Source of the DNA: a bacterium
Lineage (GTDB): Bacteria > Patescibacteriota > Saccharimonadia > Saccharimonadales > Saccharimonadaceae
Assembly (NCBI GenBank): GCA_030530825.1
Contig: JAUMUF010000001.1
Location: forward strand, 186,001 to 250,000
Direction of reading: 5' to 3'
Length of the DNA stretch: 64,000 nucleotides
Of this stretch, positions 1 to 64,000 are shown in pieces; positions within the stretch are counted from its first letter, which is position 1, and every line of letters begins with the position of its first letter. The translations under genes and the position numbers were made by a program. Below the pieces are notes generated by a model. The model was given only the letters and a program-made list of their open reading frames with translations. It was not told the origin of the DNA and did not search any database.

Positions 1-71
1 TAAAATCAAAAACAAAAACTTACAAAAACAAAAAGTTTAGCCATCAGTTATTAGACTTTAAGGAAATTACA

Positions 72-959
72 ATGAAAGAATCAGTTCACATACCAGTTTT
101 ATTAGAAGCCAGTTTGCGAGAAATGCGTCCCAAGAAGGGCGAATCTTATCTCGATTTGACCGCGGGTTATGGCGGGCATGCTGGCGAGTTTTTGCGTATT
201 ACGGGTAATTTCGAAAATTCCGTTCTGGTGGATAGAGATGAAAATGCGATTTTGACCCTTTCGAGATTTAAAGAAAATGGCGTCGAAATTCTCCATATGG
301 ATTTTCTATCTGCTGCGCGTCATCTGATAAAGCAGGGTAGAAAATTTGATTTAATTCTGGCCGACTTGGGCGTTTCTTCTCCGCAACTTGATATTGCGGA
401 AAGGGGATTTTCGTTCCAAAAAGACGGCCCGCTCGATATGAGAATGAATCCGAGCCAAGAAAAAACGGCTTCGAAAATCATAAATTCATATTCGAAAAAA
501 GAATTGATGAGAATTTTGCTGGAATTTGGCGAAGAAAAGCGCGGTTTTGCCGAGCGAATTGTCGATGAGATTATCAAAACTCGCAAAAAAACTCCGCTCA
601 CAACCACTAAGCAGTTGGCTGATTTGATTTTAAGTGTTCATAAGGGTGGATGGCAGAAAACGCATCCAGCGACACGCACCTTTCAGGCGGTTAGAATTGC
701 CGTGAATGAGGAACTTTGGCAAGTTGAAGAAACTCTGAAGCTTTTACCAAAATTACTCAACACAGGCGGCAGGGTTGGAATTATCACTTTCCATAGCCTT
801 GAAGATAAACTTGTTAAGCAATATTTTGCTCAAGATGTCAAAAAGGGCTTGGAGGCGAGTTTTCAAATTCTTACCAAAAAACCACTTGATGGTAGCATTG
901 AAGACGCTCACAATCCGCGAGCACGGAGCGCGAAACTTCGTGTAAGCATTAAGAAATAA
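72..959 (+). CDS. rsmH: 16S rRNA m4C1402 methyltransferase RsmH (MraW)
   Basis: SAM-dependent N4-methyltransferase of 16S rRNA C1402, in the cytoplasm. The 295-residue length fits the family. Visible are the N-terminal HIPVLLEA (residues 6-13), the SAM-binding DLTAGYGGH (28-36), the central ILADLGVSSPQLD and the C-terminal ITFHSLEDKLVK block. The start is set by AAGGA about 8 nt before ATG. It opens a division/wall gene cluster on the plus strand; a preceding gene such as mraZ would lie outside the window. Identification is firm. Confidence 0.97.
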   Translation: MKESVHIPVLLEASLREMRPKKGESYLDLTAGYGGHAGEFLRITGNFENSVLVDRDENAILTLSRFKENGVEILHMDFLSAARHLIKQGRKFDLILADLGVSSPQLDIAERGFSFQKDGPLDMRMNPSQEKTASKIINSYSKKELMRILLEFGEEKRGFAERIVDEIIKTRKKTPLTTTKQLADLILSVHKGGWQKTHPATRTFQAVRIAVNEELWQVEETLKLLPKLLNTGGRVGIITFHSLEDKLVKQYFAQDVKKGLEASFQILTKKPLDGSIEDAHNPRARSAKLRVSIKK

Positions 960-980
960 AAACAAAAAGAAGGAGGCGAA

Positions 981-1046
981 ATGCCAAAATCAATCAAAGT
1001 GAATTACGCTGGACGAAAAGCGGGCGTAAAAGTTCGAATTCGATAA
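981..1046 (+). CDS. 21-residue basic peptide with strong ribosome site
   Basis: A 22-codon frame starts with ATG 981, preceded by AAGGAGGCG at ideal spacing, 21 nt after the rsmH stop, and ends in TAA. The peptide is very basic (starts MPKSIKVNYAGRK, ends VRIR). A GAGCC/GGCTT hairpin followed by a T-run lies right behind it (about 1050-1078), so it may end a short transcript. I do not recognise it. It could be a real microprotein or a translated leader that couples or attenuates downstream expression. The Shine-Dalgarno is the main support. Confidence 0.5.
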   Translation: MPKSIKVNYAGRKAGVKVRIR

Positions 1047-1244
1047 TTTTGAGCCTTTGTGGCTTCGAGATTTTTTGACGGAAGTGATTTTCTTTCGATT
1101 TTTAGGCGCGGAAAAATTATACTGGCCGCTGAGTTTTCGACAAGAGAAGAATTTTTCGTCATAATTCGAAAATAAAAAGAAGATCTGGGTGGATGAAGAA
1201 TAAGTAGTCTGCCCAGCCAAAATATCAACCTAACCAAAAGAAAA
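1047..1244 (+). other. Gap between the 21-codon frame and ftsL-like gene
   Basis: About 200 nt without a convincing gene. It holds a weak terminator-like hairpin (GAGCC, loop, GGCTT, then GATTTTTT) near 1050-1078 and a second imperfect hairpin, CTGGG (about 1187) with CCCAG (about 1215). No clear TTGACA/TATAAT pair was found. It could contain an attenuator or small RNA; nothing more can be supported. Confidence 0.4.
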
Positions 1245-1610
1245 ATGTACCAAAACAGAAATACAGTTTACACTAGTCGTCGCCGACAAGGGTCAGCGCC
1301 CGCGCGGAATTATGGACGCAACAGCAACATAGCAGGATTTCAGCCGAGCGTTAAACTTGGGCCGGTGATGAGTATTTTGTTGATTGTTGGAGTTTTTGCT
1401 TCGCTTGGTTTGATGTATCTTCAAAATATGAACAAGCCCAATGTTTACGGTGCGGAAATTCAAGAGATTGATGAAAGAATCGCTGAGAGTGAGCGGATTA
1501 AGTCTGACCTCGAAGTTGAAAATGCGCGACTCACCTCTTTGAATTCTATTGAAAATAGCCAAGTTGCTCAAAAAATGGTTAAGCCTGCCTCGGTCAATTA
1601 TGCCGAATAA
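1245..1610 (+). CDS. FtsL/DivIC-like divisome protein
   Basis: 121-residue bitopic membrane protein: basic cytosolic tail (1-40), one hydrophobic segment (about 41-60, VMSILLIVGVFASLGLMYLQ) and a heptad-like region (about 70-100) rich in E, I and L. This layout and the slot between rsmH and the division transpeptidase match FtsL, which recruits FtsB/FtsQ/FtsI. Sequence conservation in FtsL is too low for a firm call from motifs alone. The ribosome site is weak (AAAAGAAAA). Position carries most of the assignment. Confidence 0.7.
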   Translation: MYQNRNTVYTSRRRQGSAPARNYGRNSNIAGFQPSVKLGPVMSILLIVGVFASLGLMYLQNMNKPNVYGAEIQEIDERIAESERIKSDLEVENARLTSLNSIENSQVAQKMVKPASVNYAE

Positions 1611-1633
1611 AGTTTATGTTTTTTGAAAAAGTG

Positions 1634-1642
1634 TGGTATAAT
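1634..1642 (+). promoter_or_regulatory. Extended -10 promoter of ftsI, leaderless type
   Basis: TGGTATAAT at 1634-1642 with ATG at 1650, a gap of only 7 nt. Transcription starting 6-8 nt after a -10 hexamer would begin at or next to the start codon. The same sequence and spacing recurs before ftsQ. No good -35 is visible. Confidence 0.65.
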
Positions 1643-1649
1643 TTAAGAT

Positions 1650-3374
1650 ATGAATTCATCTAAAAAAAGTCGAACGGATATTTTGACAATGCTCATTTTG
1701 AGCGCGTTTGTCATCATAGTCGTCCGACTTTTTTTCTTGCAAATTATTGATGGTAAAAAATATCGCACGCTCGCCAACGAATCGCAGATGCGACAGTTTA
1801 ATCTACCGGCAGAGCGTGGGGTTATTTATGTTATGGATGGCAAAAACCCAATTAAATTTGTAATGAATGAGACCGTATATTCTTTGTTTATCGACCCGCA
1901 AATTATCGATGACAAAAAACGGCCAGAAATTATTTCAGAAATGAAAAAAATCGCTGGCGGCAATCTGATAGATAACTTCGAGAATCTTTTTGAAGAAAAA
2001 CAAAGCCGCTACAAAGTTATCGCCAAAAACCTCAATCGTCAGCAGGCTGAAGCCGTAAAAAAGCGAGCATTTTACGGAGTTGGTGTAGTGCCGGAGAGTA
2101 GGCGAGTTTATCCTGAGGGTAATTTGGCGGCGCAAGTCTTGGGATTTGTTAATTTTGAAGGCGGAAAATACGGCATTGAAGAGATTTTCAATCAAGAACT
2201 CTCTGGAAAAAATGGAATGTTGAAAACCACCACTGATGTTTACGGCGGTCGGCTCGGAATAAGAAAAGAAGACGTGAGCGTTCCTGCTCAAAATGGCAAA
2301 AACTTAGTGCTATCAATCGATAGAAATGTTCAATCTCAGTCGGAAAAAATTCTCAAAAAGCAAATGGAAGAAAAGGGAATTAAAAATGGCTCCGTTATTG
2401 TTATGAATCCAGAAAACGGCAAAGTTATGGCGATGGCTAATTTTCCAACTTATCATCCAGCGGAATTTTCTAAAGTTAAGGACGCTAAATTATTTAATAA
2501 TAACACCTTAACTATGCCATATGAGAACGGTTCTGTCATCAAGTCTTTTACGATGGCGATGGGGCTCAATGAAGGCGTTGCGAGTGCTGAAGCCAGATAT
2601 TACAATGTGGATAAAGTTCAGGTTGAAGACCGTACGATCTCCAACGCAGTTAAGGGTTATACTGGAAGTATTACTTTTCAGACCGCAATGAATTATTCGC
2701 TTAACACTGGTATGGTTGAGATTGCTAATAGAATGGGCGGCGGGCGGATTACTCGTGCGTCAAGGGATAAGATTTATGATTATTTCCATAATAAATTTGG
2801 CTTAGGGAAAAAAACAGGTATTGAAATTGTTGAAAACGCCGGAACGATTATTTCACCTGATAAAGTAGAAGGAAACGCTGTTCGATACTCCAATATGACC
2901 TTTGGGCAGGGTATGGATACTACGATGATTCAGGCGGCTACAGGATTTTCTGCACTTGTTAATGGTGGGACGCTTTATAAATCAAGTGTTATTGCGGGTG
3001 AGATTAAAGATGATGAGTTCATCAAAAAAGAGGCAGAAATTCGAAGTAAAGATGTGATTTCGAAGGGATCAAGCGAGCAAATTAAAGATATCTTAATCAA
3101 TGCCAGAAGGAGCGCTCATGGAGCAGATCTACCAGAATATAGAGTGGGTGGCAAAACAGGAACTTCCGAAACATTAATTAACGGAAAATACGCACAGAAT
3201 CAGACAATCGGAAGTTATTTAGGATTTGGTGGAAATTCTCAGGCAAAATTTGTTATAATGGTAGCAGTGTGGGGCGAAGGCCAAAATCTCCAAGGTCACG
3301 CTGACGCACAACCAATTTTTACAGAAATTTCCAACTGGATGCTTCACTACTTAAAAATCAACCCGAAAGGATAA
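1650..3374 (+). CDS. ftsI: Division transpeptidase, class B PBP (FtsI/PbpB-like)
   Basis: 574-residue penicillin-binding protein that crosslinks septal peptidoglycan outside the membrane. Order: N-terminal membrane anchor (about 13-32), dimerisation region with ERGVIY (about 55-60), transpeptidase with active-site SVIK (295-298), SLN (350-352) and KTG (502-504). The usual proline-rich surroundings of the SxxK motif (PGSTFKP) are changed to NGSVIKS, a family-internal oddity. The gene starts 7 nt after an extended -10 with no Shine-Dalgarno, so a leaderless transcript is likely. mraY follows after 6 nt. Confidence 0.93.
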   Translation: MNSSKKSRTDILTMLILSAFVIIVVRLFFLQIIDGKKYRTLANESQMRQFNLPAERGVIYVMDGKNPIKFVMNETVYSLFIDPQIIDDKKRPEIISEMKKIAGGNLIDNFENLFEEKQSRYKVIAKNLNRQQAEAVKKRAFYGVGVVPESRRVYPEGNLAAQVLGFVNFEGGKYGIEEIFNQELSGKNGMLKTTTDVYGGRLGIRKEDVSVPAQNGKNLVLSIDRNVQSQSEKILKKQMEEKGIKNGSVIVMNPENGKVMAMANFPTYHPAEFSKVKDAKLFNNNTLTMPYENGSVIKSFTMAMGLNEGVASAEARYYNVDKVQVEDRTISNAVKGYTGSITFQTAMNYSLNTGMVEIANRMGGGRITRASRDKIYDYFHNKFGLGKKTGIEIVENAGTIISPDKVEGNAVRYSNMTFGQGMDTTMIQAATGFSALVNGGTLYKSSVIAGEIKDDEFIKKEAEIRSKDVISKGSSEQIKDILINARRSAHGADLPEYRVGGKTGTSETLINGKYAQNQTIGSYLGFGGNSQAKFVIMVAVWGEGQNLQGHADAQPIFTEISNWMLHYLKINPKG

Positions 3375-3380
3375 TTAATC

Positions 3381-4412
3381 ATGGAAAGAATCACTCACGC
3401 ACTCATAACTTCAGCAATATTTTCACTCAGTGGATTTGTTTTGGCGATGCTTTTGACGCCAGTTTACACATATTTTGCGTATAAATATAAATTCTGGAAA
3501 AAGCAAAAAACGGCTTCTGTTACAGGTGAAAAATTAAAAGTTGTGTCAAAACTTCACGCCAAAAAAATCGCACGCAATATCCCGACGATGGCAGGCATCA
3601 TTGGTGTTGTGGCGGTGATAATTTTGACGTTTATTTTTAATCTTGATAGGGGTCAAACTTGGCTTCCTTTGGCTGGACTTGTGGGTGGTGCTGGTATTGG
3701 TTTGATTGACGACATTCTCAATGTTTGGGGCGCGGATCGTAAGAATGCGGGGCTTCGTGCGCCGATAAAATTTGTGATGATTATTGGTGTTGGCGTGATT
3801 TTGGGATGGTTTTTTCATTCCAAGTTGGGCTTCACATCGCTTCATATTCCGTTTATGGGCAATATTGATATAAAGTGGCTAATGATTCCGCTATTCGCAT
3901 TTGCCGTGGTAGCAACATCTAATGCGGTTAATATTTCTGATGGATTGGATGGTCTGGCTGGCGGACTTTTGATGGCTTCTTTTTCTGCCTTTGGTGTGAT
4001 TGCGATGATTCAGGGTCAATATAATTTAGCGGTTTTTTGCTTTACTGCTACGGGTGCTTTGCTGGCGTATATCTGGTTTAATGTTTTTCCTGCAAGGTTC
4101 TTTATGGGTGACGTGGGGAGTTTTGCTTGGGGTACGACGCTTGGTGTGGTAGCGATGTTGACTAATTCGCTTCTACTTCTTCCTGTGATTGGTGCGATTT
4201 TTGTGATTGAAGGTGCTTCTTCGGCAATTCAGATTCTTTCGAAAAAACTCAGAAATGGCAAAAAAGTTTTCATTGCGGCGCCATTTCATCATCATCTCGA
4301 GGCAAAGGGCTGGGAAGAGACCAAGATTACGATGCGATTTTGGGTTTTGGCGGCAGCATTGGCGTTTATCGGTATTGTTTTGGCCTTGGCGGAAAGTAGG
4401 TTTGGCAAATAA
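3381..4412 (+). CDS. mraY: Phospho-N-acetylmuramoyl-pentapeptide transferase MraY
   Basis: Integral membrane enzyme making lipid I from UDP-MurNAc-pentapeptide and undecaprenyl phosphate. 343 residues with many hydrophobic segments. Conserved blocks: LIDD (108-111), NAVNISDGLDGLAGG (181-195), FMGDVGS (241-247) and the histidine block PFHHHLEAKGW (301-311). AAGGA precedes the ATG. Its TAA overlaps the ATG of ftsW (TAATG), implying coupled translation. Confidence 0.97.
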   Translation: MERITHALITSAIFSLSGFVLAMLLTPVYTYFAYKYKFWKKQKTASVTGEKLKVVSKLHAKKIARNIPTMAGIIGVVAVIILTFIFNLDRGQTWLPLAGLVGGAGIGLIDDILNVWGADRKNAGLRAPIKFVMIIGVGVILGWFFHSKLGFTSLHIPFMGNIDIKWLMIPLFAFAVVATSNAVNISDGLDGLAGGLLMASFSAFGVIAMIQGQYNLAVFCFTATGALLAYIWFNVFPARFFMGDVGSFAWGTTLGVVAMLTNSLLLLPVIGAIFVIEGASSAIQILSKKLRNGKKVFIAAPFHHHLEAKGWEETKITMRFWVLAAALAFIGIVLALAESRFGK

Positions 4413-5977
4413 TGGAACGAAATCGCCGCGACTATTGTCGAAGTGGTTCGCTGGGATTGAAGAATTCTAGTGGAGTTGAATCTGAGGCGCTTCGTCTCTT
4501 GGCTGGTTTTGAAACGGATATGAAAAAGCACGGCGTTATCTTTGCGGCAATTCAGATTTTTCAAGATAATTTTAGGAAAAATGGATTTTTGCGGGGACTT
4601 GGCGTTTTGGCTTTGATATTTTGGCGTAATCTCGTGGTTCAGCCTTTTGAAAAATTACGTGAAGAACTTCGAAAAGAAAATTCTAAGCGCCTCAACATTG
4701 ATGGTTTTCAGAATGTTCGTAAACACCGTCCAGATTATATGATTCCACTTCTTGCTGGGCTTTTGATGATTATTGGGCTTGTTTTGATGTATTCTCTCAG
4801 TCCGCAGTGGGCTAAGTTTCAGAATCAATCTTATGGTCATGAATTTGGCGAGTATCACTTTTTTAACCGTCAGATTTTGATGTATGGGGTTGGGATTCTT
4901 GCCTTTGGGTTTTTTGCTCGGACTTCGCTTGGATTTTTCTATAAACATTCGGGTAAATTTTTGGCGGTTGGTATTGCGGCTTGTTTAATTTTGTTTGGGC
5001 TTGGATTTATGGAGATAATTTCCAAGCAGAATATTCCGCTTGCTAAGTGCGAGAAGGGTGCTTGTCGTTGGCTTGAAGCCGGGATTAGTATCCAGCCTGC
5101 GGAACTTATTAAATTTGGTGTTCTGATTGCGCTATCAGTATTTTTAGGTATAAAAATTAAAGAAAAGCGTGTCAATAACTGGAAGGAATCAATTCTGCCT
5201 AGCGTATTTTTGGTTGCAGTGATGGTGGCTCTGATTGCGTTTCCGCCCCAAAAGGATCTTGGTACGGCAATGTCAGCGTTGGCGATTGTGGCTTTTCAGT
5301 TCTTTGTGGCAGGTATAAATAAGCGTAATATTTCAATTTTTGGAGTGCTTGCTTTAATTGGCGTTGTTGGATTTATTGTGATGGCGCCTCACCGCTTAGA
5401 GCGAATTTCAACCTTCAGTAAACAAGAAGACTGCTCCAATCTGGAAAGTAGTGAAAAGCGTGAAGAGTATCAAATCTGTCGTGCTAAAATTGCGGCTGGC
5501 TCTGGTGGACTGCTTGGGCTTGGTATTGGTCGCAGTGTCTCAACGGCTGGATACTTACCAGAAATGATTAACGACTCGATTTTTGCTGCCATGGGTGAGA
5601 TTGTTGGATTTGTCGGTCTTTTGGCGGTGCTGGCAATTTATCTTGGATTGATATACAGGATACTTCGAATTTCTAATTTTATGGAAAATCCTGCCACCAG
5701 AATCCTGTCCGCTGGCATAGCGGGATGGTTTGCGGTTCACACTTTAATGAATATTGCTGCGATTATCGGTATTATTCCGTTGACCGGTATAACTATCCCA
5801 CTGATTTCTTACGGTGGTACTAGTATTGTTGTGATTTCGAGTATTTTAGGCCTTGCGTTTAATGCATCTGGCTACACCACATTTTCGAAAAAGATTTATA
5901 AGGAGGCAGAAGATGAAAATCTTGGCAGTCGGCGGCGGGTCAGGCGGTCACGTGATTCCCGTCGTGGCAGTTTTTAA
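4412..5977 (+). CDS. ftsW: Septal peptidoglycan polymerase FtsW
   Basis: SEDS-family glycosyltransferase that partners the division PBP. The conserved core begins near residue 105 (RKHRPDYMIPLLAG) and contains GLLGLGIGRS, PEMINDSIFAAMGEIVGF and, near the end, PLTGITIPLISYGGTS. The annotated start (ATG overlapping the mraY stop) adds about 100 residues with one extra hydrophobic stretch (GFLRGLGVLALIFW), so the true start is uncertain; Met37 is an alternative. The 3' end overlaps murG by 65 nt, giving an arginine-rich tail. Confidence 0.93.
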   Translation: MERNRRDYCRSGSLGLKNSSGVESEALRLLAGFETDMKKHGVIFAAIQIFQDNFRKNGFLRGLGVLALIFWRNLVVQPFEKLREELRKENSKRLNIDGFQNVRKHRPDYMIPLLAGLLMIIGLVLMYSLSPQWAKFQNQSYGHEFGEYHFFNRQILMYGVGILAFGFFARTSLGFFYKHSGKFLAVGIAACLILFGLGFMEIISKQNIPLAKCEKGACRWLEAGISIQPAELIKFGVLIALSVFLGIKIKEKRVNNWKESILPSVFLVAVMVALIAFPPQKDLGTAMSALAIVAFQFFVAGINKRNISIFGVLALIGVVGFIVMAPHRLERISTFSKQEDCSNLESSEKREEYQICRAKIAAGSGGLLGLGIGRSVSTAGYLPEMINDSIFAAMGEIVGFVGLLAVLAIYLGLIYRILRISNFMENPATRILSAGIAGWFAVHTLMNIAAIIGIIPLTGITIPLISYGGTSIVVISSILGLAFNASGYTTFSKKIYKEAEDENLGSRRRVRRSRDSRRGSF

Positions 5978-7094
5978 GGAAATTTTGAAAAAGAACCCAC
6001 ATGTAAAATTAGAGTTTTGGTGCGATAAAAAATTCTATCCTCAGGCATCTAAAATTATGCGCGGAGAATTTGGCGAGAGTGTTAAAATTTCTAAAATCTC
6101 TAGCGGTAAATTTCGAAGGTATACTCATTTAACATTGCTCCAGCACTTGATGATACCTGGGATTGTTTTTGGTAATTTTTTTGATATTTTTAAGAATTTA
6201 TTTGGCCTAGTTCAGGCAATTTTAAAGTTGATTTTGAGCAGACCTGATGTGGTTTTTTGTAAAGGCGGATTTGTCTGCGTTCCGGCTGGGATTGCAGCTT
6301 GGATTTTGCGAATACCGATTGTAATCCACGATTCTGACGCTCATGCTGGTCTGGCTAATAGGATCTTATCTAAATTTGCTAAAAAAATTGCAACAGGTGC
6401 TCCTTTAGAATTTTATAACTATCCGCCTGAGATTTCGCAATATGTTGGTATTCCGGTTTTACCAGAGTTCAAGAAGTATACGGAAGAAGAGTGTGCAAAA
6501 TTCAAGCAAGAATTAGGCTTTGATCAAAATAAAAAGTTGGTTGTGGTTACGGGCGGAGGCTTGGGTGCTGCGAGAATAAATAATGCTATCGTCGATCAAG
6601 GCGCTGTTTTAACCCGAGAAGCGCAAGTTATGTTGATTTCTGGTGTTGGACAGTATCAGGATCTACTTCCAAAAACTAGAAGTTTATCGCAAGATTTTAT
6701 CCTAAAGGACTTCGTGGCTAAGGATATGTGGAAGTTTCTGGCTGCCGCTGATTTGGTGGTGGCTCGTGCTGGCGCAACTTCTAATCTTGAACTTGCTGCA
6801 CTTGCCAAGCCTACGATTCTTGTACCTAACGCTCGCCTAACGGGCGGCCATCAAGTTAAAAACGCCCAAGTTTATGCTAAAAGTGGGGCAGTTGAAATTA
6901 TTTCTGATGACGAGATTGAAGATTCTCCGCAAATTCTTTCAAAGAAAATCCTTGAAGTTTTGTCTGATAATGAGAAAATGCTTGAACTTTCAGAGAATTT
7001 TGCTCGATTCGCCAAGCCTGATTCGGCCAAAGATGTAGCGGAGATTGTGATTTCTGCGCGCAAAATTCGTAAAAATAAAACGCTTGTGGTATAA
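5913..7094 (+). CDS. murG: Lipid II synthase MurG
   Basis: UDP-GlcNAc:lipid I GlcNAc transferase, peripheral on the inner membrane face; it finishes lipid II. ATG 5913 is chosen because AAGGAGG lies 6-8 nt upstream and the protein then begins directly with the family N-terminus, GGGSGGHVIPVV at about 6-17. Further motifs: the VTGGGLGAARIN nucleotide-binding stretch and RAGATSNLELAALAKPTILVP near the UDP-GlcNAc site. 393 residues. The start lies inside ftsW. Confidence 0.96.
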   Translation: MKILAVGGGSGGHVIPVVAVFKEILKKNPHVKLEFWCDKKFYPQASKIMRGEFGESVKISKISSGKFRRYTHLTLLQHLMIPGIVFGNFFDIFKNLFGLVQAILKLILSRPDVVFCKGGFVCVPAGIAAWILRIPIVIHDSDAHAGLANRILSKFAKKIATGAPLEFYNYPPEISQYVGIPVLPEFKKYTEEECAKFKQELGFDQNKKLVVVTGGGLGAARINNAIVDQGAVLTREAQVMLISGVGQYQDLLPKTRSLSQDFILKDFVAKDMWKFLAAADLVVARAGATSNLELAALAKPTILVPNARLTGGHQVKNAQVYAKSGAVEIISDDEIEDSPQILSKKILEVLSDNEKMLELSENFARFAKPDSAKDVAEIVISARKIRKNKTLVV

Positions 7095-7095
7095 T
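7087..7095 (+). promoter_or_regulatory. Extended -10 promoter of ftsQ, leaderless type
   Basis: TGGTATAAT at 7087-7095 overlaps the last codons of murG; ATG of ftsQ is at 7103, a gap of 7 nt. It repeats the ftsI promoter almost letter for letter (TGTGGTATAAT, then a TTTAAG stretch). Confidence 0.65.
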
Positions 7096-7102
7096 ATTTA
7101 AG

Positions 7103-7975
7103 ATGAAACAGGGCGAAGAAAGACCGCTTTCGCGGCGAGAGAGAAGGGCGCAGATTTTGGAGTCGCAGGGTGGGGCGGCTGAATTTTCGCGTGGGAAAAC
7201 TCTTTCTCGCCCAGAAAAACCTCTCGCTCGAGCAGAGAATCGCAAGTTGATTTTGCGTCGTCGTAAGATTGGTGGATTTTTCTTTTGGCTGTTGGGGGCT
7301 TCAATTTTTATTTTGGTGCTTTTATGGCAATTGGTAGCCGATATATCGGTTGTAGATAGTAAAGGGCGGAGTCTGGATAAAAAATACGCCCAATCGATAG
7401 AAAAATATTATCAAAGGCAGCCTTTCGAAAGGGTGATTTCTCAACTTAAGAAGCAAGACTTGCTTGTGTCTGTTCAGAGAGATTTTTCTGAGATCTTGGA
7501 CATTTCGGATATAAAATTCCAGAGTTTTGGTCGCTATAAATTCGAGTTAAAAATGCGACAAGCCGTGGCAGTTTGGGGGATTGGCGGTAAAAAACTATTC
7601 GTTGATGAAAATGGCGTTGCTTTTGAGAACAATTTTGCGGAAGAGCCCGCCTTGAAAATTACCGATGAGGGTATTCAAAATGCCGGTGGCGGAGTTGCAG
7701 TGGCGAGTAGCGGATTTATGCGATTTATTGGTAGACTGATTTCATTTGCTGGGGGTGCAGGCTTAAAAATTTCTAGCATAAAAATACCTGCCAACACTTT
7801 GCGTCAAGTTGAAGTCTCTTTTGAGGGGCTATCTTATCCGGTAAGATTTTCTAGTGTTGAGTCGGCAGAAGGGCAAATTGCAAACCTTAAGCGTTCGATT
7901 AACTATTTCTCTGCTCACGGTCAAACGCCGCAATACCTCGACTTGCGTGTTGAGGGCAAGGCGTATTACAAGTAG
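7103..7975 (+). CDS. ftsQ: Divisome protein FtsQ/DivIB
   Basis: 290-residue bitopic protein: a basic cytosolic tail of about 55 residues, one membrane helix (about 58-80, FFFWLLGASIFILVLLW) and an extracytoplasmic part with a POTRA-like region (PFERVISQLKKQDLL) and a beta domain, as in FtsQ/DivIB. Its place at the end of a dcw cluster fits. No Shine-Dalgarno; an extended -10 sits 7 nt before the ATG. ftsA/ftsZ do not follow; a phage-like element lies immediately downstream. Confidence 0.85.
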   Translation: MKQGEERPLSRRERRAQILESQGGAAEFSRGKTLSRPEKPLARAENRKLILRRRKIGGFFFWLLGASIFILVLLWQLVADISVVDSKGRSLDKKYAQSIEKYYQRQPFERVISQLKKQDLLVSVQRDFSEILDISDIKFQSFGRYKFELKMRQAVAVWGIGGKKLFVDENGVAFENNFAEEPALKITDEGIQNAGGGVAVASSGFMRFIGRLISFAGGAGLKISSIKIPANTLRQVEVSFEGLSYPVRFSSVESAEGQIANLKRSINYFSAHGQTPQYLDLRVEGKAYYK

Positions 7976-7994
7976 AGAGTATTACAGTCTGCTC

Positions 7995-8011
7995 TTTGTT
8001 CGCTTTTTGTT
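7995..8011 (-). repeat. 17-nt phage leader element, copy 1
   Basis: On the minus strand this reads AACAAAAAGCGAACAAA, identical to 13014-13030 (minus) and 13738-13754 (plus), which lie in leaders of two coat-like genes. This copy lies 20 nt after ftsQ with no coat gene behind it, so it may be a leftover of an earlier insertion or part of an attachment region. Confidence 0.6.
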
Positions 8012-8285
8012 CTTACAGTAAAGAGCAATGAAAAGGGCTTATACTCCTTTAGGGAATGTTTGCCAATTATCATATAGATCTTGATATTCCCTTATTAGGG
8101 CTATCGTTGTTGCTGGAATAAGGCTGGAGATTTATAAATACAGATATGTCCAAAAATACATCTGAAATTTCGATCGTAAATTTACAATATAATTTGTGCG
8201 ACATATAAAAATGAAGTTCTACCGTATATTAATTATTTAAAAATAATCTGTTATGAATACTTAATCATGGATTAGAATATATGTT

Positions 8286-8305
8286 TATGTCGTAAAAGAT
8301 ATATT
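8286..8305 (+). repeat. 20-nt direct repeat, left copy (candidate attL)
   Basis: TATGTCGTAAAAGATATATT matches 13364-13383 (TATGTCGCAAAAGATATATT) at 19 of 20 positions in the same orientation. Recombination between the two would release a 5,078-bp circle carrying all minus-strand phage genes, a normal inovirus genome size. Alternatively both are binding sites of one regulator. Confidence 0.5.
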
Positions 8306-8385
8306 TACAAAAGGCAAAAATATGTTATAATAACATAAGCATAACAGATAAGGGCAGTGTATATTATAACATATTTTAAGGCAAA

Positions 8386-8411
8386 AAAATGTGTTGTAAA
8401 ATTTACAACAC
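8386..8411 (-). terminator. Terminator of the phage minus-strand operon
   Basis: Perfect arms GTGTTGTAAA and TTTACAACAC separated by 1 nt (8391-8411), followed on the minus strand by ATTTTTTT. It lies just after the moron gene. Confidence 0.8.
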
Positions 8412-8418
8412 GGTTATT

Positions 8419-8742
8419 TTATAATTGCGAAATTGCGATTTTATAGTGCTTTTTAATATCACGATAAAATGAAAGGGTGACAATGAGCAGGGGGATACCT
8501 ACAATAAAAATCGACAAAATAAAGAAAGAAAAAATGAGCTGGTACATAGCAAATCTGAAAAAGAAAAATAGAATTTTAAGCTTTACATATTCTGCGTGAT
8601 TTGAAGATTTTTCTTTTTCCAAAAATCCAGTATTTGGGGTGTTGGCGATTTTGGCAAGTTGTTGGGCTTGTGGGTTAGCAAAAGGTGCTTGCTTTTCCGC
8701 TTCAATGTTGCTGTTAAGTGGTTCGATAATTCTTTCGTTCAT
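8419..8742 (-). CDS. Small two-helix membrane protein (phage moron candidate)
   Basis: 107 residues: a polar N-terminal half (about 1-50) and two hydrophobic stretches (about 55-72 and 74-92) with a basic tail. Not recognised. Unlike the other phage genes it lacks a Shine-Dalgarno and has its own host-type promoter placing the ATG 6 nt after the -10. That suggests expression from the quiescent prophage, as for superinfection-exclusion or host-fitness morons; this is inference from promoter layout. It is the last gene before the operon terminator. Confidence 0.75.
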   Translation of the reverse strand: MNERIIEPLNSNIEAEKQAPFANPQAQQLAKIANTPNTGFLEKEKSSNHAEYVKLKILFFFFRFAMYQLIFSFFILSIFIVGIPLLIVTLSFYRDIKKHYKIAISQL

Positions 8743-8748
8743 GTTATT

Positions 8749-8777
8749 ATTTTAGCATTTTAGGGTTTGTTTTTCAA
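8749..8777 (-). promoter_or_regulatory. Promoter of the phage moron
   Basis: On the minus strand: TTGAAA (8772-8777), a 17-nt spacer, and TAAAAT (8749-8754) preceded by TGC. The start codon follows 6 nt later, so a leaderless mRNA is predicted. Confidence 0.75.
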
Positions 8778-8841
8778 TTGTGTTTATGTTTGGGGTTTAT
8801 TTTTAGAAAATTGTAAATCGACCGCACGCTCGTTTGGGCTT

Positions 8842-9792
8842 TTAAGAGTTAGCCCCACGGCGTGCTCGATTTGCGAAGTAGTCGGGATTTGTGCGAATTC
8901 GAAAGAATTCATCTGAAATGTGAATTTTTTTGATTGTGAGTAAAAAGGAGAAAAACGGAGCGTTTTGAGGGATTTCGAAGATTTCGTGATAATCGTAGTC
9001 ACGAGTTTTGAATTCTTGTGGTATAGGTGAGCGTTCTGAAACGATGTTTGGAAAAAGTTCGGGCTTGTTGAGATTGCGTGAAGACCAGTAACGCTTGGCG
9101 TTCGGTTCTGTTATTAGTTCTTTGGTGATATATTTTTTAATATAACTTGCCATTTTTGAGGTGTCACGAATTGGGGCGATTTCAGATCGACCGAGATTGT
9201 ATCGATTGATGAATTTTCTTTTTGTGTTTGGTTTTGGGTTTTTGATTTCTGAAATTGTAGCATAAGGGTTTTTGCGTGAATGGAAGTTGTCTGTGGGGTT
9301 GAGATAATTTTCGAGTAAGGCGTGAAAATGCCACGCTCCGTTTTTGTGGCGTTCTGGAACGATGAGGTATTTGAATTTTGAGCCGTGAGTTCGCTGATGA
9401 TTTACTTGTTCGGTGTTGAGCCATTGTTGAAGCAGGGCGGACATTTTTGCGAAGTTGTGGCGGTTTTGTTCGGTTTTGATTTTTGGGTTTTTGGCGTCGA
9501 AAGTGAAAGTCGCGAAGTGGGAAAAGTTATTTGATAGCACATAATCTGATATTTTAGTTTTTGTGCGATTGATCGATTTTTGAAGAGTGTCAATTTCGCT
9601 AGAGTTTTCTTCATTGGCGATACCTTGATTTTCTACACCGAAGTTTTGAACAACGAGTGGGCGTTTGTAGCGAATTATTTTAATGAAGTTAGGGTAAATT
9701 TTAGCATAATTATAAATTGTTTTATATTTTTTTCCGGTTTTATTAAGAATGCGTTCAGTTATGTTAGATGATTGCTTTCTTAAATCGTTCAT
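8842..9792 (-). CDS. HUH rolling-circle replication initiator (inovirus pII-like Rep)
   Basis: 316-residue endonuclease that would nick the double-stranded phage origin and stay covalently bound through tyrosine. Motif 1 is FATFTFDAKN (93-102). Motif 2, metal binding, is WHFHALL with H155 and H157. Motif 3 is YIKKYITKE with Y217 and Y221 plus K220, the two-tyrosine form seen in Rep_2/phage-type initiators. Start ATG has AAAGGAG upstream. The intergenic stretch before it (9793-9865) contains a strong hairpin that is a candidate origin structure. The C-terminal 80 residues are not assigned. Confidence 0.9.
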   Translation of the reverse strand: MNDLRKQSSNITERILNKTGKKYKTIYNYAKIYPNFIKIIRYKRPLVVQNFGVENQGIANEENSSEIDTLQKSINRTKTKISDYVLSNNFSHFATFTFDAKNPKIKTEQNRHNFAKMSALLQQWLNTEQVNHQRTHGSKFKYLIVPERHKNGAWHFHALLENYLNPTDNFHSRKNPYATISEIKNPKPNTKRKFINRYNLGRSEIAPIRDTSKMASYIKKYITKELITEPNAKRYWSSRNLNKPELFPNIVSERSPIPQEFKTRDYDYHEIFEIPQNAPFFSFLLTIKKIHISDEFFRIRTNPDYFANRARRGANS

Positions 9793-9819
9793 TTAATTTA
9801 CTCCTTTTGTCAGTTAAGT

Positions 9820-9862
9820 GTGGTCTATGACAAGGGGGTTCCGCGTGGCGGAACCCGACCAC
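9820..9862. other. Large hairpin upstream of rep (candidate origin structure)
   Basis: Perfect inner arms GGGTTCCGC (9836-9844) and GCGGAACCC (9848-9856) with a 3-nt loop, and outer arms GTGGTC (9820-9825) and GACCAC (9857-9862) with a 10-nt bulge on one side. Such single-stranded structures mark replication origins or packaging signals in filamentous phages. A terminator role on the plus strand (T-run after 9863) is the alternative. Confidence 0.65.
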
Positions 9863-9865
9863 TTT

Positions 9866-10156
9866 TTAATAATTATTGATGCGAGAGATATGGAAGTAAT
9901 CTCTGAATTCATCACCTTTATTATTAGTGAGAGTTCGCTTTGATGATGAGTAAACTACCATTGAGTTTCCACCCGTTAGAAGAGCAGGGGCGAAGTCGAA
10001 AAATTGGTTATCTTTGGCCATAATTCTATAATCATTGAAGATTTGAAAGAGGGCGTCTTTTGCCTCTTTTTTGGTATTAAATCGGGCGATTTCGCGACGA
10101 TTGCGAGTAATTATATATGAATATTTATAAATTCGTTGTAGTTGTATTGTGAACAT
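9866..10156 (-). CDS. Phage protein of unknown function (96 residues)
   Basis: Basic at the N-terminus (RIYKYSYIITRNRREIARF, about 8-26), with a helix-rich middle and no membrane segment or signal peptide. AAAGGA precedes the ATG. It lies between the assembly ATPase and Rep, a slot where inoviruses often carry small accessory or DNA-binding proteins. No family recognised. Confidence 0.75.
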   Translation of the reverse strand: MFTIQLQRIYKYSYIITRNRREIARFNTKKEAKDALFQIFNDYRIMAKDNQFFDFAPALLTGGNSMVVYSSSKRTLTNNKGDEFRDYFHISRINNY

Positions 10157-10180
10157 ATTTTCCTTTCGTGGGTTTGGGGT

Positions 10181-10218
10181 GATTTTGTCGCGGGGCGGTC
10201 GCCTATCGCGACAAAATC
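10181..10218. other. 12-bp perfect hairpin at the end of the Zot-like gene
   Basis: GATTTTGTCGCG (10181-10192) and CGCGACAAAATC (10207-10218) form a 12-bp perfect stem with a 14-nt loop. One arm encodes the last residues (ILSR) of the ATPase gene. There is no T-run on the minus strand, so a simple terminator is unlikely; an RNA-processing site, packaging signal or single-strand origin is possible. Confidence 0.6.
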
Positions 10219-10946
10219 TTTCCTTTTTTAATTGCTTTCTTATCTATCTGTATGGCGTTATGTTCTTCGAACTGTGCTTGACCGGAAACGACTTTTTGAA
10301 GTGTGTCGTACATATTGCGTAAGCGTTCGGAATGAAAGAACCAGCCATATTTAACAGGTTTGCCCACCAGTTCGCCAGAATAATCGGTTGTGAGTTTTTT
10401 GGCGTTGTATACTTTGTTGATTGTAAAAATGTTAGAGATCGTGTTACACATAATCAGGTAGTCTGATTGTTCACGGAAGGGCTTTGCCATACGCAAGAAC
10501 AATTGAGAAGTCCCTATAATACATTTTCTTTGCTTGCGTTGCTGTGAAATTTCCGTGAAGATATAGAGCGGAATGTTCTTGCTTTCGAGAGCGTTGAAGT
10601 ATGTGTGAATTTCATCAATTAAGTAAATCACGCCGAATTTATCGTTATTGACCGAAACGAGAAGTTTGTGAAGTTCTTCGAACTCTGAAAAGGTTATGAT
10701 TTTGTTTTTAAGGTCTGGTGGTGGTTTAATTTCAAGGTTGGTTACTAAAATCGCTTTGGGATATTTTAGTATAAGATTGTGAACATGCTTGACGGCTGAC
10801 AATGTTTTTCCTGAACCTTGAAATCCACAATACATAAAAAGACCTGTTTCTTTGAATAGTTCTTTATCTTTCGCCATCAAGCGGTTTGCTTTATAGCTAT
10901 CAAGATGAAAGCGAAATTCTTTTTTGAGTTGATTGAGGTATGACAT
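10203..10946 (-). CDS. Zot/pI-family phage assembly ATPase
   Basis: 247-residue P-loop ATPase that in filamentous phages drives extrusion of the coated ssDNA through the envelope. Walker A is GFQGSGKT (41-48) and Walker B is VIYLIDEIH (106-114), followed by the arginine/glutamine-rich QQRKQRK stretch typical of Zot. ATG 10946 is chosen for its AAGGAG site. The usual C-terminal transmembrane helix and periplasmic domain of M13 pI/Zot are absent; the protein ends in a lysine-rich soluble tail. That would fit a host with a single membrane and no secretin, but this is inference. Confidence 0.88.
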   Translation of the reverse strand: MSYLNQLKKEFRFHLDSYKANRLMAKDKELFKETGLFMYCGFQGSGKTLSAVKHVHNLILKYPKAILVTNLEIKPPPDLKNKIITFSEFEELHKLLVSVNNDKFGVIYLIDEIHTYFNALESKNIPLYIFTEISQQRKQRKCIIGTSQLFLRMAKPFREQSDYLIMCNTISNIFTINKVYNAKKLTTDYSGELVGKPVKYGWFFHSERLRNMYDTLQKVVSGQAQFEEHNAIQIDKKAIKKGKILSR

Positions 10947-10954
10947 TTTTCTCC

Positions 10955-11251
10955 TTATTTTTTCTGAATATTTATAAATGGAAGCTTTCCTAAAATCCAC
11001 CAAGCAAGAGAAGCCAGAATTTCAACAGGCATTAAGACGAACGAAAGTGTAAGTATAAACGACATCGCCTCATTTGATCCAAGAATGTATGAAAAGAAGC
11101 GAATAGCGGGCTGAATAATTGAAATAATCCAACCGAAAGAGGCGAGTAGGTTAAACCCACCAGATAAAATACCTGAAAATGTTGAAAATACAGGAAAAAT
11201 TGTAATTGAAAGCATGAAATTGACTAAATCTAAAATCCAAAGAATTATCAT
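10955..11251 (-). CDS. pVI-like minor coat membrane protein
   Basis: 98 residues, almost entirely hydrophobic, with three predicted membrane segments (about 3-25, 34-58, 64-90). Position between the pIII-like gene and the ATPase and the size equal gene VI of filamentous phages, whose product caps the virion and stays in the membrane during assembly. Its ATG overlaps the stop of the adsorption-protein gene (shared base at 11251). Assigned by position and hydropathy. Confidence 0.75.
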   Translation of the reverse strand: MIILWILDLVNFMLSITIFPVFSTFSGILSGGFNLLASFGWIISIIQPAIRFFSYILGSNEAMSFILTLSFVLMPVEILASLAWWILGKLPFINIQKK

Positions 11252-12450
11252 TATTTATCCTCCTTATGAGCCCATCGCTCCCAGACATAATAAGAACCAA
11301 AAAGAATAGGAATTACTTGAAGAATACGATTTATCGCCCAAAATCCAAAAGCGAACCATAGAAGATTGCGAGCGAGGAATATAAGAGGTTCAGGAACACT
11401 ACAAGCATCAAATTTCAAAATCTGCTTAAAGCTATCCCAAGAAGAGCTTGAAATTGCGAATTGTGAATCATAGCGACAGGAAGATTGAGCACTGACGCCA
11501 GTAAAGAAATTAAATTCAATATATCGAGTCAATTCACCGAGTGAATTTTTAGCTTGATTTGACATTGAATTAAATTTTGCTTGAAGTTCTGCTTGTTCTG
11601 GTATAAATATTTTCTTTACTATATCAATTATGAACTTACCGAGTTCGATGAAAAAGTTGACTATAAAATCAACAATTTTAGCTACACCTTCGAAAAGCCC
11701 AGAAAAAATTGATGATATACCATTTTTAAGATTTTCGAAAAATGAACCCGTCCAAGAAGCAAAAACCGACATACTGTCAAACATAGGGGCGAAGAAATCT
11801 TTAATGCCTTGAAGTATACCACCAAAAAATCCGGCATCTTGATTGTTGCTTGAATTTCCGCTATTGTTTGAGCTGTCTGGTACGGAAGTTGCTGGCTTTA
11901 TATTGAATTGGTTAAGCTTGTTGTTGGTGTCTGAATAGATAACAAAATAATCAGGGTCGTCTGTTGAGGTTATCTCTGCTTCGTAAGATGGGGCAGAGGG
12001 TTGGTTTGCGTAAAAAGAGCCGTTACCCTCCAAAAAACCGCGTTCTTTATTATAGGTTGATTGAGTATAATATCGAGCCTTTATTTTAATTGTATATCTT
12101 CCAGTATGTTTGTTGTAGGACAGGTAAGAGCCACAATCTGGTTGAGATTTGATTGGATATTTTCCGGTTTCTGGATTGTAGCTTTCGTAATCAAGATAGT
12201 CGCAAGAATAAGCGTAAACATTGAGAGTGTTTCTCTGTGAATACTCTTTTGTGTTATAAATCAAATAATGAACTGTTGGGTTGTGGTCTTCGCTTTGGAT
12301 AAAAGCACGGGCGAAAGATTGTCTTTCTTTTTCTGAAAGACCCTTAAAACTTCCGACCTCGTGAGCGAATGAAGTCGAAGATGAGAACAGTACAAGCAAG
12401 AATGAAAATAATACCGAAAATGTTGCCGAAGATTTGCTGAATTTCCACAT
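11251..12450 (-). CDS. pIII-like adsorption/minor coat protein
   Basis: 399 residues. Signal peptide at about 1-29 (hydrophobic core FSVLFSFLLVLF, then SFA/HE). A polar, tyrosine-rich outer domain with four cysteines in total, a Ser/Asn-rich linker (about 190-208), a glycine/phenylalanine-rich amphipathic stretch, and a C-terminal hydrophobic anchor (about 355-385) with a charged tail. This is the architecture of filamentous-phage pIII, which binds the receptor or pilus and anchors the virion tip. The receptor cannot be read from sequence. AGAGG precedes the start. Confidence 0.8.
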   Translation of the reverse strand: MWKFSKSSATFSVLFSFLLVLFSSSTSFAHEVGSFKGLSEKERQSFARAFIQSEDHNPTVHYLIYNTKEYSQRNTLNVYAYSCDYLDYESYNPETGKYPIKSQPDCGSYLSYNKHTGRYTIKIKARYYTQSTYNKERGFLEGNGSFYANQPSAPSYEAEITSTDDPDYFVIYSDTNNKLNQFNIKPATSVPDSSNNSGNSSNNQDAGFFGGILQGIKDFFAPMFDSMSVFASWTGSFFENLKNGISSIFSGLFEGVAKIVDFIVNFFIELGKFIIDIVKKIFIPEQAELQAKFNSMSNQAKNSLGELTRYIEFNFFTGVSAQSSCRYDSQFAISSSSWDSFKQILKFDACSVPEPLIFLARNLLWFAFGFWAINRILQVIPILFGSYYVWERWAHKEDK

Positions 12451-12452
12451 CT

Positions 12453-12590
12453 TTACCTCTTTGACCTTGCGTTAAATTTTGAAATTATATAAAAGGAAAT
12501 AATGGTTATAAGAATTATAGCGAGCCAAGTTATGTCATCGAACTTAACGAATTTATTGTGAAGTGGCGTAAAATAATAAACATCGTTCAT
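12453..12590 (-). CDS. 45-residue phage membrane protein
   Basis: Begins MNDVYYFTPLHNKF, one hydrophobic helix (about 22-38, WLAIILITIISFYIISKF) and a basic tail. Only 2 nt separate its stop from the pIII-like ATG, and it starts 2 nt after the previous gene. Size and place resemble the pVII/pIX end-cap proteins of filamentous phages. Very weak ribosome site; probably translated by coupling. Confidence 0.7.
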   Translation of the reverse strand: MNDVYYFTPLHNKFVKFDDITWLAIILITIISFYIISKFNARSKR

Positions 12591-12592
12591 AT

Positions 12593-12748
12593 CTACAACC
12601 TATCTCTAAAAAGAATGTTCATAAGCATTGAGAAGAAAAGGTGAACGCCTGCCAAAACTCCAATGATTGGAAGCAGGAAAATAAAACCTTTACTGAATAG
12701 ATCGAGCAGGGTTGAAATAACTTCTGATGATGTGACATTTTGAACCAT
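12593..12748 (-). CDS. 51-residue coat-like phage membrane protein
   Basis: A short polar amphipathic N-terminus (MVQNVTSSEVISTLLDLF), one hydrophobic segment (about 22-45) and a basic end (FRDRL). Its leader repeats the AACAAAAAGGATTAAA ribosome-binding block used before both major-coat-like genes. It follows the coat terminator, so it is either read-through or separately promoted. It could be a minor coat protein. Confidence 0.75.
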   Translation of the reverse strand: MVQNVTSSEVISTLLDLFSKGFIFLLPIIGVLAGVHLFFSMLMNILFRDRL

Positions 12749-12776
12749 AATTTAATCCTTTTTGTTGAGTTGATAT

Positions 12777-12807
12777 TGAAAAGGGTGGGGCGGTGGAACG
12801 CCCCACC
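12777..12807 (-). terminator. Strong terminator after the major-coat-like gene
   Basis: Arms GGTGGGGCG (12784-12792) and CGCCCCACC (12799-12807), 9 bp perfect and GC-rich, followed on the minus strand by CTTTTC. A terminator directly behind the major coat gene is a hallmark of filamentous phage operons, where it secures high coat mRNA levels. Confidence 0.85.
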
Positions 12808-12813
12808 GTGCGG

Positions 12814-12978
12814 TTAAACGCGACCGCTCTTTCCGCGGTTGATGACCTTTCGGACAATGTTGATACCTACAACGGTTACCAAGATTGGAGCAACGAAAGT
12901 CAAACCGGCGGTGAAGTTGGTTGTGATCGCCGAAACAAGTTGAGTGGCGAGACCTTCTGGAATAGTAATTGCTGACAT
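12814..12978 (-). CDS. Major-coat-like protein (pVIII-type), minus-strand module
   Basis: 54 residues: amphipathic N-terminal helix (MSAITIPEGLATQLVSAI), one membrane segment (about 25-42, LTFVAPILVTVVGINIV) and a basic C-terminus (RKVINRGKSGRV) that would contact DNA. No signal peptide is visible, as in the Pf3 coat protein. Strong AAGGA in a leader shared with the plus-strand coat-like gene, and a strong terminator immediately after. The layout is a textbook filamentous coat gene. Confidence 0.85.
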   Translation of the reverse strand: MSAITIPEGLATQLVSAITTNFTAGLTFVAPILVTVVGINIVRKVINRGKSGRV

Positions 12979-13013
12979 AACTATTTAATCCTTTTTGTTA
13001 AGTTAATAATTTT

Positions 13014-13030
13014 TTTGTTCGCTTTTTGTT
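13014..13030 (-). repeat. 17-nt leader element, copy 2
   Basis: AACAAAAAGCGAACAAA on the minus strand, 36 nt before the coat ATG. It is part of a homologous stretch of about 90 nt shared with the plus-strand module (13700-13787). Candidate RNA operator or transcript-stability element. Confidence 0.7.
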
Positions 13031-13063
13031 TGTTTTTGCGATTGGGGAAGAATAGGCCGACCT

Positions 13064-13291
13064 TTACATATCAAATTCTTCCTCCAAGTCAATTTTTTCT
13101 TTGTTTGTGTGTTTGATTGCGTGAGCAAGACCGAAGACATCTTTTTTATCTACGAAATAGTCAATTTTAAGACCATTTTTGAAATGTAAAGTTAAAATGT
13201 GAAATTCAGTGTTAGTTTTTTGCGAAGTTCCAGTTCGAACTGAAAGTCGAGCAAGTGTTGATATAATGTTGTCGTTTGTTAGATTTTTCAT
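13064..13291 (-). CDS. Small basic phage protein, ssDNA-binding candidate (minus module)
   Basis: 75 residues from ATG 13291, chosen for its TAAGGAG site. Alternating hydrophobic/polar strands (FHILTLHFKNGLKIDYFV, about 31-48) and lysines suggest a small beta protein, as expected for a gene V-type ssDNA-binding protein that sequesters phage ssDNA and often represses translation. No diagnostic motif is present, so this is a positional inference. It resembles the plus-strand 13469 protein in its strand pattern and in its last residues (DM versus TM) and downstream leader. Confidence 0.7.
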   Translation of the reverse strand: MKNLTNDNIISTLARLSVRTGTSQKTNTEFHILTLHFKNGLKIDYFVDKKDVFGLAHAIKHTNKEKIDLEEEFDM

Positions 13292-13332
13292 TGAAATCTC
13301 CTTATAATTATATTTAGTTGTTTTATGGTTAG

Positions 13333-13424
13333 ATATTAGCATATAAGATTTATAAAATCAATATATGTCGCAAAAGATATATTGTGCGACATATCTTGTT
13401 TTTCTTTTTCACATATGCTAATAT
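13333..13424. promoter_or_regulatory. Divergent phage promoters with a central palindromic operator
   Basis: Minus promoter: TTGATT (13356-13361), 17 nt, TAATAT (13333-13338) preceded by TGC. Plus promoter: TTGTTT (13396-13401), 17 nt, TAATAT (13419-13424) preceded by TGC. Between the two -35 boxes lies a perfect inverted repeat: ATATGTCGCA (13363-13372) and TGCGACATAT (13385-13394) with a 12-nt spacer. One bound protein would cover both -35 boxes. Confidence 0.85.
13364..13383 (+). repeat. 20-nt direct repeat, right copy (candidate attR)
   Basis: TATGTCGCAAAAGATATATT, 19 of 20 identical to 8286-8305 in the same orientation. It is embedded in the palindromic operator, so attachment and operator roles cannot be separated by reading alone. 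Confidence 0.5.
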
Positions 13425-13468
13425 CGAATTGTAATAAAAAATAATAACAATTCGAAAGGAATTTAATA

Positions 13469-13708
13469 ATGAAAAACCACCCTATCAACGTAATGCCTAA
13501 AATTCACACTGCTACAATCGCAGATAAAGAATTTACGAATCCAGAAACGAATCAGGTTGTTCAATACTCGGTTCTTGAACTTGGTCTTAAACTTGATGGC
13601 GAAATTCAGACTATCGCTTTCAATCTTTCTAAAAAATCAAATATGAAACTTTTGATTCTTGCGTCTGAAAATAAAAACTGGCTAAACGAGGAAGATAGCA
13701 CTATGTAG
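13469..13708 (+). CDS. Small phage protein, ssDNA-binding candidate (plus module)
   Basis: 79 residues; ATG has GAAAGGA upstream. The region YSVLELGLKLDGEIQTIAFNL (about 29-49) gives an alternating strand pattern similar to the minus-strand 13064 protein, and both genes end in ATG plus stop followed by homologous leaders. Probably a diverged duplicate. Function unknown; a nucleic-acid-binding role is inferred from gene order. Confidence 0.7.
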   Translation: MKNHPINVMPKIHTATIADKEFTNPETNQVVQYSVLELGLKLDGEIQTIAFNLSKKSNMKLLILASENKNWLNEEDSTM

Positions 13709-13737
13709 CACGGTCGAAATCTTCCCAAACAAACGCA

Positions 13738-13754
13738 AACAAAAAGCGAACAAA
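13738..13754 (+). repeat. 17-nt leader element, copy 3
   Basis: AACAAAAAGCGAACAAA on the plus strand, 33 nt before the second coat-like ATG. Mirror image of copy 2 about the central operator. Confidence 0.7.
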
Positions 13755-13787
13755 AATTACTAAACTAACAAAAAGGATTAAAGATTT

Positions 13788-13973
13788 ATGTTGGAAACTT
13801 TTGGTTCATCTGCTCAATCAATTTTCCCAAGCGACACCGCAACTAAGTTGATTGAAGGCTTGACTGGCGTTATTGGTTCAAATATGCCAATTATCATTGC
13901 CCTTCTCGGCTTCACTCTTGGTGTTGGTTTGGCTTTCAAACTTCTCAAGAAGTTCTCGAAAGTTAAGGCTTAA
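13788..13973 (+). CDS. Second coat-like protein, plus-strand module
   Basis: 61 residues: amphipathic N-terminus (MLETFGSSAQSIF to about 30), a hydrophobic glycine-rich segment (about 33-52, MPIIIALLGFTLGVGLAF) and a basic end (KLLKKFSKVKA). Same design as the minus-strand coat-like protein but different sequence. The leader AACAAAAAGGATTAAAG before ATG is nearly identical to that of the minus-strand gene. Could be an alternative major coat, a coat of a second phage remnant, or a membrane-active decoy. Confidence 0.8.
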   Translation: MLETFGSSAQSIFPSDTATKLIEGLTGVIGSNMPIIIALLGFTLGVGLAFKLLKKFSKVKA

Positions 13974-14032
13974 GCCTCACGACCCGAGCAAGTCGTTAAA
14001 CTGCTCTTCCACTTTTCGATATTAACTTAAAT

Positions 14033-14063
14033 TTTCGCAATAAAACCTCCATATAGGAGGTTT
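14033..14063 (-). terminator. Terminator of the GNAT gene
   Basis: AAACCTCC (14043-14050) and GGAGGTTT (14056-14063) with a 5-nt loop; on the minus strand TTTTATTG follows. It may also stop plus-strand phage transcripts. Confidence 0.75.
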
Positions 14064-14066
14064 AAG

Positions 14067-14576
14067 TTATACGGAAAACTTATACAAAACCAAATCTTTT
14101 ACGGTTTTGTTCTTGAATTTTCCTCCGCAATTTTCGAGGAGGCTTCTGCTAGCACAGTTATCTTCTTTCGTCATGATCAAAAAATCAGAGAATCCGAGAT
14201 CTGGCATTATCCTCAAGGCTAATTTTAGCTGTTCTGCGCCAAGGCCTTTTCTTCGAAATTTTGGTCGAATATAATAATTGACGACGCCAAAGTCGAAGAA
14301 TGGGCAGATCTTGCGTGGCTCGGTAAAGATTATGATAAATCCAACGAGCTCTTCACCCCTGAAGCTGAAAAATATTTCGAATTTCTGATGATCGTCGAAA
14401 GTTCTTCTTCGGCATTCTTCAATCGCATTCATCCAATCGTCAAAATTCTCCATTGCGGTGTATTTTAGCGGAAAGCCTCCACAATTTTCGGCGTCAATTT
14501 CTGTCATCTCTTTGACCAACACACATACCTGCTCGCCATCCTCGAGAACAGGTTTTCGCAAAATTAAATCTGGCAT
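14067..14576 (-). CDS. GNAT-family N-acetyltransferase
   Basis: 169 residues from ATG 14576, preceded by AGAGGTGG. The acetyl-CoA pyrophosphate-binding loop is RRKGLGAEQL, preceded by a beta strand YYIRPKF; the C-terminus SRSLLENCGGKFKN is the usual GNAT end. The substrate is unknown. An extended -10, TGTTAAAAT, lies about 40 nt upstream. First host gene to the right of the phage. Confidence 0.85.
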   Translation of the reverse strand: MPDLILRKPVLEDGEQVCVLVKEMTEIDAENCGGFPLKYTAMENFDDWMNAIEECRRRTFDDHQKFEIFFSFRGEELVGFIIIFTEPRKICPFFDFGVVNYYIRPKFRRKGLGAEQLKLALRIMPDLGFSDFLIMTKEDNCASRSLLENCGGKFKNKTVKDLVLYKFSV

Positions 14577-14653
14577 ATCGCCACCTCTTTCTAAAGTACT
14601 TGGCCATATTTTAACATAATTAAATAAAAATGTCAATAGAGCGCGAATATGGT

Positions 14654-15463
14654 CTATAAATCTCGCCCGACAGCGGTGATGCTGGCTTCGAGTTTTTTTG
14701 AAGCGCTCCACATTTGCCATACTGCGACCTCTGTTGGTGTTTGTCCAGACCAGAGTGAGAGCGGCGAGAATTTGGCGATTTTGCTCGACGCGGGACTCGA
14801 AACCACCTCGCCGTTTTGAGCAAAAATCAGATTTTCTGCGTGAAAAACCGCCACTAAACAGGGGTAAGTTAGTGTAAATTTATGTATAATCTCCACAAAA
14901 TTGGCCAGTTGGAGTGAAAATGTCAGCACTTTTGGGTAAAAAACGCTCGAAAAAATCTTCTGAAGTTGTGCAAAACTCGCAATAATCGTAAGATTGGGCT
15001 TTTGTAAGATTTCGTGCGAAGAATTGATTAAAATATCGACCGCGTCGCGCGTAATTGTTATGGGCTTATCTGTAAAAAGGATGAATTTTTCAAACAAGAC
15101 GGCGGTTTCTGAATTCTTATTGGTGTCACCAATGAATAAAATTGCGTCCGCCCAAGCCTCGGCCGCACGAAAGTCATCCCACGCTTCCGCTGAAAACCCG
15201 CCAGAATGGTTGCTTTTGGCAAAAACTACATCTGTTAATTCATCGATTTTCAAAAATTTATTAAGCGAATCGGGCGCCAAGATTTTGACTTCGCCCGCGC
15301 CTGTTTTTTGCGCTGTGTCGTATGCCAATGCGAGGCTTCGAAATGATCCACTCCCGCCTCCCACAATTAAAATTTTTCCTGCGCGAGATTTTTGCTCTGG
15401 TCGCGCCCACGCAATCTCTGGAAAAAGCAATTTATCAGATTGGACCTTCCAGAAATCAAACAT
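14654..15463 (-). CDS. NAD(P)HX dehydratase-like (YjeF C-domain/ribokinase fold) protein
   Basis: 269 residues. N-terminal GKILIVGGGSGSFRSLALAY and GAGEVKILAPDSL match the start of ADP-dependent NAD(P)H-hydrate dehydratases, which repair hydrated nicotinamide cofactors. The family's GTGDVLAG-type nucleotide/catalytic loop is not recognisable (the equivalent place reads FSPLSLWSGQTPTEVAVW), so activity is doubtful. Its start overlaps the end of the exonuclease III gene by 8 nt, so the two are co-transcribed. Confidence 0.65.
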   Translation of the reverse strand: MFDFWKVQSDKLLFPEIAWARPEQKSRAGKILIVGGGSGSFRSLALAYDTAQKTGAGEVKILAPDSLNKFLKIDELTDVVFAKSNHSGGFSAEAWDDFRAAEAWADAILFIGDTNKNSETAVLFEKFILFTDKPITITRDAVDILINSSHEILQKPNLTIIASFAQLQKIFSSVFYPKVLTFSLQLANFVEIIHKFTLTYPCLVAVFHAENLIFAQNGEVVSSPASSKIAKFSPLSLWSGQTPTEVAVWQMWSASKKLEASITAVGRDL

Positions 15464-16364
15464 TTTTTACCTCGATTGAAACTGGGCAGTGGTCGCTGCC
15501 AAAAATATCGTCGTGAATTCCAGCGTCAATTATCTGGAGATTTTTCCCTTTTTGATTTTTGAAAAATTGAGCGCTCGCCACAAAATAATCAATCCGCCAG
15601 CCGACATTTCGCTCGCGCGCTTTGCCAAAATTGCTCCACCAGGTATAAAATTCCGCCCTTTCAGGATAAAAATTTCGAAAAGTATCAACAAAATTCGTAT
15701 TCAAAATATTGGAGATCCCCGCTCGTTCTTCATCTGTAAAGCCGGCGCTACGTCGATTCTGCTTGGGCCTAGCGAGGTCGATTTCTTGGTGGGCCACATT
15801 GAGATCTCCGCAAAAAATCACAGGCTTTTTATCGAAATCCTCACTCAAATTTTCCGCCAAAATCTCGACATTCTCTGATGAAAAATCACTATTCGAAAGC
15901 ACTCCTTGCTCCAATTTGGTCGCAAATTTCAAAAATTCTGCGTCCCATTTTTGTCGCAAATCCATTCGTTCTAACTTATTTTTGGCGTTGGGAGTATAAA
16001 CCGTAACCAGCCAGAACTGCTCGAATTCCGCCGCGCAGATCCGCCCTTCCCCGGTGGCGTCGCCGTAATTGTCGCGGAGAAGATCATCTTTCAGAAATTC
16101 CTCAGGGAAATTATGAAGCACTCTCAAAGGCTTGATTTTGCTCCAGATTGCGGTACCGGAATAGCCTTTGCGCTCAGCAAAACTCCAAAATTGCTCAAAA
16201 TCCGCATAATTCTCGGCGAAGTTTTCTTTTGAAATCTGGTTGGCTTGAATCTTAATCTCTTGAAAACACACGATATCTGGATTTTCTTTTTCGAAAAATT
16301 CTCGAAGTGCGCCCTTTTTTTCAACCGACCGCAAACCATTGACATTCCATGAAAATATTTTCAT
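15456..16364 (-). CDS. xth: Exodeoxyribonuclease III / AP endonuclease
   Basis: 302 residues of the EEP nuclease fold, cutting at abasic sites in base-excision repair. Motifs: MKIFSWNVNGLRS (1-13), CFQEIKIQ (catalytic Glu), FCGDLNVAH (Asp/Asn pair) and near the end GSDHCPVSI (catalytic Asp-His). Somewhat longer than E. coli Xth (268). Begins 1 nt after smpB and shares its promoter. Confidence 0.95.
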   Translation of the reverse strand: MKIFSWNVNGLRSVEKKGALREFFEKENPDIVCFQEIKIQANQISKENFAENYADFEQFWSFAERKGYSGTAIWSKIKPLRVLHNFPEEFLKDDLLRDNYGDATGEGRICAAEFEQFWLVTVYTPNAKNKLERMDLRQKWDAEFLKFATKLEQGVLSNSDFSSENVEILAENLSEDFDKKPVIFCGDLNVAHQEIDLARPKQNRRSAGFTDEERAGISNILNTNFVDTFRNFYPERAEFYTWWSNFGKARERNVGWRIDYFVASAQFFKNQKGKNLQIIDAGIHDDIFGSDHCPVSIEVKNV

Positions 16365-16365
16365 A

Positions 16366-16842
16366 CTAAAACCTCTTGATCATTCGTGCGCTCTCTCTTG
16401 CGGCCTGCTTACGCTTGAGAGTTTCTCGTTTGTCGTATTGCTTTTTGCCCTTACCAACAGATATGACGATCTTGATAAAGCGACCGCCTGCTAGAATTTT
16501 GAGTGGAACGATCGTAAAGCCATCCTTTTTAGAAATGGCCAAATTGTCGATTTGTTTGCGCGTAGCAAGCAATTTTTTAGGCGTTGTGTCAATAGAGTCT
16601 GATTTGGAGATTCCTTCGCCCTGATTTTTGAGTGAAAAACTAGCGTTGTTGAGCCAGAGTTCCATGCCCTTTTTGCCTGCTCGCAGAGTAATAAAAGCGC
16701 CCTTGAGACTAACGCGACCGTCGCGCACAGCTCGCACCTCAACACCACGCAGGCTCATTCCTGCTACGATTTCTTCACCCAAATCATAATCGAACCGCGC
16801 TCGGCGATTTTCGATATTTTTAAGAGTTTGGGGCTTTTTCAT
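16366..16842 (-). CDS. smpB: SsrA-binding protein SmpB
   Basis: 158 residues; partner of tmRNA in rescue of stalled ribosomes. Motifs: NRRARFDYDLGEEIVAGMSLRGVEVRAVRDGRVSL-type core (key residues N9, E20 and G28) and the basic C-tail KRETLKRKQAARES. Start ATG 16842 lies 7 nt after an extended -10 (TGCTAAAAT, hexamer at 16850-16855), with no Shine-Dalgarno. No tmRNA gene was recognised in the window. Confidence 0.95.
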   Translation of the reverse strand: MKKPQTLKNIENRRARFDYDLGEEIVAGMSLRGVEVRAVRDGRVSLKGAFITLRAGKKGMELWLNNASFSLKNQGEGISKSDSIDTTPKKLLATRKQIDNLAISKKDGFTIVPLKILAGGRFIKIVISVGKGKKQYDKRETLKRKQAARESARMIKRF

Positions 16843-16881
16843 ATAATTTATTTTAGCATAGATTTGAGAATCCCGCAAACG

Positions 16882-17472
16882 CTAGAAGAGGCTTTGTTGA
16901 GGAAGATTCGATACTTCTTCTGTGAGAATTTTTAGAGCTCTCTCGTTTTTGACTACATCTTTTAAGAAGACCTCAAAAGCCTTTAAATCGCTAAAATTAT
17001 ATAATTTTTCATTAGGTGAGAAGAAAATCGTAACTTTCTTTTGCCTTTTAAGAACTTCTATTGCGTTGTATAATGTGCCCTTGCTTAAAGCTTGTTTTTT
17101 GAAGCGAGTCATCATATAAGTGGGCTCCCACAGCATGATGGCTTCCGTGCAATCTTCTGCCATTTGAGTGTCTTTATATCTTTGTATTTTGAATTTGTCC
17201 TTTTCGTGAGATGGTGGCGTTATTTTTACGGTAGGCCAACCTAGCGAATAGCCTTCGTTATGCCTTGCTCCACCCTGCTCAGAAGTATATATGGAGATTT
17301 TATTTTTAGGATATGATTTTTCTAGGAAGAATTTTTGGATGCTTAAATCGACGCCTTTTGCGTCGCTAACTAAAATTGAGCCATTTTCATCCACTATTTT
17401 ATTGAGAATATCTGTAATTTGACTGGGTAAAGTTTTTATGCTTCTTGACCCTGAAATAAAATATTTTTTCAT
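16882..17472 (-). CDS. SLOG/Rossmann-like nucleotide-sensing protein candidate
   Basis: 196 residues. FISGSRS at 4-10 and ILVSDAKGVDLSIQKFF (about 33-49) resemble the Rossmann-like start and glycine loop of SLOG (DprA/LOG-like) proteins, which bind or process nucleotides and occur in conflict systems. Its ATG overlaps the stop of the phosphoribosyltransferase gene (ATGA), so the two are translated together. Isoleucine ATA codons are frequent, unlike the flanking smpB/xth genes, which hints at transfer. The family call is tentative. Confidence 0.6.
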   Translation of the reverse strand: MKKYFISGSRSIKTLPSQITDILNKIVDENGSILVSDAKGVDLSIQKFFLEKSYPKNKISIYTSEQGGARHNEGYSLGWPTVKITPPSHEKDKFKIQRYKDTQMAEDCTEAIMLWEPTYMMTRFKKQALSKGTLYNAIEVLKRQKKVTIFFSPNEKLYNFSDLKAFEVFLKDVVKNERALKILTEEVSNLPQQSLF

Positions 17473-18096
17473 CTGCCTAATAGTCCTTTTCCTAAATTCT
17501 TAACCATACTAATAAAATATATTTTTTCTATGTTTTGATGCTTTCTGAGTAGTTCTGAGACGGCTTTAAGTGTTTTGCCTTGGCCATAGGTGTCATCTAT
17601 TATAAGAATTGATGTTTTATAGTGTGGCGGATTGATTATAAAATCACTTTCTTTGAAGAATTCATTAATGGGCATATTTTTTGCCTTTTTGTTGATATTT
17701 TTGATTATCAAATCTTGCTCATATGGCCTATTTAATGCTTCTGCTATCATTTTGGCGAGATCAAAGACTGGTTGTCTCATCTTGGCTCTATGTGTTGGAG
17801 CCATAGGGCACACAATAAGGTCTTCTTCATTTTTTAAGAATTTGAAAGAAAGCAATTTATTCTCTATGCTATTAAAGATAGTTTGTAATTTGTGATTATA
17901 TTGAGCTTGACTTAGGGGCTCATATTTTATTTCGTGTATAAGCTTGCCTAGCGGTGTATATTTTTTATAGAGGTCTCCGTAATAGTCAAAGGCTATTCCG
18001 TGGTCCACGCAGGGGGGTAATGATTAGCTTGGAGACGGCGTTAATGCCTCCGCCATCTAAAAGGATCTTTGCGCTTTCATGATGAAGTTTGTTCAT
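17469..18096 (-). pseudogene. Phosphoribosyltransferase (ComF-like), frameshifted at a C6 run
   Basis: The PRPP loop ILIIDDTYGQGKTLK is clear in the long part (17469-18008). That frame could start at GTG 18008, but upstream another frame opens with ATG 18096, exactly 6 nt after TGATACAAT, and reads like coding sequence (MNKLHHESAKILLDGGGINA). The two frames meet at a six-C run (18012-18017). With five Cs the reading would pass smoothly into CVDHGIAFDYYGD. So this is a one-base frameshift, a phase-variable tract, or a base-calling error. Co-transcribed with the SLOG-like gene; the pair suggests nucleotide metabolism or signalling. Confidence 0.7.
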
Positions 18097-18123
18097 GCTT
18101 ATATTGTATCACAAAAGCGGATT

Positions 18124-19218
18124 TTAGAAAATTATCATCGAGTCGCCGTAGCTCAAAAATTTGTATTCTTTTTCGGTGGCGTGGGCGTAGGCTTTAGAAA
18201 GATTCTCCCAGCCAGCAAAGGCGCTTGCCAGCATTAAAACGGTCGATTTTGGTGCGTGAAAATTGGTCATCAGTCCGTCGATTGTCTTAAAGTCATAGCC
18301 GGGATAGATGAAAATATCCGCCTCGCCCCGGAGATTGCCATTTTCGTTTTTTGATATTTTTGAAATTTCTATCGAAGAATTGGCACCAGAATTTCCATCC
18401 AAACTCTTTTCGAAGATTGCATTATGTGCGTATTCCAGCGTGCGCGCAACGGTTGTGCCGAGCGCAAAAACTCGCCCGCCGTTTGCCTTTGTTTCTCGGA
18501 TTTTCTCAACTGTTTTGAGCGGAATTTCGAAATATTCTTGATGCATTTTGTGCTTTTCGAGATCGTCAACGCGGATCGGCATAAAAGTCCCCAAGCCCAC
18601 ATGGAGAGTGAGATAGCAGATCGAGACGCCCTTTTCTTTTAGGCTTTTCAAAATTTCTTCCGTCATATTAAGGCTGGCGGTCGGCGCCGCGACAGAGCCT
18701 TTTTCGTCCGCAAAAACAGTCTGGTAGCGCTCGATGTCCAGCGCGGTCGCGTCTCGCCGCATATATGGTGGTAAAGGCACAGTGCCGTGTTGCTCGCACA
18801 AATCTCGCAGATCAGTGTCGCTCTCAACGATGGCGAGGCCGTCGCCAAGGACTTCGCGGACGCGGATTTTTTCGCTTGAATTTTTCACCGTCAAAATATC
18901 GCCCGCCTTAATTTTGCCGCGGTACATCACCTTGTGTGAATGCCAATCATTGTCGCCAGCGTGGCGCTCCAAGACGACCAACTCTCGCTCTGCCCCGCTC
19001 TCCTTCTCAACAAAAAGCCGAGCCTTGATGACGCGGGTGTCGTTCAAGATTAAAAGATCTCCCTTTTTGAAAAACTCCGCCACATTGCGATAAAAACTAT
19101 CGCGGATCTCGCCCGTATGGCGGTTAAGGGCGAGCAACCTCGAAGCGCCTCGCACTTGTGGTGGGTGTGCCGCGATGAGGTCTTCTGGTATGTTGTAGGT
19201 GTAATCTTCGAGTTTCAT
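18124..19218 (-). CDS. queA: S-adenosylmethionine:tRNA ribosyltransferase-isomerase QueA
   Basis: 364 residues; adds the epoxycyclopentane moiety in queuosine synthesis. Family blocks: the MKLEDYTYNIPEDLIAAHP-type N-terminus, GDLLILNDTRVIKARL, GSVAAPTASL, LHVGLGTFMPI and DGLMTNFHAPKSTVLML. Start ATG lies 6 nt after TGATATAAT (hexamer 19225-19230), a promoter placed inside the end of the upstream ATPase gene, so leaderless expression is likely. Confidence 0.97.
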   Translation of the reverse strand: MKLEDYTYNIPEDLIAAHPPQVRGASRLLALNRHTGEIRDSFYRNVAEFFKKGDLLILNDTRVIKARLFVEKESGAERELVVLERHAGDNDWHSHKVMYRGKIKAGDILTVKNSSEKIRVREVLGDGLAIVESDTDLRDLCEQHGTVPLPPYMRRDATALDIERYQTVFADEKGSVAAPTASLNMTEEILKSLKEKGVSICYLTLHVGLGTFMPIRVDDLEKHKMHQEYFEIPLKTVEKIRETKANGGRVFALGTTVARTLEYAHNAIFEKSLDGNSGANSSIEISKISKNENGNLRGEADIFIYPGYDFKTIDGLMTNFHAPKSTVLMLASAFAGWENLSKAYAHATEKEYKFLSYGDSMIIF

Positions 19219-19225
19219 TACCGTA

Positions 19226-21391
19226 TTATATCATTTTTTGCTGCAAATCGGAAACGCTCTTATATATATCAATTAAATCGCCGATATCCGTATCTATCAT
19301 AGGTTCATACATGAATGAATTTAGATGAATGTGTTCTGGTGTTATGAGATTCACTCTGGATAGAGTTTTTATATGTTCTGAATTTAAAAAATTTAACTTG
19401 AACACATTGAATAGTATTCGGAACTGATTGGGTTTATCTATTTTTTCGAATATTTTTTCGTTCTCCTCGGGTAGAGTGTTTATCATGTATTCTTCAGCTT
19501 TCAATCTGCTCGCAATAGCTAGAGTTATCTTATGCTCTAGACTTGTGAGGTTTCCCGATTGGGTAATTTTATCTGCAGCATTGAATATATATTCTCTTAC
19601 GCTTTGCTCTGGGTTTGGGAAAGTCTTTAATGCATTGTTATTTTTAATTTTAATGCAAGGTTCAAAAATGTCTTTTAGGTCGGCTAATTTTATGGTGCTG
19701 GAATTGTTTTTTGTGTGTAATATTGCGGTTGTTTTTTCGTAAGAATAATTTGCAGGTGATTTGTCATTAGGTATGCTCAAAAATTCCGAAATGTTTCGAA
19801 CGAGCGGTATTAATGAGATGATCTGATATTCGTTTTCGAGTTTAGTCCAGTCTTTTAGAGGGTTGTTTGATGGTCCGTCCTCCAGTAAGATAGTGTTATT
19901 TATTGAATTTGCGTGAAATTTATACCCCTTCTTTAGACCTAGTCTACCCGTAATAGTTCTGTAAAAATCAAAATTATGAGAAAGTATTAGAAGATATAGA
20001 TTTTTTTCTTTGCATAGTTCGGCTAGATATTCGACTATTGCGTATTTATTTTGATAATCAAAGGAGTCTGCTATATCATCAATAACCAATAGTGTCGGTG
20101 CATCAGTCTTTGGTTTTATTGATTCTATGTCGAAGAGGATGTTAAGAATATATAGGGCTCGTTTTTCGCCCTGATTAAGCACAGATTCTGTCAGGTCTCT
20201 GGTTACTAATTTATTGCTACGACCATCTTTTTCGAACTGGAATTTTACTTCAGGGAGAGTTTCACCGAGCAATATCTCATCGATGTTCTCGATTTTCATT
20301 TTAAAAGGGACTTTAAATCTAGATTCGAAGTTTTCGAAAACTTCCTCCCATTTCGAACCTTCTTTTTTGCGTTCTTGAATTGCTTTGAGGGTTTTATCTG
20401 ATATTTCTTGAAATTCTTCGATAGTATCTTTGATGTCTTTAAAATAAGACGACCAGATGTTTTTCTTGAATTGTTTGATATTATCATTTTGCAGCATTTC
20501 TATGATTTCTGGATATGTTTTTATTATTTCGTGAAGATTTCTGGATTTAGCTGACTTATCCAAAGCTTTTTCTATATTTTTAAAAGGGGTGGTGAGCTTT
20601 AATTTAGTGTTGATTTCATTTATTAGGTCCTGTAGGCCATCCGTATCCACTATTTCTTGTCGTGTGTTTAGGTTGATTTTATTTTTAGGCAGGAAATAGT
20701 CAGATGACTCTAGGAGCTCGGCTAATTTTCTGAATTTAAGTAGGTCGAAGCTTTCCTCTTTTAAGAATTCAAATTCACGATACACCTCTTTGCGTGCTTT
20801 TATGTAGGTGCGAATGTGCTTCTGGAAATCATCACCAGTTATGAATTTTTCCAACTGGGGCTCAAAAATATCGGCATATTTAATCTTTAGATTGAGTGAC
20901 GAGTGCTTTGGGATTTTTTTGAAGTCTTTTGTTAGGCTTGTTAGTTTTGCTCCTTCTGTACTAAAGTCTGACAGTATATTTTGTTCTATGGAGTCTATTT
21001 TAGTACCTGATAAGCCCGATAGCGTTTTCAGTATGGATTGTTTTTTGGCTAATAGTTGGGATGTTAAATTTCGTATCTCGTCACTAACTAAAAGTTGGGT
21101 TAGCTTTGCGGATTCATATTTCTGTACTAAGCTTTTGATTACAAATATTTGACTCGATTCAATAGGGTTTTCATCGACCAATATATCGGCCTCCCCGGAA
21201 ACATCAAATATTATATCTTTAATATTTTCGCGTTCGCCTTTTTGTATATATTCAAAAGTTTTAGCGAAAGATGTTTTCATCGTACCATTTTTAGCGTATA
21301 TGGCGATAGCCTTGGAGTCGTCTTTGAAGTCAAATGATTGATTCATGTTTTCGATTCCAAAACAGTTTTTTAAATTTATTTCTAATTTCAT
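19226..21391 (-). CDS. PrrC/RloC-like ABC ATPase linked to type I R-M
   Basis: 721 residues. Walker A-like AKNGTMKT (33-40) with the last glycine replaced by methionine, ABC signature LNQGEKRAL (405-413), Walker B LLVIDD (434-439) and switch histidine SHNFDF (471-476), with a helical region between: an SMC/RecF-type (AAA_13) ATPase. PrrC and RloC have this head fused to an anticodon nuclease with an Arg-Glu-His triad; here R532, E536 and H559 have a related spacing, but that is only suggestive. It follows hsdR by 28 nt with AAGGAG, so it is the last gene of the R-M operon. ATA-rich codon use. Confidence 0.7.
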   Translation of the reverse strand: MKLEINLKNCFGIENMNQSFDFKDDSKAIAIYAKNGTMKTSFAKTFEYIQKGERENIKDIIFDVSGEADILVDENPIESSQIFVIKSLVQKYESAKLTQLLVSDEIRNLTSQLLAKKQSILKTLSGLSGTKIDSIEQNILSDFSTEGAKLTSLTKDFKKIPKHSSLNLKIKYADIFEPQLEKFITGDDFQKHIRTYIKARKEVYREFEFLKEESFDLLKFRKLAELLESSDYFLPKNKINLNTRQEIVDTDGLQDLINEINTKLKLTTPFKNIEKALDKSAKSRNLHEIIKTYPEIIEMLQNDNIKQFKKNIWSSYFKDIKDTIEEFQEISDKTLKAIQERKKEGSKWEEVFENFESRFKVPFKMKIENIDEILLGETLPEVKFQFEKDGRSNKLVTRDLTESVLNQGEKRALYILNILFDIESIKPKTDAPTLLVIDDIADSFDYQNKYAIVEYLAELCKEKNLYLLILSHNFDFYRTITGRLGLKKGYKFHANSINNTILLEDGPSNNPLKDWTKLENEYQIISLIPLVRNISEFLSIPNDKSPANYSYEKTTAILHTKNNSSTIKLADLKDIFEPCIKIKNNNALKTFPNPEQSVREYIFNAADKITQSGNLTSLEHKITLAIASRLKAEEYMINTLPEENEKIFEKIDKPNQFRILFNVFKLNFLNSEHIKTLSRVNLITPEHIHLNSFMYEPMIDTDIGDLIDIYKSVSDLQQKMI

Positions 21392-21419
21392 GCTGGTACT
21401 CCTTTTATTTTTAATAGTA

Positions 21420-24400
21420 TTAAATCCCGAAAAATCTCTCGAAAAACGCTCGCAGTCGCTCTAGTACTCGTTCTTTTTTGTCACTGGTAGATTCTTGATT
21501 TTCTAAAGCAAAGAGTGGTGTTGGTGGTAAGATGTCGATGATTTCGGTGCCAGTTTCTTTGATTTCGCCATTCGAAAATGCCCGCTTGACGAACTTCCGT
21601 GCTTTTTCATCTTGAAGCTTCTCCTCTTCAATGATTTTAGTGAGCTCTTTTTCTCGATTTTTTAAGACAAATTCACGCCATTTTCCCGCCAACTGATCGG
21701 TTTTGTCGCTTGCATTTATCTGATTTACGAAGTTGTCGATCAAATCTTTCTTGCTCCTCAAGTTTGGACTGGACAAAATCGCAGAATCGATCCGTGCGAG
21801 GATTTCTTTGTTTTCAATATTTTTGCTGTGAAGTTCTTCAATCAGAATCAAAATGTAGTCGATGTTAATTTCGATTGAGCGCACAAGATCCATCTCAAAG
21901 ACGAGATCGTTGGCGATGTCACTTTTTTCCGGTCTCTGATTGACGAATTCGTCGCGAATCGTGAGATAAAAACTCTGATAGTCCTGAATTTGCCCATCAC
22001 TCAAAATCTGTCGTCCTTCAAAATCGTCAAAAGTCCGCAAAATATTTTTAAGCCGCAAAAATGCGCCAAAGAGTTTAACGAATTCACGCTTTTCTTCCTC
22101 GCCGTAATTTTGAGAATTTATCGGTAGCGGAAAATTATGTTCGATTTGCTCAACGATTTGCGTATAGCCGAGATTTTCTTTATCATCTTCTTTATATCCA
22201 AAATAATAATCGTCAAAAGGTCGAAGAAGCACCGTTCCGCGTTGCTCGCCGTCGCCAAACAAGCTAATCGCCTCGTTGGTTTCTTCTTCGAGATTTCGAA
22301 AACAGACGATATTGCCAAAAGCTTTAACTGCGTTCAAGATTCGATTCGTCCGAGAAAACGCCTGAATTAGTCCATGCATTCGTAGATTTTTGTCAACCCA
22401 AAGCGTGTTGAGCGTTGTTGCATCAAATCCGGTTAGGAACATGTTGACCACGATCACCAGATCAAGCTCACGGTTTTTGATTCGTTGGCTTAAATCGCGG
22501 TAATAATTTTGAAATTTTTCGCTCGAAGTGTCGTAATTTGTGCCAAACATCTGGTTGTAATCCTGAATTGCCGTCGCCAAAAAATCCCGATCGCTTAAGT
22601 TTAGCCCATCTGTCTCAAAGTTTTCATCTGGCAGTACATCGCCCTCGACCGCGTCATTTTGTCCAAAGCTAAAAATAGTGGCAATTTTAAGCCGCTTGTC
22701 GCTCGGCAGCCCCGACATTTGTCGCTGAAATTCTTTGTAATATTCTTTCAAAACAGGGATGGAGCTCACCGCAAACATTGAGTTGAAGCCTCGGACGCGT
22801 TTTTCTTTAAGAGTGTAGCTTCCGCTGTCATTTCGAAGTGTTTTTGCGTCAAAATTTTGAAGAATGTATTCGACGATTTTTGAAATCCGCTCAGGGTGAT
22901 TGAGCGCTCGCTCGGCGTCGATTGCGGGGATTTTTTCGTCCTGAATTTGATCTTTTTGGTGGACGGTATTTACAAAATCAACCTTAAATTTCAAAACATT
23001 CTGATCGCGAATCGCATCCAAAACGGTGTATGTGTGAAGTTTATCGCCAAAGGCCTGCTCGGTGGTTTTAAGGTTGGGATTTTTGCTCGAAGCGTTGGCG
23101 TTGGCGGCAAAAATCGGCGTTCCCGTAAAGCCAAACATCAGATATTTTTTGAATTTTTTGGTGATGGCGGTGTGCATTTCGCCGAATTGTGAGCGGTGAC
23201 ACTCGTCAAAAATCAGCACGACATTTTGATTGTATATTTCACTTTTGTCGTTTCGGGTGATAAATTTCGAGAGTTTTTGTATTGTTGTCACGAGAATCCG
23301 CTTCGAGGAGTCTCTAATATTGCGCTCAAGCTCGCGCGTATTTTTCGAACCATCGACGGAGTCTTTTTCAAACTTGTCGTATTCTTTCATCGTTTGATAG
23401 TCGAGATCTTGACGGTCGACGACAAACATCACTTTGTCGATTTCTGGGATTTTGGAGGCGAGTTTGGCGGTTTTGAAAGAGGTTAAAGTTTTGCCAGATC
23501 CAGTCGTATGCCAAATGTATCCTCCGCCTCGCACGGTGCCTTGGAGTTTTTGCCCAAGCGACATATTGATTCTCTCGAGGATTTTTTCGGTCGCCGCAAT
23601 TTGATACGGTCGCATCACCATCAGCATTCGATCTGTTGTAAAAATACAGTATTTAGTCAAAATGTTCAAAAGCGTGTGCTTGCTCAAAAATGTAGCGGTA
23701 AACTCTCTAAGTTCCTCGATCCGCTTATTGGATGAATACGCCCAAAAGCTGGTAAATTCAAACGAGTTGGAAGTTCGCTTTTTGCCGATTTTACTATCGT
23801 TCTCGCGCAGATGTCCCACGCGTGTAGTGTTGGAGTAATATTTGGTTGTCGTACCGTTACTAATCACAAAAATTTGAATAAATTCAAAAAGCCCGCTTTC
23901 GCTCCAAAAGCTCTCGCGCTGGTAACGCTCAATTTGGTTGAATGCTTCTTTGATGTTTACGCCTCGCCGCTTTAGCTCGATATGAACTAGCGGCAAACCG
24001 TTGATAAGGATCGTCACGTCATATCGATGTTTACGCGACTCGCCTACGACGCTCGCTCCTTCAGCAGAATATTGATTCATCACTTGGACTTTGTTGCGAT
24101 GAATGTTGTTTTTATCAATGAGGTAAATGTTGAGATACTTGCCTGTTTCGTCAATAAAGGCTTTTTTGTGGTCTTCTTGAATTGTGGTGGTTTTTTCGAC
24201 GATGCCTTGAGATTTGTTGGCGATTTCTTTTTCAAAGAATCTGCGCCAGTCGCTATCAGAAAAGCGATAATCATTGAGTTGCTCGATTTGCTGGCGTAAA
24301 TTTTCAATCAGTTCCGACTCACTCTTAAAATTGGCGCGTTGGTAGCCCTGCCCGATCAGCTGCGCGATAAGTGCGTTTTCAAGCGCCACCTCACTCTGAT

Positions 24401-24485
24401 AGTCCAAAATCGGCGGAAAGTTGAATTCCCGCTCTTCAGCTACGGTGTATTTTTGTGCTTCGACTAAATTTTTTAGATCTTTCAT
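21420..24485 (-). CDS. hsdR: Type I restriction endonuclease subunit HsdR
   Basis: 1021 residues, the size of EcoR124 HsdR. PD-(D/E)xK nuclease D156, E170, K172 (HIELKRRG) with the following Q184/Y188 motif; Walker A TTGSGKT (about 327-333), DECH (427-430), FTGTP (453-457) and motif VI QAFSRTNRIL. It translocates and cuts unmodified DNA in complex with HsdM/HsdS. The gap to hsdS is 30 nt. All catalytic motifs are intact. Confidence 0.96.
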   Translation of the reverse strand: MKDLKNLVEAQKYTVAEEREFNFPPILDYQSEVALENALIAQLIGQGYQRANFKSESELIENLRQQIEQLNDYRFSDSDWRRFFEKEIANKSQGIVEKTTTIQEDHKKAFIDETGKYLNIYLIDKNNIHRNKVQVMNQYSAEGASVVGESRKHRYDVTILINGLPLVHIELKRRGVNIKEAFNQIERYQRESFWSESGLFEFIQIFVISNGTTTKYYSNTTRVGHLRENDSKIGKKRTSNSFEFTSFWAYSSNKRIEELREFTATFLSKHTLLNILTKYCIFTTDRMLMVMRPYQIAATEKILERINMSLGQKLQGTVRGGGYIWHTTGSGKTLTSFKTAKLASKIPEIDKVMFVVDRQDLDYQTMKEYDKFEKDSVDGSKNTRELERNIRDSSKRILVTTIQKLSKFITRNDKSEIYNQNVVLIFDECHRSQFGEMHTAITKKFKKYLMFGFTGTPIFAANANASSKNPNLKTTEQAFGDKLHTYTVLDAIRDQNVLKFKVDFVNTVHQKDQIQDEKIPAIDAERALNHPERISKIVEYILQNFDAKTLRNDSGSYTLKEKRVRGFNSMFAVSSIPVLKEYYKEFQRQMSGLPSDKRLKIATIFSFGQNDAVEGDVLPDENFETDGLNLSDRDFLATAIQDYNQMFGTNYDTSSEKFQNYYRDLSQRIKNRELDLVIVVNMFLTGFDATTLNTLWVDKNLRMHGLIQAFSRTNRILNAVKAFGNIVCFRNLEEETNEAISLFGDGEQRGTVLLRPFDDYYFGYKEDDKENLGYTQIVEQIEHNFPLPINSQNYGEEEKREFVKLFGAFLRLKNILRTFDDFEGRQILSDGQIQDYQSFYLTIRDEFVNQRPEKSDIANDLVFEMDLVRSIEINIDYILILIEELHSKNIENKEILARIDSAILSSPNLRSKKDLIDNFVNQINASDKTDQLAGKWREFVLKNREKELTKIIEEEKLQDEKARKFVKRAFSNGEIKETGTEIIDILPPTPLFALENQESTSDKKERVLERLRAFFERFFGI

Positions 24486-24515
24486 TTTACCTCTTAAATG
24501 ATTAATAATATTTTA

Positions 24516-25685
24516 TCACGCGCGTGGCTTGAAGTCGAGGAGCTTAGCGCGATAATACTCGTATTGCTTGCGGCGCGCGGTAATCTCGGCTGGGAGTCCT
24601 GTCGAAATGCTTGAAGTCAGCGCCTCGAATTTATCCAAAATCTCCACAATCTCACGTTGTTTTTCGAGGGGTGGGAGGGGGATTTTGATTTTCGAATATT
24701 TCGAAATCCACTGTCGAGAATGTTCTGCGCCCACGTCAAACTTCACTGTCTGCATCATGTAGTACACGAACCGAAACGATAAGTCATCCGTATTTGGTTG
24801 TAATATTTTCATTGCTGAAGATTTTATCTTAAACAGGAAGTCTACCCAATGGTTTGACGTTGTGAAATCGTCAAAGATTATTACGGGATTTTCTTTGCTT
24901 GCTGGAAAAATTCCGCTAATTTCGTTAGTCTTCCCTAGGATGAATGTTTTTCCTGCTGTTAATACTGGGGTTGTAAAAGAATTGTTGAACTCCTTTGATT
25001 TCACGATGTATTTTGTGGGCTGCTGGTATTTAAGAATCTCCCCCAGCGTCGTCCACCGTACCCCCTGCGGACTGGTGTTAAAGGTTAGGAGCTGGTTGCG
25101 ATAGTGCTCGTACTGCTTTTTGCGAGCTTCCAGCTCCGCTTCCAGCTCCGCTTCCAGAGATGTGAATTTATCGAGAATTCGAACAATCTCCTCTTGTACT
25201 TCAAGTGGTGGGACGGGGATTTGGAGTGATTTAATTGTCGATACGTTCAGGCTGGTTAAAGCTCCTTGACCCATGTTTTTGATTCGAACGTAATTATGTG
25301 ACAGGTAGTAATACAAAAACTTGTAATTTATTATACCCTCGTTTGTTTCCATCGCGCAGACCGATTGATTCGCTGATAGCTCGATCATATTAACTGCGGA
25401 GCGAGCGACGGTTGCGCCAGTCATTGCGAGCAGGACGCTTTTTGGTCTTATCATTTTTGCGGACGAACCTTGAAGTCCTGCTTCTGTTATTTTTCTTTCC
25501 GTTGAAGATATTTTATTAAAATTTACTTCACCAGAACGAAGCCAAGGAATTTCTCCATCGTAGAAATCTTTTCTCGAAGTGGACGGCGTTCCGCCCGCGA
25601 ATACTCTTTCACATAATTCGCCAACACTTTTAAACTCCACCCCCTCCGGACAAAGCTGGGCGATTAGATTTTCGAGTTTAGTCAT
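24516..25685 (-). CDS. hsdS: Type I specificity subunit HsdS
   Basis: 389 residues with two target-recognition domains, each ending in a conserved helix: VPPLEVQEEIVRILDKF with RKKQYEHYRNQLL, and LPPLEKQREIVEILDKF with RRKQYEYYRAKLL. The first helix carries a tandem LEAE repeat encoded by 12-bp units, comparable to the TAEL repeats of EcoR124. ATG overlaps the Bro-N gene stop (ATGA). The DNA target cannot be read from sequence. Confidence 0.95.
   Translation of the reverse strand: MTKLENLIAQLCPEGVEFKSVGELCERVFAGGTPSTSRKDFYDGEIPWLRSGEVNFNKISSTERKITEAGLQGSSAKMIRPKSVLLAMTGATVARSAVNMIELSANQSVCAMETNEGIINYKFLYYYLSHNYVRIKNMGQGALTSLNVSTIKSLQIPVPPLEVQEEIVRILDKFTSLEAELEAELEARKKQYEHYRNQLLTFNTSPQGVRWTTLGEILKYQQPTKYIVKSKEFNNSFTTPVLTAGKTFILGKTNEISGIFPASKENPVIIFDDFTTSNHWVDFLFKIKSSAMKILQPNTDDLSFRFVYYMMQTVKFDVGAEHSRQWISKYSKIKIPLPPLEKQREIVEILDKFEALTSSISTGLPAEITARRKQYEYYRAKLLDFKPRA
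25127..25157 (-). repeat. 12-bp tandem repeat in hsdS spacer helix
   Basis: Plus-strand unit CTTCCAGCTCCG at 25127-25138 and 25139-25150, with a further 7 nt at 25151-25157; it encodes LEAE repeats. In-frame copy-number change would lengthen or shorten the helix between the two recognition domains. Confidence 0.9.
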
Positions 25686-26527
25686 TGCGCGCCTCCTTTC
25701 TTTAAGCTTTTGGATTTTCTGCCAGCGATTTGGTTGGCGTTGAGCGGGCTTATTACGCTTGTGCCTGTTTGATCTTCGATATTTTCGCGAGCCTGCCGTG
25801 CGATTTCTCCGCCGCTTTGAGCGATCTTCTTTTGCGCTTGATATCCGTGTGGATTTTGTCGGCGGGAGATCTCGGTGGCGGAGGTTTCTGCGAGGGTGTT
25901 AAGGGCGAGTTCGAGGCTTGTCATATTGTCGCGTAGGCTTTGCTTTTTTAGGCCTTTAAATGCTCTATATTCTTTGGCTGTTTTTCCGCTCCAGCCTTTG
26001 AGTAGTTCATTTGTAAGCGCGGCAAATTGACCGTTTTTGGTGACGCCTGTACGTTTAAGCTCGTCGGTGTATTCTTTTCTGAATTGGATTGATTGTAGAC
26101 GGGTATTGATCCATTCCTCGCTGTAGCCGAGGTTTTGGTAGTTTTCCATTGCTCGCTGAATTGCAAGTTCTGGGTCTTGGGTTTCATTGAGGAAGGTACT
26201 ACCGACTTCTGCAAGCCAAATCTTAAAAGGTTCAGCTTTTTTGGATGGAATTGATTGGATTAGACGGAGAATGTCGCGGGTTGTACCGGCGAGAACATTA
26301 CGCTTAATTCCGTTAATGTTGCGCATTGGTTTCTGGGGACAATTTGTCCCAAGGTAGGTTGCAAGTTCTGCGTCGCGTTTTCGCAGTTTTCGAAGATAGT
26401 CCGTAGGATTAGTGCTTTCGGATAGGACCGCTACGACGTCAACAATAGAAAAAAACCACTCTTCTTGCTGTTCATCCCAAATGCGTCGAACGTTTTTTTC
26501 TTCAAAAACTTGAATATCGCTATTCAT
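25682..26527 (-). CDS. Bro-N/DinD-like protein inside the R-M operon
   Basis: 281 residues from ATG 26527, overlapping the hsdM end by 8 nt. The N-terminal part (about 1-110) has the Bro-N/DinD pattern RRIWDEQQEEWFFSIVDVV followed by YLRKLRKRD and GIKRNVLAGTTRDILRLIQSI. The rest (KTAKEYRAFKGLKKQSLRDNMT, then TAETSATEISRRQNPHG) is typical of DNA-damage-inducible protein D homologues. Such genes often accompany hsdM/hsdS; a regulatory or anti-repressor role is inferred only. Confidence 0.8.
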   Translation of the reverse strand: MNSDIQVFEEKNVRRIWDEQQEEWFFSIVDVVAVLSESTNPTDYLRKLRKRDAELATYLGTNCPQKPMRNINGIKRNVLAGTTRDILRLIQSIPSKKAEPFKIWLAEVGSTFLNETQDPELAIQRAMENYQNLGYSEEWINTRLQSIQFRKEYTDELKRTGVTKNGQFAALTNELLKGWSGKTAKEYRAFKGLKKQSLRDNMTSLELALNTLAETSATEISRRQNPHGYQAQKKIAQSGGEIARQARENIEDQTGTSVISPLNANQIAGRKSKSLKKGGAQ

Positions 26528-28085
26528 TGCGCGCCTCAATTTCTGCCACGATCGCGTCGATCTCTGAGCGGAGTTGGCTTTGGTTGGCGACAATTTGTGA
26601 GATCTCGGCGTTGAGTTGGGTGATGTCGATTTTTTCGGTTTTATCCTCTTGTTCTACATAGTTGGAAACGCTCAAATTAAAGTCATTCTCGGCAATTTCT
26701 TGGCTATCGACGAGGCGCGAGAAATGGGTGGTCTCGGTGCGATTCAGAACGGTTTGGTAGATTTTTTCGATATTTGCCTGAGTGAGCTTGTTGGAGTTGG
26801 TCACGGATACGAACTCATTTGAAGCGTCGACAAAGAGAGTTTTATCGTCGGACTTGTTCTTTTTGAGAGTGATAATACAGGTGGCGATGCTTGTGCCAAA
26901 GAACAGGTTGCTCGGAAGTTGAATGATCGAGTCGATGTAGTTGTTCTCGATCAAATATTGGCGGATCTTTTGCTCCGCTCCGCCACGGTAAAGCACGCCT
27001 GGAAACTCGACAATTGCCGCCGTTCCGTTGGTTGCGAGCCAGCTCAAAATATGCATCGTGAACGCGAGATCCGCCTTGGACGTTGGCGCCAAGACGCCCG
27101 CCGGCGCAAATCGTGGGTCGTTAATGAGGAGTGGGTTATTTTTACCGTCCCATTTGATTGAATACGGCGGATTGGAAACGATCGCCTCGAAAGGCTCATC
27201 GCCCCAATGTTTTGGCTCGATCAAAGTATCGCCGAGTGCGATGTCAAAGTCGCTCGGATTGATGTCGTGCAGAAACATATTGATGCGCGCCAAGTTATAT
27301 GTTGTGATGTTGATTTCTTGCCCGAAAAATCCGTTCTTAACATTTTCTTTGCCTAAGATTTTAGCAAACTTAAGGAGAAGCGAGCCTGAGCCTGCTGCTG
27401 GGTCATAAACCTTGTTGACGGATTTTTTGCCGTCGGCGGCAAGGAGAGCGAGCAACTCGGAGATTTCTTGCGGAGTGTAATATTCTCCACCAGATTTTCC
27501 TGCGTTGGCGGCATACATACCCATCAAAAATTCATACGCATCACCAAAGACGTCTATTGTGTTGTCTTGGTAGTTTCCGAGCTTCATCTCTCCGATGGCG
27601 TTCATGATTTTTTGGAGCGTTTGGTTGCGTTTTTCGACCGTCGCGCCGAGCTTGTTCGAATTTGTATCAACATCGTCGAAAAGCCCTTTAATGTCATCCT
27701 CAAACTCTGTCCCGTTGGCGGAATTTTCGATATTTTTGAAGACATTGGCGATTGTGATGTTTAGGTCTTCGTCATGCTTGGCTCGCTCGCGGACATTATC
27801 GAAAAGATCGCTTGGCTTGATAAAGAAGCCTTTTGCTTTTACAACAAAGTCTTTTTGCGTGAGTGATTTTTCGTCATCAAAAAATCGATAATCGAAGTCC
27901 GTCGCTCCTGCCTCGTGCTGAAGTTTATTGATGTAGCTGGTGATATTTTCCGAAATAAATCGGTAAAAAAGAAAACCTAAAATATAATTTTTAAAATCCC
28001 AACCGTCGACGCTGCCGCGCAAGTCCTCGGCGATTCGCCAAATTGTGCGGTGTAATTCCGCGCGCTCAATCTCTTTATTATTCAT
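26520..28085 (-). CDS. hsdM: Type I DNA methyltransferase subunit HsdM
   Basis: 521 residues. N-terminal helical HsdM domain, SAM-binding motif I DPAAGSGS (228-235) and catalytic NPPY (305-308), characteristic of N6-adenine methylation. First gene of the operon hsdM, Bro-N, hsdS, hsdR, ATPase. AAGGAG precedes the ATG, with a clear promoter upstream. Confidence 0.96.
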   Translation of the reverse strand: MNNKEIERAELHRTIWRIAEDLRGSVDGWDFKNYILGFLFYRFISENITSYINKLQHEAGATDFDYRFFDDEKSLTQKDFVVKAKGFFIKPSDLFDNVRERAKHDEDLNITIANVFKNIENSANGTEFEDDIKGLFDDVDTNSNKLGATVEKRNQTLQKIMNAIGEMKLGNYQDNTIDVFGDAYEFLMGMYAANAGKSGGEYYTPQEISELLALLAADGKKSVNKVYDPAAGSGSLLLKFAKILGKENVKNGFFGQEINITTYNLARINMFLHDINPSDFDIALGDTLIEPKHWGDEPFEAIVSNPPYSIKWDGKNNPLLINDPRFAPAGVLAPTSKADLAFTMHILSWLATNGTAAIVEFPGVLYRGGAEQKIRQYLIENNYIDSIIQLPSNLFFGTSIATCIITLKKNKSDDKTLFVDASNEFVSVTNSNKLTQANIEKIYQTVLNRTETTHFSRLVDSQEIAENDFNLSVSNYVEQEDKTEKIDITQLNAEISQIVANQSQLRSEIDAIVAEIEARNE

Positions 28086-28111
28086 CGTTCTCCTTGTTAA
28101 ATTATGGCTTT

Positions 28112-28140
28112 ATTATAGCAGATTTTGCGACCAAAATCAA
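28112..28140 (-). promoter_or_regulatory. Promoter of the hsdM operon
   Basis: Minus strand: TTGATT (28135-28140), 17-nt spacer, TATAAT (28112-28117) preceded by TGC. Start codon about 27 nt downstream with its own Shine-Dalgarno. Confidence 0.8.
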
Positions 28141-28177
28141 AAATCGTGCGACCTCGCAATAGTTTCGCACGATTTTT
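28139..28177. terminator. 13-bp terminator between 28203 gene and hsdM
   Basis: AAAAATCGTGCGA (28139-28151) and TCGCACGATTTTT (28165-28177) pair perfectly; the T-rich ends make it usable in both directions. It overlaps the hsdM -35 by two bases. Confidence 0.8.
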
Positions 28178-28202
28178 GACTAATATAAACCTCTCAAAGT
28201 TT

Positions 28203-28721
28203 TTATAGTGAAGCTTCAACAGCCGCCCAAGTGGTGTCGCTGTTGTCTTCTGGGATGATGATTGTCACTTGGTCGCCGACTTTGAGCCGGAAGTAGGTCA
28301 CGCTGGCGAGTAGGATTTTATACTCGTTGCCGCCTGCTTCCACAAAGTATGAGCCATCGTGGTTAATAAGTTGACCAATGATTTGGCGACGTGGGACTGG
28401 GCCGATCTGCTTGTAGATAAATCCGCCGTCATCGTTGATTGTCAACTTCAAAATATCGCCCTCCACAAGCTTTGATTTTGAAGCGTAATTGGCTGGAACT
28501 GGGTAATTCTTGCCATCTGGGCCAATCATTGTTTGACCGTCGAAAACACCTTCGATGATTTTGCCTTGTGGCGTTTCGATGATCGAAGTTGTCGGCGCTA
28601 CAACAGTATCGTTTTCTCCGCTGATACTGATGAGCAATTCTTTAGCTGCCGCAAGATTTGTCTCCGCTTCCTGAATCAGGCTCTTGAGGCGCTTGATTTG
28701 TTTTTCTGATAATTCAGACAT
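28203..28721 (-). CDS. Conserved-looking protein with coiled-coil and beta-rich domain
   Basis: 172 residues from ATG 28721, chosen for GAGGA 8 nt upstream. Residues 1-35 form a helix (KQIKRLKSLIQEAETNLAAAKELL); the rest has repeated short strands with glycines (IEGVFDGQTMIGPDGKNYPVP, LVEGDILKLTINDDGGFIYKQIGP, LKVGDQVTIIIPED), suggesting two OB- or barrel-like units. Promoter TTGACT, 17 nt, TGC-preceded TAAAAT upstream. Not recognised. Confidence 0.75.
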   Translation of the reverse strand: MSELSEKQIKRLKSLIQEAETNLAAAKELLISISGENDTVVAPTTSIIETPQGKIIEGVFDGQTMIGPDGKNYPVPANYASKSKLVEGDILKLTINDDGGFIYKQIGPVPRRQIIGQLINHDGSYFVEAGGNEYKILLASVTYFRLKVGDQVTIIIPEDNSDTTWAAVEASL

Positions 28722-28919
28722 TTTTCCTCGCATTTCTTTTGTCTGTTTGCTATTTTTAATAATCCTCTTGATTTTAGCAAATTTTGATCGAAAAGTCAAT
28801 AAAATTCCCACAAAATCTTGTTCGAAAATAGTTTTCCACAAGTTTCAATCTGTTCGAGGTTGAAATGTTGTAATTTTTACAAAAATGCTTATGTTTAAAG
28901 TTCTCGAAAAGGCGCTCTA

Positions 28920-28948
28920 TTGACTTTTTGGTCGAAATGTGCTATAAT
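28920..28948 (+). promoter_or_regulatory. Promoter of the 28993 gene
   Basis: TTGACT (28920-28925), 17-nt spacer, TATAAT (28943-28948) preceded by TGC. Confidence 0.85.
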
Positions 28949-28992
28949 TCTAAATAGTTCGAAAGGACTAAAAATTTTTGGAGGTGAGTACT

Positions 28993-29271
28993 TTGAAGAG
29001 AACTATACAAGAGATGAAAAAAATCAATTTTTGGCTTCATATGATATTTGATTCTGTAGTGATGGCAGGATTTATGATCAAATATTTATCTTTGAGGGAA
29101 TCTGGATTACTGTTTGTTATATCGTTTCTGTTTGAAATTATGATGAATGATGACAAAATAGAAGATATCAGGGATGCAGATGATAGATTCTCCTATTTGG
29201 CTCTAAAAGTGTTGGTTTGGTTATTTCTCAGGATTGTTGCTCTTGTCCTTATTAATCGTCTTAATGGTTAA
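28993..29271 (+). CDS. Small membrane protein of unknown function, TTG start
   Basis: 92 residues. TTG 28993 is preferred because GGAGG (28980-28984) lies 8 nt upstream; an in-frame TTG at 28978 would overlap that site. Hydrophobic segments at about 13-32 and near the C-terminus (about 70-88, VWLFLRIVALVLI), with an acidic stretch (NDDKIEDIRDADD) between. Stand-alone gene with its own promoter and terminator. Not recognised. Confidence 0.75.
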   Translation: MKRTIQEMKKINFWLHMIFDSVVMAGFMIKYLSLRESGLLFVISFLFEIMMNDDKIEDIRDADDRFSYLALKVLVWLFLRIVALVLINRLNG

Positions 29272-29275
29272 TATT

Positions 29276-29310
29276 CAACAAGTCGAGATTTTCTCGGCTT
29301 TTCTTTTTTC
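29276..29310 (+). terminator. Terminator of the 28993 gene
   Basis: AAGTCGAG and CTCGGCTT (one G-T pair) around a 4-5 nt loop, then TTCTTTTTT. Confidence 0.75.
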
Positions 29311-29392
29311 TTTCGAAATTTTCGCGCAAAATAAAATCGCCCTTTCTTTTTTCTTTCGAAATTTTCGCGCAAAATAAAATCGCCCTTTCTTT
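29300..29392. repeat. 43-bp tandem duplication
   Basis: 29300-29342 is repeated exactly at 29343-29385, with a 7-nt start of a third copy. The unit contains TTTCGAAATTTTCGCGC and one arm of the rplL terminator. Confidence 0.9.
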
Positions 29393-29409
29393 CGAAAAGG
29401 CGATTTTTT
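29377..29409. terminator. Bidirectional terminator between 28993 gene and rplL
   Basis: AAATCGCC (29377-29384) and GGCGATTT (29399-29406), followed by T-runs on both strands. Confidence 0.8.
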
Positions 29410-29449
29410 ACTTAAAATTAGGTCAAAATTAAATTTATATTGTTTAAAA

Positions 29450-29815
29450 TTAAGCAAGTTCGACAGTAGCGCCGGCTTCTTCAAGTTTCTTTTTAGCTTC
29501 TTCAGCTTCGTCTTTAGAAACTTTTTCTTTGACTGGTGCTGGAGCGCCGTCAACGATAGCTTTTGCTTCACCAAGACCAAGGCCAGTGATTTCTTTAACA
29601 GCTTTGATGACAGCAACTTTTTGCGCACCTGCGTCTTTAAGGGTAACTGTGAATTCTGATTTTTCATCAGCGGCATCGGCAGCAGGACCAGCAGCAGCAA
29701 CGGCTACGGCAGCAGGCTCGATTCCGTATTCATCTTTAAGATGTTTTTTGAGTTCATTTGCTTCCAAAATGGTCAATTTTACCAATTCTTCAGCCAATTT
29801 TTTAATGTCAGCCAT
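29450..29815 (-). CDS. rplL: 50S ribosomal protein L7/L12
   Basis: 121 residues. Start ATG 29815 ([15 protein letters not shown]) with AAGGAG upstream. N-terminal dimerisation helix region, alanine-rich hinge ([14 protein letters not shown]) and the C-terminal factor-binding domain with [26 protein letters not shown]. Forms the ribosomal stalk with L10, whose gene precedes it by 45 nt. Confidence 0.98.
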
Positions 29816-29860
29816 ATTTGACTCCTTCAAAAATTATTGGTTAGTATTAAAAATTATAAA

Positions 29861-30367
29861 TTAATTGGTTGCTTTTCGAAATTCCAAATCCTCGTTGGTA
29901 AGTCCGCCAGCAATTGCATTGACCGGGGAAAGCAATGTGTCCACGATTTGACCGATGAGTTGGTCTTTTCCTGGGAGTTCTGAGAGAGTTAGAACAGTCT
30001 CAGTGTCCATTGCAGCGCCATCTGCGAAGGCGCCAACGAGTTTTAATTCTGGATGATTCTTGGCAAATTTACCAAGAACTTGCGCTGCGGCGATCTCGTC
30101 CTCTGTTGAAATCGCATAGACCAACTGACCTTTAAGAGCAGAAGTGTCAGCGTCTTTCAAAGAGTCGATTCCGCTCATCGCAACTCGGACAAGGCGGTTT
30201 TTAACAACCTTGATTTGAACGCCAGCCTCGCGAGCCTCTTTTCGAAGTTCTTGAAGATCTTTAACCGTCAAGCCTTGATATTCGGCAAAAGCGGTCATCT
30301 TGGCGTTTTTCAAAGCGTCGCTTAATTCAGCAACCAATTGGTTCTTTTTATCGCGTGATAATGCCAT
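29861..30367 (-). CDS. rplJ: 50S ribosomal protein L10
   Basis: 168 residues. Begins MALSRDKKNQLVAELSD, has YQGLTVKDLQELRKEAREAGVQIKVVKNRL and the C-terminal helix that binds L7/L12 dimers. AAAAGGAG before ATG. Preceded by a long structured leader that matches the L10 autoregulatory element. Confidence 0.97.
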   Translation of the reverse strand: MALSRDKKNQLVAELSDALKNAKMTAFAEYQGLTVKDLQELRKEAREAGVQIKVVKNRLVRVAMSGIDSLKDADTSALKGQLVYAISTEDEIAAAQVLGKFAKNHPELKLVGAFADGAAMDTETVLTLSELPGKDQLIGQIVDTLLSPVNAIAGGLTNEDLEFRKATN

Positions 30368-30374
30368 AAAAACT

Positions 30375-30520
30375 CCTTTTTTGGTTAATATTTTGACCTA
30401 ATTTTTAAGTTTCTTTTTTGCGAAAATCCTCCCGCAAAACGCCGCCAAAACAAGATGTATTTCCTCGGTAGCATGATTAAATTTCTTTCGAAATCGCTAC
30501 TGTCTTTGGCAACTGCTTCT
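30375..30520 (-). promoter_or_regulatory. L10 leader (autoregulatory RNA) of rplJL
   Basis: Leader of about 150 nt on the minus strand with AAAGACAGTAGCGA, then TTTAATCATGCTACCGAGG; pairing of GTAGC with GCTAC and the CCGAGG block (30463-30468) match the conserved L10-binding leader of bacterial rplJ mRNAs. A second part, TTTTGCGGGAGGATTTTCGCAAAA (about 30410-30435), forms another stem. Its promoter is TTGCTT (30544-30549), 17 nt, TAAAAT (30521-30526) preceded by TGA. Confidence 0.75.
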
Positions 30521-30561
30521 ATTTTATCATAAAACACCGCTAAAAGCAAGGATTTTGATAT

Positions 30562-30588
30562 AAAAGAAAACCCGCACGATTGGCGGGT
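30562..30588 (-). terminator. Terminator of the 30610 gene
   Basis: Minus strand: ACCCGCC, loop AATCGT, GCGGGTT, then TTCTTTTAT. Confidence 0.75.
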
Positions 30589-30609
30589 CTGGCAAAGGCT
30601 TACCTTCTT

Positions 30610-31242
30610 TTATCGGGCGGTGCGATATACTCTCCCGTCCCGCTTCTCCTTTTCCTTCCAGAAACTTTCGTTGCCGGTAATTCGAAAGTCCTCTCGGCGT
30701 GGAGTGATCGAGATCGGGTTTCTCTTGTCGATGTATTTGAACGGGATCAACCTATCCTTATACATTCTATCAAAAATCTCTATCAGTCCGCAACCTGTAG
30801 CTTTGCGGATCCTCTCAGGGCTCGGCAGGTTGTCGTTGATTTTAAGATGGCTTGATGTTGGGAACGTCTCTTCACCCGTCAGTTCAAATCTTTTAATTAT
30901 CCACTCGGCCAGCGTTTGGATGATTTCTTCCTCCGTGTCCCAAGTTTTTCTGCGAGGATCATTCTTTATTGTCTCGAACTGAATCTCTTCGCCAAAAAAC
31001 TCGATGGCCAGTCAGCGAGGCTCGGCTACATCTTTGAATGCGCAGGACTCTCCCCCGTTAAATAGCCATCTGGGTACTTTATTGACCCTGAAGCTATTCG
31101 CTGAAGTTATTATTCTTTCGAAGTGGTTTGAGCCTTCGAGGTAAGCCCTCAAAAGTTTCACCTGCTTCTCGTTGAGCTCTGGGTGACTGTTGAGAAGATC
31201 GTTGAATCTTTCTTCGAATTGCGAAATTGTCAAAAGTGCCAT
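30610..31242 (-). pseudogene. Orphan gene interrupted by one in-frame TGA
   Basis: Reading starts at ATG 31242 with TAAGGAGGTG and a good promoter (TTGACT, 17 nt, TAAAAT after TGC). Codon 77 is TGA (31014-31012), but the same frame stays open and coding-like for 133 further codons to TAA 30610, with a terminator after it. Around the stop the protein would read AEPR-x-LAIEFFGEEIQ, so a TGG-to-TGA change (Trp) is the simplest guess. TGA is an ordinary stop elsewhere here, so a nonsense mutation, read-through or a base error are the options. Not a recognised family. Confidence 0.7.
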
Positions 31243-31355
31243 CTGGGCACCTCCTTATAAAAGTAGAATTTAAGACAAGATATTTAGCCTTTTTGGGAAG
31301 GTTCGACATCTTGAATGCTTTTTATATTTTAGCATAATATGCGTCAAGAGTCAAG

Positions 31356-31381
31356 AAAACCGCTTCGAATTGAAGCGGTTC
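31356..31381 (-). terminator. Terminator of the 31396 gene
   Basis: AACCGCTTC (31358-31366) and GAAGCGGTT (31372-31380), then TTTTCTT on the minus strand. Confidence 0.8.
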
Positions 31382-31395
31382 TCGATTTTCTATGG

Positions 31396-31794
31396 TTAAA
31401 ATTCGAAATCAACGCCGGTTTTAGGAAGCTCCGCTGGAACGGGCGTGGTTTGGTTGGTGTTGCCCGTGGATTGCGATTGGTTTGTTGTGCTTGAGTTGGC
31501 GGAATTTACTCCGCTCTCTGTTTGGCTTTTCTCGCCGTTTTTGGTGTCGGTTGAGTTATTTGTCGACTCGCTCTTGGCTTCTTCTGATTTTTTGCTAGAA
31601 TTTTGGCTTGAAGGATTTTCTGATTTTTGTGAAGATTTGTCCTCATCTTCAATTTTTATATCGCTTGTGCTTTGGTTGTTTTGTGGTTTAGTATTGTTGC
31701 CAAAAAAGTGTGTCCAAAGTGCCCATCCAATGAAAATAAAGGTGAAAATCACCAAAATAATTGCTATAAACCTAAAAAATCTCTCTTTACTCAT
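31396..31794 (-). CDS. Membrane-anchored Ser/Thr/Asn-rich surface protein
   Basis: 132 residues: short basic start, one hydrophobic helix (about 9-30, FIAIILVIFTFIFIGWALW), then a low-complexity tail rich in S, N, T, Q, E and K ending with PVPAELPKTGVDFEF. The LPKTG sequence (about 124-128) matches a sortase motif, but no hydrophobic anchor follows it, so sorting is doubtful. ATG lies 6 nt after TGGTAAAAT with no Shine-Dalgarno: leaderless type. Function unknown. Confidence 0.7.
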   Translation of the reverse strand: MSKERFFRFIAIILVIFTFIFIGWALWTHFFGNNTKPQNNQSTSDIKIEDEDKSSQKSENPSSQNSSKKSEEAKSESTNNSTDTKNGEKSQTESGVNSANSSTTNQSQSTGNTNQTTPVPAELPKTGVDFEF

Positions 31795-31835
31795 AACTTG
31801 ATTTTACCATATTTTCAAAATAAAAGCAAATAAAA

Positions 31836-31858
31836 ACACCCGCTATTGAAGCGAGTGT
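31836..31858 (-). terminator. Terminator of the 31865 gene
   Basis: ACACCCGCT and AGCGAGTGT (one mismatch) with a 5-nt loop, then TTTTTATTT on the minus strand. Confidence 0.7.
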
Positions 31859-31864
31859 AGAAAT

Positions 31865-32197
31865 TTACGATGCCTTTTGAGCTTTTACCAATTCTTTCTG
31901 GATGAAGACAACTCCCGTTTTTGAGCATTCGTCAATCGTCCAGAAATTTTGCCCCAGATAGAAAGTGTGGATTACGGAAGTTCCGAGATTTTTCTTTGAG
32001 TATTTTCTGTCGCGACTCAGCATCTGAGCGTTTCTGGCGATCTCATCGATAGTCTGTTTCGAGATTGACCCGAAGCCATCCGCGTCAATCACTCTGAGCG
32101 TCGCCGTAGAGTTTCCGCCGATGATTGTGGCGAGTTTACTTTGTAAGGCTTTTTCGAAAGAGTCGAGTGGACGAGCTGTAAAGTTATTAAAAGGCAT
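31865..32197 (-). CDS. Orphan protein of unknown function (110 residues)
   Basis: No signal peptide or membrane segment. Ends with WTIDECSKTGVVFIQKELVKAQKAS. GGAGGA before ATG; promoter TTGACA, 17 nt, TAAAAT after TGC, then a leader of about 65 nt with a GGCAAATTCCAG hairpin region. Own terminator. Stand-alone gene next to rplA; family not recognised. Confidence 0.75.
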   Translation of the reverse strand: MPFNNFTARPLDSFEKALQSKLATIIGGNSTATLRVIDADGFGSISKQTIDEIARNAQMLSRDRKYSKKNLGTSVIHTFYLGQNFWTIDECSKTGVVFIQKELVKAQKAS

Positions 32198-32301
32198 ATT
32201 TTCCTCCGTGGCTGTAAATTTTCAAGTCTGGAATTTGCCAGATTTGATGAGCCAATGTTTTATATTTTAGCAGAAATGTTATAATTTGTCAAGAGGACTT
32301 C

Positions 32302-32330
32302 AAGGACTTTTCGAATTTCGAAAAGTCCTT
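32302..32330. repeat. 13-bp-arm palindrome upstream of the 31865 gene
   Basis: AAGGACTTTTCGA (32302-32314) and TCGAAAAGTCCTT (32318-32330) with a 3-nt centre. No T-run follows at once; it lies between the rplA terminator and the next promoter. Could be a second terminator stem or a protein-binding site. Confidence 0.65.
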
Positions 32331-32371
32331 GCGTGAACTCTGCAGAAAATTCAAAATTATAAAACTTTCGC

Positions 32372-32416
32372 CAGAAATAAAATCCCGCCCTGCTTTACGC
32401 GAGAGCGGAGATTTTG
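32372..32416 (-). terminator. Terminator of rplA
   Basis: AAAATC-CCGC paired with GCGG-GATTTT with a one-base bulge; TTTTATTTC follows on the minus strand. Confidence 0.6.
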
Positions 32417-32435
32417 AGTTCGAAGATTTTCGAAA

Positions 32436-33449
32436 TTAAGCGATTGGGTTTTCGACCTTGATGCTTGGACCTTGTGAAGTTGCTACAGCAACAGATTTCA
32501 CGTAAGCGCCTTTGAGCGAAGATGGCTTTTGCGCAGCAAGGCTATCGAAGAACGCCTTGGCGTTTTCAGCCAATTTTTCACCGCCGAAGGAAACTTTTCC
32601 GACAGAAAGGTGAACAATTCCTTGCTTGTCAACGCGGTATTCAACTTTACCAGCCTTGGCTTCAGATACAGCCTTAGCAACATCTGCGGCAACGGTACCA
32701 GCCTTTGGATTTGGCATCAAGCCTCGTGGCCCAAGAAGGCGAGCGTATTTACCAAGTTTTGGCATGTAAGCAGGTGTGGCAATAAGCACGTCGAAGTCGA
32801 TTGTGCCTTTGTCGAGTTGCTTCAAGAATTCTTCATCACCGATGATGTTGGCGCCAGCGGTTTTGGCTGCTGAATGCTCAGATTCTGGAGCAAAGACGGC
32901 AACTTTAACATCTTTACCAGTTCCGTTTGGAAGAACCACGGTGGTGCGGATGTTTTGGTCTGCTTGTCGTGGGTCAACGCCAAGTTTAACGTGGATTTCA
33001 ACAGAAGCGTCGAATTTGCTTGGATTTGTCTCAGTTGCGAGCGCGAGAGCGTCGTTCAAAGCGTAAACTTTGTCTTTTTCAACTTTAGCGAAGGCTGCTT
33101 GGTATTTTTTACCGCGGCGTTCGAGGCGTGGTCGAGTTACAGGTTTTGGACCTTTTGCGACAACGGCTTCGTTTTCGCCCTGAGCAGAAGTATCGCCAGC
33201 GGCTTTTCTTGCTTCTTTTTCAAGTTTTTCTGCCACTTCTTCAGCGTGTTTTTTGCTGCGTTTACCAGATTTTGCGAATTTTTCTTCCGCAACTTCTTCT
33301 GCGACTTCCGCAGTTTCAACTTCTGCTTCAACTTTTAGAGCGTCAGCGTTTTCGATCGCTTCGTTAATTTGAGCGATGGTCATTTTTTCAGAAACTTCGA
33401 GTCCTAATGCTCGTGCTTCTTCAATAAGGTCGGCTTTCTTTTTTGCCAT
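32436..33449 (-). CDS. rplA: 50S ribosomal protein L1 with long N-terminal extension
   Basis: 337 residues versus about 230 usually. Residues from about 108 ([19 protein letters not shown]) are normal L1, including the [16 protein letters not shown] and [15 protein letters not shown] blocks. The first 107 residues are extra: a SAP/HeH-like helical unit ([19 protein letters not shown], then [12 protein letters not shown], about 5-36) followed by a charged, alanine/glutamate/lysine-rich linker. ATG 33449 is preferred (AAGGAA upstream). L1 binds 23S rRNA and its own mRNA; the extension could add nucleic-acid or protein contacts. Confidence 0.95.
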
Positions 33450-33540
33450 AAATTCCTTTCTGTGGTGATAGCGGTCTTGCGACCTCCCAACATTGATTAA
33501 TATACCCTGATATTTTAGCATAAAAAAATTGAAAAGTCAA
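33450..33540 (-). promoter_or_regulatory. rplA promoter and structured leader
   Basis: TTGACT (33535-33540), 17-nt spacer, TAAAAT (33512-33517) after TGC. The leader holds a GGTC-GCAA-GACC hairpin with a GNRA loop (33473-33484) preceded by GGGAG; L1 feedback binding is plausible but unproven. Confidence 0.65.
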
Positions 33541-33661
33541 AAATATTGCGTGTTCGCTTTTTATAAAATATTATCGAATAAAAACAAGGTTATTTGAACT
33601 ATTGAAAATATCACGAAGTATGATATAATAAGAATATATTTTTAGAAAGAGAGGTTTTTCT

Positions 33662-34060
33662 ATGAAAAAGAAAAATCAATTGATAAAGGTCGCCCTTTTG
33701 GGTTTTTGTATGATTGGTCTCGTTGCTTGCGGTAAGAAATCGGGTAATTATGATACGGGGCTTATGATGAATGGTGAGGTTAATGCTGTTCTTGCCCTTT
33801 ATGATCATTTGCCGGCTCAAGATGTAGTTATTCCTATGGATAGCGAAAGTCAGGCGAATAAGTATATCGCCGATATCGTGGGTGCTAATTATGTCAAAAA
33901 CGCTATTAAGGTTATTGACAATGATCAGGTTTACGTGATTGTAACGCTCTCCGGTGAAAATGCGGTCGATCTTGAACTCGCTACCGATGTTTTCGAAAAA
34001 GAAGACGAAAAGTCCTCTTCGAAAGAAGAAGCGTCGACTTCCAGCACAGAAAAACCCTAA
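33662..34060 (+). CDS. Small lipoprotein
   Basis: 132 residues. Lipoprotein signal peptide with lipobox LVAC (cysteine at about 23), then a compact domain (about 30-110) and a Ser/Glu/Lys tail. Promoter TATGATATAAT upstream (about 33619-33629) and AGAGAGG before ATG. Stand-alone with its own terminator. No enzymatic motif; probably an envelope protein. Confidence 0.8.
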   Translation: MKKKNQLIKVALLGFCMIGLVACGKKSGNYDTGLMMNGEVNAVLALYDHLPAQDVVIPMDSESQANKYIADIVGANYVKNAIKVIDNDQVYVIVTLSGENAVDLELATDVFEKEDEKSSSKEEASTSSTEKP

Positions 34061-34064
34061 AAAT

Positions 34065-34092
34065 AAAGTCGGATAAATTTCCGACTTTTTCT
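34065..34092 (+). terminator. Terminator of the lipoprotein gene
   Basis: AAAGTCGG (34065-34072), loop, CCGACTTT (34081-34088), then TT. Confidence 0.8.
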
Positions 34093-34096
34093 TTTG

Positions 34097-35056
34097 CTAT
34101 AAAACTTCGATTTTTTGGTTCGAAATTGAAACTTCGAGCGTTTCTACATTTTGAAGAACTTGCGCCTCGCCCTCGATTTGGATTGTGAGTTTTGTGGGCT
34201 TTTCGAAAGAGATTTTGGCAGATTTTACCCTTTTGAGCGGAATTTTGCCCAAAAATCCTCGCACAAGAAACGGCAAATTGCTTCGAAAGTCGCCCGCATT
34301 CATCGCCGTGAAGCCAAAGTTCTCAGCGTCCGCAAGATTGATGCGTGAGCGCATGATTCGCGCCATTCGAGGCCCGTTCAAAAAAACCAAATCGGTTGTT
34401 TTGGGCGGAACTGTGAAGTTTTTCGAAGTATCTTCATTCTCTTCTTTAACTTCAATTTTGCTAATCTTCAAGATATGTTTGTGGCGATTGTTGAAATAAA
34501 ATCTGGTAGCGGCAAGAAGTGAAAGCGCAAGCCGCGAATTGCGCCCCTTGACCTTTTTGAGCGTTTTGCGCAGGCGCTTGCCCTCGAAAATCTCTGCCAT
34601 TTCTGCCGTTATGCCGACGGTTGCGTAAAGTGGTGCGTGGGTTAAAAACTTGCCGTTGACGCGGATTTCGAGCGGGCGGATTGTGGCTTTGACTTTGCCG
34701 GTTTTGACCGCTTCAACCATCGCTTTGCCGGAATTTTTAGAAAAACTATGTGCATAATCGTTGAAATTGCCAAAGCCGGTATATTTAATTTTAATGTGAT
34801 TTTTGCCAGAAAGCGTTGCGCCGTTGGTTGCGATATGCGCCGTTCCATCACCGCCGGCAACCAAAATTGTGTCGCCGTCGCGCAGAGTTTTGGCGATTTC
34901 CTTAGCGTTTTCAAGCGGTGAAGTTGGCTGAATCTCAAAAGTGAAAATCTCGCGATCTTTTAGGCTCGAAGCGTAAAGCGGCTTGAGGATTTTGTTTTCC
35001 ACCAGATCAAAACCACTGGAACGGGGATTGATAACCAAGAAAATTCGCGAATTCAT
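34097..35056 (-). CDS. Diacylglycerol/lipid kinase family protein
   Basis: 319 residues. NPRSSG (10-15) and VAGGDGTAH (about 64-72, catalytic GGDGT) identify the DAGK catalytic domain shared by DgkB/YegS/BmrU lipid kinases; the later RMARIMRSRINLADAENF and GDFRSNLPFLVRGFLG belong to the C-terminal beta domain. Likely phosphorylates a membrane lipid. ATG lies 6 nt after TGATATAAT, a leaderless-type start. Confidence 0.88.
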   Translation of the reverse strand: MNSRIFLVINPRSSGFDLVENKILKPLYASSLKDREIFTFEIQPTSPLENAKEIAKTLRDGDTILVAGGDGTAHIATNGATLSGKNHIKIKYTGFGNFNDYAHSFSKNSGKAMVEAVKTGKVKATIRPLEIRVNGKFLTHAPLYATVGITAEMAEIFEGKRLRKTLKKVKGRNSRLALSLLAATRFYFNNRHKHILKISKIEVKEENEDTSKNFTVPPKTTDLVFLNGPRMARIMRSRINLADAENFGFTAMNAGDFRSNLPFLVRGFLGKIPLKRVKSAKISFEKPTKLTIQIEGEAQVLQNVETLEVSISNQKIEVL

Positions 35057-35097
35057 AGAGTGATTATATCAGATTTTGGGGATTTGGTCAAATTTAC

Positions 35098-35126
35098 TTG
35101 ATTTTATCCACGAAATATGTTAAAAT
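35098..35126 (+). promoter_or_regulatory. Promoter of the 35159 gene
   Basis: TTGATT (35098-35103), 17-nt spacer, TAAAAT (35121-35126) preceded by TGT. Confidence 0.8.
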
Positions 35127-35158
35127 TATTTAATCAAAATCGAAAAGAGGACCTTGCT

Positions 35159-35392
35159 ATGAACAAAATCGAAAACTGGGAGCCAGCGATTTACTTTGGC
35201 TTTTTTATCTTGATTTTTGTTGCTTTTCTGCTGTTTTTATCTGGAAAATGGCTAACTAATAAAAAATTGAAGGCAATTGAAAAGACTCAAATCCCAAATA
35301 AAAAGAATGGGATTTTGGATTTTTTCGACTATGTTGAAGAAGAAACTAGCGAACGCTGTGAATTCTCCACTAAAAAGCCTCAAGATTTATAA
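35159..35392 (+). CDS. Small single-pass membrane protein
   Basis: 77 residues from ATG 35159 (AGAGGA 7 nt upstream). One strong hydrophobic helix (about 10-30, IYFGFFILIFVAFLLFLSG), then a polar tail with KKNGILDFFDYVEEE. Stand-alone with promoter and terminator. Not recognised. Confidence 0.75.
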   Translation: MNKIENWEPAIYFGFFILIFVAFLLFLSGKWLTNKKLKAIEKTQIPNKKNGILDFFDYVEEETSERCEFSTKKPQDL

Positions 35393-35418
35393 CTCGCCGA
35401 TTGGCGGGTTTATTTTTT
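35392..35418 (+). terminator. Terminator of the 35159 gene
   Basis: ACTCGCC, GATT loop, GGCGGGT, then TTATTTTTTTT. Confidence 0.8.
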
Positions 35419-35542
35419 TTGCTAGAAGCAAGGTTTCGAATTTTCCGCAGGCTTGGCGAGGACTTTTCGAAAATTTGCTTTTGGCGAATACTATAAAAAC
35501 AAAAACCGCCCTTCGAAATTCGAAAAGCGATTTTGTTTGAAA

Positions 35543-35968
35543 TTATTCTACGATTTCAACGCCCATTGAGCGAGCAGAACCTGCGATAGTCTTCATTGCG
35601 CCCTCGATTGAGACGGCGTTGAGGTGTTCCATCTTGGCTTCTGCAATTTCTTGAAGTTGCGCTTTGGTAATTTTACCAACTTTGTCAGTCTTGGAGTTAC
35701 CTGCGCCCTTTTGGATGCCTGCGCGTTCACGGATCATATCGTCAACTGGCTGACCAAGTGACTTCCAAGCGAAAGTTCGATCTTCAAAAACTTGTAGGTG
35801 AACGATAACGTCCTTGCCCATCATATCTTTAGTTGCGTCGTTGAATGGGTTGATGAAGTCCATCATATTGAGGCCCCATTGACCAAGAGTTGAGCCAACT
35901 GGAGGACCTGCTGTAGCACGACCCGCTGGAACTCGAAGTTTCAAATTTCCAATAACTTTTTTTGCCAT
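35543..35968 (-). CDS. rplK: 50S ribosomal protein L11
   Basis: 141 residues from ATG 35968 (MAKKVIGNLKLRVPAGRATAG). The KLRVPAGRATAGPPVGSTLGQWGLN block and the C-terminal GSARSMGVEIVE are diagnostic. GGGAAG upstream. Promoter TTGCTT, 17 nt, TAAAAT after TGC about 60 nt upstream, so it has its own unit instead of being joined to nusG or rplA. Confidence 0.98.
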   Translation of the reverse strand: MAKKVIGNLKLRVPAGRATAGPPVGSTLGQWGLNMMDFINPFNDATKDMMGKDVIVHLQVFEDRTFAWKSLGQPVDDMIRERAGIQKGAGNSKTDKVGKITKAQLQEIAEAKMEHLNAVSIEGAMKTIAGSARSMGVEIVE

Positions 35969-36094
35969 TTTCTTCCCTTTTACAATAAATTTACTTGATA
36001 ATTCAAGTGCGTAACGATTTAATTTTAGCACAAAGTTTATGAAAAAGCAAGATTTTATGTAAAATACTTATATCACGAAGAAAGAGGTGGAACA

Positions 36095-36319
36095 ATGAAG
36101 AATCGTGAAGTTCTTGATATTTTGATGAAGTATGGCAGGGTCTATATTTATCAAGTAGCGATTTGTGTTGATGATGGTATGATTCTTTCGACCAAGGCGT
36201 TTCAGGAGTATTCTCGGACGCAGGCGCTCCAGCTAATTCATCAAAATATTCTTAATCTCGAATTTATGACACAAAAAGCGCTTGCTGTCAATAAGTATGC
36301 GCTTGGGCAAATTCGATGA
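36095..36319 (+). CDS. Orphan protein of unknown function (74 residues)
   Basis: Starts at ATG 36095 with AAAGAGGTGG; ends in TGA, showing that TGA is a normal stop in this genome. Mixed alpha/beta composition (VYIYQVAICVDDGMILSTKAF), no membrane helix. A weak extended -10 (TGTAAAAT, about 36058-36065) lies upstream. Divergent from rplK and convergent with nusG, thus splitting the usual nusG-rplK junction. Confidence 0.75.
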   Translation: MKNREVLDILMKYGRVYIYQVAICVDDGMILSTKAFQEYSRTQALQLIHQNILNLEFMTQKALAVNKYALGQIR

Positions 36320-36326
36320 AATTTTT

Positions 36327-36351
36327 ACGCTCGAAATTCGGGCGTTTTTTT
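36327..36351 (+). terminator. Terminator of the 36095 gene
   Basis: ACGCTCG (36327-36333) and CGGGCGT (36339-36345), one G-T pair, then a run of Ts. Confidence 0.8.
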
Positions 36352-36359
36352 GAAAAATA

Positions 36360-36388
36360 AAATCACCCTTCTGAAAGAGTGATTTTTT
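36360..36388 (-). terminator. Terminator of secE-nusG
   Basis: AAATCAC (36360-36366) and GTGATTT (36379-36385); on the minus strand TTATTTTT follows. Confidence 0.75.
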
Positions 36389-36396
36389 GTTCGAAA

Positions 36397-36945
36397 TTAA
36401 ATTTTCTTAACCTGAAGCGCGTCGAGTTCGACTGGTGTTTCACGGCCGAACATTGACACCATAACTTTAAGTTTGCCTTTGATGGCGTCGATTTCACTGA
36501 CGGCGCCTTCGAAACCTTTGAATGGTCCATCGATAATGCTGATGATTTCACCTTCGGAGAAGGAAATGTCGTATTTTGGCTCTTCTGCGCCCATTCGTTT
36601 TTTGATTTCGCGCATTTCTTTTTCGCTAACTGGTGTTGGCTGATCTGAGCCGACAAATCCGGTTACGCCCGGCGTATTTCGAACGGCGAACCAAGTCTCG
36701 TCTGTTAATCTCATTTCAACCAAGACATAAGATTGAAGGATTTTGCGCTCGACAACTTTGCGCTTGCCGTTTTTGACTTCAATTTGCTTTTCTTTAGGGA
36801 CGAGCGTACCGAAGATTTTATTCGCCATATCCACGCTCTCGATTTTTTGGCGAAGGCTCTCCGCCACTTTATCCTCGTATCCCGCGTAAGTAGTTACTGC
36901 GTACCACTGGCGAGAATCGTCTGCGTATCGTTGTTGTTTTGCCAT
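36397..36945 (-). CDS. nusG: Transcription elongation/antitermination factor NusG
   Basis: 182 residues: NGN domain (WYAVTTYAGYEDKVAESLRQKI) with VLVEMRLTDETWFAVRNTPGVTGFVG, and a C-terminal KOW domain (GEIISIIDGPFKGFEGAVSEID). Begins 8 nt after secE with AGGAG. Complete. Confidence 0.98.
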   Translation of the reverse strand: MAKQQRYADDSRQWYAVTTYAGYEDKVAESLRQKIESVDMANKIFGTLVPKEKQIEVKNGKRKVVERKILQSYVLVEMRLTDETWFAVRNTPGVTGFVGSDQPTPVSEKEMREIKKRMGAEEPKYDISFSEGEIISIIDGPFKGFEGAVSEIDAIKGKLKVMVSMFGRETPVELDALQVKKI

Positions 36946-36953
36946 ATTTCTCC

Positions 36954-37391
36954 TTAATTTCCTAAAATTGTCTTAAAAATCCAGCTAAAAATTCCATCCA
37001 GCGCCAAAATAACTCCAGCAAAAATCACAGAAAATGCGATCACTGAGCCGGTCATTTTCCAGGTTTCGCGGCGGGTTGGCCAGCGGACGAGTTTGAGTTC
37101 GCGCCAAGAATCGCGGAAGTATCGCCCCAGTGGCGCGAGCGGACGAAGTATAAAGCCTAAAACTTTGCCGACGATTCTTAGAACAAAGATAAATGGCGCG
37201 AGTATCACAGCAAGCCATTTTGGCAATTTTTTGCCGCTCTTTTTCTTTTTAGAAAGTTCTACGCCTTCAACTTTGGCGCGATATTTGCTGATTTTTGGCT
37301 TCGAAGTTTCTGTTTTTTGAGGGGCTGAACTCGAAGTTTTAGCGGCGTCGTCTTTGGCTTTGACTCGCCTGACTTTGGTCTCTTTTGCCAT
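36954..37391 (-). CDS. secE: Preprotein translocase subunit SecE with long N-terminus
   Basis: 145 residues. The C-terminal third is standard SecE: RYFRDSWRELKLVRWPTRRETWKMT, then one membrane helix (VIAFSVIFAGVILALDGIFSWIF). A basic N-terminal region of about 55 residues and an additional hydrophobic stretch (WLAVILAPFIFVLRIVG, about 59-75) precede it, giving possibly two membrane segments. AAGGAG at the start; promoter TTGATT, 17 nt, TATACT after TGC upstream. Confidence 0.95.
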   Translation of the reverse strand: MAKETKVRRVKAKDDAAKTSSSAPQKTETSKPKISKYRAKVEGVELSKKKKSGKKLPKWLAVILAPFIFVLRIVGKVLGFILRPLAPLGRYFRDSWRELKLVRWPTRRETWKMTGSVIAFSVIFAGVILALDGIFSWIFKTILGN

Positions 37392-37628
37392 TTTTCTCCT
37401 TAAATTATTCCAAAATTAAAAAGCCTTGTGGCTCTATGTCAAGTATAGCAGATTTCTGAAAGTAAATCAATAACTGTGTAGAAAAGTTTACAGTTTTAAC
37501 AAAGCCTATTAGAATTTCAATTCTCGAAGTACGAAAAGCATTTCATCCCATCGTTATGGGTGAAATCTTTTCTCGCCGCAAGTATCGTTATCTTTGCGGA
37601 GCCTTCGCTAATTGAAAACCTAACAGAC
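37392..37628. other. Gap between dnaB and secE with stacked hairpins
   Basis: Besides the secE promoter, it holds a long hairpin, GAAAAG-ATTTCA-CCCAT paired with ATGGG-TGAAAT-CTTTTC (37533-37572, two bulges, AACG/CGTT loop), a second stem CCGCAA/TTGCGG (37576-37599) and a small AGAAT/ATTCT stem (37511-37524). No T-run stands behind the big stem, so this is not a plain terminator. It may be a structured 3' region of the dnaX-dnaB mRNA, a small RNA, or a mobile repeat. Confidence 0.6.
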
Positions 37629-38966
37629 TTAATGCTTCTTATCCAGCGACATAAAGCGCAAACGCTCTGGGTGGAAGTATAGTTCAACTGTGCCTGTGGC
37701 GCCTTGGCGGTGTTTGGCAAGGATTAGATCGGTAATATTTTGCCGCTCGGTTTCAGGGTTGTAATACGCCTCGCGGAAGATAAACATCACGATGTCAGCG
37801 TCCTGCTCAATAGATCCAGACTCACGAAGGTCGGCAAGTTGCGGTCGCTTGTCGTCACGGTTTTCAACCTGACGAGACAACTGCGAGAGCGCGATAACTG
37901 GCACATTGAGTTCTCGCGCGATGAGTTTGAGTGAGCGTGAAATTTCGGAGACTTCTTGAACGCGGTTGCCTGTTTTGGTGGTTGGCTCAAGAAGTTGAAG
38001 GTAGTCGATTACGATGAGACCGAGTTCTCCCTCGTGGGCAAGGCGTCGTGCTTTGGTACGAAGTTCAAGCGCGGTGATTCCTGGCGTGTCGTCGATATAA
38101 ATTGGTGCTTCTGCCATTTCACCCATTGCGTCAGAAAGTTTGGCGAAGTCTTCTTCGCTCAAATTTCCGGTCTGGATATTCCAGGAGTCAACGCCAGCCG
38201 CATCGGCAAGCATACGGTCAACCAACTGCTCTTTACTCATCTCTAAGGAGAAAAATAACACCGGCTTCTTCTCGATCGTGGCAATATTGTAAGCGAGATT
38301 GGTCACGAGTGTTGTCTTACCCATCGCTGGGCGAGCAGCGAGAATAATCAGGTTGGAGCGTTGAAGTCCAGCCGTCATATTGTCGAGATCGCGGTAGCCC
38401 GTGCGGATTCCACGGAGTTTGCCTTTATTTCGAAAGAGTTCATCGAGCCTTTCGAAGGAGTTGTCGAGAATTTCTTCCAGTGAAGTCAAATCATTGGACA
38501 GGCTCGAATCAGACACGCTAAACAACTCCGCTTCACTTTGACCCAAGAGTTGCGGAACGGTTAATTCTTCATTGAATGCCAAAGTAGAGATGTCAGCGCT
38601 GGCTTTAATCAGTCGTCGCCTCACTGCCGCCTGCGAGACAATTTCAGCGTAAGATTTGGCGTGTGCTGCTGTAGGTACATAGTTGGTGAGTTCTGAAAGG
38701 TAAGTTGAGCCGCCAACCGCGTCCAGATCGCCCTTTTTCTTGAGTTCGTCCGTGAGGGTAAGCAGATCCACTGGTGAATGCTTCTCGAACAATCTAATAA
38801 TCCCCGCGTAAATGCTGGCGTGTCGCTTGTCATAAAAGTCAATCGGCTTTACAATCTCGGCAACATCAATCAAGACTTCTTCGTCAATCAAGATTGCGCC
38901 AAGAAGCGACATCTCGGCGTCGATATTTTGTGGCGGGATTTTACCGCTTTTGTTGTCGTTATTCAT
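37629..38966 (-). CDS. dnaB: Replicative DNA helicase DnaB
   Basis: 445 residues: N-terminal domain (PPQNIDAEMSLLGAILIDEEVL), linker, and RecA-like C-terminal domain with Walker A AARPAMGKTTL, LVIDYLQLL (Walker B) and SQLSRQVENRDDKRPQLADLRESGSIEQDAD. Hexameric 5'-3' helicase at the fork. The start overlaps the dnaX end by 8 nt, pairing helicase and clamp loader in one operon. Confidence 0.98.
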   Translation of the reverse strand: MNNDNKSGKIPPQNIDAEMSLLGAILIDEEVLIDVAEIVKPIDFYDKRHASIYAGIIRLFEKHSPVDLLTLTDELKKKGDLDAVGGSTYLSELTNYVPTAAHAKSYAEIVSQAAVRRRLIKASADISTLAFNEELTVPQLLGQSEAELFSVSDSSLSNDLTSLEEILDNSFERLDELFRNKGKLRGIRTGYRDLDNMTAGLQRSNLIILAARPAMGKTTLVTNLAYNIATIEKKPVLFFSLEMSKEQLVDRMLADAAGVDSWNIQTGNLSEEDFAKLSDAMGEMAEAPIYIDDTPGITALELRTKARRLAHEGELGLIVIDYLQLLEPTTKTGNRVQEVSEISRSLKLIARELNVPVIALSQLSRQVENRDDKRPQLADLRESGSIEQDADIVMFIFREAYYNPETERQNITDLILAKHRQGATGTVELYFHPERLRFMSLDKKH

Positions 38967-40473
38967 TTGGATTTACCTCTACTCCTCCACCCATTATTGC
39001 TGATACGGCCGCCAAAGTTGGATCGTCGAATGGTTTATTCTCGGCGAAGATTTCCATCTGCCAATGCTCCGCGCCAATTTCCGCTAAGGCTTCGCTCATA
39101 AGAGACCGATTTTGTGCCTTTTCGAGTTGGGCTTTTTTAATTTTGGCGCCAGTGTAAATTTTCAAAATACCGCCCTCAATTTTATGCTCGCTTCTGCTTA
39201 GGATTGCGCCCGCGCCCGCGCCCTTTTCTTTGACCTTGCGGATGAACGCTGTCCAGTCAAGGCTTCCATCCGATTGCTTGCTGGCGTTTGGCTTTGTTGA
39301 AGGTTCCGCCTCGGGCTGTTTATCGGGGTCGTCAGCCTTTTTTGCTTGGGGGAGGGGCGCCGTTTCTGGCGTCTGGTCAGGCATTGACACGGGTGGGATT
39401 TTGTTTTCTGCTGTATCTGTTTTGTTTTCAATGCCCTTTGAAATTTCGTTCAATGCCCTTTCATTCGGCGTTGAATGCGTGTTGAAGTTATTTTGCTGAG
39501 GCGCAGAAATAATTGCTGGCGCTATAACGAAGTTTTCTGGCAGATCAATCAAGATCGTCAACAGTTCTGTTTCTAAAAACGGCGAATTTTTAATTTTCAT
39601 CAAAGGCGAGATCAGTCGAATAAGATGAGGCTTGGCCGAAAGAAGCCTTTTGGTTTCACTCAAAAATTGCTCCACAAATCCGCGCAAATCCGCCCCGCTC
39701 ATCCGCAGATTCTCCACTACTCGCAGGATCTCGCCAATATTTTGAGCTTCGTAAAATTCAATCAAGTCGGAGATTGTTTTCTTGGGCGCCAAACCCAAGA
39801 TCTGCTCAATTTTTTCCGCAGAAATCTCTTCATTGCTAATGCTTGATATTTGATCCAGTAGACTAATGCTATCACGAAAACTCCCACCACCCTTCTCGGC
39901 AATCAATTGAAGCGCTTGGTCGGAGATTTTAATACCTTCTTGGTTTGAAATAAAACGCAGATGCTCAATGATTTTATCTTCTTCTATCAGATGAAAAACA
40001 AATTGCTGTGTGCGCGAGATAATAGTTGCGGGCAACTTGTGAGCGTCAGTCGTGGCAAGAATAAACACGGCGTGCTTGGGCGGCTCCTCGAGAGTTTTAA
40101 GGAGTGCATTAAAGGCGGATTTGGAAAGCATATGGACTTCGTCGATGATATAGACGCGATATTGGGCAGAAAACGGCGCAACCTCAATCCGCTCACGCAG
40201 TTCTCTTATGTCCTCGACACTATTATTGGAAGCGGCGTCAATCTCGATGATGTCGGGATGGTTGGTTTCTTCTTCATAAGGCAGAGCGTTGATCTCGTGC
40301 GCCAAAATCCTTGCGATTGAAGTTTTGCCCACACCTCGTGGACCCGTGAAGAGATATGCGTGGGCGATTTTGCCCTGATTAATGGCGCGCTCAAGCACCT
40401 CGGTGATATGATCTTGCCCTACAACCTCCGCAAGAGATTTGCTGCGATACTTTCTATAAAACGCTTTGCTCAT
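38959..40473 (-). CDS. dnaX: DNA polymerase III subunit tau/gamma (DnaX)
   Basis: 504 residues from ATG 40473. Clamp-loader AAA+ ATPase: Walker A GPRGVGKT (44-51), VYIIDEVHMLSKSAFNALLKTLEEPP, and the sensor region FILATTDAHKLPATIISR. The four-cysteine zinc module usually found between Walker A and EIDAASN is missing; only INALPYEEETNHPDI stands there. A proline/lysine-rich linker leads to a tau-like C-domain. A slippery A-AAA-AAG in frame predicts a shorter gamma form. The start follows an extended -10 (TGTTATAAT) by 10 nt. Confidence 0.96.
   Translation of the reverse strand: MSKAFYRKYRSKSLAEVVGQDHITEVLERAINQGKIAHAYLFTGPRGVGKTSIARILAHEINALPYEEETNHPDIIEIDAASNNSVEDIRELRERIEVAPFSAQYRVYIIDEVHMLSKSAFNALLKTLEEPPKHAVFILATTDAHKLPATIISRTQQFVFHLIEEDKIIEHLRFISNQEGIKISDQALQLIAEKGGGSFRDSISLLDQISSISNEEISAEKIEQILGLAPKKTISDLIEFYEAQNIGEILRVVENLRMSGADLRGFVEQFLSETKRLLSAKPHLIRLISPLMKIKNSPFLETELLTILIDLPENFVIAPAIISAPQQNNFNTHSTPNERALNEISKGIENKTDTAENKIPPVSMPDQTPETAPLPQAKKADDPDKQPEAEPSTKPNASKQSDGSLDWTAFIRKVKEKGAGAGAILSRSEHKIEGGILKIYTGAKIKKAQLEKAQNRSLMSEALAEIGAEHWQMEIFAENKPFDDPTLAAVSAIMGGGVEVNPNE
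39332..39343 (-). promoter_or_regulatory. Candidate -1 frameshift site in dnaX
   Basis: Codons GCA-AAA-AAG (378-379 are AAA AAG) form the heptamer A-AAA-AAG (39343-39337), the same frame and sequence as the E. coli dnaX slip site. After a -1 slip the ribosome reads AAA-AAA-GGC-TGA and stops (TGA 39334-39332), giving a protein of about 380 residues. A GGCTG/CAGCC stem lies just downstream. Confidence 0.6.
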
Positions 40474-40501
40474 AATTGATATAATTATAACAAATTTCAA
40501 C

Positions 40502-40529
40502 AAAAGAAAAAAGCCCCTCGAAAGGGCTT
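40502..40529 (-). terminator. Terminator of the 40534 gene
   Basis: AAGCCC (40511-40516) and GGGCTT (40524-40529); on the minus strand TTTTCTTTTG follows. Confidence 0.8.
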
Positions 40530-40533
40530 AGGG

Positions 40534-40896
40534 CTATGAGAATGCTTCTATCCGAAACATATTGACAATCTTGTCGTAAATATCGTCAATCTCTGTTTTG
40601 GATACAGAAGCGGTTTTGGATACCATTCCCTCAATGACGTCATCGTGAGCTTTTATGGAGATCAATTTCTCTCTCCTGAACAAAAATTCGTCCGTCTCTG
40701 GATGGTTGGCGTAGACTTCGACGCTATTTTCTTTTGGCCTATATTGAATTTCCAGACCATACCAGTGTGATTGTGGCGTTGAGATGTAATACTCGCAGTC
40801 ATCAATGACTTTGCGTAAGACGCCAGTGCCGTATTCTGCTGCCAAAGACTGGAAGTTGCTAGCGTTGATCTTAGTGTATTGTTGGTTAGCCGTAAT
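40534..40896 (-). CDS. Orphan protein, probable ATT start codon
   Basis: 120 residues if started at ATT 40896, which has AAGGGG at 6-nt spacing and an in-frame TAG two codons before. No ATG/GTG is available at the 5' end; TTG 40845 is the first standard start but has no ribosome site and drops a coding-like N-terminus (TANQQYTKINASNFQ). Promoter: TTGATT, 17 nt, TAGAAT after TGG. The rest has mixed composition (CEYYISTPQSHWYGLEIQY). Not recognised. A mutated ATG is the alternative. Confidence 0.65.
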   Translation of the reverse strand: MTANQQYTKINASNFQSLAAEYGTGVLRKVIDDCEYYISTPQSHWYGLEIQYRPKENSVEVYANHPETDEFLFRREKLISIKAHDDVIEGMVSKTASVSKTEIDDIYDKIVNMFRIEAFS

Positions 40897-40971
40897 GTTC
40901 TACCCCTTATAATTTAATAAAACATATTCTACCATATTTTACGATAAAAATCAATGTTTAACTATTGGAGA

Positions 40972-41904
40972 TTAAAAGTCGAACAGCGACGCTTGGCGCT
41001 CAGGTAAGCAAATTGGCTGGATTTGGGGAGAAATTTCAACCTTGTAGCCGGTGAATTTTCTTAGCGGTATGGCGACAATCTCACCTTGATTTTCTGCCAG
41101 CCAAATGTAGCCAACTTGCGCGAGCATACGCCCAGAAAATATAATTTCATCTGGAGAATTTTGCGCACAATCGCTTATCGGGATGATTTCGCCGCTCGGA
41201 ATTTGGCCATTGGGCGCGTAAAATTGACTGAGGTCTTGTGGAATATTTTGGTCGAAGTTGGTGTTTAAGGCGGATTCTATTTTGTCTCGTGCTTCGAGCA
41301 AGTTTTTTGAGGCTTGATCGAAGTTAAAAGGCTTTTCGAGAAGTTTTAACTTCATATTAGCCTTGACATTTTCAACAAAATCTGGCATTCGAGAGATTTT
41401 TTCTTCGTAATTTCTAGCAATATTGGCAGTCGGAAATTCGCCCAAAATCAATGCCGCTCGTGCGCCCTGCTCCAATAATCTCGCTATCCCGCGCCCAGCA
41501 AAACTTATACCAACTTTGATAACTTCATCTGAAAAATATGCCAGATACACCAAGTGTGGCTGGGCGTTTCTTGTCTCTTGTTGAGCGGAAATCTCGCCTT
41601 GCGATGCGTTGTAGAATGCTGGATCAAATCCTGTCCGTTTTTTGCATTTAGAACATTGTTCATATTTTTTGTCAACAGTAGAATTTTCTGGACAGAGGAA
41701 GTCCTCGCCAGTGTTTAAATCGTGCCAGCCGATACAAAACCGCTCAGAAGTGTCGATTTTTAGCGTTAAATCCGTGCCAAATTGTGGTGTAAAGTTGTGG
41801 ATTTTACCCGTTTCTGCTTCACCAAGTTTAAGTCGAGGATTTTGATTTTTGTCGAAGTCAACGCGGGTTAAAAGGAGAGTTTTGTCAAAGATTTCAGTGT
41901 TCAT
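40972..41904 (-). CDS. DUF2797-like protein
   Basis: 310 residues. A cysteine cluster (CPENSTVDKKYEQCSKCKKRTGF) resembling a zinc site is followed by HLVYLAYFSDEVIKVGISFAGRGIARLLEQGA, a GIY-YIG-like pattern that defines DUF2797 proteins of unknown function. It may bind or process nucleic acid. ATG lies 6 nt after TGCTAAAAT, a leaderless-type start. Confidence 0.75.
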   Translation of the reverse strand: MNTEIFDKTLLLTRVDFDKNQNPRLKLGEAETGKIHNFTPQFGTDLTLKIDTSERFCIGWHDLNTGEDFLCPENSTVDKKYEQCSKCKKRTGFDPAFYNASQGEISAQQETRNAQPHLVYLAYFSDEVIKVGISFAGRGIARLLEQGARAALILGEFPTANIARNYEEKISRMPDFVENVKANMKLKLLEKPFNFDQASKNLLEARDKIESALNTNFDQNIPQDLSQFYAPNGQIPSGEIIPISDCAQNSPDEIIFSGRMLAQVGYIWLAENQGEIVAIPLRKFTGYKVEISPQIQPICLPERQASLFDF

Positions 41905-41971
41905 TTTATGATTTTAGCATAAGTCTATTTATTGGTCAAATTTACTGATATGGATATTTTTAAAAAAATGC

Positions 41972-42000
41972 TCGACTTACCGCTCAAAATACGATAAAAT
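41972..42000 (+). promoter_or_regulatory. Promoter of tRNA-Leu
   Basis: TCGACT (41972-41977), 17-nt spacer, TAAAAT (41995-42000); mature tRNA begins 11 nt later. Confidence 0.7.
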
Positions 42001-42011
42001 GAAGAAGTTAA

Positions 42012-42096
42012 GCACGAGTGGTGGAATTGGTAGACACGCTAGTCTTAGGAACTAGTGCCAATTGGCGTGAAGGTTCAAGTCCTTTCTCGTGTACCA
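42012..42096 (+). tRNA. tRNA-Leu (anticodon UAG)
   Basis: 85 nt, class II with a long variable arm. Acceptor arms GCACGAG and CTCGTGT pair over 7 bp (one G-T), discriminator A and encoded CCA. Anticodon stem CTAGT/ACTAG with loop CTTAGGA gives TAG; T-arm GGTTCAAGTCC. Decodes CUA and probably other CUN codons. Single-gene unit with promoter and terminator. Confidence 0.97.
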
Positions 42097-42101
42097 AAAT
42101 G

Positions 42102-42137
42102 AAAAGAGCAACTGAATGATAGTTGCTCTTTTCTTAT
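42102..42137 (+). terminator. Terminator of tRNA-Leu
   Basis: AAAAGAGCAACT (42102-42113) and AGTTGCTCTTTT (42121-42132), 12 bp perfect, then CTTATT. Confidence 0.9.
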
Positions 42138-42161
42138 TATTATAATTCGATGAAGATGAAA

Positions 42162-43136
42162 TTATTTTCTAATTATTTTATCTGTTGCGGAAACTAAATC
42201 TCTCAAAATCCACTCATACTGCTCATAAACCCGGAAGCCCGCTGCATAAGCGTGTCCGCCTCCACCAAAATAGCCCGCGATATCTGCCGCAATTGGTGAG
42301 TTGGTGCGGATTTTGCCGGTCAATTTACCGTCTGGATAAGTTTTGATGGCGACGCAAACTTCGACGCCTTCGACGAGCCGCATTTCATCCAGAACTAAGA
42401 CGCTGGGGTTGTATTTGTCAGAATATTTTTTGATTTCTTCCCACGGTATATGAACGAGCGCGAGTTTGCCGTCCAAAAAATACTCGATTCTGCGGATGAG
42501 TTCTCCTTTATATTCGAGGATTTCTGGTGCTTTTTTTGAAAGTTCTCGCCGTGCGTCTTCAATCTTGGATGTGCTTGCACCGAGTTTGGTGAGTTGGCTG
42601 GCGATTTCGAATGTTCTTGGCTGAACATTCTGTGTTGAAAATCCGAGCGTGTCGCTCAAAATTGCGCCCATCAGATGATTTGCCGCCCTTTCGTTTATTG
42701 GGAAGTCTAAGTCTTGCGCCATTTCGAAAATAACTTCTGCGCAACTGGGCTTTTCGAGCAGAATCAGAGAATTTTCAAACTCCAGATCTGGCGTGGCATC
42801 AGTATGATGGTCGATGACCAAAACGGGTGTTTTACTGAAAAGATTGCGGTTCAGCGGACTATCAGAAATTTTAGAAAGCAAAACTTGACTCGCCGTATCA
42901 ACGATGATGTATAGATCGCTCGGCCAAAGGTTGTCAGAAACTCGATCCCAGCCCTCAAAATATCGCAAATATTTGGGAATATCTACGGGGCAAAAAAGTT
43001 GAACCTCCTTGCCGAGGTCGCCGAGAATTTCTTCGAGCGCGAGCGCCGAGCCGATGCTGTCGCCATCTGGATTTTCCGCCTGAATGATGGTGATTTTTTG
43101 CGAATTTTCGATCAGATTTTTTGCTTTTTCGAACAT
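42162..43136 (-). CDS. DHH/DHHA1 phosphoesterase (NrnA-like)
   Basis: 324 residues. DGDSIGSALALEEIL (about 24-38), the DHH motif VIDHHTDATPD, and C-terminal FGGGGHAYAAGFRV (DHHA1) mark the bifunctional nanoRNase/pAp phosphatase family. Likely degrades short oligoribonucleotides or pAp. ATG overlaps the recR stop (TAATG). Confidence 0.92.
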   Translation of the reverse strand: MFEKAKNLIENSQKITIIQAENPDGDSIGSALALEEILGDLGKEVQLFCPVDIPKYLRYFEGWDRVSDNLWPSDLYIIVDTASQVLLSKISDSPLNRNLFSKTPVLVIDHHTDATPDLEFENSLILLEKPSCAEVIFEMAQDLDFPINERAANHLMGAILSDTLGFSTQNVQPRTFEIASQLTKLGASTSKIEDARRELSKKAPEILEYKGELIRRIEYFLDGKLALVHIPWEEIKKYSDKYNPSVLVLDEMRLVEGVEVCVAIKTYPDGKLTGKIRTNSPIAADIAGYFGGGGHAYAAGFRVYEQYEWILRDLVSATDKIIRK

Positions 43137-43753
43137 TAAATTTTTCTCCTTCCTTCCAAAGCGTGGCTGAGAGTGATTTGGTCGGCGTATTCAAGGTCAA
43201 CACCAACAGGAATTCCGCGCGCAAGGCGTGAGATTATTAGATCGTCAAAGCCCTTTTCTCGTAAAAATCGCTGGATATAGAGCGCCGTGCTTTCGCCCTC
43301 GACGCTGGCATTGGTAGCGATAATTATCTCTCGGACGCCATCTTCTTGGATGCGCGATGCGAGTTCTTTAATGTGAAGTTTATCTGGCGTGATGCCATCG
43401 ATTGGGCTGATCCTTCCGCCGAGAACGTGGTAAGTTCCGTTAAATTGCTTGGTTTTTTCTAGGGCGATAATATCGAGAGGTTCTTCTACGACGGCGACGA
43501 GTTTTTTGTCGCGCGTTGGGTCGGTGTAGAGTGGCGAAATTTCTTCCGTGTCAGAAATCAGCGCAAAAGTGCGCGGGCAACTTTTGACATTTTTATGAAG
43601 TAAAAGCAAACTCTCCGCGATATTTTGGCTAATTGCGGAAGGATTTTTTAGTAAATAATAAGCGTAGCGCTCGGCTGTGCGAGAGCCAACGCCGGGCAAT
43701 TTGCCCAGATTTTCAATGGCGTCTAAAAGCGCCTGCGGAAGAATTTGCGCCAC
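43136..43753 (-). CDS. recR: Recombination mediator RecR without zinc cysteines
   Basis: 205 residues: N-terminal HhH (IENLGKLPGVGSRTAERYAYYLL, 13-35), Toprim start VAVVEEPLDIIALE and ISRLARGIPVGVDLEYAD near the end. The normal four-cysteine zinc finger is lost: only C59 remains in SCPRTFALISDTEEISPLY. It works with RecF/RecO in loading RecA at gaps; function without zinc is probably kept because the fold-defining parts are intact. Follows ybaB by 21 nt, as in most bacteria. Confidence 0.94.
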   Translation of the reverse strand: MAQILPQALLDAIENLGKLPGVGSRTAERYAYYLLKNPSAISQNIAESLLLLHKNVKSCPRTFALISDTEEISPLYTDPTRDKKLVAVVEEPLDIIALEKTKQFNGTYHVLGGRISPIDGITPDKLHIKELASRIQEDGVREIIIATNASVEGESTALYIQRFLREKGFDDLIISRLARGIPVGVDLEYADQITLSHALEGRRKI

Positions 43754-43774
43754 TTGTATTAGTCTCCGCCTCTA

Positions 43775-44071
43775 TTAAAGCCCGAGATTGCCGAGTCCGC
43801 CCATAAGCGGTTGCATTTTTTCAGCAGCGACTTTTTGCGCTTCTTCGAGACCATCGCGGATGGCGATTTGGATCCAGTGTTCGAGTTCTTCGATATCTTC
43901 AAAGTCGACCAATTCTGGGTTGAGTTTAACGCTTTTTACTTTAAGTTCTCCAGAAAATTGAATCACGACAGCGCCCTCGCCGGCTTCAACTTCGATGATT
44001 TCTTTTTTGAGTTCTTTTTGCGCTTTTTGAAGTTCACGCACCATTTTCATTTGGTCTTTAATACCAGCCAT
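43775..44071 (-). CDS. ybaB: YbaB/EbfC nucleoid-associated protein
   Basis: 98 residues. MVRELQKAQKELKKEI and GEGAVVIQFSGELKVKSVKLNPELVD are typical; small dimeric DNA-binding protein, conserved next to recR. AAGGAGG before ATG; extended -10 TGATAAAAT about 30 nt upstream. Confidence 0.95.
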   Translation of the reverse strand: MAGIKDQMKMVRELQKAQKELKKEIIEVEAGEGAVVIQFSGELKVKSVKLNPELVDFEDIEELEHWIQIAIRDGLEEAQKVAAEKMQPLMGGLGNLGL

Positions 44072-44117
44072 TTTTCCTCCTTAAAATTATAAAATCTTTC
44101 TTTATTTTATCAAAATC

Positions 44118-45551
44118 CTACAGTTTTTTCAAGATATAAAATCTGGCCGCATCAGAGATTTTGCTCGAAGTTAAAATTCTTGAAATCTGATAGCCTTTTG
44201 GTGTATCGGTCGTTTTGAGGGCTTTGTTGGAAACAAAAATCTCATTTTCACGGAAATTGTCAACGATTTTGGCTTTATTTTGCTTCTCCAAAATCTTATA
44301 AAAAGGCTTTTCTTGCGCAGAAATCATCAAATTGACGGATTTTCTGTCGCCAAGATTTTCTTGTAAGATATGCAAATCTTGATTGAATTTAGCGCTAACT
44401 TCTGGGGAATGAAGGTAATTCAGGCGGAAGTTGTCGAGATTGGCCAGCAAAAATCCGCCCAAAAATACAGAAATTGGTATCAATCCAAACACTCGTGCGT
44501 AAGGATTCTTAGGGAAAATTGTATACCAAGTTTGTATCAAACTATAAATGCCAGTGCTCGTCAATAGTAAGATCGGCACGAATAAAATCACTGTAAAATC
44601 AGGGTTGATCATACACGCCACGAGCAAAATCATCAGCCAAATATAAAGCAGATAAGATTTTGGCGTGTGTCGAGATTGTAGTGTGAAGAAAATCCCGATC
44701 GCGATCAAAATCAGCGTTGGCAGGCTCACGATTGGCAAAATCACTCCGCCAGAAATGGCGTTTTCGAAACTAAACAGCCTTGAGAATAATAGTTGAAAGT
44801 TCTTCGAGAAGTTGAAATTTTCTGCCCATCCAAAAATTGCGCCCAAAGTCGAGCCATCTCTCCAGATTGAGATCAAGGTCGGTGTAATAACGATTAAGAA
44901 AACAGCGCCAGTCAGAATTTTGTCCTTTCTGGCTATCTTTCTAAGAGTTAATCGAAGTCCAGGATGCGCAAAAAGCGCCAAAGTTGTGGCCACGAGCATA
45001 AAAATCCCCAGAGGTGAATAAATCATTAAGCCCAAAATCGCAGCAATCGCCAAAAGCGTCGCGCGCGACCTTTTTCTAACAAAGTCAAATCCAAGCAAAA
45101 TCAGCGCCAGCGGATAAATCACTTGTAAAATCTCAGCCGTACCACTTTGTGAGATGAAGAAAAATTGCCCTGAAGCAGTGGCTAAAATTGCCGTAATCGT
45201 GGCAATGCCTCGGCCAAACCACGCGTGTGATAATTTTACAATCAAGAAAATCGCCAAGAATGACAGCAAAATCGCTGGCAATTTGACAGAAATTTCACTC
45301 AAACCAAAAATCCCGATGCTTAATTTTTGAAGAATTTTGAACGGCAAGTTGATTATATTGCTACTAAAAAGATTTTCAATTTCAAGATTGTGACTGGCTA
45401 CGCTGAAAGAAATTTCCGCTTCCGTTAAGCCTCTTGGAGCCACAAAAATCGAAAACGCTAAAATCGAAATAAAACTTAAAATCAAAAATCCGTATGCGAG
45501 GCGATACCTCTGTTTGTAAAGCCAAAAATTGGCGATTTTTTGTTTAATCAT
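44118..45551 (-). CDS. GT39/PMT-like membrane glycosyltransferase
   Basis: 477 residues from ATG 45551 with about ten to twelve hydrophobic segments. First loop RGLTEAEISFSVASHN contains the acidic pair expected of ArnT/PMT-type (GT-C) enzymes, which transfer sugars from lipid carriers at the outer membrane face. Acceptor unknown. The ATG lies 6 nt after TGATATAAT (leaderless type). Confidence 0.75.
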   Translation of the reverse strand: MIKQKIANFWLYKQRYRLAYGFLILSFISILAFSIFVAPRGLTEAEISFSVASHNLEIENLFSSNIINLPFKILQKLSIGIFGLSEISVKLPAILLSFLAIFLIVKLSHAWFGRGIATITAILATASGQFFFISQSGTAEILQVIYPLALILLGFDFVRKRSRATLLAIAAILGLMIYSPLGIFMLVATTLALFAHPGLRLTLRKIARKDKILTGAVFLIVITPTLISIWRDGSTLGAIFGWAENFNFSKNFQLLFSRLFSFENAISGGVILPIVSLPTLILIAIGIFFTLQSRHTPKSYLLYIWLMILLVACMINPDFTVILFVPILLLTSTGIYSLIQTWYTIFPKNPYARVFGLIPISVFLGGFLLANLDNFRLNYLHSPEVSAKFNQDLHILQENLGDRKSVNLMISAQEKPFYKILEKQNKAKIVDNFRENEIFVSNKALKTTDTPKGYQISRILTSSKISDAARFYILKKL

Positions 45552-45609
45552 ATATCTCAATTATATCAGATTTTATGGTAAAATCCAAAAATCCGAGCCA
45601 AAAACTCGC

Positions 45610-48600
45610 TTAAATCTCGATCATCGCAAGATAGGTCTTTGTCCTTTCAAAAATCCAAAGTGGCGCTTCGGATAGTCCGATTTTTTTAGCAAATTCTCGC
45701 ACCAATTGATTTTGATACTGCCGAATTCCTTTAAGATCGTCGCTAAAGCCAGAAATATCATCTTCGAACTCAAAATTCTTTACTTTATCGTAAACCGCTC
45801 TAATCAGTAATTTGACGAAATCTTCTCGTAAGTCATTGAACTTTATGCGGTGCGAAAATCCTCGCCCGTCGACCGGCTCGATGAACTCAACAACGCCATC
45901 CGTCACGGTGTAGCCAGCGAATTTTGGTGAATTCTCGACCAGGATTTTGTAAACATACAACTGATTTTCATAATTGTAGGTTTTGGGCGCGCTGGTCTGA
46001 ATTTTAGTCTCGTCATTGCGATCGAGCGGAATATGCCCTGTTTTCCAGTCGATGACAGTAATCTTTTTGGCAGTTTTATCAATCTGAAGATAGTCGATAT
46101 TACCGGTTAGGATCGCCTCGCCTACCACCACGCCAGCCGCGCGGAAATTTTCTTCCGCGAGATTGTCTGGAGAGAAGATTTCTCGGCGATTTTCGAAAAT
46201 AAATCGAAGCGAATCCTGTGCCGTTTTCACAATTTCAGTCGTGTCTTTTTCGCCAAAGTTGTATTTTTTCGCCTCTTGACTTGCTCGCGCAATTATTTTT
46301 TCGCTGTCGAAGTTTCCGCTCGCTCGAAGTTCATTTTGCGCCCTCGAAACAAGCGCGTGAACGATCGATCCAGTTGCGCTATTAACATTTTCTCCAGATG
46401 GAAAACGCAGAATGGTATTTTCGAAGAAACTTTGTGGGCCGCCGTATTTGACTTGCGTGAATGAATTGATATGAGAAGCACTAATCCTATAATTGTCAAG
46501 TCTTGCGCGGAGCAAATCTCGCATTTTTTCGTTTTTAACTTGGTAGAAGCCGTGCCAGTTGTTTTCAATCGCTTGAAGCGAGAGTTTGTCGTTTTCGGTC
46601 ATTTCGACTTTTTGGAATTCTGTTGGGAGATTTTTGGCGATGAAGAATTTTTCTTCGCCCACCTTTTCTTCGACTTCATTCAAAAATTCCAGCCGAGAAT
46701 TATTGTTGCCGGAGAAATTTTTGAGCGGATTGGTGAGATAAAGATGCGTTTTGGCGCGCGTCAATGCCACGAAAAATAGTCGCTTGCGGGTGTTTTCTCC
46801 ACCGTCTTTAATGCGGACAAACTCGAGATTTTTAGGTAGACTGATGCCATCCTTGCCCTTGCGATCGCTATTCCAGCCGGAGTTGTTGACCCCAAGCATG
46901 AACACGTGCGAGAATTCCAGACCTTTGGACTTATAAGCGGTCATCAGTTGGACGGCGTCATCACTGACTTTGTGCGGGTTGGTGTTGACAATCCTGAGTT
47001 CCGCCATTTCATAAATTGCGGCAAATTCTGCCAAATCTCGCAGAGAACTGGATTTTTCTTTCAAAAATTCACGCAAATGCTCACGCAAAACCGTCAGATT
47101 GAGTAAAGTATCGTAATATTCTTCTTCAGAAATTTGCGAAAGGTAGGCGCGAATCGGGCTGACAAAATCAGAATCGTCAAATTTAGCAGTGCCGAGAATG
47201 ATGTCGATCATTTGTTCCAGCGAAAAATCATCCATTTTGATGGCAACTTGAACTAAGAATTGCGCGACCGCGCGGACACTCTCGAGTTCCTCTGTGTCAG
47301 GCACTTCAGTTGGATCTGTAGAAGTAGATTTAGGGGTTTCGAAAATCTCTCCAAGCCAAAATCGCGGATTGTGCTCTGCCCGCCAACTTAATTTCCAGAT
47401 TTCGAGCGCACTCAATTTCCAGAAGTCAAAACTCAAAACTTCAGGAAAAATCTCATTGATTTTGTCCCAATTTTCATACTTGATTGCCGTGGTCAGTTGC
47501 GAGATTTTGACCAGCGCACGGATCGTTTTATCTTCAAAAATATTATCGCGCTTCTCGTAATTGACGGCCACATCTCGATATTTAAGATGTGGAGCAAAGT
47601 CCTGAAGCACCGCGTGCTTGGGTGAAAGAACGGCGATTTCATTGGGCTCGACGCCACTTTGGATCAATTTAGAAATCTCTCCCGCCGTCCAGTCGAACTC
47701 TGCCGCTTGGCTCAAAAAGTCTTTTCGCAAAATCTGCGGCGCCTCGAAATTGCCATCATTAAACGCCACGATGTCTTTCTTGATTTTGATAGGCAAATTC
47801 TGCGTCAGGCGATCAGAAATCTGCTCCGCAATCGCCCCAGCGCTCTCGAGGATCTTGCTATGCGAGCGATAATTGACGCGGAGATTCACCAACCCCGTGT
47901 CGCGATAGCGGTTGAAAAAATCCAGCATATTAGAACTTCTCGCGCCCTGAAACGCCATAATTGCCTGATCATCGTCACCCACCGCCATCACATTTGGCCG
48001 CCCGTTGAAGATTTCGTTATCTGTTAGAAGTTCAATCAAGCGACTTTGCGCGCCGTTGGTGTCCTGATATTCATCAAGCAAAATATACTGATATTTTTCT
48101 TGGAGCATTAGGCGAAGTTCGGCGAAGTTCTCCATCGCGCGGATGGTTTCGAGAATCATATCATTATAGTCGAAGGCAGAATTTTGGCGCAGAGTGTCCT
48201 CGTATTTTTGATAGAAATCGGCAAGTTCGACCAGTTTTTTGTTTTTGACAAAATCCGTTGGCTGGGCTTTTCCGTCGGCTCCAATTCTGCCGAGGTAGGC
48301 GTTTTTCCACGCAGTGAAAGGCTTGGTTGAAAACTTCTCTGGCTCGTCTTCAAGCACGGCGCGGAGATCTTCGAACGCATAAAAAAGATTGGGTTTGATT
48401 TTTTCTGAAACCGCCATTTCGCCGCTCAATGCTTGTCCAATCGCTAGTAAGACTTTTTCATAAAATGGCTTGATTATATCTTCTTTGCGCTTATTTTTAA
48501 TTGATTCGAAGTCGATCTCGCGGAGATTTTTGAGCAACTCCAAATCAAGCCGCGAGTTTTGCTCGGCGATTTTTTTAAGTTCGGCCGGTGTAATGAGCGC

Positions 48601-49074
48601 TTGTTTTAGTTCGGAAATAGCGCGGGAGATTTCGCCAATTTCGACGCGCTTAAAAGGAGAATCTTGCGGGATTTGCTCGTGAATCTCGGACAAAATTTGG
48701 TGGAGCGAAATATCGTCGACCAGATTGTCGAGGTTACGATTTATGAAGAATTCGCGGTAATTTTGGATGATTTCGTTGGCGAAGGCGTGGTAGGTGAAAA
48801 CATTGACCTTATGAGAATCCGCGCCGATAAAAGTGGCGAGGCGCTCGCGCATATTTCTCGCGCCCGCATCTGTAAAGGTCATCGCCAAAATGTTGTCAGC
48901 CGAAGCATCAGTGTCGCGTAAAATCTTGGCAATACGAGTTGAGAGGAGTTGCGTCTTACCTGTCCCCGGGCCAGCAATTACGAGGAGCGGACCATCAATC
49001 TGGTCAACGGCTTGGCGCTGTTCTGGGTTGAGCATATTGTAGGCTTTTTGGAAGTTGGTTTCGAAGTCGTTCAT
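45610..49074 (-). CDS. UvrD-family helicase fused to PD-(D/E)xK nuclease
   Basis: 1154 residues. Helicase: QRQAVDQIDGPLLVIAGPGTGKTQLL (Walker A about 33-40), LAMTFTDAGARNMRERL, LLDEYQDTNGAQ (motif II) and MTAYKSKGLEFSHVFMLG (motif V). The C-terminal part has the RecB-like nuclease signature (YLQID, then VIDWKTG). This is the domain order of AddA/AddB/AdnB-type end-processing enzymes, here in one chain. Expected to resect double-strand ends before RecA loading. ATG lies 6 nt after TGATAAAAT. Confidence 0.9.
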   Translation of the reverse strand: MNDFETNFQKAYNMLNPEQRQAVDQIDGPLLVIAGPGTGKTQLLSTRIAKILRDTDASADNILAMTFTDAGARNMRERLATFIGADSHKVNVFTYHAFANEIIQNYREFFINRNLDNLVDDISLHQILSEIHEQIPQDSPFKRVEIGEISRAISELKQALITPAELKKIAEQNSRLDLELLKNLREIDFESIKNKRKEDIIKPFYEKVLLAIGQALSGEMAVSEKIKPNLFYAFEDLRAVLEDEPEKFSTKPFTAWKNAYLGRIGADGKAQPTDFVKNKKLVELADFYQKYEDTLRQNSAFDYNDMILETIRAMENFAELRLMLQEKYQYILLDEYQDTNGAQSRLIELLTDNEIFNGRPNVMAVGDDDQAIMAFQGARSSNMLDFFNRYRDTGLVNLRVNYRSHSKILESAGAIAEQISDRLTQNLPIKIKKDIVAFNDGNFEAPQILRKDFLSQAAEFDWTAGEISKLIQSGVEPNEIAVLSPKHAVLQDFAPHLKYRDVAVNYEKRDNIFEDKTIRALVKISQLTTAIKYENWDKINEIFPEVLSFDFWKLSALEIWKLSWRAEHNPRFWLGEIFETPKSTSTDPTEVPDTEELESVRAVAQFLVQVAIKMDDFSLEQMIDIILGTAKFDDSDFVSPIRAYLSQISEEEYYDTLLNLTVLREHLREFLKEKSSSLRDLAEFAAIYEMAELRIVNTNPHKVSDDAVQLMTAYKSKGLEFSHVFMLGVNNSGWNSDRKGKDGISLPKNLEFVRIKDGGENTRKRLFFVALTRAKTHLYLTNPLKNFSGNNNSRLEFLNEVEEKVGEEKFFIAKNLPTEFQKVEMTENDKLSLQAIENNWHGFYQVKNEKMRDLLRARLDNYRISASHINSFTQVKYGGPQSFFENTILRFPSGENVNSATGSIVHALVSRAQNELRASGNFDSEKIIARASQEAKKYNFGEKDTTEIVKTAQDSLRFIFENRREIFSPDNLAEENFRAAGVVVGEAILTGNIDYLQIDKTAKKITVIDWKTGHIPLDRNDETKIQTSAPKTYNYENQLYVYKILVENSPKFAGYTVTDGVVEFIEPVDGRGFSHRIKFNDLREDFVKLLIRAVYDKVKNFEFEDDISGFSDDLKGIRQYQNQLVREFAKKIGLSEAPLWIFERTKTYLAMIEI

Positions 49075-49086
49075 AGGTCTATTTTA

Positions 49087-50004
49087 TCATTTTTGAAGAT
49101 TATTCTCTATACGTTCATATATGGTTTTTAGATTTTCTGATAGATCGCTTTCCGGTTTATTGTTTATGAGGAAATTTAAGGTTTCTAGCCTCGGCCAATT
49201 AATTACAGCCCCCCATACCTGACTATTACTTATAGTGTATTTAGCTATATTCTCCATGTCGCTATAGGATATAGAGTCTATTCTACTTAGCAAAAAGAAA
49301 AGTCTGTCTGTTTCGTAAAATGACCCACTGGTTGCCAAATTTCTAATTGCTATTTCTTTAAGCTCTTTTTGACTGCTCTTTAAGAGTTCATCTATAAAAT
49401 CCTTGGCACTTTTATTGAATGCGATTTTGAAGCTTAATATATCTAGGTTTGGTAGTGCGTAGCATTCTCTCCTAAGGAATTCTTGATTTTTTATATAATC
49501 GTTGTCATTGGTTAATATATAGAAGCAGCCCTTGCATTCTCTCGCTTCTATAAACTCCAAAAAAGACTCCCAGTTCACCTCATCTCCAATAGTGTGATTA
49601 CTTTTACCTGGAGGATTTCCTAGTATGTGTCTTGTTTTAGCCTTCTCTATAGATGTAGTGGTTAATTTGGTCCGCCCATAGGATAGTTTACTGAATATAT
49701 TATCTATTCTTGATATTTTTTCCGATAAGGCATCACCTATTTTTCTATTTATTTCAGCTAGTTCTTTCGGTTTTTCCCCTAGGATTAACTTAACCTTACT
49801 TGCATCTATACGATAGCAGTTGATTAAATTTTCTTTTAGTATATTTTGATTTCGTATAAACTCTTCGAATATCTGCTGGTTTATAAATACTTCTATATAA
49901 CCTATCTCTACTAAGCTTAGGATTATATCGTAATGATCCAGGTTTACGTCCACTGAATACATATTTAATAGTATATTGGTGTCTATAAAGATATAGTTCT
50001 TCAT
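49087..50004 (-). CDS. PIN-domain ribonuclease (DUF4935-like)
   Basis: 305 residues. FIDTNILLN (D8), a central acidic GDEVNWESFLEF and ILTNDNDYIKN supply the PIN catalytic carboxylates; a helical C-terminus of about 120 residues follows. Probably an RNase of toxin or defence type; no antitoxin-like partner adjoins it. It starts 3 nt after mnmA. It is AT-richer, with many ATA and AGG codons unlike mnmA and the helicase gene, suggesting acquisition. Confidence 0.8.
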   Translation of the reverse strand: MKNYIFIDTNILLNMYSVDVNLDHYDIILSLVEIGYIEVFINQQIFEEFIRNQNILKENLINCYRIDASKVKLILGEKPKELAEINRKIGDALSEKISRIDNIFSKLSYGRTKLTTTSIEKAKTRHILGNPPGKSNHTIGDEVNWESFLEFIEARECKGCFYILTNDNDYIKNQEFLRRECYALPNLDILSFKIAFNKSAKDFIDELLKSSQKELKEIAIRNLATSGSFYETDRLFFLLSRIDSISYSDMENIAKYTISNSQVWGAVINWPRLETLNFLINNKPESDLSENLKTIYERIENNLQK

Positions 50005-50007
50005 AAT

Positions 50008-51108
50008 TTAAACGACGATTCCCCCACCCAAGCATACATTGCCTCGATAAAACACTACGCTTTGGCCTGCGGTAACGGCGCGCTGTTCTTCGCTCAAAGT
50101 AAGTTTTGCTGAGCCCGCCGAGCGCAGGATTTTGTGCGTAGAAGCACCTTGGGGAGTATCTTCAAAAGAAATCTTGGCTTTTACAAGAGGCGCGCGGTGA
50201 CGGATGCGGATCTCGATCTCTTCGCCATCTTTGGCCGGGTCGTTAATCCAATGTAGCGCCGAAACGCTAATTTGATCAGTCCATAACTCCTGTGCGTTAA
50301 TGTCAGTGCTGACAAAAACCTCGTTGGTGTCCATATTTTTGCCACAGACATAAAACGGCAGACCGCCGCCAATATTAAGCCCGTGCCTTTGCCCAAGCGT
50401 ATAAAAAATCGCGCCGTCGTGCCATCCGAGAACCTCACCGGTCTCGCGGTTGATGATTTTGCCTGGTTTTTGCTCTGGGATAAATTGCTTCAAGAAGTCG
50501 CGAATGCCGATTTTGCCAACAAAGCAAATCCCTTGTGAATCCTTTTTGGTCGCGGTGAAAAGCCCTCGCTCTTCCGCCATTTTGCGCACCTCGGGCTTGG
50601 TGAATTTGCCCAGCGGCAACATTGTCCGCCGCATTGCCTCGCCCGAAACTCGGTAAAGGAAGTAAGTTTGGTCTTTGTTTTCATCCTTGGCGCGGATCAA
50701 TTCACCATTTCGAACGCCGGCGTAATGCCCAGTCGCAATAAAATCCGCTCCGTCTTCAAGTGCTGCTTCGAGGAAAAGTTTGAATTTGACCTCTTGGTTA
50801 CACATAATATCAGGGTTGGGCGTGCGGCCGGCGCGGTATTCGTCGATCATATATTGGACGACTTTTTCGCGATAGTCTTTTTCGAAGTCAAAAACCTTAA
50901 AATCAATTCCCAATTGAACCGCCACGCGCTTGGCGTCTGCGAGGTCTTCTGCCCAAGGGCATTTCATCCCTGGTAAATCCTGCGTCCAGTTTTTCATATA
51001 AACGCCAACAACATTATAGCCCTCCTCTTTGAGAAGTGCCGCCGTGAGCGAAGAATCCACCCCGCCGCTCATTCCAACATAAACTGTCAAATCTTTTTTC
51101 GAACTCAT
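50008..51108 (-). CDS. mnmA: tRNA 2-thiouridylase MnmA
   Basis: 366 residues. PP-loop GMSGGVDSS (12-20) and GVYMKNW, catalytic cysteines in PDIMCNQEVKF and KDSQGICFVGKI, then HDGAIFYTLGQRHGL. Thiolates U34 of Lys/Glu/Gln tRNAs using sulfur from a cysteine desulfurase, whose gene lies two genes upstream in the same run. Confidence 0.97.
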   Translation of the reverse strand: MSSKKDLTVYVGMSGGVDSSLTAALLKEEGYNVVGVYMKNWTQDLPGMKCPWAEDLADAKRVAVQLGIDFKVFDFEKDYREKVVQYMIDEYRAGRTPNPDIMCNQEVKFKLFLEAALEDGADFIATGHYAGVRNGELIRAKDENKDQTYFLYRVSGEAMRRTMLPLGKFTKPEVRKMAEERGLFTATKKDSQGICFVGKIGIRDFLKQFIPEQKPGKIINRETGEVLGWHDGAIFYTLGQRHGLNIGGGLPFYVCGKNMDTNEVFVSTDINAQELWTDQISVSALHWINDPAKDGEEIEIRIRHRAPLVKAKISFEDTPQGASTHKILRSAGSAKLTLSEEQRAVTAGQSVVFYRGNVCLGGGIVV

Positions 51109-51110
51109 AT

Positions 51111-51707
51111 TTACCTCAAATAAAATCTAATTATACCAACAAATTCTGACATTGTCAAATACCAACCGCGTGGGCTCAAAAACCAAGTTCGCCCTCGCCA
51201 ATCTGGGTCGATTTTGGCTGGTGCGTTGTGAATTTCGATGTCAAGCCCTTCCAAAGCACGCTTGAATTCTAAAAACGCTCGGCGTTGATGATACGGGCTT
51301 GTGACCAAAATGATGCTTTTCCAGCCCTTTTCTTTGATGATTTGCGCAGAAAATCTGGCGTTTTCTTCGGTGTTGCGGGCGTTTTCTTCGAGCGTGATTT
51401 TTTGGTCAGAAATCCCCATTTTCTTGGCGGCGCTTCTCATTGTTAGCGCATCGCTAATGACATTGGGGTCGGCGTTGGCGCCAGAAAATAACAAGTTTTT
51501 TGCTACGCCTTGGGATACAATTTGTCCGGCATAATTGGCGCGCACCTCTGTATTTCCGCCAGAAATCGCCACAACCGCGTCGCACGGATTCTCGACGCCG
51601 CAAAATTCAGCAAAATCGCTCGGCTGGCGAATAAAAATTGTAATTCCGGCAATCGCCATCACGAAAATCAGCGCCAAAATTCCTAAAATCATTAAAAAAT
51701 TTCTCAT
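51111..51707 (-). CDS. YdcF/DUF218-family membrane-anchored protein
   Basis: 198 residues. N-terminal hydrophobic anchor (about 4-25), then DAVVAISGGNTEVRANYAGQIVSQG, ITLEENARNTEENARF and ILVTSPYHQRRAFLEFKRAL, the DUF218 pattern (SanA/YdcF/ElyC group), linked to envelope or lipid-carrier functions. Gaps of 2-3 nt to both neighbours. Confidence 0.85.
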   Translation of the reverse strand: MRNFLMILGILALIFVMAIAGITIFIRQPSDFAEFCGVENPCDAVVAISGGNTEVRANYAGQIVSQGVAKNLLFSGANADPNVISDALTMRSAAKKMGISDQKITLEENARNTEENARFSAQIIKEKGWKSIILVTSPYHQRRAFLEFKRALEGLDIEIHNAPAKIDPDWRGRTWFLSPRGWYLTMSEFVGIIRFYLR

Positions 51708-51710
51708 TTA

Positions 51711-52886
51711 TTATTTTTTACCTGTTCGAATAAATTCATCCTTGATGATTTTGCACAAAATTTCTGCCGCGCGCCTTGAATTTTCTTCTGTCGAAAGTTT
51801 GCCGAGAGTGATACGCAAACTGCCGTCCGCCTCTTCTGGCGTGAGTCCCATCGCCGTCAAAGTGTGTGATCGCGTGCCTTTGTTGGCGGCACAAGCCGAG
51901 CCGGTGGCAATCAAGACGCCGTTCATTTCTGCCGAAAATACAATCCGCTCAGCGTCAATACCTGGAAAACTGACCGAAATATGGCTGGCGAGTTGCTTCT
52001 TGGGGTTGCCTAAAAAGAAGAAATCTTCATTCTCGCGGAAGTTTTGGCGGAAGGAATTTTCGAAAATCGCCTTTAAATTTCGAAGTCTTTCTACTTCTGA
52101 TTTTCGGGATTTTTCTGCCAAAATCATCGCCATCGCAAAGCCAATTGTGCCGGCGACATTTTCTGTGCCGGAGCGTAGTCCTCGCTCTTGTCCGCCGCCT
52201 ACGATTTGTGCTTCTAATGAGACTTCTCTGTTTGCCCAGAGTGCGCCAATTTGCTTGGGGCCGTAGATTTTGCCCGCGTTTAAGGTTAGCATATCCACGC
52301 CCAAGCGCGAAACGCTGATGTCGAGTTGTCCAACGCCCTGACTCGCGTCGGTGTGGAGCCAAATTGGGCGAGTTTCACCAGATTGAAGCCGACGATTGCG
52401 CTCCGCTCGGACAATCTCAGCGATTTTTGCGATCGGTTGAATAACGCCCGTCTCGTTGTTGGCGAGCATTACGCTGACAATTTTTGTTTTGCTTGAAATT
52501 TTACTTCGAAGGTCGTCAAGATCTACGACGCCATTCTTCAAAATCTTGATTTTTTTCGAAATTCCAGAATTTTCACTCGCTCGAAGCACAGCGTGATGCT
52601 CAAACTCCGCCACCAAAATTTCATCTTCCTTTGACGAGCAAGAAAATGCCAGATTGACGCTCTCTGTTGCGCCAGCTGTAATTATAAGTTCGTCCGATTT
52701 ACCGCCGATTGTGCGCGCGATTTGGCTCTTAGCGTCCTCGTAGTCGCGTCTAACTTGTAGCGCGGGCAGATATGGCGCACTTGGGTTGAAGAATTTTTCG
52801 CTCATATACGGCATCATCGCCGCAAGAACCTTGTCGCTCACGGGTGTTGTAGCGGCGTGGTCAAGATAAATAAAGTCTGATTTCAT
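51711..52886 (-). CDS. iscS: Cysteine desulfurase (NifS/IscS type)
   Basis: 391 residues from ATG 52886 (MKSDFIYLDHAATTPV). PLP-binding lysine in TLNAGKIYGPKQIGALW, HTDASQGVGQ, and the mobile-loop cysteine in ATGSACAANKG. Supplies persulfide sulfur, here plausibly to MnmA. The ATG lies 7 nt after TGCTATACT without a Shine-Dalgarno. First gene of iscS-ydcF-mnmA-PIN. Confidence 0.94.
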   Translation of the reverse strand: MKSDFIYLDHAATTPVSDKVLAAMMPYMSEKFFNPSAPYLPALQVRRDYEDAKSQIARTIGGKSDELIITAGATESVNLAFSCSSKEDEILVAEFEHHAVLRASENSGISKKIKILKNGVVDLDDLRSKISSKTKIVSVMLANNETGVIQPIAKIAEIVRAERNRRLQSGETRPIWLHTDASQGVGQLDISVSRLGVDMLTLNAGKIYGPKQIGALWANREVSLEAQIVGGGQERGLRSGTENVAGTIGFAMAMILAEKSRKSEVERLRNLKAIFENSFRQNFRENEDFFFLGNPKKQLASHISVSFPGIDAERIVFSAEMNGVLIATGSACAANKGTRSHTLTAMGLTPEEADGSLRITLGKLSTEENSRRAAEILCKIIKDEFIRTGKK

Positions 52887-52924
52887 CTTAAACAGTATAG
52901 CATTTTTGGGTTGAAAATTCAAAT

Positions 52925-53323
52925 CTAATGGTTGTGCTTGCGATAAATTTGGCTCAAAACCGCCCTGTGGTAAGCGTTAACCGCAGCGTGAAAATTGGCA
53001 AGTTCTTGCCCTTTTACCTCAAAATATCGTGGACCAGGTTGGATTTTTACCACTTTATCGTTGCGGATTTCATAGCGAGTTGTGATCTGTTGAAGTCGCC
53101 CGTGCCCGTCAGTCCATTCTTCGTGCCAGATCCAACTGTTCTCATTTAGGTTGAAGAATTCTCGTCGCACGCCGTTTGGCGCTTGGCCAAAGATTTTTGA
53201 GCCGACTTTGCTTTCAAGGTCCAACAGTGTTTCGTTGGACTGTTTTTCTAGTGAATTAAAAAATCGTCGCTTTTTGCGATTTTGAAAATAATTTTTGTAG
53301 TAAAAATCCTCGCCGTGGGGCAC
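52925..53323 (-). CDS. Hypothetical protein of unknown function (132 residues)
   Basis: GTG start 53323 overlapping the stop of the upstream gene by one base (TAGTG). Contains NENSWIWHEEWTDGHGRLQQITTRYEIRNDKVVKIQPG, a beta-rich stretch with many aromatic residues, and a helical C-terminus. Co-transcribed with the 53323-53550 gene. No family recognised. Confidence 0.75.
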   Translation of the reverse strand: MPHGEDFYYKNYFQNRKKRRFFNSLEKQSNETLLDLESKVGSKIFGQAPNGVRREFFNLNENSWIWHEEWTDGHGRLQQITTRYEIRNDKVVKIQPGPRYFEVKGQELANFHAAVNAYHRAVLSQIYRKHNH

Positions 53324-53550
53324 TATCGACCTCTGAGAAACGCTTCTGCCTCTTGGCGGGCTTGGATTATTTCTTGACTTTTCTTCAAAATATCTTGTAG
53401 AATATGATTTTCTTGCGGAGTTCTTTCGAATTTTTGGGCAGAAGTTTGTGGTGCGTCAAAAAGACTTGTCGAAATTTCGACCTTTTCTTCCTTTTTCTGA
53501 TACTGTTCGAAATTTGGAATTTGAAAAAGACTTTTATCTGAAATATTCAT
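53323..53550 (-). CDS. Hypothetical protein of unknown function (75 residues)
   Basis: Polar, with a helix near the C-terminus (LQDILKKSQEIIQARQEAEAFL). GGAGGA before ATG and promoter TTGACT, 17 nt, TAAAAT after TGC upstream. Forms a two-gene unit with the next gene; the pair may act together. Confidence 0.7.
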   Translation of the reverse strand: MNISDKSLFQIPNFEQYQKKEEKVEISTSLFDAPQTSAQKFERTPQENHILQDILKKSQEIIQARQEAEAFLRGR

Positions 53551-53627
53551 AATTTCCTCCGCTTAGCAATGATTTTATTTTAGCACAAAATTGGAAAAAA
53601 GTCAATGCGGAAATGGTTTTTGGATAA

Positions 53628-53654
53628 AGAAAAAAGAGGAGAAGGTTCTCCTCT
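53628..53654 (-). terminator. Terminator of the 53660 gene
   Basis: AGAGGAGA and TCTCCTCT around a short loop; TTTTTTCTTT follows on the minus strand. Confidence 0.75.
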
Positions 53655-53659
53655 GTCTA

Positions 53660-54142
53660 CTACGCATCCGCTCGTCTGCCGTTCATTTCTTTAATGAAAA
53701 CTGAAGACAGTTCTTTTACCATCATTTTTTCGGCCATTACTTCAGGTGAACCTATGCCTATCCTTCCTACGTCCGAAGATTCAAAGATTCCGAAGCTCGC
53801 AATAAAGATAACGGCTTTGCACTCTTTAGAGGAGATTATGATTGCGTTATCTACGCTGATGTAATCTATGTTGATTTTATCGAGCGCTTCTTCGCAGAGT
53901 TTCGCGGAAAAGGACATGTCTTTATCGAAGTTCTCGTTTATGTCGGGTCTTGCAACTGTGTCTATAAATGAGTGTACGTCACTTAGGTTGTCTTCAGCCC
54001 TGCGAGACACTGTTCCAACAAAGCCATCGCAAAACAATTGCCTCAGTTTGACTGTGGCGGATTTTAAGCCCTCCTGAGAGACGTTTTCGGTAAGAACTCT
54101 AAATTCTTGGTCTGTAAAGGAATGTTCTTTGGGTTGTGCCAT
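53660..54142 (-). CDS. Orphan protein of unknown function (160 residues)
   Basis: No signal peptide; a central region IDYISVDNAIIISSKECKAVIFIASFGIF gives alternating strands. AGAGGTG before ATG. The gene has one of the best promoters in the window and its own terminator. Not recognised. Confidence 0.75.
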   Translation of the reverse strand: MAQPKEHSFTDQEFRVLTENVSQEGLKSATVKLRQLFCDGFVGTVSRRAEDNLSDVHSFIDTVARPDINENFDKDMSFSAKLCEEALDKINIDYISVDNAIIISSKECKAVIFIASFGIFESSDVGRIGIGSPEVMAEKMMVKELSSVFIKEMNGRRADA

Positions 54143-54189
54143 TTTTTGACACCTCTTTTCTATAAAATTTTATGCCGAAGCATAATTAG

Positions 54190-54218
54190 ATTATATCATA
54201 AGAGTGCGTTTTTGTCAA
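54190..54218 (-). promoter_or_regulatory. Promoter of the 53660 gene
   Basis: TTGACA (54213-54218), 17-nt spacer, TATAAT (54190-54195) preceded by TGA; it overlaps the 3' end of tatD. Confidence 0.85.
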
Positions 54219-54999
54219 TACTAAATAATTTTAGAGTGTTTTGCGTGGTGATTTTGGCGATTTCCTCTTGATTTACCGCTCGTTTTGTGGCTAAATCTTG
54301 CGCCACAAGCGCCGTCCAGGCTGGTTGATTTTTCTTACCCCGCTTGCCTTGCGGCGCGAGATATGGTGCGTCGGTTTCGAGAAGGATTCGGTCGAGAGGG
54401 GCTTTTTCGAACATTTTAAGCAGTTCTTTTTCCTTGACAAAAGTTGAAATTCCGTTTACGCCAATATAAAATCCTCGCTCCAATGCGCGTGAGAGATTCT
54501 CTTCTGAATCTGTAAAACTATGTAAAACACCACGAATTTGGCCGTATTCTTCTTCAAAATTATCCAATATTTGCCAAAAGTCGTCAAACGCATTTCGAAC
54601 ATGAAAACTTACCGGCAAATCTGCCTCAAAAGCGATTTTGAGTTGCTCCCAAAGAACTTTTTCTTGTGCTTCGCGTGGAGAATTTTCATAAAAATAATCG
54701 AGGCCAATTTCGCCAACGGCTACAACATTTTGGTTTTTTGTCAAGTTGCGTAAAATCGGCATATCTCGCTCAATATCAACGCTTTCTGCCTCGTGCGGAT
54801 GAATTCCTACGGCGGCGAAGAGTTGGATTTCTTCGTTCGAATTTTCTTTACAAAATTCCACCGCTCGCGCAGAATTCTCGACATTAACACCAATACACAG
54901 AGCCGCGCAGACGCCCATCTCGCGCATATTTTCAAAAACTTCTTCTTTCGAAAAAGGAAAATCTTGATCGTGGATGTGGCAATGGCTATCGATTATCAT
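54196..54999 (-). CDS. tatD: TatD-family metal-dependent DNase
   Basis: 267 residues. Metal ligands in DSHCHIHD (3-10), GEIGLDY, VSFHVRNA, VLHSFTD and LLETDAPYLAPQG. Typical length and order; involved in DNA repair or fragmentation. Starts 3 nt after metG, a common pairing. Confidence 0.95.
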   Translation of the reverse strand: MIIDSHCHIHDQDFPFSKEEVFENMREMGVCAALCIGVNVENSARAVEFCKENSNEEIQLFAAVGIHPHEAESVDIERDMPILRNLTKNQNVVAVGEIGLDYFYENSPREAQEKVLWEQLKIAFEADLPVSFHVRNAFDDFWQILDNFEEEYGQIRGVLHSFTDSEENLSRALERGFYIGVNGISTFVKEKELLKMFEKAPLDRILLETDAPYLAPQGKRGKKNQPAWTALVAQDLATKRAVNQEEIAKITTQNTLKLFSIDKNALL

Positions 55000-55002
55000 A
55001 AA

Positions 55003-56487
55003 TTATTTTTTAACTCGTGGGTCCTCGGTTTTAATATAAATTTTAGGGAAAAGAATACCGATCTCCTCATCGCGGATCACGCCAGAAGCAAACATTGTCT
55101 CGATTTTCTCGGCTGTGTCGGGCATAAATGGCGCGAGCATTCGCCCGATTTGAAGAATTCCGCCTGCCGAGTGCGCGAGAACTTCCGCGAGGTGATTTTC
55201 TTCATCCTTGCTATCACGCGCGAGTTTAGCAATCTCCCACGGTTTGACGTTTTCAATGTATTGATTGTGAGCGCGAACAAGTGTCCAGACTTCATCCATA
55301 GCCTTGTTGAATTCGAGATCTTTCATATGTTTCTCGTAATTGTGAAGGTCGAATTCATCGCCTTTGATCTCTCCGATCACGCCAGATTGATAGCGTTTGA
55401 TCATATTGGCCACGCGCGAAACGAGGTTGCCAAGATCATTGCCGAGTTCGTTGTTGTAACTTTTTTCGAATTTTTCCCAAGTAAAATCGCCATCGTCGAG
55501 CGTTGGAATGTGGCGCGAGAAATAATATCGAAAGGCGTCGAGACCGTAGTTGTCGATGATTTCGTTAGGGCTGACGACATTGCCGATAGATTTGCTCATC
55601 TTGACGCCACCGCTGGAAATATGTCCATGGACGAGTAAAGTTTTAGGCAGAGGTAAGCCAAGCCCCAAAAGCATTGCAGGCCAGATTCCGGCGTGGAAGC
55701 GCAAGATGTCTTTTCCGATAACTTGAACATTGGCCGGCCAAAATTCTTGCCATTCGAGTCTATCTGGATAGCCAATTACGCTGAGATAGTTGGCGAGCGC
55801 ATCGATCCAAACATACATCACCTGATCTGGATCGCTTGGGACTGGCACGCCCCAAGTTAAGTTTTTCTTTGGGCGAGAAATTGAGACATCTTCCAATCCG
55901 CCGCGCAAGAAATTTAAGAATTCTTTCTTGCGATATTCTGGAACGATTTTCATCTTGTCTGATTCTATTGCTTCGATAATTTTGGGCGCAAATTCTGAGA
56001 TCCTGAGATAATAATTTTCTTCGCTCAATCTTTCAAAAGGAATTTGGTGATCGCGACAAACTCCGCCCTGCTCGGCAACTTCTTTTTCTGTATAAAAAGA
56101 TTCACAGCCCTTACAATACCAACCTTCGTAAGAATTTTTATAGATAAAATTGCCCAATTGCGTCCAAATATACTGCGACGCGCCAATATGATGGCTGTCA
56201 GTTGTGCGGACAAAGTCGGTATAAGTGGTCTTCATCTTGTCCATTAACGCGCGGAAATTTTCAACCGTGCCATCAACATATGCTTGTGGTGTTAGATTTT
56301 GTTGAAGCGCCTTCTCGGCGATTTTGTTGCCATGCTCGTCAGTGCCGACTTGGAAGCGGACTTCGAGACCCTTCGACCTCTGGTGTCGAGCCCAAATATC
56401 GGCGAGCAAATAGTCGAGTGCGTTGCCGATGTGTGGCGCACCGTTTGCGTAAGGAATTGCAGTTGTGATGTAAAGTTTGTTCTTCAT
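55003..56487 (-). CDS. metG: Methionyl-tRNA synthetase
   Basis: 494 residues. HIGNALDY (HIGH motif, about 20), zinc knuckle WYCKGCESF with a later CRDH, WIDALANY, and KMSKSIGNVV. No C-terminal dimerisation/OB domain, so the short form. Starts 10 nt after TGTTATAAT, nearly leaderless. Confidence 0.97.
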   Translation of the reverse strand: MKNKLYITTAIPYANGAPHIGNALDYLLADIWARHQRSKGLEVRFQVGTDEHGNKIAEKALQQNLTPQAYVDGTVENFRALMDKMKTTYTDFVRTTDSHHIGASQYIWTQLGNFIYKNSYEGWYCKGCESFYTEKEVAEQGGVCRDHQIPFERLSEENYYLRISEFAPKIIEAIESDKMKIVPEYRKKEFLNFLRGGLEDVSISRPKKNLTWGVPVPSDPDQVMYVWIDALANYLSVIGYPDRLEWQEFWPANVQVIGKDILRFHAGIWPAMLLGLGLPLPKTLLVHGHISSGGVKMSKSIGNVVSPNEIIDNYGLDAFRYYFSRHIPTLDDGDFTWEKFEKSYNNELGNDLGNLVSRVANMIKRYQSGVIGEIKGDEFDLHNYEKHMKDLEFNKAMDEVWTLVRAHNQYIENVKPWEIAKLARDSKDEENHLAEVLAHSAGGILQIGRMLAPFMPDTAEKIETMFASGVIRDEEIGILFPKIYIKTEDPRVKK

Positions 56488-56520
56488 ATTGCTTATAATT
56501 ATAACATATTTTAAGCGAAG

Positions 56521-56550
56521 AAAAAAGCCCTCCGGTGTGGGAGGGGTTTA
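56521..56550 (-). terminator. Terminator of rsmA
   Basis: CCCTCC (56528-56533) and GGAGGG (56540-56545), then TTTTTTC on the minus strand. Confidence 0.8.
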
Positions 56551-57507
56551 TTTTTCTTGCCAAATTTTGGCGAGCGTGAGCCAATCTTGAATTGACAAAT
56601 CTTGCGCGCGTAAATCTGGTGAGATTTCTGCTCTTTCGAGAATTTCTTCAACCTTTTCTCTTGGGATTGCGAAGTTGGCCGAGAGGCTTTTGGCGATTTT
56701 TTTACGCTTGGAGGAAAATCCCGCCTTGACTACGCGGAAGAATTCTTCTTCAGAAATTTGGCTTGGAGTCTCTCGATTGAATCTTTCGAGAAGATTTTGT
56801 TGGCGAATTTTGAGAATTATCACTTGCGAATCAACTTTTGGCGGCGGCGTGAAGAACTCTCGCGGAACAAGGCTTCCGAGTTCTGTCTCCGCATAAATCT
56901 GGGTTGCGACGCCTAAAACGCTCAAATTTCCAGATTGGGCGGCCATTCTCTCAGCCACTTCTTTTTGGACAAGAAGCGCGGCCACGCTTGGTTTATTGTG
57001 CGCGGTGAGCAATTTTTCGACAATTTTGGAAGTGATATAATATGGCACATTGGCGGCGACTTTATAGCCTGAAGGTAATTTGTCGAGATCAAAGTCCAAG
57101 AAATCGGCGTTGAGAACCTCGAGATTTTTGCCGGGGAAAGATTTGGGGAGATTTTGGGCGAGTTTAGGGTCGAATTCTATCGCTAAAACCTGTCCGCTTG
57201 TTGCGACTGCTCGCAATATAGAAGATGTCAGGGTGCCGAGACCAGGACCAATCTCGAGAACAAAGTCGCCATCCGTGATTTCCGCTTCAAAAACGATAGC
57301 GTCCAAAATCTCGCGGTCGCGGAGCCAGTGCTGGCCGAGCGATTTGTTGTTTTGGAGGTTGTCTTCGGATTGTTTGCGTGGTGAGTTTTTGTAAGAATTT
57401 TGGCGAGAGTTTTTCTTATTTCGAAGTTTTTGGGCGCGATAAAAATCAGCATTCTTCATTGCGATTCTGCGGGCGGCGCCAGATTTTTGTTTGAAATTGA
57501 GACTCAT
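56548..57507 (-). CDS. rsmA: 16S rRNA dimethyltransferase RsmA (KsgA)
   Basis: 319 residues, longer than usual because of about 55 basic N-terminal residues. NKSLGQHWLRD, LEIGPGLGTLT (SAM motif I), NVPYYITSKIVEKLL (catalytic NxPY) and FFTPPPKVDSQV are all present. Dimethylates the two adenines of helix 45. ATG shares a base with the stop of the preceding gene (TAATG). Confidence 0.96.
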   Translation of the reverse strand: MSLNFKQKSGAARRIAMKNADFYRAQKLRNKKNSRQNSYKNSPRKQSEDNLQNNKSLGQHWLRDREILDAIVFEAEITDGDFVLEIGPGLGTLTSSILRAVATSGQVLAIEFDPKLAQNLPKSFPGKNLEVLNADFLDFDLDKLPSGYKVAANVPYYITSKIVEKLLTAHNKPSVAALLVQKEVAERMAAQSGNLSVLGVATQIYAETELGSLVPREFFTPPPKVDSQVIILKIRQQNLLERFNRETPSQISEEEFFRVVKAGFSSKRKKIAKSLSANFAIPREKVEEILERAEISPDLRAQDLSIQDWLTLAKIWQEK

Positions 57508-58712
57508 TAATACCAGCCCTTCGCTCGACTGTGTGCTACGGCGTTAGCCCAACTTCCGTATCTACCCAAAACGTAGCCGTTCATCCAGCGCAATTGTGTT
57601 ACGGGGTTGGTTTGCCAGTCTGCCCCTGCTGATGCCATCTTTGATCCTGGGAGGGCTTGAGGTAATCCGTATGCTCCGCTTGAGCGGTTGGTGGCGCTTG
57701 GGTTCCAGCGAGATTCTTTATTGACGAGATAGGTTGCATTGCCGTGTTCGGATGCAGGTATGCCGGCGGCGCTCAAAAGTCCGGATTGTTCCGCAGTTGG
57801 GATAGGAGTTGAACCTTTTACACCAACAACCTCAACCTGTTTTTTAGCCTTTTTAGTTTCAACTTCCGAGATTTTTTTGTGCGAAACTTCTTTCCCATTT
57901 TGGAAATCTATCTCATAAACAACAGTTTTGGAGCCGTTTTCGCCCGCTTCTTTGATTTCTTTGTATCCCACTGGTTTTTCGCCATCTTGGATTTTTTCGA
58001 TCGGAAATGCCACTATCTCGTCTTGTGAAATAGTCTGGACGCCGTTGCGAGCGATTTCAAAATAATCTCCGTTTGTGATCTGCGACTTCAAGTCCTTGGA
58101 AACCCACAAATCTCTGTCTTGCTTGATTTTTTTCTCTTTCAAAAAGTCTGCTATACGCGCGCTTTGCGTTCGGAAAGTTTTTTCTTGACCAAAGATTTTT
58201 ACGCGAATTTCCTTCGCCCGAATAACCTGAAGGATGCCGGTCGTGCCGTCTTCGAGAAGAGTCTTTGAGTGAGAAAATTGAACCAAGTCGTTTTCTAAAA
58301 TTTGAACGCCAGCCGTCGCAGCAATTTTACTCGGCACTTTATTGGCAGTCAAGACACGGATTTTTTTCTCGCCATCCTGAATTAGATACGGCTTAGCGCG
58401 GAAAATATTGATATTATAATCAGCCCCGGTGAGTTTTTCGTTCAATTCTGGCTCAACATTATCCTCTGGCGCGATCTCGATACCTTCCAGTTTTAGCGCT
58501 TCACCAACTGTTTTAGCCTTTGAGATGAAAGATTTTCTAGTTTCGCCCTCAAAAACGGTGATTATTTTATCATCGCCATCTTTGGCGCGCGCTGGCTGGA
58601 GAGAGTTTATAATCAAAATTCCACCCAGAATTACTAAAAATCCAGCAAAAATGCCAATCGCTAGAGATTTTTTGTGATTTTTGAACGGATATTTAGTCTG
58701 AAAATTCAACAT
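57507..58712 (-). CDS. YabE/Rpf-like protein: DUF348 repeats, G5, lytic domain
   Basis: 401 residues. N-terminal membrane helix (about 18-40); DUF348-type repeats (RKSFISKAKTVGEALKLEGIEIAPEDNVEP and similar); a G5-like domain (EKPVGYKEIKEAGENGSKTVVYEI); and a C-terminal lysozyme/transglycosylase-like domain (YLVNKESRWNPSATNRSSGAYGLPQ) with the catalytic Glu in NKESRW. This is the architecture of actinobacterial Rpf and firmicute YabE wall hydrolases. It acts outside the membrane on peptidoglycan. Extended -10 TGATAAAAT ends 10 nt before ATG. Confidence 0.87.
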   Translation of the reverse strand: MLNFQTKYPFKNHKKSLAIGIFAGFLVILGGILIINSLQPARAKDGDDKIITVFEGETRKSFISKAKTVGEALKLEGIEIAPEDNVEPELNEKLTGADYNINIFRAKPYLIQDGEKKIRVLTANKVPSKIAATAGVQILENDLVQFSHSKTLLEDGTTGILQVIRAKEIRVKIFGQEKTFRTQSARIADFLKEKKIKQDRDLWVSKDLKSQITNGDYFEIARNGVQTISQDEIVAFPIEKIQDGEKPVGYKEIKEAGENGSKTVVYEIDFQNGKEVSHKKISEVETKKAKKQVEVVGVKGSTPIPTAEQSGLLSAAGIPASEHGNATYLVNKESRWNPSATNRSSGAYGLPQALPGSKMASAGADWQTNPVTQLRWMNGYVLGRYGSWANAVAHSRAKGWY

Positions 58713-58766
58713 TGCTTAACCTATTTTATCAAATTTGGGTGGAAATTTCAAACTTTTATTATTGAA

Positions 58767-58795
58767 TTGACTTCGTGCTTTATATGCTTTATAAT
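58767..58795 (+). promoter_or_regulatory. Promoter of the 58825 gene
   Basis: TTGACT (58767-58772), 17-nt spacer, TATAAT (58790-58795). Confidence 0.85.
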
Positions 58796-58824
58796 TAAGA
58801 AAATAGCACCTTGAGGAGGATATT

Positions 58825-59319
58825 ATGGATAGGATTTTACCGCGCGAAGCTTTTATGCTTGGTCGTCGAAAAGGATTTGATGTGAGGCTGAATTTCGAAG
58901 ATTGGGATTTTGCGGAACAAAGACTTATCGGTGATGAAGAGTGGATTCGAGAAACTAATGCCATTCTTGAGCTGCCTTCGACGAATTTTTTAACAAAGTG
59001 GCATCGGCTCGGTGGTCGATTGTTAGTTTCAAATTCTCGCGAAGGTCTGCTTGAAATGGTTGATTCTAGTGATCTGGGAGAGTTTTATGGCATTCCAGAT
59101 TTTGCTAGTAAAAATCAACACACCGACGATAAATTTTTGCTCATCTGGGATAATTTCAGTGGAAATTCTTTTGTTGTTCAAAAAGAGATAGTCGGCAATG
59201 AATTGCTAGATTGGGCTAAGGAAAAATACGGCGAAGATGGCTTAACTTGGATTATTGTTTACCCTGAGCGTGACGCTACCCCAGTATTGGTTAATGATTA
59301 TCTAGCCTCCAAAGAATAA
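58825..59319 (+). CDS. Orphan protein of unknown function (164 residues)
   Basis: Soluble, acidic protein (KGFDVRLNFEDWDFAEQRLIGDEEWIRE). GAGGA before ATG, perfect promoter and own terminator. Interrupts an otherwise minus-strand region. Not recognised. Confidence 0.75.
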   Translation: MDRILPREAFMLGRRKGFDVRLNFEDWDFAEQRLIGDEEWIRETNAILELPSTNFLTKWHRLGGRLLVSNSREGLLEMVDSSDLGEFYGIPDFASKNQHTDDKFLLIWDNFSGNSFVVQKEIVGNELLDWAKEKYGEDGLTWIIVYPERDATPVLVNDYLASKE

Positions 59320-59350
59320 ATAGGTCATTTTGACCTATTTTAGATTTTTT
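59319..59350 (+). terminator. Terminator of the 58825 gene
   Basis: AATAGGTCA (59319-59327), TTT, TGACCTATT (59331-59339), then TTAGATTTTTT. Confidence 0.85.
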
Positions 59351-59421
59351 GAGTTGAGCAAACTCTGCGTTGAATTTGCGTATTTTCCTGCTTGAAGATC
59401 ATTTTTTGGATTGCTATTATT

Positions 59422-59907
59422 TTATGGCAGGCTTATTTCTTCTGAAAATTCGAAGACATCGCCGATGTATTGACCGGATTTAATCAGCTGGACGTCAAAG
59501 CCAAATTTCCGATATTTTTCAATTGTTTGCTGGAGAGTTTTCACCTCTTCTCTTAATACTCTATTAAACCAATCCTCGCCGGAGCGAGATATGACACGAT
59601 TTTTATACTCACGCATAGCCTCCCCGTCGCTCGCATCTGGGAAAATTACAGTAATTTTTGACGGATTTAGAGATATATTTTTAAGAATTTCAAAATCATC
59701 TGTCACGAAAATATATTTATAAAATCCAGATTCTATCTGTAAATTTATAATATCCGCGCAAAGCTTAAAGAACTTTTCTTTGTTTGATCTGCTCATTCCG
59801 CGAATAGAGCGACTTTCGTTAAATTCTCGGTCGAAGATGAAATCTCGGTTTAGATTTCCGATCGTTGTTTTGCCCAGACATGGATAGGCTGCAATAATTT
59901 TAGTCAC
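59422..59907 (-). CDS. P-loop nucleotide kinase-like protein, GTG start
   Basis: 161 residues from GTG 59907, with TTGGAG 8 nt upstream. P-loop AAYPCLGKTT at about 6-15, then DREFNESRS and later FVTDDFEILKN; the overall size and loop suggest a small kinase. It overlaps the end of uvrD by 8 nt and is translationally coupled to it. Substrate unknown. Confidence 0.7.
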   Translation of the reverse strand: MTKIIAAYPCLGKTTIGNLNRDFIFDREFNESRSIRGMSRSNKEKFFKLCADIINLQIESGFYKYIFVTDDFEILKNISLNPSKITVIFPDASDGEAMREYKNRVISRSGEDWFNRVLREEVKTLQQTIEKYRKFGFDVQLIKSGQYIGDVFEFSEEISLP

Positions 59908-62086
59908 TAATTTTCTCCAATCTTGCGAACTCTGCGTTGAGTTTGCGTATTTTTCCGCCTGAAAATTCGATTTCGACAGCCGAGCCGTCAATTCCGCGCA
60001 CTGTTCCTGCGCCGAAGACAGGCGATTTTACACGGTCGCCAATCTGTAAATATTGCCCTTCGTCATAAAAATCATTAAATTCTTCGTAAGATATTTCTTC
60101 GTCAAAACCATCAAATTGGCTTGAGCCTTGATCGAAATCGTCACTAAATTTATTGGAACTCGCGCCATAAATTTCATCGTATTTAGAAGCAATTTCCAAC
60201 CCTGCTTCTGTAATGAATCGGCTCGGACTGCTGTAATTTCTCTGTCCAAAAACTGCTCGACTTCCCGCGCAAGTCAAAATCAACTCTTCTCGCGCTCGTG
60301 TCATTCCCACGTAGCAGAGCCGGCGTTCTTCTTCCAACTCGGACTTATCGCTGTCAAAAACTCGGCTGTGCGGAAAAACCCCCTCTTCCATTCCTGCCAA
60401 AAACACCACAGGAAATTCCAAACCTTTGGCAGCGTGAATGGTCATCAGAGAAACTTGGTCATCGCTCTCGCTGTCTGCGCTCGACATCAGGGCGGCGTTT
60501 TCTAAAAATCCAGCGAGATCTGCATAAATTTTGGCGTCAGAAATCAACTCGCCGATGTTTTCTTCTTTATCTTTTTGTTCGACTTCGCTCAACTTTTCGA
60601 AGTATTTATAATTGGTTTTGTCGATAATTTTTTCTAAAATTTCCGCTGGACTGGTGCCGTCTTGGTTCAAAATTTGCCCCAACCGCAAGATTTCTCCCAG
60701 ATTCTTAAGAGAATTTCTCGCGCGCGTCTGCATCGTTGAGAGTCCATCCACCGCCAAAAGGCTAGAAATCAAATCCAAGCCGTTTTCGCTTTGCCAATTC
60801 AAGAATTTTTCCAAAGAAACTTTACCCAAACCGCGCGCTGGTACATTGGCAATTCGCTCAAAAGCCACTTGGTCCAGAGGATTGTAGATCACACGCAAAT
60901 ACGCCAACAAATCTTTGATCACCTTACGGTCATAAAATCGCATTCCGCCAAAGATTTTATACTCGATCCCAGCGTGACGCAGGGCTTCTTCGAGCGAGCG
61001 AGATTGTGCGTTGGTGCGGTAAAGAATGGCAAAATCTTGATATTTTCGAAGTCCAACACTTTTCTCGCTGAAGATTTTCGAGGTAATCCGACTGGCTTCT
61101 TCTTGCTCGTCATGCGTTTGCCAGAGGCGGACTTCTTCGCCCTTGCCGATTTTGGTAAAGAGTTTTTTATCACTTCTGACTTCATTTTTTGAAATCACCG
61201 CATGGGCTGCGTTCAAAATATTTTCTGTCGAGCGATAATTTTGCTCCAATTTTATGATTTTGGCGCGCGGAAAGTCTTTTTCGAAATTCAAAATGTTGGT
61301 AAAATCCGCCCCACGCCAAGAGTAGATGCTCTGCCAGTCGTCGCCCACAACGCAGATATTTTCTTGATCATTGACTAGCATTTTTACAATCTGATATTGC
61401 GCTGAGTTGGTGTCCTGATACTCGTCGATCAAAATATGCTCGAATTTTTCCCGGAAGAAGTCTCGCACTTCTGGCGCAGTTTTTAAGAGGCGGACGGTCT
61501 CACTAAGAAGATCGTCAAAGTCGAGGGCGTTGGCTTTCCTGCGCTCCTTTTCATATCTAAGGAAGACTTCTGCACACTTCTGCTCGAATCCCCAATGGGC
61601 GCTATCGGCAAAATCTTCCGCCGTTTGAAGTTCATTCTTAGCATTAGAAATCACGCTCGAGACACTGGATGGCTTCAATGTTTTACTGTCAAAATTCAGG
61701 TCGGAGCAAATCCGCTTGATGAGGTTTTGTCGGTCGGTTTCATCATAAATCACAAAGTTGGGCGCAATACCAATATGTTCACCTTTGAGCCGCAAAATCC
61801 GCACGCAAATTCCGTGAAATGTCCCCATCCACGGCATAAAAAATCTGTCGCTAGCATCAGCACCAAGAAGTTCCGCCAATCGCTCTCGCATCTCTCGGGC
61901 CGCTTTATTGGTGAAAGTTACCGCCAAAATCCGCTCACTTGGCGTGCCGTGCGCAATAATATTAGCGATGCGATGAGTGAGCGTTTTGGTTTTGCCGCTC
62001 CCCGCCCCCGCTAGAATCAACATCGCGCCGTCAAGTGTTTCTACGGCTTGCTTTTGTTTAATATTAAGACCTTTTAATAAATCCAT
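59900..62086 (-). CDS. uvrD: ATP-dependent DNA helicase UvrD/PcrA
   Basis: 728 residues from ATG 62086. Motifs: QKQAVETLDGAMLILAGAGSGKTKTL (Walker A), VTFTNKAAREMRERL, LIDEYQDTNSAQ, GDDWQSIYSWRGAD, EQNYRS and MTIHAAKGLEFPVVFL. The C-terminal PcrA-type domain (GDRVKSPVFGAGTV) is present. 3'-5' helicase in excision and mismatch repair. ATG lies 7 nt after TGATATAAT. Confidence 0.97.
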   Translation of the reverse strand: MDLLKGLNIKQKQAVETLDGAMLILAGAGSGKTKTLTHRIANIIAHGTPSERILAVTFTNKAAREMRERLAELLGADASDRFFMPWMGTFHGICVRILRLKGEHIGIAPNFVIYDETDRQNLIKRICSDLNFDSKTLKPSSVSSVISNAKNELQTAEDFADSAHWGFEQKCAEVFLRYEKERRKANALDFDDLLSETVRLLKTAPEVRDFFREKFEHILIDEYQDTNSAQYQIVKMLVNDQENICVVGDDWQSIYSWRGADFTNILNFEKDFPRAKIIKLEQNYRSTENILNAAHAVISKNEVRSDKKLFTKIGKGEEVRLWQTHDEQEEASRITSKIFSEKSVGLRKYQDFAILYRTNAQSRSLEEALRHAGIEYKIFGGMRFYDRKVIKDLLAYLRVIYNPLDQVAFERIANVPARGLGKVSLEKFLNWQSENGLDLISSLLAVDGLSTMQTRARNSLKNLGEILRLGQILNQDGTSPAEILEKIIDKTNYKYFEKLSEVEQKDKEENIGELISDAKIYADLAGFLENAALMSSADSESDDQVSLMTIHAAKGLEFPVVFLAGMEEGVFPHSRVFDSDKSELEEERRLCYVGMTRAREELILTCAGSRAVFGQRNYSSPSRFITEAGLEIASKYDEIYGASSNKFSDDFDQGSSQFDGFDEEISYEEFNDFYDEGQYLQIGDRVKSPVFGAGTVRGIDGSAVEIEFSGGKIRKLNAEFARLEKISD

Positions 62087-62192
62087 AAACACTATTATAT
62101 CATATATTATCGATCGCCCCTAATCCTTAGGATGAAATTTGAGAGTTGAATCCTGCGGGCCAATATAGATTTAATTTATATTAAAGCTAATA

Positions 62193-62221
62193 TAAAATAA
62201 ACCCCTGAGGGGTTTATTTTT
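62193..62221. terminator. Bidirectional terminator after the pilin gene
   Basis: AAATAAACCCC (62195-62205), TGA, GGGGTTTATTT (62209-62219); T-rich on both sides. Confidence 0.85.
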
Positions 62222-62239
62222 GATGTGCTTAATTAGAAA

Positions 62240-62716
62240 TTATCCTTGTAGACAGTATGCAACATTTGGTGAACTTTCTACGCCAGCTCGGATGACAACT
62301 CCATTACCTGCAACTGCAGTTCCGTTGTCTCCACACTGAGCATTTCGAATAACCTGCATTGTTCCTGCGCCAATATTTCCAGCTTGAGCTCCGTTGAGGA
62401 TGGTGCCGGTAGTGTATGGGTTTCCGGAAGCTGGATCGACAAAAGTACTTCCACCTACAGTAACATACCGGTCTACAATCTGGGTATTGACGTTAGCGCC
62501 TGCCGCTGGTAATTGTCCGCGGTTAGCTGCCCGAGAATCATTAACTGCTGCTAGTAGTCGGCTAGCGTCGTTCTTTCGAGTTGTATCCCTCTGACTCCTC
62601 TGCAATGCTGGAAGTGCTAAGAAGACCATCAAGAAGATAAGTCCGGCGATCGCAAGCACGAGGACAACTTCGATGATTGTGAATCCTTTTTTAGTTTGGT
62701 TTTTGATAGTGTTCAT
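62240..62716 (-). CDS. Type IV pilin-like protein
   Basis: 158 residues from ATG 62716 (AAAGGTGG upstream). Prepilin signal KKG/FTIIE with the conserved Glu5, followed by the hydrophobic helix VVLVLAIAGLIFLMVFLALPAL. The globular part has two cysteines (NAQCGDNGT and VAYCLQG) that could form the pilin D-loop disulfide. Needs a PilD peptidase and assembly ATPase not seen here. Promoter TTGACA with TAATAT after TGC upstream. Surface fibre subunit; may serve host attachment, DNA uptake or phage adsorption. Confidence 0.87.
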   Translation of the reverse strand: MNTIKNQTKKGFTIIEVVLVLAIAGLIFLMVFLALPALQRSQRDTTRKNDASRLLAAVNDSRAANRGQLPAAGANVNTQIVDRYVTVGGSTFVDPASGNPYTTGTILNGAQAGNIGAGTMQVIRNAQCGDNGTAVAGNGVVIRAGVESSPNVAYCLQG

Positions 62717-62840
62717 ATTGAAATTTCCACCTTTCTTATAGAACATTATTGTTATTATTACTATTTTTATTTAAGCAGTTATGCTTAGTTAGATATTAGC
62801 ATAAGGGAGGTAGATTTGTCAAGTATTTCGCGCTAAATTT

Positions 62841-63959
62841 CTATAATTTTTTGACCACATCAGAAATGTCTGATTTTTGCGATACTTCTCTCTTTGAAAG
62901 GAAATATTCGTCGATCAAAATCTTAACGCAAGCCGCAATCGGTATCGAAATGAGCGCGCCAAGTAGACCAAGCACATAAACTCCGACCAAAACGGCAGCA
63001 AGCACTACCGCTGGAGAAAGGCTATTGTTTTTGCCTTGAATCATCGGCGAGATAACATTGCCTTCAATCTGTTGGTATATCATGCAATAAATCAAGAAAA
63101 CAATACCTGCTGGAATCGAATTCATTGCCACGAGGATTGTAGAGATAGCCACGCCAATCATCACGCCGAACATCGGTATCATATTAAGGAAGAGCAAAAT
63201 CACGCCCACAGGTACAACCAGACTCATTGGTATCCCCATTGTTAATGCTAAAATCAATGCTCCGAGTGAGGTTGCCACCGCACCAATAGCAGAAACTGTT
63301 AATTGTCCGTTAACGAATCCACTTACGGCTGAGTACATTTTGCTGGCGATGCGTTTATGGCGTTTCATTTTGGCTTTATCATCGTATAATTTCCAGAGAT
63401 CGGCGAGCCATTTTGGACCTTCAACAAGCATAAAGAATGCCATCGTTAACACCATCACGCCGGAAAAAATCATATTAGCCACAGTGTTAACCCCGCCAAA
63501 GAAGATTCGGCCAATATTCTTGGTTAATTCTCCTGCGAAGTTGGTCAAATTCTCGGTGGCTTCTTTGACGAGCCCTGTCATTCCGTGTTTTTCTATAAAT
63601 TGTCGCATGACGGAGTTTTCTGCCGTAACACTATTAATTAAATCTGGCAATGTGCCAATAAATTTGCTCGTCTGCTCCACAATAACAGGCACCACAAATA
63701 GCATAAATAGACTCAATATTATCACCAAAATCAGGTACGCTACGGCTGTTGCTCCAACTCGGTTCTTCTTTGATCCAGGGAGAATTTTGGTGATTTTAGA
63801 AACGGGATGGTTGAGTGCGAGAGCCAAAAACGCTGCAACACCAAGCAAAATTAACGCATCTTTTGATAGCCAAAGCATAAGGCCAGCCAAGCCAAATCCG
63901 ATTGAAACGGTCCAAAATCGGATAAAAGTCTTGGTTTCGATTTCGATTGTAGTTTTCAT
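62841..63959 (-). CDS. AI-2E family transporter (PerM-like)
   Basis: 372 residues, about eight membrane segments, with the family-typical central amphipathic region and a C-terminal block GILVFLIYCMIYQQIEGNVISPMIQGK-like (key residues QxxEGNVxxPxxxG) near 285-310 and SPAVVLAAVLVGVYVLGLLGALISIP. Export or ion exchange is known for some members; the substrate here is unknown. ATG lies 7 nt after TGATATAAT. Confidence 0.9.
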   Translation of the reverse strand: MKTTIEIETKTFIRFWTVSIGFGLAGLMLWLSKDALILLGVAAFLALALNHPVSKITKILPGSKKNRVGATAVAYLILVIILSLFMLFVVPVIVEQTSKFIGTLPDLINSVTAENSVMRQFIEKHGMTGLVKEATENLTNFAGELTKNIGRIFFGGVNTVANMIFSGVMVLTMAFFMLVEGPKWLADLWKLYDDKAKMKRHKRIASKMYSAVSGFVNGQLTVSAIGAVATSLGALILALTMGIPMSLVVPVGVILLFLNMIPMFGVMIGVAISTILVAMNSIPAGIVFLIYCMIYQQIEGNVISPMIQGKNNSLSPAVVLAAVLVGVYVLGLLGALISIPIAACVKILIDEYFLSKREVSQKSDISDVVKKL

Positions 63960-64000
63960 ATCTGTAATTATATCATAGAGTTATAATAAAATAAACATAT

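What the first reader, a model, noticed from the sequence alone, without database searches (positions are those of the whole stretch)
30610..31242. In-frame TGA at codon 77 of a well-built orphan gene
The gene has a strong promoter, TAAGGAGGTG, terminator and 133 open codons after the TGA in the same frame. Elsewhere TGA terminates genes normally (36319, 17469, 25682), so global recoding is excluded. Trp replacement (TGG to TGA), programmed read-through, or recent loss are possible.
Basis: seen in the sequence. Interest (0 to 1): 0.55.

Follow-up and report, generated by a model that had tools for sequence, protein, structure and literature searches.

The report
Accessory gene cut by premature stop
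A small, otherwise well-formed gene of unknown family in a tiny-genome bacterium carries one stop codon part-way through; it is most likely an ordinary recently broken gene, or an assembly error, with no sign of special machinery that would read through the stop.

Summary
On the minus strand, ATG 31242 to TGA 31012-31014 gives 76 codons; the same frame then stays open for 133 codons to TAA at 30610-30612. A promoter-like site and ribosome-binding site precede it, and a terminator-like hairpin follows the second stop, not the first. No in-frame ATG/GTG/TTG follows the TGA until codon 160.

The genome reads TGA as stop: RF2 is present, none of 39 tRNA matches has a UCA anticodon, no tRNA-Sec match reaches its cut-off, and tRNA-Trp has a normal five-pair anticodon stem. 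No hairpin stands out at the stop. No full-length relative was found, so conservation across the stop could not be tested.

The gene sits in a variable slot between rplA and the rplJ leader; in one congener the slot holds split remains of two other genes.

Best reading: an accessory gene recently cut by a nonsense mutation, with at most basal read-through. An assembly error is the main rival. The downstream half weakly resembles a domain of related genomes. Ordinary.

The parts
31012..31242 (-). First open part: ATG, 76 codons, ending at the in-frame TGA (31012-31014)
30610..31011 (-). Continuation of the same frame: 133 open codons and TAA; no ATG/GTG/TTG before codon 160
31326..31354 (-). 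Sigma-70-like promoter site TTGACT-17-TAAAAT
   Evidence: consensus match only
31243..31262 (-). Ribosome-binding stretch TATAAGGAGGTG before the ATG
30568..30590 (-). Terminator-like hairpin with T-run after the second stop
30551..32434 (.). Variable slot between rplA (32436-33521) and the rplJ leader (30358-30527), not shared with congeners G093 and G108

Best explanation
This is an accessory gene, probably horizontally acquired (inferred), in the variable slot between rplA and rplJ of a very small bacterial genome. It originally encoded a protein of about 210 residues (inferred). A single nonsense change at codon 77 truncated it, recently enough that no other in-frame damage accumulated (the single disruption is shown; the recency is inferred). 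Transcription probably still runs from its own promoter to the terminator after the second stop (inferred from consensus sites). Translation would give a 76-residue fragment plus, at most, traces of full-length product by basal UGA misreading (inferred). The fragment would lack the downstream half, which may carry a small domain of DNA-binding type (weak similarity; the DNA-binding function is recalled from similar repeat families, not tested).
For: One disruption only, with 133 open codons after it. GC by codon position is similar on both sides: 0.49/0.36/0.53 before, 0.45/0.39/0.57 after. A terminator-like site on this strand follows the second stop and none in the scan lies between the two stops. 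No in-frame ATG/GTG/TTG after the TGA until codon 160. Standard code: RF2 over its cut-off, each of the 39 RF00005 matches resolved and no UCA anticodon among them, no tRNA-Sec over the cut-off. The four congeners have no match to the protein; in G093 and G108, which hold both flanks in one piece, and in G067 the slot holds other sequence. In G067 that slot holds MYG1 (PF03690) and class I aldolase (PF00274) sequence, each split over separate ORFs, so broken genes occur there. The downstream part scores 18.6 bits and the whole protein 17.6 against a profile of 12 related-genome domains; the best of 1000 shuffles scores 9.4.
Against: No homologue spans codon 77, so loss of function is not shown by comparison. 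The codon-usage signal is weak and no better than one antisense frame. The domain match was found by searching 295 genomes at E 5e-4 for one genome, not significant after correction; the 12-domain profile does not contain the query, but its members were picked with an alignment that did. A profile of HNH_repeat-type repeats scores the query no better than shuffles. The split genes of G067 could themselves be assembly errors. Raw reads are unavailable, so the TGA itself is not verified.
Confidence: 0.68

Rival explanations
1. Sequence or assembly error: the gene is intact in the cell and the TGA is a miscall or a minority variant in the assembly.
For: The only disruption is one codon; all other signals are intact. 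The genome is a 3-contig assembly whose reads were not seen.
Against: The assembly is rated 99.5% complete with 0.01 contamination; nothing at the site itself, such as a repeat or a second copy in the genome (one search finds one copy), invites an error.
Confidence: 0.14
2. A natural 76-residue gene ends at the TGA, and the open frame behind it is chance.
For: Codon usage downstream is only weakly coding-like, and an antisense frame scores about the same. No relative extends across the stop.
Against: 133 open codons are seen in 0.26% of random sequences of this composition and in 21 of 2390 out-of-frame windows; the terminator-like site lies behind the second stop; the downstream part, not the upstream part, resembles a domain of related genomes.
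Confidence: 0.1
3. Tolerated or regulated read-through: the UGA is leaky and some full-length protein is made and used.
For: The frame downstream is undamaged. PMC7918605 (abstract and first part of Results read) reports in-frame stops in bacterial genes under purifying selection.
Against: No UCA tRNA, no tRNA-Sec over its cut-off, a tRNA-Trp without known suppressor features, RF2 present, no hairpin at the stop. No conservation can be shown.
Confidence: 0.08

Closest known systems
Nonsense pseudogenes of bacterial accessory genes
   Same: A single in-frame stop, signals at both ends still present, patchy distribution, split genes in the same slot of a related species
   Different: No intact relative was found to prove the original full length
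Bacterial in-frame stops with suspected read-through (PMC7918605; abstract and first part of the Results section read)
   Same: An in-frame stop inside an otherwise open gene
   Different: That work rests on orthologous stops shared between species with dN/dS below 1; here there is no orthologue to measure
UGA-to-Trp decoding by a tRNA-Trp(CCA) with a 4-pair anticodon stem (PMC13092985; passages read)
   Same: Would allow UGA decoding without a UCA anticodon
   Different: The tRNA-Trp here has a 5-pair stem and keeps A9 and G24
Small repeat-domain accessory proteins of related genomes (loci L003, L083-L092) and Pfam HNH_repeat PF18780
   Same: Residues about 97-150 share conserved positions with the G273 domain
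   Different: Not a scored member of PF18780: no Pfam match at E up to 1, no match in the own genome, own profile score within the range of shuffles

Membership tests
Nonsense pseudogene | Premature in-frame stop in an otherwise open frame | tested here: met
Nonsense pseudogene | Intact homologue extending across the stop | tested here: inconclusive
   No full-length relative: 2 of 295 family, 1 of 5 genus, 3 of 379 phylum, 2 of 392 class and 2 of 392 order genomes match, self included in each; the non-self matches are partial and weak; the sets overlap
Nonsense pseudogene | Little or no full-length product | not testable with these tools
   Needs ribosome profiling or proteomics
Selenoprotein gene | tRNA-Sec in the genome | tested here: not met
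   14 matches, none over the cut-off; one search lists ordinary tRNAs at 13 of the 14 places, and the weakest (C1:257877-257979) overlaps one with a different end
Selenoprotein gene | Stem-loop just after the UGA | tested here: not met
   z 0.42; 129 of 200 shuffles fold at least as well
Genome-wide TGA recoding (code 4 or 25) | Cognate tRNA for UGA, and TGA not used as a stop | tested here: not met
   No UCA anticodon among 39 tRNA matches; RF2 present; TGA ends other frames
UGA suppression by altered tRNA-Trp | 4-pair anticodon stem, or changes at positions 9 or 24 | tested here: not met
   positions numbered by hand on the ARAGORN drawing; features as named in passages of PMC13092985
HNH_repeat (PF18780) | Match to the family model | tested here: not met
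   a home-made profile of 14 repeats scores the query at 1.7 bits, below several shuffles

The most novel reading that the evidence does not exclude
The TGA is a maintained leaky stop that makes one gene yield a 76-residue protein and a rare 210-residue form carrying an extra domain, in a genome with a normal code and no dedicated recoding machinery found.
Probability: 0.06. Interest if true: 0.45.

Novelty: new member of a known kind. Interest (0 to 1): 0.1.

Why it matters
It matters little beyond annotation: it adds a likely example of gene decay in the variable rplA-rplJ slot of a very small genome. If read-through were shown it would be a test case for leaky UGA in such genomes, but nothing found here points to it.

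Tried and rejected
Recoding as Gly (code 25) or Trp (code 4) genome-wide: rejected. A gene borrowed from a TGA=Gly lineage was considered when one search returned a phylum match with two TGAs inside (G622, E 1e-4); rejected because the match lies inside an 801-residue frame (UvrA-like by eye) in a different reading, so it is taken as chance. The G354 match (E 0.004) lies in a 152-residue ORF and was not followed further. Independent translation of the downstream half: no ATG/GTG/TTG before codon 160. Structure prediction of the read-through protein (TGA read as Trp, no alignment) gave mean pLDDT 38.5 and was not used; no fold search was made. Family libraries: no Pfam or NCBIfam match at E up to 1, one PHROGs match at E 0.19; no PDB match up to E 1. 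No relative in phages (DNA none, downstream half only, one match at E 0.6), plasmids, viral contigs or genome contigs; these contig scans find close relatives only. HNH_repeat membership: rejected. In some searches the decoy set held the downstream part of the gene itself (dec222), recognised; its score is a self score, not a decoy. The composition test counted stop codons as zero and so inflated frames with stops; one search is the corrected run and one search is not used. In one search pre-TGA codons scored below zero and the downstream frame 0.072, inside the low end of the training genes (0.026 to 0.463).

Full report
What is there. On the minus strand a frame starts with ATG at 31242, behind TATAAGGAGGTG, and meets TGA at 31012-31014 as codon 77. 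The same frame stays open for 133 codons to TAA at 30610-30612. A promoter-like site lies at 31354-31326 and a terminator-like hairpin with a T-run at 30590-30568; the stretch with the hairpin folds better than shuffles (z -2.94). The terminator stands behind the second stop, as expected if the transcription unit was built for the longer frame. The same scan finds 6 promoter-like and 7 terminator-like sites in 2 kb against 2.6 and 2.8 expected, so each site alone is weak.

Is the downstream frame more than chance? Random sequence with the same dinucleotide content stays open for 133 codons in 0.26% of trials, and 21 of 2390 out-of-frame windows of window genes are open for that length. Of 55 gene-like frames in a hand-made list, six run further past their stop; by coordinates five of these run in frame into a neighbouring gene and one runs antisense to a gene. 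GC by codon position is 0.49/0.36/0.53 before the TGA and 0.45/0.39/0.57 after it. Codon usage is only weakly informative: codons 78-210 score z 2.19 (34 of 3000 random open frames reach the score), codons 1-76 z 0.40, one antisense frame with one stop z 2.23, rplJ z 5.19. The low codon-usage score, like that of some neighbours (31865-32197 z 1.64; 49087-50004 z 0.95), fits an acquired gene but is not proof.

Can the stop be read? The genome has an RF2 over the family cut-off. Each of the 39 tRNA matches in the genome was resolved and none has a UCA anticodon; a tRNA too unusual for the Rfam tRNA model would be missed. No tRNA-Sec match reaches the cut-off, and one search lists ordinary tRNAs at 13 of the 14 places, the last one overlapping. 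The tRNA-Trp has anticodon CCA, a five-pair anticodon stem, A9 and G24 (positions numbered by hand), so it lacks the suppressor features that passages of PMC13092985 name. The region around the TGA folds no better than shuffles (z 0.42). After the TGA there is no in-frame ATG, GTG or TTG until codon 160, so apart from the last 51 codons the downstream half could be made only by read-through or from an unusual start.

Relatives. No full-length relative was found. Genome searches matched, self included, 2 of 295 family genomes, 1 of 5 genus genomes, 3 of 379 phylum genomes, 2 of 392 class genomes and 2 of 392 order genomes; these sets overlap. The G273 match (residues 97-150, 35% identity, E 5e-4 for one genome) is not significant after correction for the number of genomes. 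The G622 match is taken as chance; the G354 match (E 0.004) was not followed. Scans of genome contigs, viral contigs, phages and plasmids gave nothing convincing; one phage record matched the downstream half at E 0.6.

A hint about the lost half. The G273 match lies in two neighbouring proteins that share a small domain. A search with these two domains and the query matched 16 of 394 family genomes, self and G273 included. A profile built from 12 of these domains, two from G273 and ten from other genomes, without the query, scores the downstream half at 18.6 bits and the whole protein at 17.6; the best of 1000 shuffles scores 9.4 and the best unrelated frame among the decoys 6.8. The control is not fully independent, because the ten were found with an alignment that included the query. 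A profile of 14 HNH_repeat-type repeats scores the query at 1.7 bits, below several shuffles. I take this as a suggestion that the downstream half was a protein domain, perhaps DNA-binding (function recalled from similar repeats, not tested).

Surroundings. The gene lies between rplA and rplJ, together with two other small ORFs (31396-31794, 31865-32197). DNA similarity to congeners G093 and G108 stops at about 32435 or 32405 on the rplA side and at about 30550 or 30414 on the rplJ side, and in between they hold other sequence. An L10-leader-like element just under its gathering score (41.8 against 44 bits) lies at 30358-30527. In congener G067 the slot holds MYG1 and class I aldolase sequence, each split over separate ORFs. 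The fourth congener, G010, is cut by a contig end. So the slot takes up accessory genes and split ones occur there, although those of G067 could themselves be assembly errors.

Conclusion. The first-stage observation is right and its list of options was sensible; recent loss is the best supported. I put 0.68 on a real nonsense-interrupted accessory gene, 0.14 on a sequence error, 0.10 on a natural short gene followed by a chance open frame, and 0.08 on tolerated read-through. PMC7918605 (abstract and first part of the Results section read) argues that in-frame stops in bacterial genes are common and not always inactivating, but its evidence is conservation between species, which could not be shown here. 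No call named the organism; the genome is 687 kb in 3 contigs and rated 99.5% complete, and a Saccharibacteria-like (Patescibacteria) identity is my own inference from gene content and genome size.

Noticed in passing
window 8419-14000: Inovirus-like (filamentous phage) gene group: a rolling-circle replication initiator (8842-9792; PF23343 E 1.8e-12, phrog_3419 E 8.6e-16), a weak Zot/protein-I-like morphogenesis protein (10203-11003; phrog_197 E 2.7e-6, Pfam Zot below its cut-off), a 399-residue protein and several 50-60-residue coat-like membrane peptides (coat-like by eye only, no family match)..
   Followed up: partly
window 30551-32434; L014, L016, L068 (relatives): The interval between rplA and the rplJ leader is a variable slot in this genus: different ORFs without Pfam matches in different species, and split MYG1 and class I aldolase pieces in one.
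   Followed up: partly
window 25682-26593: A Bro-N/anti-repressor-like protein (PF02498 E 1.5e-7; phrog_15286 E 1.7e-104) lies between what look by eye like type I restriction hsdM (26520-28085) and hsdS (24516-25685) genes..
   Followed up: no
L003 and L083-L092: Related genomes, 14 of 15 non-self matches from one genus, carry accessory proteins sharing a small domain of about 55 residues; the two proteins scanned have no Pfam match over a cut-off.
   Followed up: partly
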